A model generated the notes under the pieces. It was given only the letters and a program-made list of their open reading frames with translations. It ran no database searches and was not told the DNA's origin. The position numbers and the translations under genes are program-made. Of a stretch of 44,492 bases of DNA, positions 1-44,492 are shown piece by piece (positions within the stretch are counted from its first letter, which is position 1; each line of letters opens with the position of its first letter). The DNA comes from a bacterium (GTDB lineage: Bacteria; Bacteroidota; Ignavibacteria; Kapaibacteriales; UBA7675): contig JAUIKM010000044.1 of NCBI GenBank assembly GCA_030430495.1, forward strand, positions 1 through 44,492. Direction: 5' to 3'.

Positions 1-114
1 CAGTGATTCCCGCTGCAAAAGCGGGAACAGATACGGCGTGGGAGGTGATTGGTGGTCGAAGGGCCCAGGCAGGTCTGGCAGGCGGGTACGGGTGGGCCCT
101 TTGATCTTCACGTA
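1..114 (+). repeat. Dispersed GGGCCC-core repeat, copy 1 (cut by window edge)
   Basis: This 114-bp stretch matches 8807-8920 at 113 of 114 positions. Its core at 61-99 begins and ends with GGGCCC, so the ends can pair with each other (GGGCCCA with TGGGCCC). The flanks GGTCGAA and TTTGATCTTCAC are also conserved in every copy. Homology probably continues left of the window. No gene was found from here to 375. Confidence 0.9.
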
Positions 115-375
115 CAATTCTGTTCAGATTCAGTTTCCGTGTGTTCTGATTGATCGTGAAACCCCTGAGTTCAGGTCGAAAGAGTTGACAACAACATCTG
201 CCAAATGTTGTTGACCATCACTCCGCAGCAGTTGCCAACGGAATAATGGTCAAAAGCTTGCTGCGATTAAACAGCGGCACGCCGAGTCTCACTTGACGAC
301 GCGCCGCAAGAATCGCAGGCCAAAATTTCAGCGAACCGCCAACGCATTGTTGCGGCGCTCGGCATTCTCAAAGAC

Positions 376-2601
376 TCATCGCTTCATCACGACAAAACTC
401 AGTGTGTGGTTGAACTGGCCGTCCGTAATGTTTAACAGGTACACCCCGTTGCCAAGCTGCGCCGTGCTGAATTCTCCATGGCGAAACCCCTGCTGCGGCG
501 ACTGATAAATAAAGGAGTTTGAAACATCAAGCACTTCTGCTCCCATATAGCTAAAAACACGCACTTTAATCTGATCCAGTGGAACAGAACTGCGAAAATA
601 CACCGCCGTGCGTACAATGTCGTTAACAGGGTTGGGAACGATCGGACGCATCCAGACGCGCGGGGCGGCGCTGCCTTGTTCGACGGAAGCCTGTACGTCG
701 GTAACGGCATCAATATTCAATCGAGCCACGCCGAATCCCGGACCAAAGATTGCGGCCCTGTTCCAGTCTCGGTACACAATTGAATAACCGCTGAAATCCC
801 CCGGCAAATCCGCAATAACAGTCCAGTTGACTCCACTATCGCTGCTGAATAAAACAACATCTTCTCCAACAGCGATGCCAAGATTGGCATTCACGAAATC
901 CACATCGTTTAATCGCGCATCTACACCCGACTCAATTCTTGTCCAGGTATCTCCATTGTCAACGCTGCGGAGAATTACCCCTCCATCACCGACCACGATG
1001 ACAGTTTCCGAAGCAAGCCGTGAGATACCGCGAAGACTCACGCCTGGCGCTACGTCATCAAGATACTCCCAGGTATCTCCATCATCGGAACTCAGCGCGA
1101 TCTGACCATTGGGTGTCGCGGAACGGTCGGCGCCGGCAACAATCCAACGACCGTCGCCGAGAGTCAGAACGGCACTCGGCACAAATTCCTCATTAAAGCG
1201 CCGGACCGGCGAACTGTCCCAGGTATTGCCTCCATCACTCGTAGATGCCGCAACCCAGCCAGAAGTGATCAATTGCGTGGGGTCTGTTCCAACTGCCAAT
1301 CCGCTTTGTTGATCATCGAATTCAATTGACGTAAAAACGATTCCCAGATCGGAATTGTCCAGAACTCTGGTCCAGCTTCCCCCGGGAGTTGCTTGCCGCA
1401 GAACTGTTCCCCTCGAACCGGCAGCCAGCTTAACATTTTGGTCAACAGCCACCATTTTACTGATCAGAATGGGCTGCTCAAGTCCATCCAATGTCGACGG
1501 CATCCAACTGTCTCCCCCGTCGACACTTTCTGCAATCAGGCTGTTTCCTCCGGCTACATGTATTTCATCGTTCTCTGTAAATAACCCTGTCCAGATATTT
1601 GTAGACGGCAGAAACGACTGAGTTTGCCACGACGCTCCACCATCCGTACTGCGCAGGATACCATTCCGCTCGGTGAGTACGAGTGCATTGGAACCGCGTA
1701 TGGCCGCTGCCCTTGCGACAAGCTGGAAGTCCGGCACTGCGATTGCCGCACCAGAAAGTGCGGCGGCGTCCCAGGTATCGCCGCTATTTGCTGAAAATTG
1801 AATTTCCGTAGTTCCTTGAGGGAAAAGCAATGTGGTTCCATCCGCTGCCAGCGCCGTTGTGCCGCCCGGAGTTGCGATTGACACCCAGGTTTCGCCGCCA
1901 TTGGAGGAATGCAGGATAAACCCCGGAGCGCCCCATGCTCCAGATAAATAGACATTTCCATTGCCGTCCGATGCAGAGGACTGCCAAAACAAGGATGCCG
2001 GGTTGCCTTCGTACTCAAACTCAATGTCCGACCAGGTGAGCCCCTTGTCATCGGAATACAGCACCGTAGCAAAACCGCAGGCTGCAAAATTATCATTGGC
2101 AAGAAGCTCCACCCGCATTATCGGGAAATTCAAGTCCTGCCCGACTTCGGCCCAACTTTGACCAAAGTCATCGGTTCGCAGAATCAAACCCGGCCTGCCG
2201 ACGGCCACGCCAATGCCGGAAGAGCTCATTGCTAGGTGATGAATTATCATCTGCTCGCCTTCAGGTTCGCGAATCTGCGTCCACGAACGTCCGCCGTCCA
2301 TGGTTTCAATAATCATCCCACCCGTTCCGGCAGCCCAGCCGCGATTGCGATCGATAAAATCGATGCTCCAGAAAATATGTGAGTCCCAATCAGTAGATAT
2401 TGTCTCCCAGGTTGCACCGGCATCTGAGGACAAGCTGAAGTTTCCATTCGAGCCCGATGCAATAACGGTTTGATCATCCAGGAACTGGACGTCGTAATAG
2501 TCCGTAGTAAGCAGTGTTAACTCTTGGGCGGCAACATCCATCGCGCCGGATAAACAACAGGTTATCAGTATTATCAGATTCCAACACATTGAATGTCGCA
2601 T
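376..2601 (-). CDS. Secreted BNR/Asp-box beta-propeller protein with T9SS sorting domain
   Basis: This 741-residue protein is predicted to be exported by Sec and then passed across the outer membrane by the type IX system. The start at 2601 is chosen because it puts a signal peptide (hydrophobic LIILITCCLSG, then VAAQ) at the N-terminus, with AAAGG upstream. The open frame runs to 2736 but that part overlaps the preceding gene. The body has about 12 Asp-box repeats of the form S-x-D-x-G-x-T-W (for example SDGGNTWDSS, SDDGDTWEYL, SVDNGDTWTRI), as in sialidase and Ycf48-like propellers. The last ~80 residues, with PNPVND and GNGVYLLNI, form a type-A Por sorting tail. The true ligand or enzymatic activity cannot be told; catalytic sialidase residues were not identified. 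It lies 106 bp downstream of another T9SS propeller gene, possibly co-transcribed. Confidence 0.88.
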   Translation of the reverse strand: MRHSMCWNLIILITCCLSGAMDVAAQELTLLTTDYYDVQFLDDQTVIASGSNGNFSLSSDAGATWETISTDWDSHIFWSIDFIDRNRGWAAGTGGMIIETMDGGRSWTQIREPEGEQMIIHHLAMSSSGIGVAVGRPGLILRTDDFGQSWAEVGQDLNFPIMRVELLANDNFAACGFATVLYSDDKGLTWSDIEFEYEGNPASLFWQSSASDGNGNVYLSGAWGAPGFILHSSNGGETWVSIATPGGTTALAADGTTLLFPQGTTEIQFSANSGDTWDAAALSGAAIAVPDFQLVARAAAIRGSNALVLTERNGILRSTDGGASWQTQSFLPSTNIWTGLFTENDEIHVAGGNSLIAESVDGGDSWMPSTLDGLEQPILISKMVAVDQNVKLAAGSRGTVLRQATPGGSWTRVLDNSDLGIVFTSIEFDDQQSGLAVGTDPTQLITSGWVAASTSDGGNTWDSSPVRRFNEEFVPSAVLTLGDGRWIVAGADRSATPNGQIALSSDDGDTWEYLDDVAPGVSLRGISRLASETVIVVGDGGVILRSVDNGDTWTRIESGVDARLNDVDFVNANLGIAVGEDVVLFSSDSGVNWTVIADLPGDFSGYSIVYRDWNRAAIFGPGFGVARLNIDAVTDVQASVEQGSAAPRVWMRPIVPNPVNDIVRTAVYFRSSVPLDQIKVRVFSYMGAEVLDVSNSFIYQSPQQGFRHGEFSTAQLGNGVYLLNITDGQFNHTLSFVVMKR

Positions 2602-2707
2602 AACGTCGCTCAGCCTTTGTAGTTGAGATTCTTGGTAGTCAATTGGTACGATTCCAGTTGCACTTCTATCTTGCCTCTTGTCAACACCAATGCAAAGACA
2701 ATTACCA

Positions 2708-4957
2708 CTATTGAACTTTGACAATAGGTAGCGCAAGCGTACTGGATGAATTCACAATGTGAACCATGTGCAAACCTTGAGTGAGATTGTGAATATCCAA
2801 TCTAAAGACTCGAATGTTGCCGGTCTGGTAGTCTTCAACTACATTCAGCGGCAAAATTTTTCCAGATTGATCCACGAGATCTAATTGCAGCGCTGCTGCA
2901 TCTTGTGAGTTAACTTTTACATAGACCCAATCACCGGCGGGGTTGGGATATAACGATGCCGACAGAATTCCACTGCTTGTCTCTTTGTGTGGAGTATCAC
3001 TGTCGGAGACACTCACTGTCAGGGCATTTCCCAGGAAACTGATCCCGCTGGCATAACTCCCCACCCAGATATTGTTCGCTGCATCTACGGTGATCGATTG
3101 AAACAGATTTCCACTGATTCCGGAATTGTCTTCCGAAAAGAATTCCCAATTGGAACCATCGAAACGACCAATACTCCCCTGGAAAGCAAACCACGTATTT
3201 CCAGACTGATCAGCTGTAATATCAAAGGCCGTATTAAAAGGAAGTTCAGAATTTGTGGTGGTATAGGTTGTCACCGAACCTCCTTCTTCCATCAGGGAAA
3301 TCCCAACATCTCCGGAGTACGTGATCCAAACCGAGTTGCCATGTCCTCTATGAACCCCTTCAACCAGATTCGAGGCCAATTCCGAATTTTCAGTTGTTAA
3401 ATGAGTCCAGCCATCGTTTTGCAGGACTGCTATTCCGTTCTGATTTCCAGCAACCCAAACTTCTCCATCTGAAAGGACCGCCACATCGCGGGTCCCTGAA
3501 AAAGGATAATCTGGAGTTGTCCCATTCCAGAATATCTCGCCGATTCCATCCGCATATTTCCGCAAGCCAAAATCACTGGCGATCCAGACATCGCCGTTGA
3601 CCTGATCCACATCCAAATCTCTGATTCCCCGCAAATCGAATTCAGTGCCGGGACCGCCAATTTCTTCCCACTTGCCATCTGAAAAAACGTACAAACCCAA
3701 TCCAAATGTTGTGGCAATTGCGGAGTTGACGCCTGCAGATCGGACATGATCTATGCGCACTCCCCGAAATGGTGCGTTTGCATTTGTCCATATTTCGATC
3801 GTGCCACTTTTTATTCTGGCTACGCCATTGTTTGACGAAATCCAGACTCCGCCCTGAGATGAAGCATCCAGGTCTGTGATATTATTGGATTCCAGCTGAA
3901 CCGGAAAGAGTTGATGCAGAGTAGCCGTTGCGCCATCAAATTGCATGAGCCCAATGTCTGTGGCCATCCAGTAGTCACCATCTGCATCCAACGCAATGCG
4001 ATTGATATTTTTGGTCGGTAATTCAGTGTTAAACGGAGTGTACTCTTCCCAGGATTGATCGCTGTGCAGAATGTATATCCCCGATGCCGCCAGAACGACA
4101 GAGCCATCAGCCGAGAGTACGAGATCAAAGATTGACTGGACATCAACTCCTCCTTGATTGGGCAGCGGAGAGTTGAATGAGTCATAGCTTTGCAGCACAC
4201 TGCCGTCCCAACGCAACAAGCCGCGGCGTATAGTCGCAAGCCATAGCACTCCGTCGGCATTGAACTCCATGTCATTCACTGCAAAGGCGCTGGTTTCTAT
4301 AAAGCCATTGATTCGATAATTAGCCCAACGGTCTTGAGAGTAAATTGCGAACGAGGCCGCATTCGCGGGTGTATTTGCTGCAGCCAGAATTTCTCCATTC
4401 GGACTCTCAGTCAAGCGTTTAACATGGTCAAAAGGGATATCACTATTAGACTGGTTATAATTTGTCCAACTTCCAGCCTGCCACCTGGCGACACCTTCCT
4501 GCCCACATACCCAAACCGCATTGTTGCGGTCGATGCAAATATCGTGTACGATCGTTATTGTCAAGTCTGAGTTCGCGGAGTTGTGGGCAATCCATTGTTC
4601 GCCTTCAAATACTGCAAGTCCATTGTTTGTCCCGAGCCAGATCCGCCCTGTGTTATCTTTCTTTATGACATTCACATTATTGGAAACAAGGCTCTGTGTA
4701 CTTCGATTGTAAATTGTTGGCTCATCATCAGCCGCGTGTTTGACAGCCGCTCCAAGCGAGGCGGAACCACACCAGATGTCGCCTCCGTCTATCAATAGGG
4801 AAGTATACTGTCCGGGACTCGCAATTGTCATCCATTTAGAATCTTCGGCATGGGCGAAGCTGCAGGATACCATTAATAATGCCGCCCCTAACACCCAATG
4901 GTGAAAAGCTGATAACGTTGACAAACTATCGCTGTTCCCGGTCTTGATGTCGCGCAT
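2708..4957 (-). CDS. Secreted two-component-regulator-type propeller protein with T9SS sorting domain
   Basis: 749 residues. The N-terminus has a signal peptide (hydrophobic WVLGAALLMVSCSFAHA, cleavage after AHA). The middle carries about 11 repeats of the regulator-propeller type, each around a core like IWLGTNNGLA, VWVCGQEGVA, VWISSNNGVA or IWVGSYASGI followed by an aromatic-rich strand. These repeats form the sensor propellers of hybrid two-component systems, but here no transmembrane, histidine kinase or response-regulator part follows. Instead the protein ends with a type-A T9SS tail (SLYPNPAGDWVYVKV, then LTQGLHMVHIV). It is therefore a free secreted or surface propeller rather than a sensor kinase. 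Function beyond binding is unknown. The next gene downstream is also a T9SS propeller protein. Confidence 0.88.
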   Translation of the reverse strand: MRDIKTGNSDSLSTLSAFHHWVLGAALLMVSCSFAHAEDSKWMTIASPGQYTSLLIDGGDIWCGSASLGAAVKHAADDEPTIYNRSTQSLVSNNVNVIKKDNTGRIWLGTNNGLAVFEGEQWIAHNSANSDLTITIVHDICIDRNNAVWVCGQEGVARWQAGSWTNYNQSNSDIPFDHVKRLTESPNGEILAAANTPANAASFAIYSQDRWANYRINGFIETSAFAVNDMEFNADGVLWLATIRRGLLRWDGSVLQSYDSFNSPLPNQGGVDVQSIFDLVLSADGSVVLAASGIYILHSDQSWEEYTPFNTELPTKNINRIALDADGDYWMATDIGLMQFDGATATLHQLFPVQLESNNITDLDASSQGGVWISSNNGVARIKSGTIEIWTNANAPFRGVRIDHVRSAGVNSAIATTFGLGLYVFSDGKWEEIGGPGTEFDLRGIRDLDVDQVNGDVWIASDFGLRKYADGIGEIFWNGTTPDYPFSGTRDVAVLSDGEVWVAGNQNGIAVLQNDGWTHLTTENSELASNLVEGVHRGHGNSVWITYSGDVGISLMEEGGSVTTYTTTNSELPFNTAFDITADQSGNTWFAFQGSIGRFDGSNWEFFSEDNSGISGNLFQSITVDAANNIWVGSYASGISFLGNALTVSVSDSDTPHKETSSGILSASLYPNPAGDWVYVKVNSQDAAALQLDLVDQSGKILPLNVVEDYQTGNIRVFRLDIHNLTQGLHMVHIVNSSSTLALPIVKVQ

Positions 4958-5262
4958 GTCAGGTCAATTTCAATTGTGAATAATTAAGAGGCAACCGGCC
5001 ATTTCCGGATCATTTGGTCTTGGTATTCCAGGCGAATCGGGCATCTTGCCCCATGGCTCAGGAGCACAGTCTCAGGATCTGGCAAAGCTGGAAACCTGCC
5101 ATACCACACTTCGTTACAAATTTTACAGGAACAAAAGTTGTTTTTCCAACTTCGCCAACTCTAAAATGTGATACGGCATAAATATTACATTATTTCTACG
5201 AAATGTGACACAGCACCACGCCCATCCACGGATTTTAAGTCATGCCGGCCGGAGAATAAAGG
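4958..5262. other. Intergenic region without a gene
   Basis: About 300 bases between the start of the propeller gene at 4957 and the stop of the Cys-rich gene at 5263, both on the minus strand. It should hold the promoter of the propeller gene, but no convincing promoter or terminator was recognised. No coding frame on either strand. Confidence 0.6.
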
Positions 5263-5883
5263 CTATTCACACTGCGATATACACGGAACAGTCGTCGAGT
5301 ACGGGGTCACATAGAATTCATCGCATACGCCAGTTGCCTGGAAAGTCTCTGTAATCTGAAGGTCTTCTTGACCTCCGATTCCGCCTTCACAGTTCCAGCA
5401 AACATGTAATATTTGCCAACACGCATTTCCGCCACAGTCATCTCGGCGGTAAATATTGTTGAGAGGGTCATACCACCATTGAGAGAGACATCCTGCTCCA
5501 AAAAAACGCCAATAGTCATTTGACTCAGGACAGCACGGGACAACGGCATTCCATGGGTTGACAACCGCTACAATCGTCCGAAAGGCAACATCCGCTATTT
5601 CATCGACAGAAGCACATGGCGACACACCCGCTGGACAATCTGACTCTATGGACGTGATTTCCACATCGTAGTACACGGGAATACCATTTTGAAGAACAGT
5701 CCTCCAACACCAGTGCACTGTTATTACACAACCGCAAGGATCGGTCCACTGGATCGGTTGACCGCCCGCTATGAACGGCTGCCCCGGAAAATCTACCGGC
5801 ACAGGACACTGTGCATGCAATGTCGATTCAATTGCTGCAAACATTATTGTTAACATTGCAGCAAACAAAGCTATCTTTTTCAT
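5263..5883 (-). CDS. Secreted 16-cysteine protein, paralogue A
   Basis: 206 residues; no family recognised. The start at 5883 is chosen because it gives a clean signal peptide (MKKIALFAAMLTIMFAA, cleavage near LHAQ) with GAGGG just upstream; the frame is open further to 5982. The mature part has 16 cysteines, every one matched in the neighbouring paralogue at 6041-6676. Shared motifs in order: WTDPCGC, a CWRT element, CPxGVxPC, VNPWxAVxPCCP, a WWYD element, RRDDCG, two more closely spaced cysteines, and a C-terminal TPYST-x-VPC segment. This suggests a compact disulfide-bonded extracellular domain. There is no T9SS tail and no membrane anchor, so the product is probably periplasmic or released. 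Confidence 0.85.
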   Translation of the reverse strand: MKKIALFAAMLTIMFAAIESTLHAQCPVPVDFPGQPFIAGGQPIQWTDPCGCVITVHWCWRTVLQNGIPVYYDVEITSIESDCPAGVSPCASVDEIADVAFRTIVAVVNPWNAVVPCCPESNDYWRFFGAGCLSQWWYDPLNNIYRRDDCGGNACWQILHVCWNCEGGIGGQEDLQITETFQATGVCDEFYVTPYSTTVPCISQCE

Positions 5884-6040
5884 TTTACCCTCATGTATGT
5901 GGTTAACTGGAGGCAAGAAGCACTCCATTTTGTTAAACAAGTGCATTGACCAGGGCCGCAATAGATGCGCCGCCATGGCCAATGCACATACAGAACTTAC
6001 GACATGGCCTCAATGGCCATGTGATTGCCGGACTGGGTTA

Positions 6041-6676
6041 TTACTGGCAAGCTCCGTTACAGGGCACCTGCGTAGAGTAGGGCGTAGTCCAGGTTGCCGG
6101 GCAGTTGCCACCGGCATTCATGATCGTTTCATTGATAACCAGGCTACCGCGATCTCCGGGCTCAATGCCGTCGCACGTAAAGCAGATGTCCATGCGCGCC
6201 CAACATTGCAGTTCGTCACCGCAATCGTCGCGACGGTGCTGATCCAACACGCCATCGTACCACCAGTTGGTGATACAGGCTGCCGTGAACAAACGCCAAC
6301 GTGAGTCGACCTGAGGACAACAAGGAATAACTGCTCCCCATGGATTAACCGTTCCGATTACAACGCGCAGCGCTTGTTCGCGAATTTCTTCAGGCGTCGA
6401 ACAAGGATTAACTCCAAGCGGACAGTTGGCCGTGATATTAGTGATCGCAAAGTCGAATAAGATCGGCACACCGCCACTGAAGATTGTCCGCCAGCAATAC
6501 TCAACCGTAATGGTGCACCCGCAGGGATCTGTCCACGATACTGCCGGTCCCGGTTGGAATGGAAATGCGAACCAGTCCGGCTCAGGCGGGCACTGCGCCT
6601 CTGCTTCCGGCGCCATTGCAGTTATAGTAAAAACCAGAGCAAAAAGCATTAAAATCGTTCTTGCTGTTCTTGGCAT
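6041..6676 (-). CDS. Secreted 16-cysteine protein, paralogue B
   Basis: 211 residues, preceded by AGAGG about 8 bases before the ATG. The signal peptide is MPRTARTILMLFALVFTITA with cleavage near AEAQ. It matches the protein at 5263-5883 along its whole length, with all 16 cysteines conserved, including the WTDPCGC, PCCP and RRDDCG motifs, while the surrounding residues have diverged considerably. Conservation of the cysteines over the rest is what is expected of a disulfide-stabilised fold under selection. The genes lie 157 bp apart on the same strand, so they look like a tandem duplication. Function unknown. The preceding gene encodes a DUF1573 protein. Confidence 0.86.
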   Translation of the reverse strand: MPRTARTILMLFALVFTITAMAPEAEAQCPPEPDWFAFPFQPGPAVSWTDPCGCTITVEYCWRTIFSGGVPILFDFAITNITANCPLGVNPCSTPEEIREQALRVVIGTVNPWGAVIPCCPQVDSRWRLFTAACITNWWYDGVLDQHRRDDCGDELQCWARMDICFTCDGIEPGDRGSLVINETIMNAGGNCPATWTTPYSTQVPCNGACQ

Positions 6677-6808
6677 AGTTGGACCTCTGAATAGAAATAG
6701 TTAGAATGGATTGATTGTATTTGGACGGCACTCTGCCGACCTGCCGGAAATGGACCTTCCGGCGATATGATCTGAATTGATGATAGTTCACAAAAGAACC
6801 ATCGTTAT

Positions 6809-7615
6809 TCAATGTCCGGCGTGCGGCTTCGTGCCGGCGTCGGACTCTATTTTCACCTCGTAAAGCGGTCTGCCGTCTGCATGATCGATGATCGTTGTAA
6901 AGTCGGCCTCGAATTCGTGATTCTCCTCACCCATCAGCGGAAAGGTCAGTTGCCCGCTGTAGCGCCCGGCCTCTTCAGCCATAAATCGCATGGTCAGCTC
7001 TACGGTGGCCCCGGCGGCCAGCGGCTGCCCAGGAACAAGCGGCTGCCCGTCCAACAGAACCTCAAAGTGAAGTTCCTGGTCGCGGGAATCAATGTATGTC
7101 GGCTCTCCAAAGAGAAGCGCTTCGTCGCCGTTGTTGGTAACTTTCAATTTGCTTCTCGACCAGTTGCCGGCACGTACACCCAAAAGCTTCGGGAATGAAG
7201 TCGGCTCAACAACGATGGGGCGGTGAACATCTGCCTTGCACTCAAATACTACAACTGAGTCCACCGGGTCATTCGAATAGAACCTCAATTGGGTCGACCT
7301 TGGACCGCTGCTGCGGTCAATATCGAAGTTGATTTTGAGCTGAACCGTAGAAAATTCCCCGGGAGGAATTATCTCACTAGACAAGGTAAAGTCCGTGCAG
7401 CGGCAATTGCGGTCGATTCGGTGGATATAGAGTGTGTCATCTCCAGCGTTGCGAATTGCTACCTTGGCTTCATACATTTTGGGCGGCACATTTATCTCAC
7501 CAAAGTTCAATGCCTCTCCATCGCCAACGATAATTTTTGGCTGAGCGTACACATTGCCCAGCGGAATTGCCGTTAACAAACAGATGAATAGTAAAAAGTA
7601 ATTCCACTTAAACAA
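6809..7615 (-). CDS. Exported DUF1573-domain protein, probable TTG start
   Basis: 268 residues. The frame extends to an ATG at 7699, but that start would place 28 charged residues before the signal sequence. A TTG at 7615 has a perfect GGAGGAGG four bases upstream and begins directly at a signal peptide (FKWNYFLLFICLLTA, cleavage near VYAQ), so I prefer it. Residues ~35-100 match DUF1573, an Ig-like (ASPM/SPD-2/Hydin-type) domain: NFGEINVP, then RNAGDDTLYIHRI, the typical C-x-C pair (NCRCTDF), and IPPGEFSTVQLKI. A second Ig-like segment follows. Proteins of this kind are common in FCB bacteria and are exported; the molecular role is not established. It may be co-transcribed with the two Cys-rich genes downstream. 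Confidence 0.82.
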   Translation of the reverse strand: MFKWNYFLLFICLLTAIPLGNVYAQPKIIVGDGEALNFGEINVPPKMYEAKVAIRNAGDDTLYIHRIDRNCRCTDFTLSSEIIPPGEFSTVQLKINFDIDRSSGPRSTQLRFYSNDPVDSVVVFECKADVHRPIVVEPTSFPKLLGVRAGNWSRSKLKVTNNGDEALLFGEPTYIDSRDQELHFEVLLDGQPLVPGQPLAAGATVELTMRFMAEEAGRYSGQLTFPLMGEENHEFEADFTTIIDHADGRPLYEVKIESDAGTKPHAGH

Positions 7616-7980
7616 GGCGCCTCCTCCACGATGCACAGTGCATCGCGTTAATCTGATATCAGAAGGTTGATTTCCGTCGGAAATTATTAACCCGGTCAAG
7701 CCGCGACAGATCTATCTCGTTAGTTCGGCCGACGTTACCGCATTATTCCGATCATGTGTTTGGTGTTGTATATACTCCACCATCGGAGAAGCGTATTACA
7801 CCGCTACTCCGCCCAGAATCAGGATTCAAACCACTGAATGGTCATTTTGAGCAATCTCTACTCACGGGTTCTCTCTCCACTTACATCAAACAGAGAACCT
7901 GACAAAAGCCTGAGCAACCACGGAGAGTATTGACACTCCTTACTGCGAATGAGTTTAGAGGGGGGGGCGCTGTGTGGTTG

Positions 7981-7998
7981 CGTTCCTGATCAGGAACG
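7981..7998. repeat. Perfect 18-bp palindrome
   Basis: CGTTCCTGATCAGGAACG is its own reverse complement. There is no U-rich tract on either side, so it is not a classical terminator. It could be a dimeric protein-binding site or chance; no gene starts close to it. Confidence 0.5.
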
Positions 7999-8689
7999 AG
8001 GGCTAAAAGTGATCGGCAGTGAATCCTCTCAAAATTTTATTCTCGAATACCTATGATTCAACATTGTTGTGTGAAGCCCGACGCCGAAATGTAATTTCGG
8101 TGGCAGTTTGTCGGACACGTCAACATGACTTATTGGTTGACGCTGTCGAAAGTACAACAAGCATTTCAAATTGTCAACTAAAAAATCCGGCCCCTGCTCT
8201 TTAGGCACAGGAATCAATGGTTTTGTCAAAAAAACGAGTGTATGAAGATTTACATCGCACACTTTTACCGGCGGATTTAAGGCCACGTGTCATTCCGCCC
8301 GGCAACGGCACGCAAGGAACTACCTGATATAATCAGGCGCCACGGTCCGCACGACACTGATTCGGGCTCGCATATGTCTGTGCAAATCGCGGCTGCACCG
8401 GTAAAACCTCCCGATGTAACGTTTCGATGACTGTATGACATGTAAACGTTGCATTTCAGAAGGGACAAACAGTCTGGTTGGCATGCCTCTGCCATCTATT
8501 GTCCTATGTATTCGACAGGCTGCTTCACCACACTCCGCCCGGCACAACAACCCTATCCGCTGCCTTTGCCAAAGGGAAAACGCACCTTGCCCCGTTCACC
8601 TAGCCGGAAGAGCACAATGCGTCGCTTTGTTGCGGCGGAATGAAAATCGCAAGTACCACCGACCGCTCAACCGCGTTCTACGCCACGTT

Positions 8690-8920
8690 CATCGGCAAAC
8701 AATGCCCGCTCAGTCGTTTGCGCTTGTGAACGCGACCGCAACGGTGTATGCTTGTTCTGCACCCGGCCGGAATGCACTTAAACAACTGATGTGAAACGAG
8801 TACGCCCAGTGATTTCCGCTGCAAAAGCGGGAACAGATACGGCGTGGGAGGTGATTGGTGGTCGAAGGGCCCAGGCAGGTCTGGCAGGCGGGTACGGGTG
8901 GGCCCTTTGATCTTCACGTA
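8690..8920 (+). repeat. Dispersed GGGCCC-core repeat, copy 2
   Basis: The right half (8807-8920) matches the copy at the left window edge at 113 of 114 positions; the invariant core is at 8867-8905. The left half (from about 8690, with GCCCGCTCAGTCGTTTG, then CCCGGCCGG and ACTGATGTG) is a diverged match to the left half of the copies at 16668 and 17088. This shows that the element is at least ~230 bp long. Confidence 0.85.
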
Positions 8921-8970
8921 AAAAACCGTCCGATCGCATTTACAAACACATAGTTCAGCACTCAACACCT

Positions 8971-8997
8971 GAGCGCCGACTCTTCAGTTGGGCGCTC
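8971..8997. repeat. Inverted repeat downstream of anmK
   Basis: GAGCGCC and GGCGCTC can form a 7-bp stem with a 13-base loop that may pair further. It lies 47 bases beyond the anmK stop codon, a position expected for a transcription terminator, but no U-run follows on the minus strand. Confidence 0.4.
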
Positions 8998-9043
8998 TGT
9001 TAACTCCGTTGCCCCAGGTCCTTTGAATGTCAAACATGACACA

Positions 9044-10198
9044 TCAATACACCCCGCCCAGCACAACAGCTTTATCCGCTCCCGTCACCGAAGGAATATT
9101 GCCCGGCAGACCGTGCAGCGTACGCCAGGCCAGATAAGCAAAACACATCGCCTCCTTGGCGTCGGAGGGAATGCCGCAGGCACTGCTGTCCACAATTTCA
9201 GCCTCCGGCAGCTCCCCGCTTAACATCTGCATTAAACAACTATTGTGCAGCCCGCCGCCGGAAACAATAAGCCGGGCGCGTGGATCGGCAAATTGCCGGA
9301 TGTTCTCCGCGATGCTCCAGGCCGTAAAATATGTCAGCGTGTGCAGCAAATCCTCCGCCGCACGCGAGCCCTGCCACGAAGTTTCCAGCAATTTGTTTAA
9401 GTAGCCGTCGTTAAACAACTCGCGACCGGTGGACTTGGGCGGAGGCGCGGCAATAAACGGCTCGCGCTGCAGCGCCGCCAGCAAATGCGGCGCCAGAATG
9501 CCCGCCGCAGCATATGCGCCGCCGGAGTCATAACGCTTGCCAAAAAACCTGCGCGCGGCCAGGTCGATCAAAACATTGCCCGGCCCCGTGTCAAATGCCC
9601 GCACGTCGCCGGGCGCACAGCCCCCAGGCAAAATCGTACAATTGGCTATCCCGCCAATGTTTAATGCACAAACGTCAACATCCTGATCGCGCAAAAATGC
9701 GTGGTCAAAAATCGGAACCAGGGGCGCTCCCTGACCGCCACGCGCAACGTCAGCCGCGCGAAAATCCGCCACGACGCGTAGCCCGCTGTGCTGCGCAAGC
9801 GTAGAGGGACAGCCCAACTGCAAAGTTGCGCCCAACGAACGGCCGTCCAGACTGCGCGGCGTCGGCGCATGACGCACCGTATGCCCATGACTGCCCACCG
9901 CCGCAATATCGGCCGCCTTCAAATTATTGCGGCTGCATATTTCGGCGGTGCAGGACGCAAAAGCCAGAGCCAGATGTGTGTGCAGATAACTGATGTCGTC
10001 CAGCCCCGTGTTCTCCTCCGCCACAACAGCGCGCAACAGATAAGCCAGATCCGGCTCGTAGGACGTGCACGAATAGTCAACGAGTTCGATGTGATCCGCC
10101 CCCGTGTCCCCGTCGCGCCGCACACGACACAGCGCCGCGTCAATGCCGTCCTGTGAGGTGCCCGACATCAGGCCGATAAATAATTGAGCTGTATCCAC
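9044..10198 (-). CDS. anmK: Anhydro-N-acetylmuramic acid kinase AnmK
   Basis: 384 residues, the usual length for AnmK. The enzyme phosphorylates and opens 1,6-anhydro-N-acetylmuramic acid released during murein turnover, giving MurNAc-6-phosphate for peptidoglycan recycling in the cytoplasm. Seen in the sequence: the N-terminal ATPase-fold signature FIGLMSGTSQDGIDAAL (residues ~7-23), the VGSHGHTVRHAP block, GGIANCTILP, the AFDTGPGN motif, and the late VSGGGLHN nucleotide-binding element. The start is a GTG at 10198 giving MDTAQLF, with a weak GGGA upstream. It stands alone; no other recycling genes (murQ, nagZ, ampG) are visible nearby. Confidence 0.95.
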   Translation of the reverse strand: MDTAQLFIGLMSGTSQDGIDAALCRVRRDGDTGADHIELVDYSCTSYEPDLAYLLRAVVAEENTGLDDISYLHTHLALAFASCTAEICSRNNLKAADIAAVGSHGHTVRHAPTPRSLDGRSLGATLQLGCPSTLAQHSGLRVVADFRAADVARGGQGAPLVPIFDHAFLRDQDVDVCALNIGGIANCTILPGGCAPGDVRAFDTGPGNVLIDLAARRFFGKRYDSGGAYAAAGILAPHLLAALQREPFIAAPPPKSTGRELFNDGYLNKLLETSWQGSRAAEDLLHTLTYFTAWSIAENIRQFADPRARLIVSGGGLHNSCLMQMLSGELPEAEIVDSSACGIPSDAKEAMCFAYLAWRTLHGLPGNIPSVTGADKAVVLGGVY

Positions 10199-10442
10199 TG
10201 AATCCCGTCCCGCTTAAACAAAATCGCAAATCATTTGTCTGCTGTTCTTTCCATGCGAATATGAGGCTGCGGAAGTGAACCGCCAAACGCGCAAGCTCCG
10301 GCCCCCAAACAAAAAATCCCCGCAGTCGCGGCACGCGCCGCAGTCTGCGAGGAAACTTTCTGAAAGCTGTCAAATCTGTTGTTGCCGCCCGTGTTGTCGG
10401 TCGGCTCTTTTCGGCCGGCGGACAGCCAAACCTTGTGCACTG

Positions 10443-11192
10443 TCAGTTGAGCATCGCGACACTGAGCGAAAGGAAGATGCCGCCGAAGTTCTTGATCGGG
10501 AACCCACGCACACTTTCGATGCCGTCGCCGCCAAAGGGAATGTAGTAGTAGCGGATGTTGACAGCGGTCAGGCTCGACTTGGATTCGCCCACATACGCGC
10601 CGAAGCCCAGGAAACCACTCGGACGAATGTAAAACTTCGTGTCGCCGATGTCGCTGAAAAAACCTTCGTTGTACGGCATCGCCATGATCAGCGCCGATCC
10701 GACGCCGCCCTGAAGGTATGGACGGAAAGAATCGCTCAGGTCCTCGGCAAAAAGGCGGCGCTCAACGCCGATCGTCGTCGGGAACATAAACAGACGGTTG
10801 ATCTTGTCCGGCACAAACAAGCCGCGCTCGCTGTCGTAGCGGTCCAGCTCGTCCGTGTTTTTCGCGCCAGACATACCCAGGTGCAGGAATCCAAAAAAAT
10901 CGCGGCTGAATTCGCGGCGATAAAAACCGCCGAAGCCAAAACCGTTCTGTGAAAAGAGCAGATCAAATCCCCAGGCGTCGAGTTTTTTTGCGTTCGGGTC
11001 CCCGTCTTCCAGCAGCGGACGCGGCGAGGTGAAAACCATTACGCTGTCCGTGTCCTCCGGCGTCATCGGCAGATCGCCGGGTTCGTCGCCCGTGGTCTGC
11101 GCCGAAGCCGAAACCGCAAATACCAGGAAACAACTGCAACAAACGAATAGATGAACGACTGAAGCCGACAAGCTGTGAATATTGCGTAGCAT
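10443..11192 (-). CDS. Probable outer-membrane beta-barrel protein
   Basis: 249 residues. The ATG at 11192 is chosen because it has AAGGAAA eight bases upstream and starts a signal peptide (hydrophobic VVHLFVCCSCFLVFAVSASA, cleavage after ASA). After an acidic linker the mature part alternates glycine and aromatic residues in strand-like blocks (FGFGGFYRREF, FFGFLHLGM, YLQGGVGSALIM, GFLGFGAYVG, VNIRYYYIPFGG) and ends in GGIFLSLSVAML, a typical last beta strand. No specific family recognised. It is probably a small outer-membrane porin-like or structural barrel; this is inference from composition. Confidence 0.7.
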   Translation of the reverse strand: MLRNIHSLSASVVHLFVCCSCFLVFAVSASAQTTGDEPGDLPMTPEDTDSVMVFTSPRPLLEDGDPNAKKLDAWGFDLLFSQNGFGFGGFYRREFSRDFFGFLHLGMSGAKNTDELDRYDSERGLFVPDKINRLFMFPTTIGVERRLFAEDLSDSFRPYLQGGVGSALIMAMPYNEGFFSDIGDTKFYIRPSGFLGFGAYVGESKSSLTAVNIRYYYIPFGGDGIESVRGFPIKNFGGIFLSLSVAMLN

Positions 11193-11451
11193 CGTTTGTG
11201 TTTCCTTATTAATGAGTGCCATCAATGTCAGTACACTCAAAGTGCCGGACTGTTGCCGTATGGAGCCGCCCGGCGTTTCCGCGACTCTAGATGAAGTTTC
11301 GACACACATCGTTACAATGGGTATCAACACCGGCGCAAATAAGATGGTTTCAGATCCCGAAACGTCACACATACGCGGACGCAGAGACGACCTTTTACAT
11401 TGGCGCACCCGCCCGCTGCAAGCATTGATGCAAGAATAATTGAAAAAACTC

Positions 11452-11482
11452 TTGATCGTTAACGAGCAAAATGGTAACTTGA
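11452..11482 (+). promoter_or_regulatory. Predicted promoter of rplU-rpmA
   Basis: TTGATC at 11452-11457 and TAACTT at 11475-11480 are separated by 17 bases. In Bacteroidota terms this is TTG-N20-TAACTTG, close to the TAnnTTTG consensus. It lies about 60 bases before the rplU start codon, leaving a short leader. The same arrangement is seen before tRNA-Glu. Confidence 0.5.
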
Positions 11483-11540
11483 AAACTTTCTCTCGATTTT
11501 ACAAAACAGACGGTTCTTCCGTAGGGAATAACGATCAACG

Positions 11541-11858
11541 ATGTACGCAATCATTGAAATCGCCGGCTGCCAGTACCGCGTCTCCAAAGACGATGTAATT
11601 TCCGTGCCCCGCCTGGAAGGCAACGAGGGCGAGGCGGTCGCAGCGGATAAGGTTCGCATTCTTGCAGTCGACAGCGACGGCAAACTCACGCTGGGCGCAC
11701 CGTACGTGGAAGGTTCTGTTGCCGCAAAAATCGTCGGTCACGACCGCGGCGGCAAGATAATTGTCTTCAAGAAAAAACGCCGCAAAGGCTACCGCGTCAA
11801 AAACGGGCATCGCCAGGATTTCACTCGCATTGAAATTGGCGACATCAGCCTGGGCTGA
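11541..11858 (+). CDS. rplU: 50S ribosomal protein L21
   Basis: 105 residues, the standard length. L21 binds 23S rRNA in the large subunit. The sequence starts MYAIIEIAGCQYRV, matching the usual YAIIe-GGKQY opening with the G-Q-Y motif kept, and carries the conserved C-terminal block FKKKRRKGYRVKNGHRQ that contacts rRNA. It is followed 64 bp later by rpmA, the classical rplU-rpmA order. The leader between the predicted promoter at ~11480 and the start codon is about 60 bases; no obvious attenuator is seen. Confidence 0.97.
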   Translation: MYAIIEIAGCQYRVSKDDVISVPRLEGNEGEAVAADKVRILAVDSDGKLTLGAPYVEGSVAAKIVGHDRGGKIIVFKKKRRKGYRVKNGHRQDFTRIEIGDISLG

Positions 11859-11922
11859 AAACGCATTTCGGGGACAGCGCATGCGCCCCCGATCTTCAAT
11901 CGTACACAGGAGACTATAGGTC

Positions 11923-12198
11923 ATGGCACATAAAAAGGGCGGCGGCTCTACCAAAAACGGCCGCGACTCCAATTCCAAACGCCTCGGCGTCAAACGCTTC
12001 GGCGGTCAATTTGTCACTGCCGGCAGCATCATCGTGCGCCAGAAAGGCACCAAATTCCATCCGGGCAACGGCGTCAAACGCGGTGGCGACGACACGCTCT
12101 TCGCGATCATCGACGGCCACGTGAAATTTGAGCAGAAAGGCAAAATTTCGCGTCTCGTCTCCGTCTACGCCCCGGTAGCCGAAACCGCCGAGCAGTAA
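11923..12198 (+). CDS. rpmA: 50S ribosomal protein L27
   Basis: 91 residues. The start codon is preceded by CAGGAGA. The N-terminus [16 protein letters not shown] is the canonical L27 beginning that reaches toward the peptidyl-transferase centre. The following [28 protein letters not shown] and DDTLFA blocks are all typical. There is no cleavable N-terminal extension of the type found in Firmicutes. It is the second gene of the rplU-rpmA operon and is followed by a strong intrinsic terminator. Confidence 0.98.
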
Positions 12199-12238
12199 TC
12201 CGGCCGGTCGTCGACTCCGGTCGACCAAAAAATACGAC

Positions 12239-12269
12239 AGCCGCTCAATGCAATTGGGCGGCTTTTTTT
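12239..12269 (+). terminator. Rho-independent terminator after rpmA
   Basis: AGCCGCTCAAT and ATTGGGCGGCT form an 11-bp stem with one G-T wobble and a three-base loop, followed at once by seven T. It is 40 bases past the rpmA stop and closes the rplU-rpmA unit. Confidence 0.9.
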
Positions 12270-12975
12270 GTTTCGCACAGCCCGATTTCCCCGCTTAAAG
12301 ACGACACCGCTTCCACGCCACGCCAATTCCCGACCAAATCCGCAACAGCCTCTTTTTGTTTGTCAGCGAGATTGAAACGGCAGGTAAAAGAGTTGTGTCA
12401 GGTCACTCCGCCGTCATTGAGCAGCCCGCCGCCGAAACCTGAACGACAAACAGAAGTGGCCGCCGGAACACGGGCAAAACAGCGAGCAAACACCCGCCGC
12501 CGAGTTCGCCACGACCAGCAAAACACAGGCCAAAACGCGCGAAAACCGGCGCGTATTCCACAAACCTGGACTCCAACCGACCTATTGAGGTCGGCGCCCA
12601 AACCACGCCCCGAACGGCACACAATCTCACTACTCGGATTTCTGATGAAGCAGGCCACAAACAGCGCTCAAACGAACGCCGTTCCTCCCTGTGTGACAAA
12701 CAAAAGGGGCATGTAATGAGAAGTAAAGAAATCGCGACGACAAGAAACAACATGTCCCAGTTATGGGCGGATGCGGAGCCGCGGCCACGGCGTCCAAAAA
12801 CCACAGCATCACAAAGGCGGGCGCAACAACCGGCCTTGGTTTCAGATTTTCGTATATTGCGAATCGTTTTGACGGGCGCCGCCCCAGGCGCTGTGCGTTT
12901 GCAGGTCTGAGCGCTGCCGCGGTGTATTTCCAGCCGCCGGACGCAGGCCCAATTAGCAGGAACGGAGAACCAGGA
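12270..12975. other. Intergenic region before nuoG
   Basis: About 700 bases without a gene that can be supported. Open frames on both strands here show no start signal and look like compositional artefacts of GC-rich DNA. Weak matches to the CTTTTTGTTTGTC-type pyrimidine repeat occur near 12351 and, inverted, near 12696. The promoter for nuoG must lie here but was not recognised. Confidence 0.5.
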
Positions 12976-14739
12976 ATGCCCACGATTACCCTTGACGGCA
13001 CGCTGATCGAAGCCAAAGAAGGCCAGACGATTATCGAAGCGGCGCTGGACGCCGGTATTACCATCCCGCACTTCTGTTGGCACCCCGGCCTGTCGGTCGC
13101 CGGAAACTGTCGCATGTGCCTCGTCGACGTCGGCATGCCCGCGCGCGGCCGCGACGGCACGCTTGAAACGGACGACAACGGCGACCCGGTGATCCGCTAC
13201 TTCCCCAAACTGCAGATAGCCTGCGCCACGCCCATCCAGGACGGCATGCACGTCAAGCTCGTCGATGAACGCGTCGTCGAAGCACAGGAAGCCGTCATGG
13301 AATTCCTGCTGATCAACCACCCGCTCGACTGTCCGATCTGCGACGAAGCCGGTCAGTGCAAACTGCAGGAATACGGCTTCCGCCACTCCAAGGGCGAGAG
13401 CCGCTTCGTCGAAACCAAAAATCACAAGGACAAACGCCGCCCGCTGGGGCCGAATGTCCTGTTCGATGCCGAGCGCTGCATTTCCTGCTCCCGCTGCATC
13501 CGTTTTGCCGATGAATACGCCGAGCAGCCGCACCTGACCTTTGTGCAGCGCGGCGACCACGTGACGATCGAGACTTTCCCGGACAAACAGTTCGACAGCG
13601 AATACTCAATGAATGTCATTGAAATCTGCCCCGTCGGCGCGCTGACCAGCCCCGACTTCCGCTTCAAAGCCCGCGTCTGGGACATGAGTTTCAACGACTC
13701 GATCTGCCCGGGCTGCTCGCGCGGCTGCAACATTCAGGTCGGCGTGCGCAACAACGAAGTCATGCGCCTGGAGCCGCGCGCCAACGCTTCCGTCAACGAA
13801 TACTGGATGTGCGACACCGGCCGCCTGACGCAGTACAAGTGGGTCAACGAAAACCGCATCGACCGCTGCCTGGTCAAAACCAACGGCGCTCAGAGCGAAG
13901 TTGAATGGAGCGACGCCGTCGCCGCCGCCGCCAAAGCACTGGCCGGCTACAAAGGCAATCAGATTATGGTGCTGGCTTCCGCCCACGCCACCAATGAAGC
14001 CAACTACGCGCTCAAGAAGTTTGCCGCCGACGTCCTCGGTACAAAAAATGTCGCCTACGTGCGGCACATCGATGACAACTTCGGCGACGGCAAATTGCGT
14101 CGCAACGACCGCTCGCCGAATGCCAAAGGCGTCGAGACGCTCGGTCTGAAAGGCGGCGGCGCACAGGCGCTGGCCGAACAGATCAAGTCCGGCGCGATCA
14201 AAGCGCTCTACGCGCTGGAAGACGACGTGGCGCACTGGCCGGCCGAGCTGCTGAACGCCTGCGACAAACTCGACCTGCTGGTCGTGCACGCCTCCAATCA
14301 CAGCGCCCTGACGGCCAAAGCCGATATTGTGTTCTCGGCTTCGACCTACGCCGAACTGGAGGGCACCTACACAAACTTTGCGGGACGCGTGCAGCACGTC
14401 GCCCCGGTGATTGTCACCGCCGAAAACGAACGGCGCATGGGCATGAAAATGAGCCGCCTGGACAAGTTCGGCGCCGTCAACGACCGCTGGACGCACGGCG
14501 AACGCCGGCACTGCCGTCCGAGCTGGATGCCGATTGCACAATTGGCACAGGCCATGGGCAGCGACTTCGGCTTCAAACGCGCCGATCAGGTCTTTGGCGA
14601 GATGGCCGCTAAAATCGGCGACTTTGCGGCGATGGACTACGCCGGCCTGAAGCAGCATCGCGGCATAGAGCTGGGCAAAGGCGCTTCGCCCGAGCCGCTG
14701 CGTCAGGAATACGATTCTCACGAGTTAAAACCGAACTAA
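12976..14739 (+). CDS. nuoG: NADH-quinone oxidoreductase subunit G (short form)
   Basis: 587 residues with the start at 12976 (MPTITLDGTLIEAKEGQTI), preceded by GGAG and CAGGA. NuoG carries the iron-sulfur chain of complex I between the NADH site and the membrane arm. Ligands visible in order: [2Fe-2S] at C34, C45, C48 and C83; the His-ligated [4Fe-4S] at H115, C119, C122 and C128; another [4Fe-4S] at C168, C171, C174 and C218; and a C244-x2-C247-x3-C251...C279 set matching the N7-type cluster seen in E. coli and Thermus. The molybdopterin-like C-terminal part is short compared with the ~780-910 residues of those proteins. It heads a nuoG-nuoH-nuoI block. Confidence 0.95.
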   Translation: MPTITLDGTLIEAKEGQTIIEAALDAGITIPHFCWHPGLSVAGNCRMCLVDVGMPARGRDGTLETDDNGDPVIRYFPKLQIACATPIQDGMHVKLVDERVVEAQEAVMEFLLINHPLDCPICDEAGQCKLQEYGFRHSKGESRFVETKNHKDKRRPLGPNVLFDAERCISCSRCIRFADEYAEQPHLTFVQRGDHVTIETFPDKQFDSEYSMNVIEICPVGALTSPDFRFKARVWDMSFNDSICPGCSRGCNIQVGVRNNEVMRLEPRANASVNEYWMCDTGRLTQYKWVNENRIDRCLVKTNGAQSEVEWSDAVAAAAKALAGYKGNQIMVLASAHATNEANYALKKFAADVLGTKNVAYVRHIDDNFGDGKLRRNDRSPNAKGVETLGLKGGGAQALAEQIKSGAIKALYALEDDVAHWPAELLNACDKLDLLVVHASNHSALTAKADIVFSASTYAELEGTYTNFAGRVQHVAPVIVTAENERRMGMKMSRLDKFGAVNDRWTHGERRHCRPSWMPIAQLAQAMGSDFGFKRADQVFGEMAAKIGDFAAMDYAGLKQHRGIELGKGASPEPLRQEYDSHELKPN

Positions 14740-14766
14740 CGGCCGGCGAGCCGAATCATCCATTCT

Positions 14767-14780
14767 GAATTCCGGAATTC
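14767..14780. repeat. Perfect 14-bp palindrome before nuoH
   Basis: GAATTCCGGAATTC is self-complementary and ends six bases before the nuoH ATG, covering the position where a ribosome binding site would be expected. It might fold and limit initiation, or be fortuitous. Confidence 0.4.
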
Positions 14781-14786
14781 CGCGCG

Positions 14787-15851
14787 ATGGATATTTTGTT
14801 GACTGAGCCGATTCTGGCCCTGATCAAAACGGTGGTTCTCCTCTTCGGCGTTGTGCTGCCGGGGGCGTCCGCCTGTGTGTATTTTGAACGCAAAATCTCG
14901 GCCTGGGTGCAGTATCGCGTCGGTCCGAACCGCGTCGGTCCCTTTGGTTTGCTGCAGCCGATTGCGGACGTGGTCAAGCTGCTGCTCAAGGAAGACCTGA
15001 TTCCCTCGGCGGCCAACAAGACCTTCCACTTCCTGGCGCCGCTCATCTCAATCACCGTTGCCGTGGCGACCTTTGCGGTGATTCCCTTCGGCCACTACGT
15101 GGTCATCGGCGGCGAGACCGTCTACCTGGGCGTCTCCCCCAACACGAACATCGGCATCCTGATATTCCTGGCGATGACCTCCGTCGGCGTCTACGGCCTG
15201 ACGATCGCCGGCTGGTCTTCAAACAACAAATATTCGCTGCTGGGCGGCCTGCGTTCCGCCTCGCAGATGATCTCGTACGAACTCTCGCTCGGCCTGGCCC
15301 TCGTGGCGGTCGTGATGATTTCGGGCTCCCTGAATATCAATCAGATCGTGATTGACCAGGCTGACAACGGCTGGAACATCTTCTATCAGCCGCTCGGCTT
15401 TGTGATCTTCCTGGTGGCGTCCTACGCCGAGACCAACCGCGCGCCTTTTGACCTGCCGGAAGCCGAACCCGAGCTCGTCGGCGGTTATCACACCGAATAC
15501 AGCGGCATGAAGTTTGGCATCTTTTTCCTGGCCGAATACGCCGCGATGATCGTGTCCTCCGCCATTATGGCGACGCTCTTTCTGGGCGGCTGGCACGTGC
15601 CTTTCCTGCCCGACATCCTGGTCAATCAACTCGGCTGGACCTTCTTCGGCGAAGGCGAAATCGGCCTGGCGCTGCTGCAGATCGGCACATTTACGGCCAA
15701 AATCGCATTTTTCCTATTCCTCTACATCTGGGTTCGCTGGTCGATTCCGCGTTTCCGCTACGACCAACTGATGAACCTGGGCTGGAAAATTTTGCTCCCG
15801 CTCGCCCTGGTGAATATCTTGATCACCGGCCTGGTGATGCTTTTCATCTGA
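14787..15851 (+). CDS. nuoH: NADH-quinone oxidoreductase subunit H
   Basis: 354 residues, about eight membrane helices, the standard NuoH size. This subunit joins the peripheral arm to the membrane arm and helps form the quinone chamber. Diagnostic motifs: RKISAWVQYRVGPNRVGPFG (residues ~33-52), LLQPIADVVKLLLKE, the YAETNRAPFDLPEAEPELV loop with its conserved acidic residues, GYHTEYSGMKF, and the late WVRWSIPRFRYDQLM. It lies 47 bp after nuoG and 80 bp before nuoI on the same strand. The usual neighbour nuoF upstream and nuoJ downstream are missing. Confidence 0.97.
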   Translation: MDILLTEPILALIKTVVLLFGVVLPGASACVYFERKISAWVQYRVGPNRVGPFGLLQPIADVVKLLLKEDLIPSAANKTFHFLAPLISITVAVATFAVIPFGHYVVIGGETVYLGVSPNTNIGILIFLAMTSVGVYGLTIAGWSSNNKYSLLGGLRSASQMISYELSLGLALVAVVMISGSLNINQIVIDQADNGWNIFYQPLGFVIFLVASYAETNRAPFDLPEAEPELVGGYHTEYSGMKFGIFFLAEYAAMIVSSAIMATLFLGGWHVPFLPDILVNQLGWTFFGEGEIGLALLQIGTFTAKIAFFLFLYIWVRWSIPRFRYDQLMNLGWKILLPLALVNILITGLVMLFI

Positions 15852-15931
15852 CAAACAGCGGGCGACTTTGCCGACGGCGCGCGCGCCGGACTTTGCCATA
15901 CGTTTCCGACTGAATCTGAAAGGACTGCGGA

Positions 15932-16450
15932 ATGAACGTCACGAACAATACACAAGCTCAACGCATGAGTTTCTGGGAGAAAATCTACCTCCCCGAAATC
16001 GTGAAAGGCCTCGGCGAGACGCTCAAGGCGATGGTCGCACCCAAGATGACGCGCGAATATCCCGAGGAGCGCTTTGAACCCAACGGCTCGTATCGCGGCC
16101 GTCCCGTTCTTGTACAGGAGGAGCACGGCGAGCGCTGCGTGGCCTGCGGTCTCTGTTCGCGCGTCTGCCCCGCGATTGCCATCGAAGTGCAGGCGGCCGA
16201 GACCGAAAAGGTCAAGGAGCGCTACCCCGTCAAATTTGAGATCAACATGCTGCGCTGTATCTTCTGCGGCTTCTGCGAGGAAGTCTGCCCGGAGGAAGCC
16301 ATCGTGATGAGCAAGGATTACGAAATGGTCTTTGAGAGCCGCGAGGAGGCCATTCTGGGCAAAGACAAACTCCTGATTCCGGTGGCCCAGCTGCAGGAGC
16401 GCCTCGAATACCTGCGCCGTCATCAGTACTACGAGCCTGCCGCCAACTGA
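15932..16450 (+). CDS. nuoI: NADH-quinone oxidoreductase subunit I
   Basis: 172 residues, start preceded by AAAGGA. NuoI is the bacterial TYKY-type ferredoxin subunit, which holds clusters N6a and N6b and passes electrons toward NuoB. Both binding motifs are complete: C69-x2-C72-x2-C75-x3-C79 and C109-x2-C112-x2-C115-x3-C119, each ending in the typical CP. The N-terminal amphipathic part (MSFWEKIYLPEIVKGLGETL) is also as expected. A strong terminator follows within 30 bases, so nuoJ-N are not in this transcription unit. Confidence 0.97.
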   Translation: MNVTNNTQAQRMSFWEKIYLPEIVKGLGETLKAMVAPKMTREYPEERFEPNGSYRGRPVLVQEEHGERCVACGLCSRVCPAIAIEVQAAETEKVKERYPVKFEINMLRCIFCGFCEEVCPEEAIVMSKDYEMVFESREEAILGKDKLLIPVAQLQERLEYLRRHQYYEPAAN

Positions 16451-16478
16451 GCCGCTGTTTGACTTGAGCTTTTGCACG

Positions 16479-16512
16479 AGCCGTCCGATCCTGGAATCGG
16501 GCGGCTTTTTTT
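16479..16512 (+). terminator. Rho-independent terminator after nuoI
   Basis: AGCCGTCCGAT and ATCGGGCGGCT form a stem of about 11 bp (one wobble) around CCTGGA, followed by seven T. It ends the nuoGHI unit 30 bases beyond the nuoI stop. Confidence 0.9.
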
Positions 16513-16544
16513 GTGCCTTGCCCTGCTTGAGCACTGCGCCCCCT

Positions 16545-16600
16545 CGCTGCACTCGTTGGCTTGTTTCTTTCTTTTTGTTCGTCGGCGCGGTTCGCGTTGG
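16545..16600 (+). repeat. Pyrimidine-tract repeat, diverged copy
   Basis: The segment with GGCTTGTTTCTTTCTTTTTG and TTCGTCGGCG is a diverged member of the family at 25378, 30091, 33060 (inverted) and 36510 (inverted). Here it sits about 70 bases upstream of a GGGCCC-core repeat, the same relative order as in the 33-kb and 36-kb inverted copies. Confidence 0.6.
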
Positions 16601-16667
16601 AAGTCTTGCGGTCTGTTTTCAGCAGTGGAACCGCTCAGCACTTCCCGCTCAGGCACGAGATTGGCCA

Positions 16668-16912
16668 CGTTCAGCGGCGTTTGCCGCCCGCTCAGTCGTT
16701 TGTGCTTGAAATACCGCGCCAGGCACTGTAGACTTGCTCCAGAAACCGGCCGGGATCTGATTAATCAACCGATGTGGAACAATGACGCCCTGGACCTGCG
16801 CGAATGACGCGCAGGAGGATGCGGCGTGGGAGGTGTTGTGGAGGTCGAAGGGCCCAGGCAGGTCTGGCAGGCGGGTACGGGTGGGCCCTTTGATCTTCAC
16901 ACCTAAAACCGC
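16668..16912 (+). repeat. Dispersed GGGCCC-core repeat, copy 3; 245-bp perfect direct repeat
   Basis: All 245 bases are identical to 17088-17332 (offset 420), so the duplication is recent or is kept identical by gene conversion. The invariant core is at 16850-16888. The left part carries GCCCGCTCAGTCGTTTG and CCGGCCGGGATCTGA, related to the other copies. Confidence 0.95.
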
Positions 16913-17087
16913 TCAGCACTCAACTTAAAACCCGAGCAACAAGTACTCCGACGCAAGTATCTCCGCCACACCTTCCCGAAAAATCGCGGCGCGCGGCAGC
17001 AAGCGCAACATCTTCCCTTCTGGCACAAGCGCGATTCTCAGAATGCCTGACAAACGACGCAGGTCCGTTCACCCATAAATCCTGCTC

Positions 17088-17332
17088 CGTTCAGCGGCGT
17101 TTGCCGCCCGCTCAGTCGTTTGTGCTTGAAATACCGCGCCAGGCACTGTAGACTTGCTCCAGAAACCGGCCGGGATCTGATTAATCAACCGATGTGGAAC
17201 AATGACGCCCTGGACCTGCGCGAATGACGCGCAGGAGGATGCGGCGTGGGAGGTGTTGTGGAGGTCGAAGGGCCCAGGCAGGTCTGGCAGGCGGGTACGG
17301 GTGGGCCCTTTGATCTTCACACCTAAAACCGC
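17088..17332 (+). repeat. Dispersed GGGCCC-core repeat, copy 4; 245-bp perfect direct repeat
   Basis: Identical to 16668-16912 over 245 bases, with the core at 17270-17308. The 175 bases between the two copies (16913-17087) hold no gene. The right end of this copy overlaps the first unit of a 99-bp tandem repeat. Confidence 0.95.
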
Positions 17333-17500
17333 CCCGAAGGCCTGCAACATCGATCCCGACGACAAACAAAACGGCCTCAAAAGGTGCGCCCGCAAAGGCA
17401 TGGGCCCTTTGATCTTCACACCTAAAACCGCCCCGAAGGCCCGCAACATCAATCCCGACGACAAACAAAACGGCCTCAAAAGGTGCGCCCGCAAAGGCAA
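17303..17500 (+). repeat. 99-bp tandem duplication, two units
   Basis: Units 17303-17401 and 17402-17500 are nearly identical, differing at a few positions (for example CCTGCAACATCGAT against CCCGCAACATCAAT). Each begins with GGGCCCTTTGATCTTCAC, the right end of the dispersed repeat, and contains GACAAACAAAACGGCC. So the tandem arose after a repeat copy was already in place. Confidence 0.9.
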
Positions 17501-17638
17501 GCGACCGCGTTGGAACGATCGGGCCCACAAAGCACACACGGCATTTGCGTCAAGCCTGAATTATCAATATTTTCACGCGCCCGCGGAGCTTCGTTTAAAG
17601 GCGCAGGCGGAACAATCACTTCCACATCCGGAATCAGC

Positions 17639-18874
17639 ATGAATCCCAAACGCTCAAAAATGAATCGGATCGCGGGCCGCAATCCTCTCAGCCGACCGAG
17701 TTTTACCCTTGGTATTGAAGAAGAGTACATGGTGCTCGACCCAGCCACCTACGGGCTGAAATCACACGTCAACCTCGAACTGCTGTCGCGCGGTAAAATC
17801 CTGCTGCACGAAAATATCAAGCCGGAAATGCACGGCTCAATGCTGGAAATAGGCACGGATATTTGCAAAGACATCACGCAGGCACGCTTCGAGATCACTA
17901 AAATCCGCTCTATCGTGGCACACCTCGCCAAACAAAGCGGCCTCGTGATCGGTGCGTCCAGCACCCACCCCTTCTCGCGCTGGGAAGAACAGGAAATTTA
18001 TCCGGACGAACGCTACTACACCGTCGTCAAAGACATGCAAATTCTGGCGCGCTCGCTGCTCATCTTCGGCATGCACATCCACGTCGGCATCGAAGACCGC
18101 GAAACGCAGATCCAGCTCATGAACGAAGTGCGCTACTTTCTGCCGCACATCCTGGCGCTGACGACCAGCTCGCCCTTCTGGGAAGGCACCGACACCGGCC
18201 TGAAATCCTTCCGCTCCAAAATCTTCGAACGCTTTCCGCGCACGAACATGCCGGACTTTTTTGGATCCTGGGAAGAGTATTCCAGCTTTGTGGACCTGCT
18301 GGTTCGCACCAACTGCATCGACAACGCCAAGAAAATCTGGTGGGACGTGCGGCCGCATCCGAATTTCCCGACGCTCGAAATCCGCATCTGCGACATCCCG
18401 ATGCGCATCGACGAAACCATCGCAATTGTGGCGCTGGTACAGGCAATCATCGCCAAACTCTTTTCGCTCTACGAGAAAAACCTGAGCTTCAGACTGTATC
18501 GCTCCTCGCTGGTCATGGAAAACAAATGGCGGGCGGTGCGCTACGGCCTCGACGGTAAAATGATCGACTTCGGCAAACAGGCCGAAGTCCCGACGCGCGA
18601 CCTGATTCTGGAACTGCTGCACTTCGTCGACGACGTGGTGGACGATCTGGGCTCGCGTAAGGAAATTAACTACATCTACACCATGCTCGAACGCGGCACC
18701 GGCGCCGACAGGCAATTGCGCGTATTTGAGGAGACCGGCAGCATGGAAGCCGTCGCCGAATACATTCATCGAGAAACAAACATGGGCCTGTTCGACGACG
18801 TGTCACAGTTTCTGCCGGAACTGCATCGACCGTCACAAGAAACGCTGGACGAGAAAAACACCTCGCTTTCCTGA
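17639..18874 (+). CDS. Carboxylate-amine ligase of the glutamate-cysteine ligase 2 (YbdK) family
   Basis: 411 residues. The ATG at 17639 gives MNPKRSKMNRIAGRN, then the family opening FTLGIEEEYMVLDP; a second ATG at 17660 is also possible, and neither has a strong ribosome binding site. The GCS2 family makes gamma-glutamyl or related peptide bonds using ATP. Supporting blocks: the GIEEEY acidic motif, EIGTDICKDI, GASSTHPF, GMHIHVGI with the conserved His pair, LTTSSPFWEG, and WWDVRPHPNFPTLEIRICD. Length is slightly above E. coli YbdK (~370). Because YbdK-type enzymes have only weak gamma-glutamylcysteine activity, the true substrate is open. It stands alone between repeats and an oppositely oriented pair. 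Confidence 0.9.
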   Translation: MNPKRSKMNRIAGRNPLSRPSFTLGIEEEYMVLDPATYGLKSHVNLELLSRGKILLHENIKPEMHGSMLEIGTDICKDITQARFEITKIRSIVAHLAKQSGLVIGASSTHPFSRWEEQEIYPDERYYTVVKDMQILARSLLIFGMHIHVGIEDRETQIQLMNEVRYFLPHILALTTSSPFWEGTDTGLKSFRSKIFERFPRTNMPDFFGSWEEYSSFVDLLVRTNCIDNAKKIWWDVRPHPNFPTLEIRICDIPMRIDETIAIVALVQAIIAKLFSLYEKNLSFRLYRSSLVMENKWRAVRYGLDGKMIDFGKQAEVPTRDLILELLHFVDDVVDDLGSRKEINYIYTMLERGTGADRQLRVFEETGSMEAVAEYIHRETNMGLFDDVSQFLPELHRPSQETLDEKNTSLS

Positions 18875-19116
18875 GGCGAGAGTTTAACCCGGCCGGCCTG
18901 ATCGCTTGCCCTGGCGGGCGCTCTTTTGACTTTTTTGTTAACCGCGCAGTTTAATGCGTCCGGCCACCGGGGCTGTGTTCAACCCCGGCGTGACTCGGCG
19001 CGCAGTTTGTTTAAGGCGCCGCAATTAGCCGGACCGGCAGCGCCTCCGCGTTTCAAGTTTAGTCCTGGCGCAAAGGCAACGCACAGCCCGTGCGGCTGTG
19101 CGCAGCGATGTAATGT

Positions 19117-19845
19117 TTAAGGAAGCTTGACTTCCTCATCCGGCGTGAAAAAGATGCCGGCCAGCGGATAGTCGTCGTCTTCAATGTAGAACCTGTATTC
19201 CAGATAGCCTTCACCTTCATAAGCGTACACAAAGGCGACCATCATTCTACCGTCTGAATCGTTGTCCGTCCAGCTGCTGTCGTACCTGTGGGCCACGCCG
19301 TCACAGGTTTCGGCGATGGGCTGCATGGCAGTTTCGATCTGCTCCAGTGGAAATTTCTCGTCGAGCATCTGATAGATTTCACTGTAGTTTCTTTGCTGCA
19401 ACACTTCGGCAACCGGCGCAACCAGTCCTTTAACAAAATCGGATTCAGTGCTCCAGTCAGGCGGCTCAATATTGCTTCTTAACAAATGGCCACGCAGAAA
19501 TTCAGTCGTCATTACATATTCTTCACCGGCTTCGTTCTTAAGCGTGTAGTGAAAAACGTTGGTAGCCGAAATGTTGTACTTGCCGGTAGATTCATGCTGC
19601 AGCTCGGCGTTCACCATTTTACCGTGAACTTTTTCCTGCAGATGTACAACATTCAAATAGACTTCTTCAGGCACGTGCGTCTTCATTTCTATCGACGCGT
19701 TTTCGTAGATGGTTCTGTGGTCACCTTTTAAATATGCCGCGATATAGTCTTTTGAAGCCTGCGACGAATTCTGCGCAAGTTCCGTATCCACGCCGCATGA
19801 AACGAGCACAAAACACATGAGAAGGAGAGAAGTGTGGGTTTGCAT
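19117..19845 (-). CDS. Lipoprotein of unknown function
   Basis: 242 residues. The ATG at 19845 is chosen over an upstream TTG at 19887 because it gives a lipoprotein signal (MQTHTSLLLMCFVLVSCG) with the lipobox VLVSC. The mature part contains two similar-sized alpha-beta halves, each beginning with a helix that mentions a growing or looping segment (SKDYIAAYLKGDHRTIYENA and FVKGLVAPVAEVLQQRNYSE). This pattern resembles NTF2-like or DUF3887-type accumulation-associated domains, but the match is only by eye. It is acidic at the C-terminus. It lies downstream of the flavin oxidoreductase gene on the same strand, 114 bp away. Confidence 0.75.
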   Translation of the reverse strand: MQTHTSLLLMCFVLVSCGVDTELAQNSSQASKDYIAAYLKGDHRTIYENASIEMKTHVPEEVYLNVVHLQEKVHGKMVNAELQHESTGKYNISATNVFHYTLKNEAGEEYVMTTEFLRGHLLRSNIEPPDWSTESDFVKGLVAPVAEVLQQRNYSEIYQMLDEKFPLEQIETAMQPIAETCDGVAHRYDSSWTDNDSDGRMMVAFVYAYEGEGYLEYRFYIEDDDYPLAGIFFTPDEEVKLP

Positions 19846-19959
19846 AACTTCGCTGTTTAATGAGATGTAGCTTAACCGGGACTGCAAATATAATAATCTC
19901 GCAAAACAATCCCGCCACGCGGCGTGCCCAAACTCGCACCGGTCCGCCGGAGCGCACTT

Positions 19960-21474
19960 TTACTCAGCCGGCAGTGCCACACTCTGCGGGTAGTGAAAAA
20001 GATTATCCGGGTCGTATGCCAACTTTATCTGCTGCAGTTTCGCGTAGCTTCTTCCGTAGTAGGCTTGCTGCCAGTTGGGGAATTTCAGATTCGGGTAATT
20101 GCGGTATTGTTTATCAATTCCGTTCTTAACAAAAATCGCCTGAATTTCATCGAACCGCTGCTTGAGTTCAACTCCATGTGACTCGCTTTCCCAATAGGCC
20201 TGCAGCTCGGACAGGTAGAGTTCTTGCCTGTGCGGAAAGCAGGATTGTCGTTCAAATTCGGGCGTATCGATTTTGCCGCCGAGCGTATTGACCTGATAAA
20301 TCAGTCCCCGCGATTGAATCACCTTCTCCAGAACGAGATCTATACACGTTTCAACATCGTCGAACGACCGGTACAGCCCGGCCGAGGCATTTTTGAAATA
20401 CAGGGGATCGGGGCGTCCGTAGTATTTTTTGAGCGCCTTTTCAAGCGGCACGGCATTGCCGATCGTCGTTTTATCGCACAGCTCGGCAAGACGGTCCAGC
20501 ATTGCCTGCAGCCCGGCATGCGGCCCCTCGTAATTGGTGACTAACAGAGTCAGTGTTTTGCCGTTTAACACAAAGGCGGAAAAACAGGCTTCGGGCAGAT
20601 TGCGGCTCAACAAAAAGTACTGTTCCAGGAGATTGCGTGCGCGCTCGACCGTGAGTTTATACGCCTTGAATCTGTGACTGTAAAAGTGCTGCGGCGCTGG
20701 ATGAGTTTTAAACCTGAACTCGGTGATCACGCCGAAGTTGCCGTTGCCGCCGCCGCGGCAGGCCCACATCAATTCGTGATCATTTTTGACTTCATGCACT
20801 CGCCCGCGGCCGTCGACCATTGTAAGGCCGGTTAAACTGTCGCAGGTCAGTCCGTACTTGCGGCTGAAGAAGCCATACCCGCCTCCCAGCGTCAGCCCAC
20901 CGACTCCAACCCCGCCGCATGATCCGGCGGGAATCAATCTTTTGGCAGGCAGCAGTTCGTCGTAGAGTTGTGCCAGTTTACAGGCCGGCTGTATGCGCAC
21001 CTGTTGATCGTTTTCCCATGTTATTGCGTTCATGAATGTAAGATCTATGACCAACCCATTGTCGTTGCTCGAAAAACCCTCAAACGAATGTCCGCCGCTT
21101 TTGACTGAAACATCGAGTCCCTCCTGCCTTGCGATGTTAACAGCGCGCACAACGCCGGCGGTAGTATAACAGAGCGCAATAAGGGCGGGCGATTTACTGA
21201 TATCTTTATTGAAGCGCCCTTTGTAGCGAGCGTATTCAGGATTTTTCTGTTTGAGGAAGACAACATCATCGTTGTCCCACACTTCGATGATTTCTTCGAC
21301 CTGTTGATCGACGGCATTTGAGTCGGCCGCGTCGTTGAGAACCTGGTCGGGAGAGCCGGCGGAATTCTGCGTTTCAAGCTGTTCGGGCCGCTCGCCGCAG
21401 GCCGGCAGGAAGAGTGCAGCTCCGCCCAGTACGAGCAGGCGAACAAAGTCCCGGCGCGTGTACGATTCTATCAT
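19960..21474 (-). CDS. Tat-exported FAD-linked oxidase, berberine-bridge-enzyme type, probable lipoprotein
   Basis: 504 residues. The N-terminus has a twin-arginine motif (TRRDFVRLL, R7-R8) followed by a hydrophobic stretch and LPAC at C26, so it is probably exported folded and lipid-anchored. The FAD-binding-4 domain includes SGGHSFEGFSSND with H129, and AGSCGGVGVGG with C186. In this family these are the two residues that bind FAD through 8-alpha-histidyl and 6-S-cysteinyl links, so bicovalent flavin is likely. GGGYGFFSRKYGLTCD follows. The C-terminal BBE segment (YRNYPNLKFPNWQQAYYG, then LKLAYDPDNLFHYPQS-type ending) is complete. Such enzymes oxidise sugars or other alcohols; the substrate here is unknown. 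Confidence 0.9.
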   Translation of the reverse strand: MIESYTRRDFVRLLVLGGAALFLPACGERPEQLETQNSAGSPDQVLNDAADSNAVDQQVEEIIEVWDNDDVVFLKQKNPEYARYKGRFNKDISKSPALIALCYTTAGVVRAVNIARQEGLDVSVKSGGHSFEGFSSNDNGLVIDLTFMNAITWENDQQVRIQPACKLAQLYDELLPAKRLIPAGSCGGVGVGGLTLGGGYGFFSRKYGLTCDSLTGLTMVDGRGRVHEVKNDHELMWACRGGGNGNFGVITEFRFKTHPAPQHFYSHRFKAYKLTVERARNLLEQYFLLSRNLPEACFSAFVLNGKTLTLLVTNYEGPHAGLQAMLDRLAELCDKTTIGNAVPLEKALKKYYGRPDPLYFKNASAGLYRSFDDVETCIDLVLEKVIQSRGLIYQVNTLGGKIDTPEFERQSCFPHRQELYLSELQAYWESESHGVELKQRFDEIQAIFVKNGIDKQYRNYPNLKFPNWQQAYYGRSYAKLQQIKLAYDPDNLFHYPQSVALPAE

Positions 21475-22200
21475 AGGGTCAGTGAGTGTTTAACAATTGA
21501 AAGACTGTCTGTTGCAGGCTTTGCATTTATCATCCGGTGCGCAGTCGTCGTTGACTCGCAGCTACGACCGGCAAAATACAACAAATGGCTGAGCGTTCAA
21601 TTTAAACTGACATTAGAAGTCAAGTTCATTGCAGCCTGCGACGCCGCACGTCTGAGCGGGGTGTTTAATGATCTGAGCGGGCGTTTTTTGTTGGTAAACG
21701 GACGAATGGATAATTTAGGACGCAGCTATGTGAGATCAAGGGGCCCGCCTGCCCCATCGCCCGCCCCGCCGCCACCGCGAGTCTCCACCACGTCCAGACG
21801 CACTCCTCCCACCCTGCAACCAGTGCAGATTTCTTGAGGCAATCGTCAGTCCGTCATTCCACGGCGCGTTGCATGCGGCGCTCCGTGACATGTGCCAGTC
21901 TACGTCGAAACCCAAAGTTATCCTCGCGTAAAAAACTGAACGATACTCATAACGTGCTTAAACGGTCCAGTTTTCGCGTCAAGCGGATGCATTCCTCAAG
22001 ACAGCAGCGCCGACCGCCCACCCCGCGTGTAAGAAAAACGTCCTTTAACGGCCCGGTTTTTGAGTCAAACAGACTCAATCCGACAGCGCAGCGCGCCGGC
22101 AGTGCAAGTGAGAAAGACCTGCTTTAACAAGCGAGTCTTCGAGTCAATCAGCCCCCCAATCTCTCGGCGATCAGAACCAAGCAGCAATCCAACAAACAAC
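21475..22200. other. Intergenic region with three diverged repeats
   Basis: About 725 bases without a supported gene. Three imperfect copies of a ~30-base element start near 21957, 22042 and 22122, spaced 85 and 80 bases. They share CTTTAACGG-like, GGTTTT or GAGTCTT, and GAGTCAA parts. Function not evident. Confidence 0.5.
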
Positions 22201-22770
22201 TTAAACAACAAGTCGGTGAACCACCTCAAACTGACGCTCTCCCCGCTCGCGCGCCCAGCAGTACAGCGCCGGCGCGCCGATCTGTATCCCCCCCTGCGGC
22301 GGCTCGATCGACTGCGCCCAGACCTTGATGTCGCCTAACTCTCCGGCCCCAAGCCCGCGGCGAGGCCGCGCGATCGTGATGTGCGGCAGCGGCGCTCGTG
22401 TGTCGCCCGGTACATCCGCCGCCGCGTAAAACGTCTTGCGGTGACGCCCCATCAGCTGCGCCGCCCGCTGCGCGCCCGCGTCAAGCGAAAACGATACAGC
22501 GCTGAAGCGGCGCGGTGAAGGCAGCAGCAGCAGACGTCCCGGCCGCGCGTTAAACAGCGGGAATTCCGCCGCCGGTATCGCGTCCAGCGCCGCGACGACC
22601 CGTTCAACGCGGTCCATCGCCAGACGCCCCAAAAAAGCAATTGTCATGTGAACATCGGCCGGATCAAAAAAGCGCAGGCCCGCCGGCGCGCCCTGCCGCA
22701 GCTCCGGCAGCCAGTCGGCGGCGTCAATCGGAATGCCGACGAACCAGTTCCCGCGATTCCACTCACTCAT
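22201..22770 (-). CDS. thpR: RNA 2',3'-cyclic phosphodiesterase (2H family)
   Basis: 189 residues from the ATG at 22770. That start overlaps the stop of the preceding gene in an ATGA arrangement, which suggests translational coupling. The 2H phosphoesterase fold is shown by its two H-x-T motifs, HMT at residues 41-43 (DVHMTIAFLG) and HIT at 130-132 (PLPHITIARP). ThpR (formerly LigT) hydrolyses 2',3'-cyclic phosphates at RNA ends. The final gene of a three-gene cluster with a TrmB-like tRNA methyltransferase and a DUF2203 protein, so an RNA-related role for the cluster is reasonable. Confidence 0.88.
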   Translation of the reverse strand: MSEWNRGNWFVGIPIDAADWLPELRQGAPAGLRFFDPADVHMTIAFLGRLAMDRVERVVAALDAIPAAEFPLFNARPGRLLLLPSPRRFSAVSFSLDAGAQRAAQLMGRHRKTFYAAADVPGDTRAPLPHITIARPRRGLGAGELGDIKVWAQSIEPPQGGIQIGAPALYCWARERGERQFEVVHRLVV

Positions 22771-23147
22771 GACGGCTCCGTAAACATGTCCGCCGGGATT
22801 GGTTTTCGCGACTGAAAGCCGCCGTTGATCGGGTGATAATAGCGCAGCGCGGGTTCGTCGCTCTTCCAGCACAGGAAAACTTCCTCGCCATCTATGATCG
22901 CCGGAAAGTCCACGAGTCCCACGTCAAAAGACCAGTCCTTGAATTCACAGCCCAGATCCGCCAGTTCCTGCATGAAGTCGTGAATCCGGGCGCGCTGCGC
23001 GTCGAGCGCCGTCTGCACGTCTTCAGCCGGTTCTTTGAGCAGGACGCGCATCTCGCGCGCCACCGCGAGAATATCCTCGACAATGCGGCGCACCAGCGGC
23101 AGCGTCTTCGTCGCCTCGGCGGGAGTGAAATGCCTCGAATAGATCAT
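22767..23147 (-). CDS. DUF2203 family protein
   Basis: 126 residues. It overlaps the genes on both sides by four bases (ATGA at each junction), so the three are almost certainly co-translated. The sequence matches DUF2203: an N-terminal FTPAEATKTLPLVRRIVEDI helix, a central charged helical stretch, and then GCEFKDWSFDVGLVDFPA followed by DGEEVFLCWKSDEPALRYYH. The family has no established biochemical function. Being locked between a tRNA m7G methyltransferase-like gene and a 2',3'-cyclic phosphodiesterase suggests an RNA connection, which is inference only. Confidence 0.85.
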   Translation of the reverse strand: MIYSRHFTPAEATKTLPLVRRIVEDILAVAREMRVLLKEPAEDVQTALDAQRARIHDFMQELADLGCEFKDWSFDVGLVDFPAIIDGEEVFLCWKSDEPALRYYHPINGGFQSRKPIPADMFTEPS

Positions 23148-23857
23148 GTGTTTGTTCGCTCCCGCCGCTGCCCGCCGCTGTTTTCCTGCGCCGCGGCCGC
23201 ATCCAGATCCGCCGTCAGGCGATACAGTTTGTGTCCGCTGGCGGCGTATTTGCGCTCAAAGGGCGTCAGCTGCTGAGCGCCGTCGCAGATTTCCGTGTTT
23301 GAGCGCACGCCGTGCAGCGCCAGTGAGATTGCGAATTCCGCCGCGTAAATGCGCCAGTTGGTGCGCATCTCCAGCCGACCGCCCAGCTGCGGGACGACGC
23401 TGAAAACCGGGTGGGCATGCCAACGCCGCACCAGATGTTCGGCTTTCGGCCATGGATTCGGATACAAACAAAAATGGTATTTAAGCCGCCATGCGCCGGC
23501 ATGAGCGAGCCGCCAGAAGTCGATGAGATCCGCACGCACGCAGGCAAAATTTTCGCCCTGTAATAAACCGTGTTGGTGTTCGCCGCGCCGCAGTCGTTCG
23601 CGCGATTTGTCCACGCCAAGCACAAAACAGTCCGGGTGCAAAGCGGCCAGTCGCACGGTGCTGTCGCCCGTGCCGCAACCGGAGTCCAGAATGAGGTCTT
23701 TTCCGCTGCGCCGCACCAACTCATCGGCCGCGTCAAACGCTTCGCGGCTGCGCTGCGGAATCGGTCGTTGGAAGGCCGCACCGCGATAACGCGCCAGGCG
23801 CTCCAGCAGTTGCGGGTGTACGTCCGCCTGATTCGATATGACTATTCGGCTGTTCAT
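23144..23857 (-). CDS. trmB: TrmB-like tRNA (guanine-N7-)-methyltransferase
   Basis: 237 residues from the ATG at 23857. The class I SAM-binding motif is LDSGCGTGDST (residues ~57-67), and the acidic residue after strand 2 is in GVDKSRERL. The TrmB signature LYPNPWPKAEHLVRRW follows (~131-146), replacing the usual FPDPWPKKRH, and the C-terminal TPFERKYAASGHKLYRL block corresponds to the T-x-FE-x-K element of TrmB. The enzyme would methylate G46 in the tRNA variable loop. It is more diverged than typical, with N for D in the PDPWPK motif, so a different RNA target is possible. First gene of the overlapping trmB-DUF2203-thpR operon. Confidence 0.82.
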   Translation of the reverse strand: MNSRIVISNQADVHPQLLERLARYRGAAFQRPIPQRSREAFDAADELVRRSGKDLILDSGCGTGDSTVRLAALHPDCFVLGVDKSRERLRRGEHQHGLLQGENFACVRADLIDFWRLAHAGAWRLKYHFCLYPNPWPKAEHLVRRWHAHPVFSVVPQLGGRLEMRTNWRIYAAEFAISLALHGVRSNTEICDGAQQLTPFERKYAASGHKLYRLTADLDAAAAQENSGGQRRERTNT

Positions 23858-23975
23858 GAGCTGCAATGCCGTTGTGCCGCGACTTGATCACCGTTGCAAA
23901 ATTCCGCAAATTTCGAATTCATCCGGTACAAATCCATGTATTGACCTCATTTCCAAATCAGGCGAACGTCCATTT

Positions 23976-25133
23976 ATGAGCCATTTGAGCTCCCGCACCC
24001 TGTCTTTCGGCCGTGTTCTATTTGTGATTTCTGCATTGTTGCTGTCCTGCGCCGCTGCTTTGCCCGCGCAGGAAAGCGTCGACGACAGCCGCGTAAACAG
24101 CGACAGCAGCCAAAGCAAGAATGAACCGCTCAAGGTTGTCCTGACCGGGTCCGCGCCTTTTACGGATTACGTGGAGGGGCAAAAACCCGAGGGGATTGCC
24201 GTCAGCCTGTGGGAGCGCGCCGCCGCCGAGAGCGGCCTCAGCTACGAATATAGCTACGTCCCTTCCGTCCGCGAGGCCATACGCGGCGTCAGCAAAGGCG
24301 ACTACGATCTGGCCGTCGGGCCGATTTCGATGACGGATGAACGCTCGCTGATTGTCGACTTTACCGTGCCGTATTACGTGGCGCACGTGGGCGTGGTCTC
24401 GCGCGACGACAGCATCAGCATCTGGGGCGTCATCAAACCCTTCCTGAGCAACACCTTTATCATTGCGGCGGGTACGCTCTTTTTTGTGCTGTTTTTGTTC
24501 GCCAACATACTCTGGCTGGTCGAGCGGCGCGAGAATGAGCTCATTCCGGACACCTGGCTGCACGGCGTTGGCGCGGGCATCTGGCTGGCCCTGGTGACGT
24601 TTACGACGGTGGGCTACGGCGACATAGCTCCGGCTACGACGCGCGGCCGCATTGTAACGGGCCTTTGGATGCTGGTGGCGATGGTCACGGCTTCCTCGCT
24701 CACTGCGGGCATCGCCACGACGTTTACGGTTGTGAGCCTGAGTGCGGACCAGATTGAGTCGGTCGAGGACCTGCACAATCACGATGTGGTCTGCGTGGAC
24801 GGCACGGTCTTTGAGGATTTCATTCGTGTATCCGGCGGGCGCCTGCACACGGCCCCGACGGTGGCGGAGGCGCTGAAGATGCTGGAGAGCGGCGAGGTCC
24901 GCGCTTTCTGCGACGACTATCCGGTCATCCGCCACGAGCTTCACAAACAGGGCAAACAAACGGAGGACCTGACGTTGACGGAACTAAGAACGCGCGACGA
25001 CTATTTTGCTTTCTGCCTCAGACACAGCCGCACAGGCCTGCGCCGGCAGGTCAACACGGCCATGCTGCACCTGCGCGAGACCGGCTTCGGCGACACTCTA
25101 ATGGCCAAATGGGGTCTTGCATTAAAAAAATAG
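23976..25133 (+). CDS. GluR0-like ligand-gated potassium channel
   Basis: 385 residues from the ATG at 23976, which directly precedes a signal peptide (FGRVLFVISALLLSCAAALPAQ). The order is that of prokaryotic ionotropic glutamate receptors: binding lobe S1 (~50-145, periplasmic binding protein-3 type, LTGSAPFTDYVEG, GDYDLAVGPISMTDER), TM1 (~158-181), a pore loop, TM2 (~227-250), then lobe S2 (~255-380). The pore loop contains TVGYGD at 211-216, the potassium selectivity filter, as in Synechocystis GluR0. So it should be a tetrameric inner-membrane K+ channel opened by a small periplasmic ligand, possibly an amino acid. Ligand-contact residues were not resolved. It is divergent from trmB, with 118 bp between starts. 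Confidence 0.9.
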   Translation: MSHLSSRTLSFGRVLFVISALLLSCAAALPAQESVDDSRVNSDSSQSKNEPLKVVLTGSAPFTDYVEGQKPEGIAVSLWERAAAESGLSYEYSYVPSVREAIRGVSKGDYDLAVGPISMTDERSLIVDFTVPYYVAHVGVVSRDDSISIWGVIKPFLSNTFIIAAGTLFFVLFLFANILWLVERRENELIPDTWLHGVGAGIWLALVTFTTVGYGDIAPATTRGRIVTGLWMLVAMVTASSLTAGIATTFTVVSLSADQIESVEDLHNHDVVCVDGTVFEDFIRVSGGRLHTAPTVAEALKMLESGEVRAFCDDYPVIRHELHKQGKQTEDLTLTELRTRDDYFAFCLRHSRTGLRRQVNTAMLHLRETGFGDTLMAKWGLALKK

Positions 25134-25164
25134 TTGCCTTTTGATTTTTTTCATCGTAAGTTTG
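25134..25164 (+). promoter_or_regulatory. Predicted promoter of tRNA-Glu
   Basis: TTG at 25134, twenty bases, then TAAGTTTG at 25157-25164, an exact match to the Bacteroidota -33 TTG / -7 TAnnTTTG form. Transcription would start about 15-20 bases before the mature tRNA 5' end at 25187. The -33 element directly abuts the stop of the channel gene. Confidence 0.5.
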
Positions 25165-25186
25165 TCGTTCCCTAAAAACGGGATAT

Positions 25187-25258
25187 GGTCCGTTGGTCTA
25201 GTGGTTAGGACACCGCTCTTTCACAGCGGCAGCACGGGTTCGAGTCCCGTACGGACTA
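25187..25258 (+). tRNA. tRNA-Glu (anticodon TTC)
   Basis: The 72-base cloverleaf folds fully. Acceptor GGTCCGT pairs with ACGGACT (first pair G-U), the D stem is GTC/GAC, and the anticodon stem is CCGCT/AGCGG around CTTTCAC (anticodon TTC). The T arm is ACGGG-TTCGAGT-CCCGT, and the discriminator is A. CCA is not encoded (ACAG follows). A terminator lies 17 bases downstream, so it is a single-gene unit. Confidence 0.96.
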
Positions 25259-25274
25259 CAGTCTTCTAGACATA

Positions 25275-25310
25275 AAGCCTTGCAGGTCAATGACTTGCAA
25301 GGCTTTTTTT
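25275..25310 (+). terminator. Rho-independent terminator after tRNA-Glu
   Basis: AAGCCTTGCA and TGCAAGGCTT pair perfectly over ten bases, with a loop of about ten bases, followed by a run of T. It is placed directly behind tRNA-Glu. Confidence 0.92.
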
Positions 25311-25377
25311 GTTTTGGGCTTATCGCCACTATTACTTCACTGTTTGATTCTCACCTGACTTGTCGCTTCCGTCTGGC

Positions 25378-25424
25378 GCGCTTCGCCGTTCCGGCTTGCT
25401 TTTTTCTTTTTGTTCGTTGGCGGG
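25378..25424 (+). repeat. Pyrimidine-tract repeat, left boundary of island
   Basis: The segment from GCGCTTCGCCGTTCCGG through TTGCTTTTTTCTTTTTG to TTCGTTGGCGGG is matched at 30091-30136 in the same orientation, with only one base change and one T insertion. Together they bracket the AT-richer 25.4-30.1 kb block. Inverted relatives occur near 33060 and 36520. Confidence 0.85.
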
Positions 25425-25671
25425 CGAGAGGGCTGGAGGAGGTGACTATGTTGGCCTTGAGGTTCGTGCCGGAAGACGCGTGTCCCGGCCAGGCGGGAGC
25501 CTGCGCGTCACCGCCATTTATGGAATAAAAGTCGGCAGACTCCAGTGTTGATCTACAGCATCTTCTTGAGAATCTTCAGATTCTGCCGTAATGTTTCTGT
25601 GCTTTTCTCGGCAGTTTACTATATTTATTGCTCGGCAAAATTGATCAGATCAATACTCCAGGATCGATAAA

Positions 25672-26802
25672 ATGCAGTCTGGCGGGCCATTTGAAATTGA
25701 TGATGACAAAGATTTGGACATTTCCCAGGAAGAAAGGGATGACTCTGATTCATCCTACCCACTGTTCACGATAAACTCCTGGCCGGCAGATTTCACGCTT
25801 GAAACGCTGCATAACAAATTTTCACGTGGGGAGCTTGAAATTCCGGACATGCAACGGAATTTTGTCTGGACCCAGAAACAAGCAAGCAGGCTCATTGAAT
25901 CATTTCTACTTGGCCTTCCGGTTCCGCCGATATTCCTCTTTCAAGAACCCAGGACTCGCAAACACATGGTTGTGGACGGTCAGCAAAGATTGCGGTCAAT
26001 TACCTTTTTCTTTGACGGAAAGATAACGGGGCCACATCTGCGAAAAGACACCGAGTTCCGTTTGATCCTGAACGAAAAGAGCGAATTCAACAACCTGAAA
26101 TACTCAGATCTCTCCGAAGAACATCAAAGGACCTTCCGGGACTCCATACTGCGCTCAATTATCATGACTCAGGTTGAACCGGACAACAAGCTGAGCATGT
26201 ACTATCTCTTCGAGAGGTTAAACACAGGCGGCACAAATTTATCCAATCAGGAAATTCGGAACTGCGTTTATCACGGCTCTTTTAACGAGAAATTAATTGC
26301 GTTGAACCTGCGCGACAGTTGGCGCAAAATATATGGCAACCGTCTGATACACAATCGACAGCGCGACGTTGAATTCATCCTGCGTTTCTTTTCTTTACTG
26401 GACTACCAGAGCTACACCAAGCCCCTGAAAGACCACATGTCGACATTCATGGATACGCTACAGAATGCACCGCCGAGTAAAATCGAACACTACGTAAATG
26501 TTTTTGTCAAAACTTGTTCACAGATAGTTACACACCTTGGTCCCAGGCCATTCGTTATGCAGCGCGGCATGAACACAAGTGTTTTTGACAGCGTCATGGT
26601 TGCATTCGGTTTGAATTTCGACAATGTGCCGAAAAACGTGGCCGAGAGATTTGCAAAACTGAAGGAGACTCCAGAGTACCTGGATAAAATTCAATACCGA
26701 ACGACGGATGAAAAAGTGCTTAAAGGCAGAATAGAGATTGCACGCAGCATGTTGTTTGACGATACAAAAGGGTCGTCACCGGAAAACACAATAAAATTTT
26801 AA
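25672..26802 (+). CDS. DUF262 (GmrS/ParB-like) protein of a putative two-gene system
   Basis: 376 residues, AGGA upstream of the ATG. The N-terminus is very acidic (DDDKDLDISQEERDD). Residues ~43-200 are a DUF262 domain: IPDMQRNFVWTQKQ (57-70) with the conserved QR-x-FVW, SFLLGLPVPPIFLF, and the hallmark VDGQQRLRS (101-109), the DGQQR motif of the ParB/sulfiredoxin-like fold. In GmrSD type IV restriction enzymes such a domain binds and hydrolyses nucleotides and is joined to a DUF1524 HNH nuclease. No HNH motif is visible here, so an effector must be supplied by another protein. The likely one is the HEPN gene 20 bp downstream. Base composition is more AT-rich than the flanking core genes. 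Confidence 0.9.
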   Translation: MQSGGPFEIDDDKDLDISQEERDDSDSSYPLFTINSWPADFTLETLHNKFSRGELEIPDMQRNFVWTQKQASRLIESFLLGLPVPPIFLFQEPRTRKHMVVDGQQRLRSITFFFDGKITGPHLRKDTEFRLILNEKSEFNNLKYSDLSEEHQRTFRDSILRSIIMTQVEPDNKLSMYYLFERLNTGGTNLSNQEIRNCVYHGSFNEKLIALNLRDSWRKIYGNRLIHNRQRDVEFILRFFSLLDYQSYTKPLKDHMSTFMDTLQNAPPSKIEHYVNVFVKTCSQIVTHLGPRPFVMQRGMNTSVFDSVMVAFGLNFDNVPKNVAERFAKLKETPEYLDKIQYRTTDEKVLKGRIEIARSMLFDDTKGSSPENTIKF

Positions 26803-26822
26803 CAAACTAACTGCAACAACTC

Positions 26823-27416
26823 ATGGCAAGTTTGATTGAAACACACATCCAGCTATTCACCGCAGTTGTCGCGATGCATGAAGAAGTTAACAGCATTGCC
26901 AACGTTGACAACGACAAGATTGAAATAGCAGTCAAAGAGATAACGGCAGTCGCCGGAGAAGGAGTGATTGAGAAAGTCAAAACCACGATTGACGCACTCG
27001 ATTACTTTTCCATGCCCATCCCTCAAATCCTGACTGGGCATCTGCTGATTTCGATATGTGCCGACCAGGAAGAGGTTATCAAAAATTCAATTTTTCAAAA
27101 ACTTAAACCAGGCTTTAGGGGGGTCGTGACTGAAACGTTCACCAAAAGTATCAACGCCTTTCTCATCAGAAACTTCGACTGGGACAGTTTGGGCAGCTAT
27201 TGCGCTTGGTTCCACCTGGACTATAAAAAACGATTCAAGGAGTCTGTCAGCGAGGAGAATCGGCGCGCCTATCAGGACTTGAGGAGCAATAGAAACAACT
27301 TTGCTCACCGCGTTCAAAACAATTTTCAGTTAAACTGTACTTTTCAGGAAGTTGTTGAGTTTTACAGAAAGTCAAAAACCGTCGTCACATCGTTTTGCAA
27401 CACCCTCAAAGGCTAG
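26823..27416 (+). CDS. HEPN-type putative ribonuclease paired with DUF262
   Basis: 197 residues, mostly predicted alpha-helix. Near the C-terminus it has RNNFAH (R157 to H162), which fits the R-x4-6-H motif with a polar residue after Arg that marks catalytically active HEPN RNases. This is followed by the expected helix (TFQEVVEFYRKSKTVVTSF). It resembles the MAE_28990/MAE_18760 or RiboL-PSP class of HEPN proteins by eye, which cannot be confirmed here. The short 20-bp gap behind the DUF262 gene, same strand and similar AT-rich composition indicate one operon. No good Shine-Dalgarno is seen, so translation may depend on the upstream gene. Alternative: a non-catalytic HEPN regulator, less likely as the motif is intact. 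Confidence 0.8.
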   Translation: MASLIETHIQLFTAVVAMHEEVNSIANVDNDKIEIAVKEITAVAGEGVIEKVKTTIDALDYFSMPIPQILTGHLLISICADQEEVIKNSIFQKLKPGFRGVVTETFTKSINAFLIRNFDWDSLGSYCAWFHLDYKKRFKESVSEENRRAYQDLRSNRNNFAHRVQNNFQLNCTFQEVVEFYRKSKTVVTSFCNTLKG

Positions 27417-27628
27417 CCTGCATTCACCTCCTTACAGATTGCAGCTGCCTGCTTCTGCAAGCTATTGCCGAGGCGCCAACGCCATAGCCACCTTAAACAA
27501 AACTAATACCGCATTGAAGCTATCTGAATGCAGAATCGGGATTGCGGCTTAACGAATTCGAATTTCACCACAATAAACACCTGCAATCGCAGACGCTGTG
27601 CCGGCGAAGTCCGCACCGCTTTTTCAAA

Positions 27629-28420
27629 TCATTCTTTTTTGGCACTAATCATCAAGAACCACCCCCGAGCATCACCGCCGGTTAATTGCGTGATTACCCG
27701 CCCCATTTTTCCAAAAAACGGCGAAAATCGAGTAAGGTCATCATAATATGTCAACCTGGTTTGCACGGAGTAATTCGAACATTCCGGAATACCATTTAAC
27801 ATATTTCGTACTTCACGTTTCGAGTATACTTTTGTGCCAGGGCTTTCCATGAAGTTTGCCATACACCAGCTAATTGATTTCCACGGACGGAATTTAAACA
27901 GTGCATGTTTGACCCAAAACATCATACCCACTATCGACCACTTATGATACACCATGATTTTTACGATACCGCCTGGCTTAGCGACCCTGAATATTTCTTT
28001 GATGGCACGTTCAGTATCTGCGGTGTGATGAACAACTCCCCAACTATAAACCATGTCAAAGAAACTATCTTGAAATGGTAAATTTTCACAATCTGCCGTT
28101 ACTAATGTTGCTTGAGGCAGCTCGTATAGTTTCAATCTATTCTGAACATGATTGATCCCCTCTTCTGTTAAGTCGATTCCATACGCGTCTGCACCACTGC
28201 GAACAAACTGAACAAAGTCGGTTCCAACTCCAACTCCAACTTCCAGTACTTTCTTTTTGTGTGCTCTGGGAAATTGAGCAAACGAAAATATCTCCGGCTC
28301 TCTTGCATACCGGACATCTTCTATTTCTTCAAAATACTGTTTGGAGTATTTTGCATGCTCAGTTACATCCGATCCACATGGTTTTGTATTCCAATATAGC
28401 TGGACTTCTTCTTTTGTCAT
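27629..28420 (-). CDS. Class I SAM-dependent methyltransferase
   Basis: 263 residues. The Methyltransf-11-type SAM fold has motif I VLEVGVGVGTDF (residues 58-69), an acidic residue after strand 2 in YGIDLTEEGI, a motif-II region around TADCENLPFQDSFFDMVYSWGVVHHT, and the KEIFRVAKPGGIVKIMVY motif III. The C-terminal part is unusually hydrophobic and aromatic (VGMMFWVKHALFKFRPW) and may contact a membrane or lipid-linked substrate. Such proteins often sit in polysaccharide or lipid modification loci; the FkbM methyltransferase at 29159 nearby would fit. Substrate unknown. Convergent with the HEPN gene and AT-rich like the rest of the island. Confidence 0.85.
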   Translation of the reverse strand: MTKEEVQLYWNTKPCGSDVTEHAKYSKQYFEEIEDVRYAREPEIFSFAQFPRAHKKKVLEVGVGVGTDFVQFVRSGADAYGIDLTEEGINHVQNRLKLYELPQATLVTADCENLPFQDSFFDMVYSWGVVHHTADTERAIKEIFRVAKPGGIVKIMVYHKWSIVGMMFWVKHALFKFRPWKSISWCMANFMESPGTKVYSKREVRNMLNGIPECSNYSVQTRLTYYDDLTRFSPFFGKMGRVITQLTGGDARGWFLMISAKKE

Positions 28421-28609
28421 TACCCGACTTGTTTATTGCGTGAAATCTATGTCACAGTTGATGAAAGACTACGATCATTCTATGTATGTCAAGCCGGAAA
28501 TATACGGAGCATTCGGGAAATTCTCAAGTGTGTGAATTTTTCAACGATCAGCTTCTGTGGTATTGCGACCTTCACCCAAAACTCCCGACTGAACCTCCCC
28601 CCCCAATCT

Positions 28610-29000
28610 CAGAAGATTAAGTCAGGCGGTCATTATGTCTTCTCGTGGTCATGGACATCATGCGAGGTAAATGGTTCCGCCGCGATCCGCATGCCGGATC
28701 AGTCCTTTGGCGGGTCCTCGCAGTTCCAATACGATGATCTCAGCGTTGCACGCAAAATGCCGGTATTACGATGGCCCATCGACCAGCCAACGAGACGTTT
28801 GCTGCAAAAATCCTGGTCCGTTGGCACATGAATCCAGCCTTCGCTGGGCGGGACAAATGTCCTATCGATAACCCACACCTTGTCAATCGCATCGACAGTG
28901 AGGCGTTGTTCGGGTGTTCGAGGCACTCGGCAGTTGATGCAGTGTATCAGTGGGCCGAAGAATTCGCTGGTATCCGAGCTCACATAAAACTCCAGAATTC
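28610..29000 (-). pseudogene. Remnant of IS3-family transposase (OrfB integrase core)
   Basis: On the minus strand the frame 28983-28699 reads RTPEQRLTVDAIDKVWVIDR, then TFVPPSEGWIHVPTDQDF, SKRLVGWSMGHRNTG. This matches the IS3 OrfB pattern of NRVWVGDITYIPTAEGW, LAVVLDLFSRRVVGW and AMSDRMT around the first catalytic Asp. In a shifted frame further on, GLIRHADRGGTIYLA corresponds to the LIHHSDRG-S-QYAS motif with the second Asp. A frameshift, stop codons and the missing N- and C-terminal parts show that it is dead. Inverted repeats were not found. It marks past insertion activity in the island. Confidence 0.8.
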
Positions 29001-29158
29001 AGGTCGAAGCCTTCAATTGTCTCAAGCTGCGGCTTTAAGCTCACGTTTGACCGAGAGCCCAATGTCTTGAGGGAAGATCAATATGGCAAATTTGCGTAAA
29101 TTAACGTGTTTGCCTGCATTGGCGTTTGCAGATTTCACATCATGAAATTTTGGTTCAC

Positions 29159-30058
29159 ATGAAGGTTAGAAACTGGCTAAACAAATTCATCGCCTGGTAT
29201 TACAAGGCATCGCCAATTGAACCGGGGAAATGGAGCTTAATACAAACGTACCTGTCGATATTCCAAAGACGCAGAACGGTTTCGATTTCAGCAGAATCCA
29301 ATTTGAAGATGGAACTTGGTTTTCCAGAGGATCGCGGATATGAATACCTGGCTTTTTTTGGAAGGTTCGAACCCGGTGTATCCAAAATTTTCCAGCAGGT
29401 TATTCGACCGTCGGATACGGTTTTTGACATTGGCGCCAATATGGGTTGGTACACCGTCCTCGCAAGTTCGATCTTACAATCGGGAAAGTGCTTTGCATTT
29501 GAACCAAATCCAGAACTGTTGGAACGGACAGTTAAACATATTGAACTGAATGGCTTGCAGGACAATTGTCAGTTTTTTAATGTGGCACTGTCGGAACAAC
29601 CCGGCTCGGTTACTTTGCATGTGTACAAACGCGGACATGGCTTGAGTTCAATTCAGCCGGTGTCCAAAGATAAATTCACCCCCATAGAAGTTGAAGCCAC
29701 AACCGTCGATCTGATTATCGAAAAACATTCGATTCAGGCGGTGGACTTCATAAAGATGGATGTTGAAGGCGCTGAATTAATGGTTCTGCTGGGGAGTCAG
29801 GGCCTGCTTAAACAGCAGAACCCTCCGATCTGGGTCATGGAAATAAATTTTGAGACTGCACGCACGTTCGGACATGAACCCATAGATTTGTTAAATCATC
29901 TGAATCAACATGGTGATTATTCTTTCTATCGAATCGATGCCGAAACCGGCGAATTAATGTTTCCAGCTTCGGAAAAAAGCATTCAACACGGCGACAATAT
30001 TTTGTGTGTTCCACGATCCAGAGCGGACCGACTGAACAGGTGTACCATAAGGAATTGA
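29159..30058 (+). CDS. FkbM family methyltransferase
   Basis: 299 residues from the ATG at 29159; a TTG 33 bases earlier would lengthen it slightly. The FkbM-type SAM domain has VFDIGANMGWYTVLA (motif I, around residues 88-102), CFAFEPNPELLERTVKHIEL (with the acidic Glu of motif II), FFNVALSEQPGSVTLHV, and the hallmark FIKMDVEGAELMVLLG (about 197-212). FkbM enzymes are O-methyltransferases and often methylate sugars of surface polysaccharides or secondary metabolites. Its gene is AT-richer than the core genes and lies just inside the right boundary repeat of the island. Confidence 0.92.
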   Translation: MKVRNWLNKFIAWYYKASPIEPGKWSLIQTYLSIFQRRRTVSISAESNLKMELGFPEDRGYEYLAFFGRFEPGVSKIFQQVIRPSDTVFDIGANMGWYTVLASSILQSGKCFAFEPNPELLERTVKHIELNGLQDNCQFFNVALSEQPGSVTLHVYKRGHGLSSIQPVSKDKFTPIEVEATTVDLIIEKHSIQAVDFIKMDVEGAELMVLLGSQGLLKQQNPPIWVMEINFETARTFGHEPIDLLNHLNQHGDYSFYRIDAETGELMFPASEKSIQHGDNILCVPRSRADRLNRCTIRN

Positions 30059-30090
30059 TGCGGCGCAAAAACACGACCTATCCGGCTTGA

Positions 30091-30136
30091 GCGCTTCGCC
30101 GTTCCGGCTTGCTTTTTCTTTTTGCTCGTTGGCGGG
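30091..30136 (+). repeat. Pyrimidine-tract repeat, right boundary of island
   Basis: Nearly identical (one substitution and one T indel) to 25378-25424 and in the same orientation. It begins 33 bases after the FkbM gene. Beyond it, base composition returns to GC-rich core DNA. Confidence 0.85.
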
Positions 30137-30283
30137 AGAGGGGTTTTATGGCTGCAACTTAGTCGCGCCCGTTTTGTGTTTCGCACACGGCGACGAACGC
30201 GACGCCCAAAACCATCACCGCAACTTTCGGATTGCCAACGTGACAGCCATGGTCTATCTTGCGGCTCAAAACCGGGGAACCGC

Positions 30284-31156
30284 ATGAAAACGCAAAACGA
30301 CATAGACTTCGAGCGTATTGCCGGCGCGATTGCTTTCATACGCGACAACTTCAAACGGCAGCCGACGCTGGAGCAAGCGGCGGCACACGTGCACCTGAGC
30401 CCCGCCCACTTCCAGCGCATGTTTATCGCCTGGGCGGGAACGAGCCCCAAGAAATTGTTGCAGTACGTCAGCCTCGGCTATGCCAAACACTTGCTGCGGG
30501 ACAAACAGGCCGGCCTGCTCGACGCCGCGCTAGAAACCGGCCTTTCGGGGACCAACCGGTTGCACGACCTCTTTGTCAACATCGAAGGCATGACGCCGGC
30601 CGAATACCGCGACGGCGGCGCGGCGCTGGAAATTCGCTACAGCTTTGCACCAAGCCAATTCGGAACACTCATGGTCGCATCGACCGACCGCGGGATTTGC
30701 CGTTTGGTATTCGTTGACAAACAAGAGAAGGCTGTTGCGGATTTAAAAAAAGAGTTTGCGCGGGCAAAGTTCATCGAACAGTCCGATTCGCGGCAGTTAA
30801 ACGCACTGAGTATTTTCACGCGCGACTGGGAAGAAGCGCGGGATGTTCAACTCCATCTGCGCGCCACGCCGTTCCAGCTAAGAGTGTGGGAGGCGCTGTT
30901 AACAATTCCGTCGGGAAGTGTCGCGACGTACGGCGATATCGCGCGATCCATCGGCCAACCTTCTGCCGCTCGAGCTGTCGGTACAGCCGTGGGCGACAAC
31001 CCGATCGCCTTTGTAATTCCATGCCACAGAGTGATAAAGTCCAGCGGCCTGTTAAGCGGTTACCGCTGGGGCGTGCAGCGCAAATCGGCCATATTAATAT
31101 GGGAAGCTTGCAGTCTCAACGCCACAGGAGAAATGGAAGGCCATGCAGGATATTAA
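30284..31156 (+). CDS. Ada-like protein: AraC HTH fused to methylated-DNA-cysteine methyltransferase
   Basis: 290 residues from the ATG at 30284, with GGGGAA upstream. Residues ~10-110 are an AraC-type double helix-turn-helix (FIRDNFKRQPTLEQAAAHVHLSPAHFQRMF, then GLSGTNRLHDLFVNIEGMTPAEYR). Residues ~125-275 are an O6-alkylguanine-DNA alkyltransferase with the recognition helix region ATYGDIARSIGQPSAARAVG and active site IPCHRVI, the acceptor being C247. The N-terminal zinc domain of E. coli Ada, whose Cys is methylated by phosphotriesters and switches it to an activator, is absent. So it can repair O6-methylguanine, but its control of transcription must work differently. First gene of an alkylation-repair operon. 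Confidence 0.93.
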   Translation: MKTQNDIDFERIAGAIAFIRDNFKRQPTLEQAAAHVHLSPAHFQRMFIAWAGTSPKKLLQYVSLGYAKHLLRDKQAGLLDAALETGLSGTNRLHDLFVNIEGMTPAEYRDGGAALEIRYSFAPSQFGTLMVASTDRGICRLVFVDKQEKAVADLKKEFARAKFIEQSDSRQLNALSIFTRDWEEARDVQLHLRATPFQLRVWEALLTIPSGSVATYGDIARSIGQPSAARAVGTAVGDNPIAFVIPCHRVIKSSGLLSGYRWGVQRKSAILIWEACSLNATGEMEGHAGY

Positions 31157-31856
31157 ACAAACACTCCGGCAGGTCGACTGGCAGACAGTTGAAAAACAAC
31201 TCGACGCGCAGGGCTACGGCCACATATATGAGTTGCTCAGCGCGGAACAGTGCGCACAATTAACGGACTTGTACGATCGCAGCTTTGGCTTCCGCAAAAC
31301 AGTCGCAATGGAAAAACACAACTACGGTCGCGGTGAGTACAAGTACTTCGACTACCCGCTGCCGACGTTGATTCAGGAGTTGCGCGCCGGCATATACCCG
31401 CACCTGGCCGGCACGGCAAGCCGCTGGATGCAGTTGTTAAACATCGAGCGGACTTATCCCGACACGTTGGAAAAGTTTTTGCAGATCTGCCACGAACACG
31501 AACAACGTAAGGCTACGCCACTGATCCTGCGCTATGGGCCGGGCGGCTTCAACACAATGCATCAGGATATGTACGGTGAGGTATTTTTTCCGCTACAGGT
31601 TGTGTTGATGCTCAGCAAACCCGACCGGGATTTCACCGGCGGCGACTTTGTATTAACGGAGCAACGCGCGCGTTCGCAGGCGCGAGCCACGGTGCTGCAA
31701 CCCGGGCGCGGCGACGCGGTAATTTTCACCAGCAGTTTTTACCCGGCGCCGAGCGCGGCGGGATTCAGCAAGGCAAATGTTAAACACGGCGTCAGCACGG
31801 TGCTGTCGGGACGGCGGCACACGGCCGGGATTATTTTTCACGACGCGGCGAGTTAA
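31143..31856 (+). CDS. 2-oxoglutarate/Fe(II) oxygenase, DUF2086 family
   Basis: 237 residues; its start overlaps the end of the Ada-like gene by 14 bases in another frame, suggesting translational coupling. The double-stranded beta-helix has the iron ligands H140-x-D142 in NTMHQDMYGE and H215 in ANVKHGVSTV, and an Arg likely to bind 2-oxoglutarate in SGRRHTAGIIFHD. The stretch GGDFVLTEQRARSQARAT is characteristic of the family. The family's substrate is not known to me. Its place between an Ada-like repair protein and AlkB suggests a role in alkylation damage, perhaps demethylation of DNA, RNA or protein. It lies 34 bp before alkB. Confidence 0.88.
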   Translation: MQDIKQTLRQVDWQTVEKQLDAQGYGHIYELLSAEQCAQLTDLYDRSFGFRKTVAMEKHNYGRGEYKYFDYPLPTLIQELRAGIYPHLAGTASRWMQLLNIERTYPDTLEKFLQICHEHEQRKATPLILRYGPGGFNTMHQDMYGEVFFPLQVVLMLSKPDRDFTGGDFVLTEQRARSQARATVLQPGRGDAVIFTSSFYPAPSAAGFSKANVKHGVSTVLSGRRHTAGIIFHDAAS

Positions 31857-31890
31857 ACATCTACCGCGTCGGCACGAGGCGGCCGCCATC

Positions 31891-32526
31891 ATGAAGTTAT
31901 TCAACGACCACGCAGATCCACAGGCCAACCTGCTGCCGAGCGACGGAACGGTTTACTACCACGGCGCAATATTGGCGCGCGCTGCGGCGGACGCCTATTA
32001 CAACGAACTGTTAAACAACATTGACTGGCGGCGGGACGAAGCGCTGATTTACGGCAAACGCATCACGACCAAACGCAAAGTCGCCTGGTACGGCGAGCGC
32101 GCTTTCGACTATACCTATTCGGGCGTCACACGGCAGGCGCTGCCCTGGACGGAGACGCTACTGCGACTTAAACACACGGCAGAGCAGCACAGCGGGAGCA
32201 GCTTCAACTCCTGCCTGTTGAATCTGTATCACGATGGTTCGGAGAGCATGACCTGGCACAGCGACGCGGAAAAGGACCTGATTAGGCACGGTGTTATCGC
32301 CTCGCTCAGCTTCGGCGCGGAGCGTCGATTTTTGTTAAAACACAAACAGAGCGGTCACAAGGTCGAGCAGGTGCTGGAGCACGGCAGCCTGCTGATCATG
32401 AGCGGCGCGACGCAGGACCACTGGCTGCACAGCCTGCCGAAGAGTGCGCGGATTCACACGCCGCGCATTAACCTGACGTTCAGAACTATTCGGGAGAGCG
32501 GCGCGCGCGGGCACGGAAGTGTTTGA
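31891..32526 (+). CDS. alkB: Alkylated DNA/RNA repair dioxygenase AlkB
   Basis: 211 residues from the ATG at 31891, which starts immediately after the DUF2086 gene; the frame is open earlier but lacks a start signal. AlkB removes methyl groups from 1-methyladenine and 3-methylcytosine by oxidation. The signatures are complete: NLYHDGSESMTWHSDAE with H123-x-D125, third iron ligand H180 in HWLHSLPK, and the 2-oxoglutarate motif R192-x-N194-x3-R198 (PRINLTFR). It resembles the short ALKBH2/3-like bacterial type. It is the last gene of the three-gene adaptive-response operon. The gene uses TTA codons before AAC more than its GC-rich sequence would suggest. Confidence 0.95.
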   Translation: MKLFNDHADPQANLLPSDGTVYYHGAILARAAADAYYNELLNNIDWRRDEALIYGKRITTKRKVAWYGERAFDYTYSGVTRQALPWTETLLRLKHTAEQHSGSSFNSCLLNLYHDGSESMTWHSDAEKDLIRHGVIASLSFGAERRFLLKHKQSGHKVEQVLEHGSLLIMSGATQDHWLHSLPKSARIHTPRINLTFRTIRESGARGHGSV

Positions 32527-32716
32527 TCTTGAGTTTGCGTGCAATCGGACGCACGTGGTCGTGCAGCACGCGCTGAGATTGAGTCGCCGGAGGCGGCGCG
32601 AAGCGGCGGATCGCTGAGAATTTTACTCGAAAGTCGCTGACGGTCGTGCGCATCGGATTGCCGGGCGGGAGACTGAAGTTGTTGAGTGATTGAGTACTGA
32701 GTGAACGGTTCTTTGT

Positions 32717-32980
32717 GTGAAGATCAAAGGGCCCACCCGTACCCGCCTGCCAGACCTGCCTGGGCCCTTCGACCTCAAACACCTCCCACGCCGCGGCCGA
32801 CCTCGCCCCCGCGGGCGAAGCATCCAGTGCGTATTCGTTCAACTTCTGTCGTTTAACGATTCCCGGCCGGGTCTCATCAACAGAATACAAACTCAGCGCG
32901 CCCTCTGCAACCGCAAAGAACTGAGCGGGACGCCGGCGCCGCTGAACGTAGCCGATATCATGCCTGAACGGAATCATACA
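32717..32980 (-). repeat. Dispersed GGGCCC-core repeat, copy 5 (inverted)
   Basis: The invariant core is at 32729-32767. Read on the minus strand, the left half contains CGTTCAGCGGCGCCGGCG and CCCGCTCAG, homologous to the copy at 16668. This copy has a frame running into the core as LNEYALDASPAG, AAAWEVFEVEGP and VWQAGTGGPFDLH. It lies 80 bases upstream of the pyrimidine-tract repeat at ~33040-33112. Confidence 0.85.
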
Positions 32981-33039
32981 CAAGGCCCGGCGCCAGGCCC
33001 GCAAGACTTTCACACTGCGCTGCGTACAAGCTTGAAGAA

Positions 33040-33112
33040 TTGGGGCTCCGCTCCCGCCGACGAGCAAAAAGAAAAAAGCAAGCCGCCGAACCTGTGAGGA
33101 GGCGCGGCGGCT
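33040..33112 (-). terminator. Pyrimidine-tract repeat acting as intrinsic terminator
   Basis: On the minus strand AGCCGCCG (33112-33105) and CGGCGGCT (33088-33081) form an 8-bp stem followed by TGCTTTTTTCTTTTTG. This is a good rho-independent terminator about 30 bases after the stop of the propeller gene at 33140. It is also a member of the dispersed pyrimidine-tract family (25378, 30091, 36510), so the family may be terminator-derived. Confidence 0.6.
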
Positions 33113-33139
33113 CAGGTAGAAAATCTGTTACACAGGGTA

Positions 33140-35518
33140 TCAGCGAACAATGCGCAAGGTATGAATAACGGACACGGCCGACCCGTTAATGCGGATAAAG
33201 TACAGGCCGGACTGCAGCCTCTCCAGATTCAACGTTTTGCGGTGTTTTCCCACATGCATGAATTCCGCGGGAATCTGCTGTACGGTGCAGCCATTGAGAT
33301 CGATAATGTCAACTCCAAAAACGCCCAACCTGTTCACGTCAATTGCAAATTCCAGCAGCCCGCCATTGGCAAGTTCCGCAACGTGCAGCTCGACAGCGGA
33401 GCGGCGTTGTTTAACATCCGGCACCTCAATGTCTGATATTGTGCCGCCCAGATCAACCTTGTACAAACCGGCAGATCGCCCGGCGTCCATGAAAACAGAT
33501 TGATTGTCGGGACCGAGAACAAACCAGGAACAATAGTCCACATAATTATCGGAAGCAGGAATTGTTTTCAGCTCACTGACAAAGTCGCCGCTATGAGAAT
33601 CCCACAGGGTGAGCGGCTGCCCGGGTATGAACGAAGAGTGCGTGGGATATTTGTAGCCGCCGGTGAGTAAATACGCGCCATCGCGCGAAAACCTCAACGC
33701 ATTGACATTCACTTCATTCAGTTCGTGCTCAAAGACCAATTGGTTTTCCTGCGAATCAAAAACGCGAATCCAGGATGTGGAAGTCCGCATGTCAACTCCG
33801 CTCCCGATTGCGAAGGTGCGGCCGTCGGGCGACCAGTCGAACAGGGACTGTTCTGTTGACAGCACAACGCCGTCCGGCAATAAACCTGCAATGTCCAATA
33901 CTGTGCCGGCGACGGCATCGATGATTTCAAGTTTCGTTTTTTCGTCGTCCAGACTCGTTCGACGGAATGTAAACTTGCCCGGTCCGGGACCTGCAACGAT
34001 GAATTCCGATTGATAGCGGTATGGCAGATCGATCGAATGTAAAAGAACGGCGTCAGCGACGCGCCAAATTTTAACCGTTGTGCTTCCGATGCCGGCTAAA
34101 TACGTACTGTCGCTTGAATAACAGGTTTTGGTAATGGATCGCTCACCGTGCGAATAGCGCAGGTCAGCCGCTTCACTGCCGACATTCCACTGGTAGACGC
34201 CAAGATTGGACGGATAAAGCAGGGCGGCGCCATCACGGGTCCATAGTACCGACTGCGCCACACCTATGTCCATCTCGGGATGCATGAACAGATTTGCGCC
34301 GTCAACGACCGATCTAACAAGGAGCTCGCCTGTCGGTCGCGCCTCGGCTATACGCCCGCCGTCGGGTGAGAAACTCATGTCGACAGATTTGTCATGCACG
34401 GCGCGGAACGGCGACAACTTACCTGTTTTAACATCCATCAGGCGCAATCCCCCAATGTCTGCAACGCCCATTGCACCATCCCAGTTCTCAGCACTGAGCA
34501 GCAGATTCCTGCCATCAGGCATGAGCTGTGGAACGCCGACATAGCGATATTCCGCCATCGACAGGTTGTTAACCTGACCCTGCGGCGTAATACGACCGAT
34601 ACGATGTACGTTGTCGTTGCTGCCCGGCTCTTTCTGGGCAAATACTATGCCGCCTTCCGCATCAACGGCCGTCATTACGACCCGGGCAGTCCACCTCTCC
34701 ACACTGACGTCGGCTTCAAAAGCTTCAGCGCCGATTTCAAGATCATACAGTTTGATATATGCTTTCTTGCCACCGTCCTCGTACCTAAGCGTGGCGATAT
34801 GACTGCCGCTGCTGTTGACCGCGGCCACCGACTCACGCGCCGGCAGCCTGATGGCGTCGGAAACAATGGTAATCTCGCCCGCGGGAATTTCCACCACGGC
34901 TGGGCGACCATCATCCAGGCGCACTAACAGCGTCGACTCACCAACAAATCGAATGGGCGTCATATCACTGTTGCGATACACTTCCTCGCCGCCGGGCGCA
35001 TCAAACACAACCAGCGTCGAGTCCAATTCAAAATCGGGCAGCGACTTCACATCGGCAATGCAGACATAGCGACCATCGGGCGAAATCGCATACGCTGGCC
35101 CTTCGCCAAACAAGGTGCCCGGCATTGTGTCGGAACGCACATTGCGTTCATAATCCCAGATATACCAACCTCCCCACCTGCCGTCCTGCCAGAATTGATC
35201 GTACATGAGCAGGGCAGACGCCTCATCAGCCAAACCGACGGGAACAAAACTGCGATCAAAGATTCGCCCGGCAAACACATTGCTTTCCAGGTCCAGAACG
35301 GAATAGGAATAGGAGTGATATCTGGTATCCGCTCCAAACGCCAGTGCCGTGCCGCTGCCGTTTACCCACACACTGTTGTTCGCGGTCACGGCCATATCGA
35401 CCGGAATCTGATCCCAAATCGGCTCGAGCACTTCTTCCTGCGCGTCGAGCGCGTTACAGCAACCCAGACTCAGTGCGGCGCAGAGCATGGTTTTGAATAT
35501 TATTTTCAGCGGTTTCAC
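33140..35518 (-). CDS. Secreted WD40/TolB-like beta-propeller protein with T9SS sorting domain
   Basis: 792 residues from a GTG at 35518 with AGAAGAGG about 8 bases upstream, giving a lysine-rich signal peptide (MKPLKIIFKTMLCAALSLG, cleavage near LDAQ). Multiple propeller blades are seen, with motifs such as SPDGRYVCIADV, VNSSGSHIATLRYE, SPDGGRIAEARP, WSPDGRTFAIGSG, and SRDGAYLLTGG, which belong to WD40 or PD40-like repeats. The last ~75 residues (ELANGGLLEFAIDVNRLGV, ERLQSGLYFIRING, ending HTLRIVR) form a type-A Por sorting tail lacking a clear YPNP motif. It is therefore probably exported by T9SS to the surface. Function unknown. A terminator-like repeat lies directly downstream. Confidence 0.85.
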   Translation of the reverse strand: MKPLKIIFKTMLCAALSLGCCNALDAQEEVLEPIWDQIPVDMAVTANNSVWVNGSGTALAFGADTRYHSYSYSVLDLESNVFAGRIFDRSFVPVGLADEASALLMYDQFWQDGRWGGWYIWDYERNVRSDTMPGTLFGEGPAYAISPDGRYVCIADVKSLPDFELDSTLVVFDAPGGEEVYRNSDMTPIRFVGESTLLVRLDDGRPAVVEIPAGEITIVSDAIRLPARESVAAVNSSGSHIATLRYEDGGKKAYIKLYDLEIGAEAFEADVSVERWTARVVMTAVDAEGGIVFAQKEPGSNDNVHRIGRITPQGQVNNLSMAEYRYVGVPQLMPDGRNLLLSAENWDGAMGVADIGGLRLMDVKTGKLSPFRAVHDKSVDMSFSPDGGRIAEARPTGELLVRSVVDGANLFMHPEMDIGVAQSVLWTRDGAALLYPSNLGVYQWNVGSEAADLRYSHGERSITKTCYSSDSTYLAGIGSTTVKIWRVADAVLLHSIDLPYRYQSEFIVAGPGPGKFTFRRTSLDDEKTKLEIIDAVAGTVLDIAGLLPDGVVLSTEQSLFDWSPDGRTFAIGSGVDMRTSTSWIRVFDSQENQLVFEHELNEVNVNALRFSRDGAYLLTGGYKYPTHSSFIPGQPLTLWDSHSGDFVSELKTIPASDNYVDYCSWFVLGPDNQSVFMDAGRSAGLYKVDLGGTISDIEVPDVKQRRSAVELHVAELANGGLLEFAIDVNRLGVFGVDIIDLNGCTVQQIPAEFMHVGKHRKTLNLERLQSGLYFIRINGSAVSVIHTLRIVR

Positions 35519-36107
35519 GTTCGAACCTCTTCTGGTCTTTTAACAAGCAGTTGCAACATGGCCTGTAAATCACAGATTTCCACTACTGCTTTTCTACTAC
35601 ACTTAGTAGTAAATTGTCTTTCATTGCGGTCGCCACATCTTGACCGACTCACACATGCGTGGCCTCTTTTGAGCTCTTGTTTGCCAGCGGGACCGAAACC
35701 AGAGAGCAGCCATTCCGGCCCAAATTATGCGTTTCACAGGCTGCATCGGCCGTACACATGGCTTTGATTCAGGCGAATAAGCGGCCGCAATGTGCAATGA
35801 CACACTTTGCCAGAAAGTTGTGCCGTCCGGTCAATTTTCTGCTGAAACGACAAAACGGAATTCGCCCGAGTTGTGGTACAATCATAGGGAGCCGACGCCT
35901 GGCTCACAAGCAGAAAACACTGAACGGGCCGCTATCGCCGCTGAGCGGTTGGATTTCTGTGGTTGAACGCATAGCTGCTGAATGAAGGGCGTTCAATTTC
36001 AGATAAAAACTTACGAGCGGAAGGCCATCGTGAATGGCGCTCATCTGAAATATCTTACGGGCTCAGTGGCGCTCGCGGGTGAGTGGCGGCTGGGCGGTTC
36101 TTAGTGT

Positions 36108-36350
36108 GAAGATCAAAGGGCCCACCCGTACCCGCCTGCCAGACCTGCCTGGGCCCTTCGACCTCAAACACCTCCCACGCCGCGGCCATCCTCACCCCAA
36201 TGGCGAAGCGTCCTGTGCGTATTCGTTCCACTTCCGTTGATTATCAAGTCCCGGCCAGGTCTCGCAACAAGCATACAGCCGAGTTGCGGAGCACACAAGC
36301 ACAATCAACTGAACGGGCAGGTTTTGCCGCCAAACGTTGTCGATTCTGTG
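36108..36350 (-). repeat. Dispersed GGGCCC-core repeat, copy 6 (inverted)
   Basis: Invariant core at 36118-36156. Read on the minus strand, the left half has the frame NVWRQNLPVQLIVLVC, LYACCETWPGLDNQRK and WNEYAQDASPLG, which aligns with copy 5 (RRRRPAQFFAVAEG, LYSVDETRPGIVKRQK and LNEYALDASPAG) without gaps in between. This suggests a decayed coding ancestor. Confidence 0.85.
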
Positions 36351-36494
36351 GGTGAACGGCATGCCGGCATCTGAACGGTTCGCAGATTCGCACGTCTATC
36401 CCACACGCCCGCACATGCCACCCTTGTTTGCCGCCTGAGGCCGCCCGACCTGCCACAAACCCCGCGCCGACGCGCTCCCAACAAACCCGCACGC

Positions 36495-36570
36495 CCTACG
36501 CTCCGCTCCCGCTGACAAACAAAAAGAAAAAAGCAAGCCGCCGAACCCGTGAGGAGGCGAAGCGCTCCGC
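36495..36570 (-). repeat. Pyrimidine-tract repeat, inverted copy
   Basis: On the minus strand, GCGCTTCGCCTCC, GGTTCGGCGGC, then TTGCTTTTTTCTTTTTG, TTTGTCAGCGGGAGCGG. It has the same layout as 33040-33112 and the same distance class to the GGGCCC-core repeat, so the two motifs probably belong to one composite element. Confidence 0.75.
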
Positions 36571-36744
36571 ATCAAAAAGTCGACGCTCAGCCGGAATCCG
36601 CGGCGTCCCACGCCTGCGATAATATTTCGCTCAATAGAGCCCCGCGCTTTTCGTCATTCCGCGCTGCCGCACGCTTCCGCCGTGCGCCCGCTAATCGATA
36701 TGACCATAAACAAACTATTCAGACCTACACCCAGGAGGAAAAAA

Positions 36745-38622
36745 ATGTCGAAAAACACCAGCCAAACGGCTGACACCTTCGAATTTAAAGCCGAAATGCG
36801 GCAGCTGCTCGACCTCATCGTCAACTCGCTCTATACCCACCCCGAAATATTTCTGCGCGAACTGATCTCCAATTCCAGCGATGCGCTCAACAAAGCGCGC
36901 TACCGCGGCCTGACCGACAAAGACATGCGCGATGCCGATGCGCCGCTGCAGATCAAAATCGAGATCGATAAAGACGCAAAAAAACTCGTGATTGAAGATT
37001 CCGGTATCGGGATGCGCCGCGAAGACCTCATCAACAGGCTCGGAACCGTGGCCAGCTCCGGCACCCTCGAATTCATCAAAAACCTGAAAGACGCCGGCGA
37101 ACAAAAAGTCGGCGATATGATCGGCCAGTTCGGTGTCGGTTTTTACTCCGTATTTATGGTGGCCGAAGAAGTGACCGTCGAAACGCTGCACGCCGATGCC
37201 GACGCCACCGCCTGGCGCTGGGTCTCCGACGGCAAAGGCTCGTTTACGCTGGAAGAAATAGAACGCGAACATCGCGGCACGCGCATCTCCTTTACGCTGA
37301 AAGACAGCGCCGATGAGTTTGCGGACGACTACCGCGTCAAATCGATCATCAAGAAATACTCGAACTTCGTTGAATTCCCCATCATGGTGGGCGATGAAAA
37401 AGTCAACAGCGTGCGCGCCCTGTGGCACGAGAGCAAAGACTCCGTCAGCGAGGAAGAATACAGCGAGTTTTACAAGTTCGTGACCAACGACTTCAGCGGG
37501 CCGCTGGGCCACCTGCACCTCTCGATTGAAGGCGCGTCGGTCAACTTCAAAGCGCTGCTGTTTATCCCTGAAAACAGCCACTACCGCACCATGGGCTGGC
37601 AGAACGAAAAAACGGCGCAGCTCTACTCCAACAAAGTCTTTATTATGGACGACTGCAAAGACCTGCTGCCGGAGTACCTGCACTTCGTCAAAGGCGTCGT
37701 CGACACCGAAGACCTGCCGCTGAATGTCTCGCGCGAGATGACGCAAAACAGCCCCGTGATGGCCAGGATCAAGCAGATCCTGACCAAGCGTCTGCTCAGC
37801 CTGCTGGAAGAATGGGCCGAAAAAGAGCCGGAAAAATACGCGAAGTTCTACGAGGCCTTTGGTTCGCCCTTTGTGATGGGCGTCAACATGGACTTCGATA
37901 ACCGCGAGCGCCTGATCAAACTGCTGCGTTTCCACTCGACGACGACCGAAGGCGAACAACGCACCGGTTTTGCCGACTACGTGGCGCGCAAAAAAGACGA
38001 TCAGAAGGACATCTACTACTTCACCGGCGATCATCGCGACAGCATGCAAAACAGCCCCAAGCTGGAATACTTCCGCAAGAACGAGATCGAAGTCATGCTG
38101 CTGACGGATCCGGCCGACGTGATGGTGATTCCGTCCATCGACAAGTTTGAAGAATACAACGTCGTGTCGATCGAAAAAGCCGACCTCGAGATCAAAGAGG
38201 ACGAAAGCACGGACGCCGAGAAAGAACAGCGCATCAGCGACGAGCAGGCGGACTCCCTGCTGGCCTCGTTCAAAGCCATTCTGGGCGAGCAGGTGGAAGA
38301 CGTGCGCATCTCCAAACGCCTCGTCGATTCGGCCGCCACGCTGGTAGCCGGCGCCCAGGGCATGGACGCTCACATGGAGCGCATGATGAAAATGATGGAC
38401 GCTTCCTACGGCGGCTCCAAAAAAATCCTGGAAATCAACCCCGGCCACGACCTGATCAAAAACCTGGCGCGCATTCAACTTGGAGGCGGCAGCGATGAGG
38501 ACCTGCGTCCCTACATCATGCAGCTGTTTGAAGGCGCCATGCTGCTGGACGGCGCGCTGAGCGGTCCGACGGATTTTGTGCAGCGCATGACCAAAATCAT
38601 GACCGACGCCACACAAAAATGA
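36745..38622 (+). CDS. htpG: Molecular chaperone HtpG (Hsp90)
   Basis: 625 residues, the usual bacterial Hsp90 size. The ATG at 36745 has a perfect AGGAGG seven bases upstream. The GHKL ATPase domain is seen in the N-terminal ~230 residues: FKAEMRQLLDLIVNSLYTHPEIFLREL, ISNSSDALNKARY with the catalytic Glu before it, VIEDSGIGMRREDL, and the lid IGQFGVGFYSVFMVA. The middle domain holds PLNVSREMTQNSPVM, with the catalytic Arg of the middle domain. The C-terminal dimerisation domain ends normally. The enzyme is a cytosolic ATP-dependent homodimeric chaperone. It appears to be a single-gene unit; no terminator was recognised directly after it. Confidence 0.98.
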   Translation: MSKNTSQTADTFEFKAEMRQLLDLIVNSLYTHPEIFLRELISNSSDALNKARYRGLTDKDMRDADAPLQIKIEIDKDAKKLVIEDSGIGMRREDLINRLGTVASSGTLEFIKNLKDAGEQKVGDMIGQFGVGFYSVFMVAEEVTVETLHADADATAWRWVSDGKGSFTLEEIEREHRGTRISFTLKDSADEFADDYRVKSIIKKYSNFVEFPIMVGDEKVNSVRALWHESKDSVSEEEYSEFYKFVTNDFSGPLGHLHLSIEGASVNFKALLFIPENSHYRTMGWQNEKTAQLYSNKVFIMDDCKDLLPEYLHFVKGVVDTEDLPLNVSREMTQNSPVMARIKQILTKRLLSLLEEWAEKEPEKYAKFYEAFGSPFVMGVNMDFDNRERLIKLLRFHSTTTEGEQRTGFADYVARKKDDQKDIYYFTGDHRDSMQNSPKLEYFRKNEIEVMLLTDPADVMVIPSIDKFEEYNVVSIEKADLEIKEDESTDAEKEQRISDEQADSLLASFKAILGEQVEDVRISKRLVDSAATLVAGAQGMDAHMERMMKMMDASYGGSKKILEINPGHDLIKNLARIQLGGGSDEDLRPYIMQLFEGAMLLDGALSGPTDFVQRMTKIMTDATQK

Positions 38623-38746
38623 CGCAGCGCGGAACCGTGCGGGAAAAGCTTCTGTTAGCTGGATTCGCCGGTTCACTCGGACTTTGCGCCGATCTGTTCC
38701 GATTTGGTTTGTAATTCGAAGCTAAATGTCGGATATTCCTCAACGG

Positions 38747-38761
38747 TGAACCTGAGGTTCA
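38747..38761. promoter_or_regulatory. Inverted repeat upstream of the Cys-rich repeat gene
   Basis: TGAACCT-G-AGGTTCA is a perfect 15-base inverted repeat about 70 bases before the start at 38832. A TTGATG and, 17-18 bases later, a TAACATTTT element (about 38773-38805) look like a promoter between it and the gene. The repeat could be an operator just upstream of -35. Inference only. Confidence 0.4.
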
Positions 38762-38831
38762 GATCCGCTCATGTTGATGCAAACATTTTAATCATAACAT
38801 TTTCACTTTTTGAGATTGGAGTTCAGACGCT

Positions 38832-39656
38832 ATGCGCAAGTTATTTTTTGCCCTGACGGCAATTGTGGCCGGCGTTGCTTTCAGCTACACCGCATCCACC
38901 CATGTCTTTGCCTGTGACGGCAGCGACGCCAAACAAGCTGACAACACGGAAAACGTTCAGTCCTGCGACAAATCGGCTTCGGCCTCGGCAATCAAAGTTT
39001 CCGACAAAGGCGACAAACAGTGCGCATCGAAAGCTTCGGCTTCGTCCTGCAGCGCTTCCAAAGCCTCGGCAACCAAAGTCTCCAACGACGGCAGCGGCTG
39101 CTGCGCGTCCAAAGCTGCTAAAGCTTCCAACGTTTCCAACGAAGCCGGCTGCGCGTCCAAAGCATCCGCTTCTTCCTGCGATGCGTCCAAAGCTTCGGCG
39201 ACCAAAGTCTCCAATGACGGCCACGGCTGCTGCGCGTCCAAAGCCGCTAAAGCTTCCATGACGTCCAACGAAGCCGGTTGCGCTTCCAAAGCTTCCGCTT
39301 CGTCCTGCGATGCGTCCAAAGCTTCGGCGACCAAAGTCTCCAATGACGGCCACGGCTGCTGCGCGTCCAAAGCCGCTAAAGCTTCCATGACGTCCACGGA
39401 CGGCGCCTGCCCCAAAACCCTGCGCGCCGCCAACTTCGTCAACGCTTCGCATGACGCCGCCTGTGCTTCCAAAGCTTCCTGCAGCGCTTCCAAAGCTTCC
39501 TGCGACGCCTCCAAAGCTTCCTGCGACGCTTCCAAAGCTTCCGACGCCAAAGCTTGCAGCAAATCCTGCGACAAAAGCGCCGACGAGGTCAAAATGACCG
39601 AAGCCACGGAAACGCCCGTCAAAAAAGTCGCCGACAACAGCTCCAGCGAAGAATAA
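38832..39656 (+). CDS. Secreted Cys/Ala/Ser/Lys-rich protein with three 43-residue repeats
   Basis: 274 residues with GGAG upstream. The N-terminus is a signal peptide (KLFFALTAIVAGVAFSYTA, cleavage near VFA). Residues 64-106, 107-149 and 150-192 are three near-identical 43-residue repeats, each with four cysteines (positions 1, 10, 27 and 28) in CASKASASSC, SNDGHGCCASKAAKAS-type blocks. At DNA level this is a 129-bp tandem repeat. A second region of short SKASCDA repeats follows, then an acidic tail without cysteine. In all I count 21 cysteines, and almost only A, S, K, C, D, N, T and G are used. No family recognised. A metal-binding, redox or structural periplasmic role is possible. A terminator follows. 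Confidence 0.85.
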   Translation: MRKLFFALTAIVAGVAFSYTASTHVFACDGSDAKQADNTENVQSCDKSASASAIKVSDKGDKQCASKASASSCSASKASATKVSNDGSGCCASKAAKASNVSNEAGCASKASASSCDASKASATKVSNDGHGCCASKAAKASMTSNEAGCASKASASSCDASKASATKVSNDGHGCCASKAAKASMTSTDGACPKTLRAANFVNASHDAACASKASCSASKASCDASKASCDASKASDAKACSKSCDKSADEVKMTEATETPVKKVADNSSSEE

Positions 39657-39713
39657 TCGCCCCTGCTGTCAGCGCCTGAATTCACACGCCTTCCGGCGGT
39701 GAATCGGCAAATC

Positions 39714-39751
39714 AAAGCGCGGACCCGTTCAAGCGGGTTCGCGCTTTTTTT
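39714..39751 (+). terminator. Rho-independent terminator after the Cys-rich repeat gene
   Basis: AAAGCGCGGACCCG and CGGGTTCGCGCTTT pair over about 13 bases with one wobble around TTCAAG, followed by a T-run. It lies 58 bases past the stop at 39656. Confidence 0.9.
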
Positions 39752-40034
39752 ATGTCCGTCCGCGACGTAGCGCCTGCCGTCCAGCCGCCGATGCACGACG
39801 CATTCTCTGACTCTCCTGGCTTTTTCTCATGTTTGTCAGCGGGATTACAGCCGCCGGTCTCATGATGAGTTGTGCAGCGGCGCAGCGCTCCGTGATTCCG
39901 GATTGACACGGCCTGCTTTTTTTGTTTGCCGGCGGGCTGAAAGGCCCAATCGCGTCAATTTTTGTAATTTTGCAGCGGCGTTTCAGGAGTAACTCCCGCC
40001 GACCACGCGGGACAACTTTAGTCCGAGGGGCATT

Positions 40035-41162
40035 ATGGGGTTTTCGGTCCGGGCTCTGGCCGCAGGCGATGTTGGAAAATTCATCAACTGCCAGTGGCAA
40101 TTTTATCGCAACGATCCCAACTGGGTGCCGCCCCTGAAAATGGACCGGCGCAAACTGCTGGACACCAAAAAGAATCCATTTTACCAGCATGCGGAAATCC
40201 AGCTTTTTCTGGCCGAAGACGGCAAGAAGGTGCTGGGCCGTATCGCCGCCATCACCAATGAACTGCACAATCAGACGCACGGCGACAAGGTGGGATTCTT
40301 TGGGTTTTTTGAATGCGTCAACGACCAACAGGTCGCCAAGGCGTTGGTGGAATCTGCGGCGGCCTGGCTGCTCGGCAAAGGCAAAACACATGTGCGCGGC
40401 CCCGTCAATCCGTCGATGAACGACGAGTGCGCCCTGCTGGTGGACGGTTTCGACACGCCGCCGCGCGTGCTGATGACATACAATCCGCCCTATTACGCCG
40501 ACCTGCTTGAAGGCTGCGGTTTCCGCAAGGTCAAGGACCTCTACGCCTACGACATCGACCGCAAGGTCTACCGCTCGGAAAAACTCGAGCGCATGCAGGA
40601 CCTCATTCGCCGGCGCTATGACATCACCATTCGCGAAGTCGACTTCAAAAACAAAGCGCAGTTTCAACGCGACATTGAAACGATCAAGATGATTTACAAC
40701 GAAGCCTGGGAAGACAACTGGGGCTTTGTAAAACTGACCGACGACGAATTCGACTTCCTGGCCGCCGATCTCAAGATGATCGCCAATCCCAAGCTGACCT
40801 ACTTCGTGGAAATCAAGGGCAAGACCGCCGGATTTTTCCTCGGCCTGCCCGACATCAACCAGCAGTTGATTTACAATCGCGGCGGCGGCATCCTTGGCGG
40901 CGGCTGGCACCTGCTGACCAAAAAGTCAAAGGTGGACACGGCGCGGATTGTCATCATGGGCGTGCTGCCGGAGTACCGGCGCACCGGCGCCGACGCCGTC
41001 ATGTACTACGAAGTCGGCAAACGGGTCGATGAGCTCGGCATGCGCTACGGCGAGGCGTCGTGGATTCTGGAAGACAACGTCGAGATGCGCCAGGCGCTGC
41101 AACGCGCCATGAAGGCCGAACTCAGCAAGACCTATCGCATCTACGAGAAACCTCTGACCTGA
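40035..41162 (+). CDS. GNAT-like N-acyltransferase (YghO-like)
   Basis: 375 residues, start preceded by GAGGGG five bases upstream. It belongs by eye to a family of large GNAT-fold proteins common in FCB bacteria: the N-terminal part has VPPLKMDRRKLLDTKKNPFY, RIAAITNELHNQTHGDKVGFFGFFEC and RGPVNPSMNDECALLVDGFD, and the second half contains the second acyltransferase-like lobe with IVIMGVLPEYRRTGADAVMYYEV, which matches the acetyl-CoA binding motif V-x-P-x-Y-R-x-x-G, and SWILEDNVEMRQALQR. No signal peptide, so cytosolic. The substrate is unknown. A GC-rich simple repeat follows its stop and separates it from purF by 140 bases. Confidence 0.8.
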   Translation: MGFSVRALAAGDVGKFINCQWQFYRNDPNWVPPLKMDRRKLLDTKKNPFYQHAEIQLFLAEDGKKVLGRIAAITNELHNQTHGDKVGFFGFFECVNDQQVAKALVESAAAWLLGKGKTHVRGPVNPSMNDECALLVDGFDTPPRVLMTYNPPYYADLLEGCGFRKVKDLYAYDIDRKVYRSEKLERMQDLIRRRYDITIREVDFKNKAQFQRDIETIKMIYNEAWEDNWGFVKLTDDEFDFLAADLKMIANPKLTYFVEIKGKTAGFFLGLPDINQQLIYNRGGGILGGGWHLLTKKSKVDTARIVIMGVLPEYRRTGADAVMYYEVGKRVDELGMRYGEASWILEDNVEMRQALQRAMKAELSKTYRIYEKPLT

Positions 41163-41163
41163 G

Positions 41164-41193
41164 GCGCGGCGGCGCGGCGGCGCGGCGCGGCGG
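41164..41193. repeat. GC-rich simple repeat
   Basis: A tract of GCGCGGCG-type units of 30 bases immediately downstream of the acyltransferase stop. It is a low-complexity repeat that could vary in length by slippage. Confidence 0.7.
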
Positions 41194-41301
41194 ACCTGAT
41201 CGAAATCGGACGGCAATCGAACGGCGGCATCAACGTCAAAAAGCTTCTCTCGGGACAGACTCCGGGTGTTTGTGCAATCCAACCCCAATCCTGCCGATCC
41301 T

Positions 41302-42852
41302 ATGGCTGATTCTCCTCTTGATCTCGACAAAGCGCAACCCAATTGCGGCGTCGTGGGTGTGTTCAATCATCCGCGTGCGGCCGTTATGGCCTATTACTGT
41401 CTGCACGCCCTGCAGCATCGCGGCCAGGAAGCCGCGGGCATCGTGGCGCGCCGCATCGACGAGGCGTCCGGCAAACCGCGCTTCCGCATGCACAAAGGCC
41501 CCGGACTGGTGTCCGACGTGTTTGCCGACAGCAAAATCCTGGAAGAATACCTGAACGGTACGGCGGCAATAGCGCACAATCGCTATTCAACGACGGGCGG
41601 CAGCTCGCGGCGCGTCAACATTCAGCCTTTTACAATTCGTTATCGCCAGGGCAACCTGTCGATGGCGCACAACGGCAACCTGACCAACACCCGCGTGCTG
41701 CGCCAGGAGTTGCAGCAGGCAGGCGCGATCTTCCAGTCAAGCACGGACAGCGAACTCTTCCTGCACCTGATAGCGCGCAGCCGCCAGACGACGCAGATCG
41801 ATCAGATTCGCGAAGCGCTGCGCATCGCCCGCGGCGCGTATTCGATGACCATCATGACGGACGACATGCTCGTCGCCGCCCGTGATCCGCACGGCATCCG
41901 CCCGCTGGCCATAGGTAAAAAACTACTGGAAAACGGGGACCACGCCTGGTTTGTGGCTTCTGAAACCTGCGCCTTCGACATCGTCGGCGCGGAATACGTG
42001 CGCGACGTCGGCCACAACGAAATTGTCGTGATCGACCAGGAAACGGTCAAAACCGGAAAGATTACTTCGTACAAAATCGACGATGAGACCCCCTGCGCGC
42101 GCCACTGCGTCTTTGAGTACATCTACTTTTCGCGGCCGGACAGCAAGATTTTCGGTCACAATGTCGACAAGGTGCGCCGCAAGCTCGGCAAGACCCTGGC
42201 GGAAGAGCACCCCGTGCTGGCGGACAGCGAGGACGAAAAAGTCATTTCGATCGGCGTGCCCGACTCGGGCAACACTTCGGCCCTGGGTTACGCCCACCGC
42301 AGCAGCAGCCTGGGCAACAATGTGCGCTACGAGATCGGCCTGATTCGCAGCCACTACGTCGGCCGCACCTTTATCGCGCCGGGACAGGACGCGCGCGAGT
42401 TCAAGGTCAAGACCAAGTTCAACCCGGTGGAAGGCGTGCTGACCAATCGCAAGGTGGTTGTAGTCGACGACTCGATCGTCCGCGGTACGACCTCCAAGTT
42501 GCTGCTGAAAATGATGCGCGCGGCGGGCCCCAAGGAGCTGCACATGCGCATTTCGTCGCCGCCGGTGACGCATCCCTGTAAATACGGCATGGACTTCCCG
42601 AGCCGGGAAGAACTGATCGCCAATCACTATGACTGCGACGAAGTGCAGATCGGCAAGGCGCTGACCGCCGATTCCCTGCGTTACCTGTCGATCAACAAAC
42701 TGATGGAAGCCGTGCCCCAGGAAGAGGGCGTCGGTTATTGCGATGCCTGTTTTACAGGCAATTACCCGGTCCAGATCGACATGTCGGCCGTGAAGAATGT
42801 CGTTGAAGACCAGGAGGTTGAAACCTACGCGGACACGGACGCAGGCATCTGA
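41302..42852 (+). CDS. purF: Amidophosphoribosyltransferase
   Basis: 516 residues from the ATG at 41302; a GTG at 41266 would add 12. The enzyme makes phosphoribosylamine from PRPP and glutamine, the first step of purine synthesis. A short propeptide (MADSPLDLDKAQPN) would be removed to expose the catalytic C15 (CGVVGVF). Typical glutaminase blocks are LQHRGQEAAGI, IAHNRYSTTG and MAHNGNLTN. The PRPP site is VVVDDSIVRGTTS (around 386-398). Cysteines before VFEYIYFSRPDS, in HPCKYGMDF and in YCDACFTG match the four ligands of the [4Fe-4S] cluster in the Bacillus-type enzyme, so it should be an oxygen-labile Fe-S form. It is not in a pur operon here. Confidence 0.97.
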   Translation: MADSPLDLDKAQPNCGVVGVFNHPRAAVMAYYCLHALQHRGQEAAGIVARRIDEASGKPRFRMHKGPGLVSDVFADSKILEEYLNGTAAIAHNRYSTTGGSSRRVNIQPFTIRYRQGNLSMAHNGNLTNTRVLRQELQQAGAIFQSSTDSELFLHLIARSRQTTQIDQIREALRIARGAYSMTIMTDDMLVAARDPHGIRPLAIGKKLLENGDHAWFVASETCAFDIVGAEYVRDVGHNEIVVIDQETVKTGKITSYKIDDETPCARHCVFEYIYFSRPDSKIFGHNVDKVRRKLGKTLAEEHPVLADSEDEKVISIGVPDSGNTSALGYAHRSSSLGNNVRYEIGLIRSHYVGRTFIAPGQDAREFKVKTKFNPVEGVLTNRKVVVVDDSIVRGTTSKLLLKMMRAAGPKELHMRISSPPVTHPCKYGMDFPSREELIANHYDCDEVQIGKALTADSLRYLSINKLMEAVPQEEGVGYCDACFTGNYPVQIDMSAVKNVVEDQEVETYADTDAGI

Positions 42853-42956
42853 TACGGCGCCAACTCCGCGCGCCTGCCAGATGACTGCATCTGAATAATC
42901 ACTCAAATTCAAGCCGCACTGTGACGGCGCACTGTATACAGCGAGAGAAATCGATA

Positions 42957-44270
42957 ATGCCGAAATTCAAATTTCCACTGTTTGCCTGTTTGTGTGCATT
43001 GAGCCTTCTGTTTACCGCCTGCGGCGGTTCCGATGAGAACGAACCGGCGCCGGAAGACCTGCCCAGCCTGGACGACGTGCTCGGCGATCTGCCCGAAGCT
43101 CAAATGGATGCAGCATACGATCCCGCTGCGGACGTCCTGCGCTATACCGGTGAAGCGCGCCTGCGCAACGTCAAACAATTGACCTTCGGCGGCGACAACG
43201 CCGAGGCCTACTGGAGCTTCGACGACGAATACCTGATTTTCCAGAGCTCCTGGGATCAACTCACCAAGCAGGGGTGCGACCAGATTTTCATCATGCGCGC
43301 CAACGGCGAACCGATGGAAGCCGGTCAGCAGTACTCGCTGGTGTCGACGGATCGCGGACGCACGACCTGCTCTTACTTTATGAAAGACGGCCGCGTGCTC
43401 TTTGCCTCCACGCACGAACACAGCGACGAATGCCCTCCGCCGCCGGCCAAAGCCGAAGGCCGCTACGTCTGGCCTATCTACGACACGTACGACATCTGGG
43501 CCTGTGAGACGGACCGCTCCAACATGACGCTGCTGATCCACGGCCCCGGCTACGACGCCGAAGCGACGGTCTCGCCCGACGGCAAGTACATCGTTTTCAC
43601 GTCGACGCGCTCGGGCGACCTGGAACTGTGGCGCTACGAAATCGCAACCGGCGACCTGCTGCAGCTGACGAACACGCTCGGCTACGACGGCGGTGCTTTT
43701 TTCTCGCTCGACTCCAAAAAGATCGTCTGGCGCGCCAGCCGCCCCACGGGCGAAGACGCCGAGACCTACAAAGCCCTGCTGAAAGACGGCATGGTTGAAC
43801 CCTCGGACATGAACATCTATGTGGCGGACGCCGACGGCAAAAACGTCGTTCAGGTGACCGATCTGCCGGGAGCCAACTGGGCGCCGTACTTCCACCCGGA
43901 CGGCGAGCGCATTCTGTTCTCGTCGAACCACCATTCGATCGAAACGTCCGGCGGCCGCGAGTTCGACATCTTCATGGTCAACGTCGACGGCACGGGCCTG
44001 GAGCGCATCACGTATTCCGGTACGTTTGACGCATTCCCGATGTTCTCGTTCGACGGCAGCAAACTGGCCTTCGGCTCGAATCGCCGCGCCGATCGCGCGT
44101 CTTCACGCGAGACCAATGTGATGGTGGCCGAGTGGATTGAAAACCCGACCGACGCGGATCGCAACTTCGTCAGCAACGTGGCAATGCCGGAAGCGAGCGA
44201 GCACGGCCACGGCGGCCATGGTCACGGCGAAGGCGAGGAAGACGGCGAAGACCACGGGCATTCGCACTGA
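42957..44270 (+). CDS. TolB-like PD40 propeller lipoprotein with His-rich tail
   Basis: 437 residues from the ATG at 42957 with GAGAG upstream. The signal MPKFKFPLFACLCALSLLFTACGG has the lipobox LFTAC, so it is lipid-anchored; the residue after Cys is Gly, compatible with outer-membrane sorting. The body has several PD40 blades (QLTFGGDNAEAYWSFDDEYLIF, VSPDGKYIVFTSTRSGDLELW, FHPDGERILFSSN, FSFDGSKLAFGSNR), as in TolB. It ends with EHGHGGHGHGEGEEDG and EDHGHSH, containing eight His, which could bind Zn, Ni or Cu. Extra cysteines near residue 110-165 may form disulfides. No Tol-Pal genes are adjacent, so it is not TolB itself. Confidence 0.85.
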   Translation: MPKFKFPLFACLCALSLLFTACGGSDENEPAPEDLPSLDDVLGDLPEAQMDAAYDPAADVLRYTGEARLRNVKQLTFGGDNAEAYWSFDDEYLIFQSSWDQLTKQGCDQIFIMRANGEPMEAGQQYSLVSTDRGRTTCSYFMKDGRVLFASTHEHSDECPPPPAKAEGRYVWPIYDTYDIWACETDRSNMTLLIHGPGYDAEATVSPDGKYIVFTSTRSGDLELWRYEIATGDLLQLTNTLGYDGGAFFSLDSKKIVWRASRPTGEDAETYKALLKDGMVEPSDMNIYVADADGKNVVQVTDLPGANWAPYFHPDGERILFSSNHHSIETSGGREFDIFMVNVDGTGLERITYSGTFDAFPMFSFDGSKLAFGSNRRADRASSRETNVMVAEWIENPTDADRNFVSNVAMPEASEHGHGGHGHGEGEEDGEDHGHSH

Positions 44271-44365
44271 TGCCGTTCATTGAGAGCCGAAGACCGGTTT
44301 AAATCCGGTGACGGGTTTCAGGGCGGTTGAGTCGCTGAACGACCGGTTTTGAGCTTTGAACGCGA

Positions 44366-44492
44366 AATCGAGTAGGAGGGGGATTTACATCCCCCGTCCT
44401 CTCACACCACCGTACGTACGGTTCCGTATACGGCGGTTCATGGACGTGCATGAAATTGACGAGAACGTTCGAGCAATGAGATGAGATCCATG
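44366..44492 (-). mobile_element. 3' end of a group II intron (cut by window edge)
   Basis: On the minus strand the sequence has ACCGCCGTATACGG and TACGTACGGTGGT, which pair as a domain-V-like hairpin, then GTGTGAGAGG, a GGGGG...CCCCC stem resembling domain VI, and the ending CCTACTCGAT. This is the usual 3' region found after the reverse transcriptase gene of bacterial group II introns. The RT gene and the 5' part would lie beyond the right edge. The stretch 44271-44365 between is the 3' exon side and shows no gene. Confidence 0.75.

Follow-up and report, generated by a model that had tools for sequence, protein, structure and literature searches.

A cysteine-rich exported protein with tandem repeats and its relatives in front of an order-wide cell-envelope cluster in Kapabacteria

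Introduction

Exported proteins of low complexity that carry many metal ligands have been described in a few settings. SilE is a disordered periplasmic sponge and offers a known model of how such a protein may work (PMC5008109). Exported, cysteine-rich precursors, a few of them of great length, are also typical of MNIO substrates (PMC12452194). Here we describe a gene for a repetitive, cysteine-rich exported protein found in a stretch of 44,492 nucleotides, called the window in the following, which is contig C69 of a 5.6-Mb, 95.6%-complete genome (G000) of the Kapaibacteriales, and we compare its locus with those of its relatives in the order.

Results

The gene (38832-39656, + strand) starts with ATG and encodes 274 amino acids including 21 cysteines, as the first-pass annotation of the sequence had read it, and it has a syntenic orthologue in a second genome, G002. 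All 21 cysteines lie downstream of a Sec signal peptide (residues 1-27; 38832-38912, +), which resembles a signal peptidase I substrate, is likely cleaved after VFA between A27 and C28, and belongs to an N-terminus that is conserved in G002. Signal peptide and composition agree with the earlier description of a low-complexity, cysteine-dense, exported protein. Tandem Repeats Finder detected 129-bp units at 39021-39396 (2.9 copies, 90% match). These encode three units of 43 residues that begin at codons 64, 107 and 150 (39021-39149, 39150-39278 and 39279-39407, all +), each with four cysteines including a CC pair. The SNDGHG stretch that had been ascribed to every unit is present in two of the three: unit 2 reads SNDGHGCC, unit 1 has SNDGSGCC instead, and in unit 3 it is the last four residues that have diverged. 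Unit 2 differs from unit 1 at 21 nucleotides and from unit 3 at 9; both synonymous and amino-acid-changing differences occur, with the four cysteines per unit intact. The SKASCDA tail noticed at first pass was recovered by the same program as an array of 21-bp repeats (3.7 copies; 39465-39542, +), and the protein ends in KKVADNSSSEE. Searches with the protein in Pfam, NCBIfam and PDB gave no match; with no domain match in Pfam or NCBIfam, a type A/B C-terminal sorting domain of T9SS substrates was not found. AlphaFold, given a 15-sequence alignment, returned a mean pLDDT of 50 and no fold, and the protein is predicted to be intrinsically disordered. Its codon adaptation index of 0.825 is the highest of the 22 window genes; since the ribosomal genes used for reference show only weak bias themselves (0.61-0.78), this value is not taken as a sign of high expression.

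The gene is flanked by htpG, encoding Hsp90 (36682-38622, +), and by a GNAT-like acetyltransferase gene (40035-41162, +), and both neighbours are common to G002. The GNAT-like gene occurs order-wide and served for finding relatives; its closest named relatives are in Candidatus Kapaibacterium/Kapabacteria and Chlorobiota MAGs (best JANQRB010000008.1, 68%). A leader with a Shine-Dalgarno sequence, GATTGGAGT (38814-38822, +), is identical in G002. The inverted repeat TGAACCTGAGGTTCA (38747-38761), taken at first pass for a regulatory element, is short and of doubtful significance: by our estimate chance alone would place about 0.1 repeats of this kind there, and a search of the G002 leader did not find it, which leaves the regulatory reading without comparative support. 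A scan for sigma-70-type promoters upstream of the gene gave no match, though promoters of Bacteroidota are outside the reach of this kind of scan. Behind the gene lies an intrinsic terminator of good quality (AAAGCGCGGACCCG..CGGGTTCGCGCTTT followed by a T-run; 39714-39747, +).

Other features of the window were recorded as well. Three genes downstream of the gene for the repetitive protein, a PD40 beta-propeller protein (42921-44270, +) carries a His-rich and possibly metal-binding tail, HGHGGHGHGEGEEDGEDHGHSH. Two adjacent paralogous genes (5263-5982 and 6041-6676, -) encode exported Cys-rich proteins with PCGC, CWRT and SDCPAGVSPC motifs, a globular family unlike the protein at 38832-39656. 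At 17302-17499 a 99-bp stretch is directly duplicated (2.0 copies, 97% match) across short open reading frames.

A scan of the genome contigs directly with the window protein gave no match, because the protein is of low complexity. A profile search for relatives yielded members in G008, G073, G077 and G001, all of which directly precede one shared gene. Its product, a protein of 700-780 amino acids, starts with MxKGGAGKVYFVLYLAVILELLIIIVERDEAEEHL, and the gene is present in 95 of the 99 genomes of the order. The region upstream of it was read in 60-odd genomes, and in 39 of these a same-strand ORF for a Cys-rich exported protein of 75-131 amino acids was observed. The 39 span seven of the ten GTDB families, labelled f1-f10 in this analysis. 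The ORF occupied the envelope site in all genomes read of f4 (7), f6 (5), f7 (1), f9 (8) and f10 (1), in 16 of the 17 of f2, and in G001 of f1. No Cys-rich ORF was seen at that site in f3, f5 and f8, or in G000 and G002; for the three families this absence concerns the site only, because many of the members known from f4 and f9 escaped the family profile. The gap between the ORF and the envelope gene measures 28-341 bp, with terminator-like sites in three gaps only. The monocistron proposed at first pass is plausible for the window gene, which is relocated and has its own terminator, whereas most relatives lead the envelope cluster.

Together with the genes of G000 and G002, the family comprises 41 members. 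All of them pass a strict filter that asks for a signal peptide, at least 4.5% Cys, a CC pair and few bulky residues. Applied to 1.02 Mb of background loci, the same filter picked up the window gene, its orthologue in G002 and a single spurious match. The existence and conservation of the family are well supported. An f2 genome, G019, has at the ancestral site a homologue with only three cysteines and no CC (L200:1421-1846, +). This appears to be a natural loss of thiols and implies that cysteine loss was tolerated at least once. Several candidates were rejected. The only match outside the order in a phylum-wide profile search (G406, 88 aa, KKSTSCCSHSK..) is not linked to the cluster and is probably convergent, and automatic picks in G027, G063, G094 and G042 as well as the first one in G014 were discarded as spurious ORFs. 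When five relatives were compared with Pfam and NCBIfam, sub-threshold matches to unrelated models were all that appeared. A literature search, with subscription journals mostly outside its coverage, returned no paper joining Kapabacteria with cysteine-rich proteins, and the family is apparently undescribed.

The G002 orthologue, from the GTDB family of the window genome, has 271 amino acids and stands in the same order, between htpG and the GNAT-like gene. It shares with the window gene the signal peptide region and the leader. Its repeats are different, 84 bp in 2.3 copies as against 129 bp, which indicates that each lineage expanded independently. In G001, of the same family as G000, the gene is found at the ancestral envelope-cluster site and not at the GNAT site, whereas in G000 and G002 the reverse holds. 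No second copy was found in G000; a second match in its own genome (C63) and distant matches in G026, G032 and G046 were chance hits in other frames or proteins. The fewest events would be needed if the gene moved once, in the common ancestor of G000 and G002, and the protein then lengthened from about 75-131 to about 270 amino acids. The number of cysteines is 4-10 in the relatives and 18-21 in the window lineage. The prediction that repeat length would be labile was borne out by this comparison across relatives (274 amino acids in the window, 271 with 84-bp repeats in G002, 75-131 elsewhere).

A CC pair is present in all 41 members, mostly as [S/G]-C-C-x-x-K. At the 75 CC sites, S or G precedes the pair in 63 and K stands at +4 in 49, giving the consensus [SG]CC[SAM][STMK]KA. 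The G-H-G-C-C element emphasized at first pass is not conserved, the family motif being [SG]CCxxK. Histidine is usually absent outside f6, whose members have it beside the CC pair. The mature proteins consist overall of 18% A, 17% S, 15% K, 10% T and 8% C, with almost no aromatic residues. Within f2, f4, f6 and f9 cysteine was the most conserved residue (0.86, 0.94, 0.82 and 0.74), the others ranging from 0.07 to 0.76 and mostly below 0.5; these figures lean on alignments that favour cysteine matches, and ungapped close pairs agree with them. At first pass, frameshifts in relatives and a lack of selection had been named as signs against the proposed reading. The dN/dS values of 0.09-0.25 in close pairs indicate purifying selection; for G000 versus G002 the value was 0.49, on an uncertain alignment. 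Many members have an odd number of cysteines (5, 7 or 9), so that not every cysteine can be paired within one chain.

The gene for the 700-780-amino-acid protein is followed by genes for two further exported proteins and then for a VWA-OmpA protein. This operon-like, four-gene envelope cluster occurs order-wide, its first three genes being without a Pfam assignment (L135:6973-13628, L133:1-6508, L222:1-6683). The first protein, which contains almost no cysteine, has an N-terminal membrane helix, a helical part and several beta domains, a layout like the one known for GldM in the type IX system (PMC5790014). GldM_1st (PF12081) is absent from it, hhalign against canonical GldM gave a probability of 1.5%, and searches with Pfam, PDB profiles and folds yielded no proof of GldM. 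The matches listed by VIA-align and Foldseek were generic Ig/FN3 ones, with no PorM or GldM among them. The protein is therefore termed GldM-like in layout only, since sequence profiles do not prove its identity. The third protein has a C-terminal end resembling that of an outer-membrane protein and, in three aligned members, three invariant cysteines in its mature part. The gene that precedes the GldM-like gene in f8 (L167:1019-1462 (+), L173, L177, L179) closes with a two-transmembrane segment whose second helix carries a Glu. By eye this segment looks GldL-like; hhalign gives this no support. SprA, a marker of the T9SS translocon, was present in all four genomes tested, including that of the window. 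The window itself encodes two large secreted proteins, one with a T9SS type-A-like sorting domain at its end (YPNP..; 2708-4957, -) and another with a similar beta-rich C-terminal tail (33140-35518, -). To judge from their sequences, these two proteins would be consistent with an active T9SS.

Discussion

The account to which we lean, tentatively, is that of a disordered Sec-exported sponge for thiols or soft metals, which would serve the neighbouring cell-envelope complex. A chain rich in Cys, Lys, Ser and Ala, with CCxxK pairs, would be exported via Sec, its thiols being the working parts. It would then stay in the periplasm or reach the surface, take up thiols or soft metals of the Cu+/Zn2+/Ag+ type, and thereby assist the adjacent complex. 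The copy in the window lineage stands outside the cluster; there it would have acquired its own terminator, and tandem duplication would have added extra binding units. What we observe are the export signal, the composition, the order-wide family and its place before the envelope cluster, the conserved cysteines, purifying selection, relocation and repeat expansion; disorder (as predicted), residence in the periplasm, binding of metals or thiols and service to the complex are what we infer. From the gene neighbourhoods comes support for an envelope role and none for metals. Across the loci read, no gene for a metal transporter, a metal sensor or efflux proved to be linked to the family. Composition alone is no proof of metal binding, and periplasmic cysteines may be oxidised rather than free. 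Of the functions proposed at first pass, metal sequestration and a cross-linked envelope material may each apply; what the conserved neighbourhood supports independently is the envelope role.

Odd cysteine numbers and CC pairs allow a sponge or a disulfide-linked accessory alike. The protein could be a structural or accessory part of the adjacent T9SS-like trans-envelope machine, in which disulfides between chains would link its copies to each other or to the cysteine-bearing outer-membrane protein of the cluster. Vicinal cysteines, and the three invariant ones after the signal region of the third protein, would suit such bonds. The envelope cluster is the only conserved context of the family, and SprA is present in the four genomes tested. 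Yet the gene was kept and even enlarged in G000 and G002, where it stands outside the cluster; f3, f5 and f8 keep the cluster with no such gene in front of it, and outside the cysteines the sequence varies too freely to form a fixed interface. On balance we regard an accessory part as rather unlikely. It is improbable that the protein is an Asr-like disordered periplasmic protectant or chaperone, in which Lys, Ala and Ser would matter and the cysteines would be incidental: its composition and signal peptide are like those of the acid-shock protein Asr, and one member gives a weak score with NF033636 that misses the cut-off (E 0.043), but the conserved residue is Cys, not Lys or Ala. To our knowledge Asr has no such cysteine density and is not Cys-rich.

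A RiPP precursor of the bufferin/oxazolin type, whose cysteines would be converted by MNIO into copper-chelating heterocycles before export, is very improbable. A Sec signal peptide and a cysteine-containing precursor, which belong to the definition of that class (PMC12452194), are both present here, and a MauE/DoxX-like gene adjoins the G001 copy. MNIO (DUF692, PF05114), however, is absent from G000, G001, G002 and G008 and from 38 of the 41 carriers as a whole, being present in G011, G025 and G053 only. In G011, the only one of these three whose locus was read, it is in a different locus from the Cys-rich gene, and the window protein matches no bufferin/HvfA-type model of Pfam or NCBIfam. 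The absence of MNIO makes such a precursor unlikely and largely refutes it for the window genome. That there is no gene at all, and that the GC-rich tandem repeat gives a chance open frame, would be suggested by the long overlapping antisense ORFs in the same stretch; this reading is refuted by the G002 orthologue, which shares frame and position, by the 39 syntenic relatives and by purifying selection, and its probability is next to nil.

Apart from the family, the MNIO gene of G011 is a true one and lies beside the gene of a 479-aa Cys-bearing protein (L246:11-2376), possibly an unrelated MNIO-RiPP locus.

What began as a repeat curiosity led to a conserved family that annotation pipelines and HMM searches have largely missed because of its low complexity. 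Our own family profile missed most of the known f4 and f9 members, and it was synteny, not sequence similarity, that revealed the family. The family offers a testable example of rapid evolution in a disordered protein, with selection holding on to the cysteines alone, and a relocated copy of it would have been freed for expansion by tandem duplication. It also draws attention to a thiol or metal element, as yet unstudied, next to the envelope machinery of Kapabacteria. There is a substantial chance that the family is a new component of this machinery. More speculatively, it may be an undescribed, lineage-specific thiol component of a Kapabacterial T9SS-like machine, a disordered Cys-rich chain that would load, protect or cross-link this complex through the chemistry of metals or disulfides; one lineage would then have turned it into a free-standing protein with expanding repeats. 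We consider this rather doubtful.

Among known systems, the protein resembles metallothioneins in its high cysteine density, its CC and CxC-like spacing and its few aromatic residues. Those proteins are short and cytosolic, whereas the window protein is exported, longer and rich in Ser, Ala and Lys, and no curated metallothionein profile of Pfam or NCBIfam matched it. With Asr it shares export, richness in Lys and Ala, repetition and, by prediction, disorder. Bufferins/oxazolins (Buf_EGKCG) likewise have a Sec signal peptide and a low-complexity, Cys-rich mature part of very variable length; the present family differs in having neither the EGKCG motif nor a family match, nor MNIO in most of its carriers. 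Homology to SilE/PcoE or a sil/pco neighbourhood was not found in Pfam or among the neighbours, which are htpG and the GNAT-like gene or the envelope cluster. The likeness to SilE/PcoE lies in Sec export, repetitive ligand motifs, disorder and a proposed absorption of metal (PMC5008109), of which the disorder is here predicted and the binding would be presumed. The two differ in that SilE works with His and Met and belongs to the sil operon, whereas the family described here uses cysteine, in CCxxK motifs, and is linked to envelope genes.
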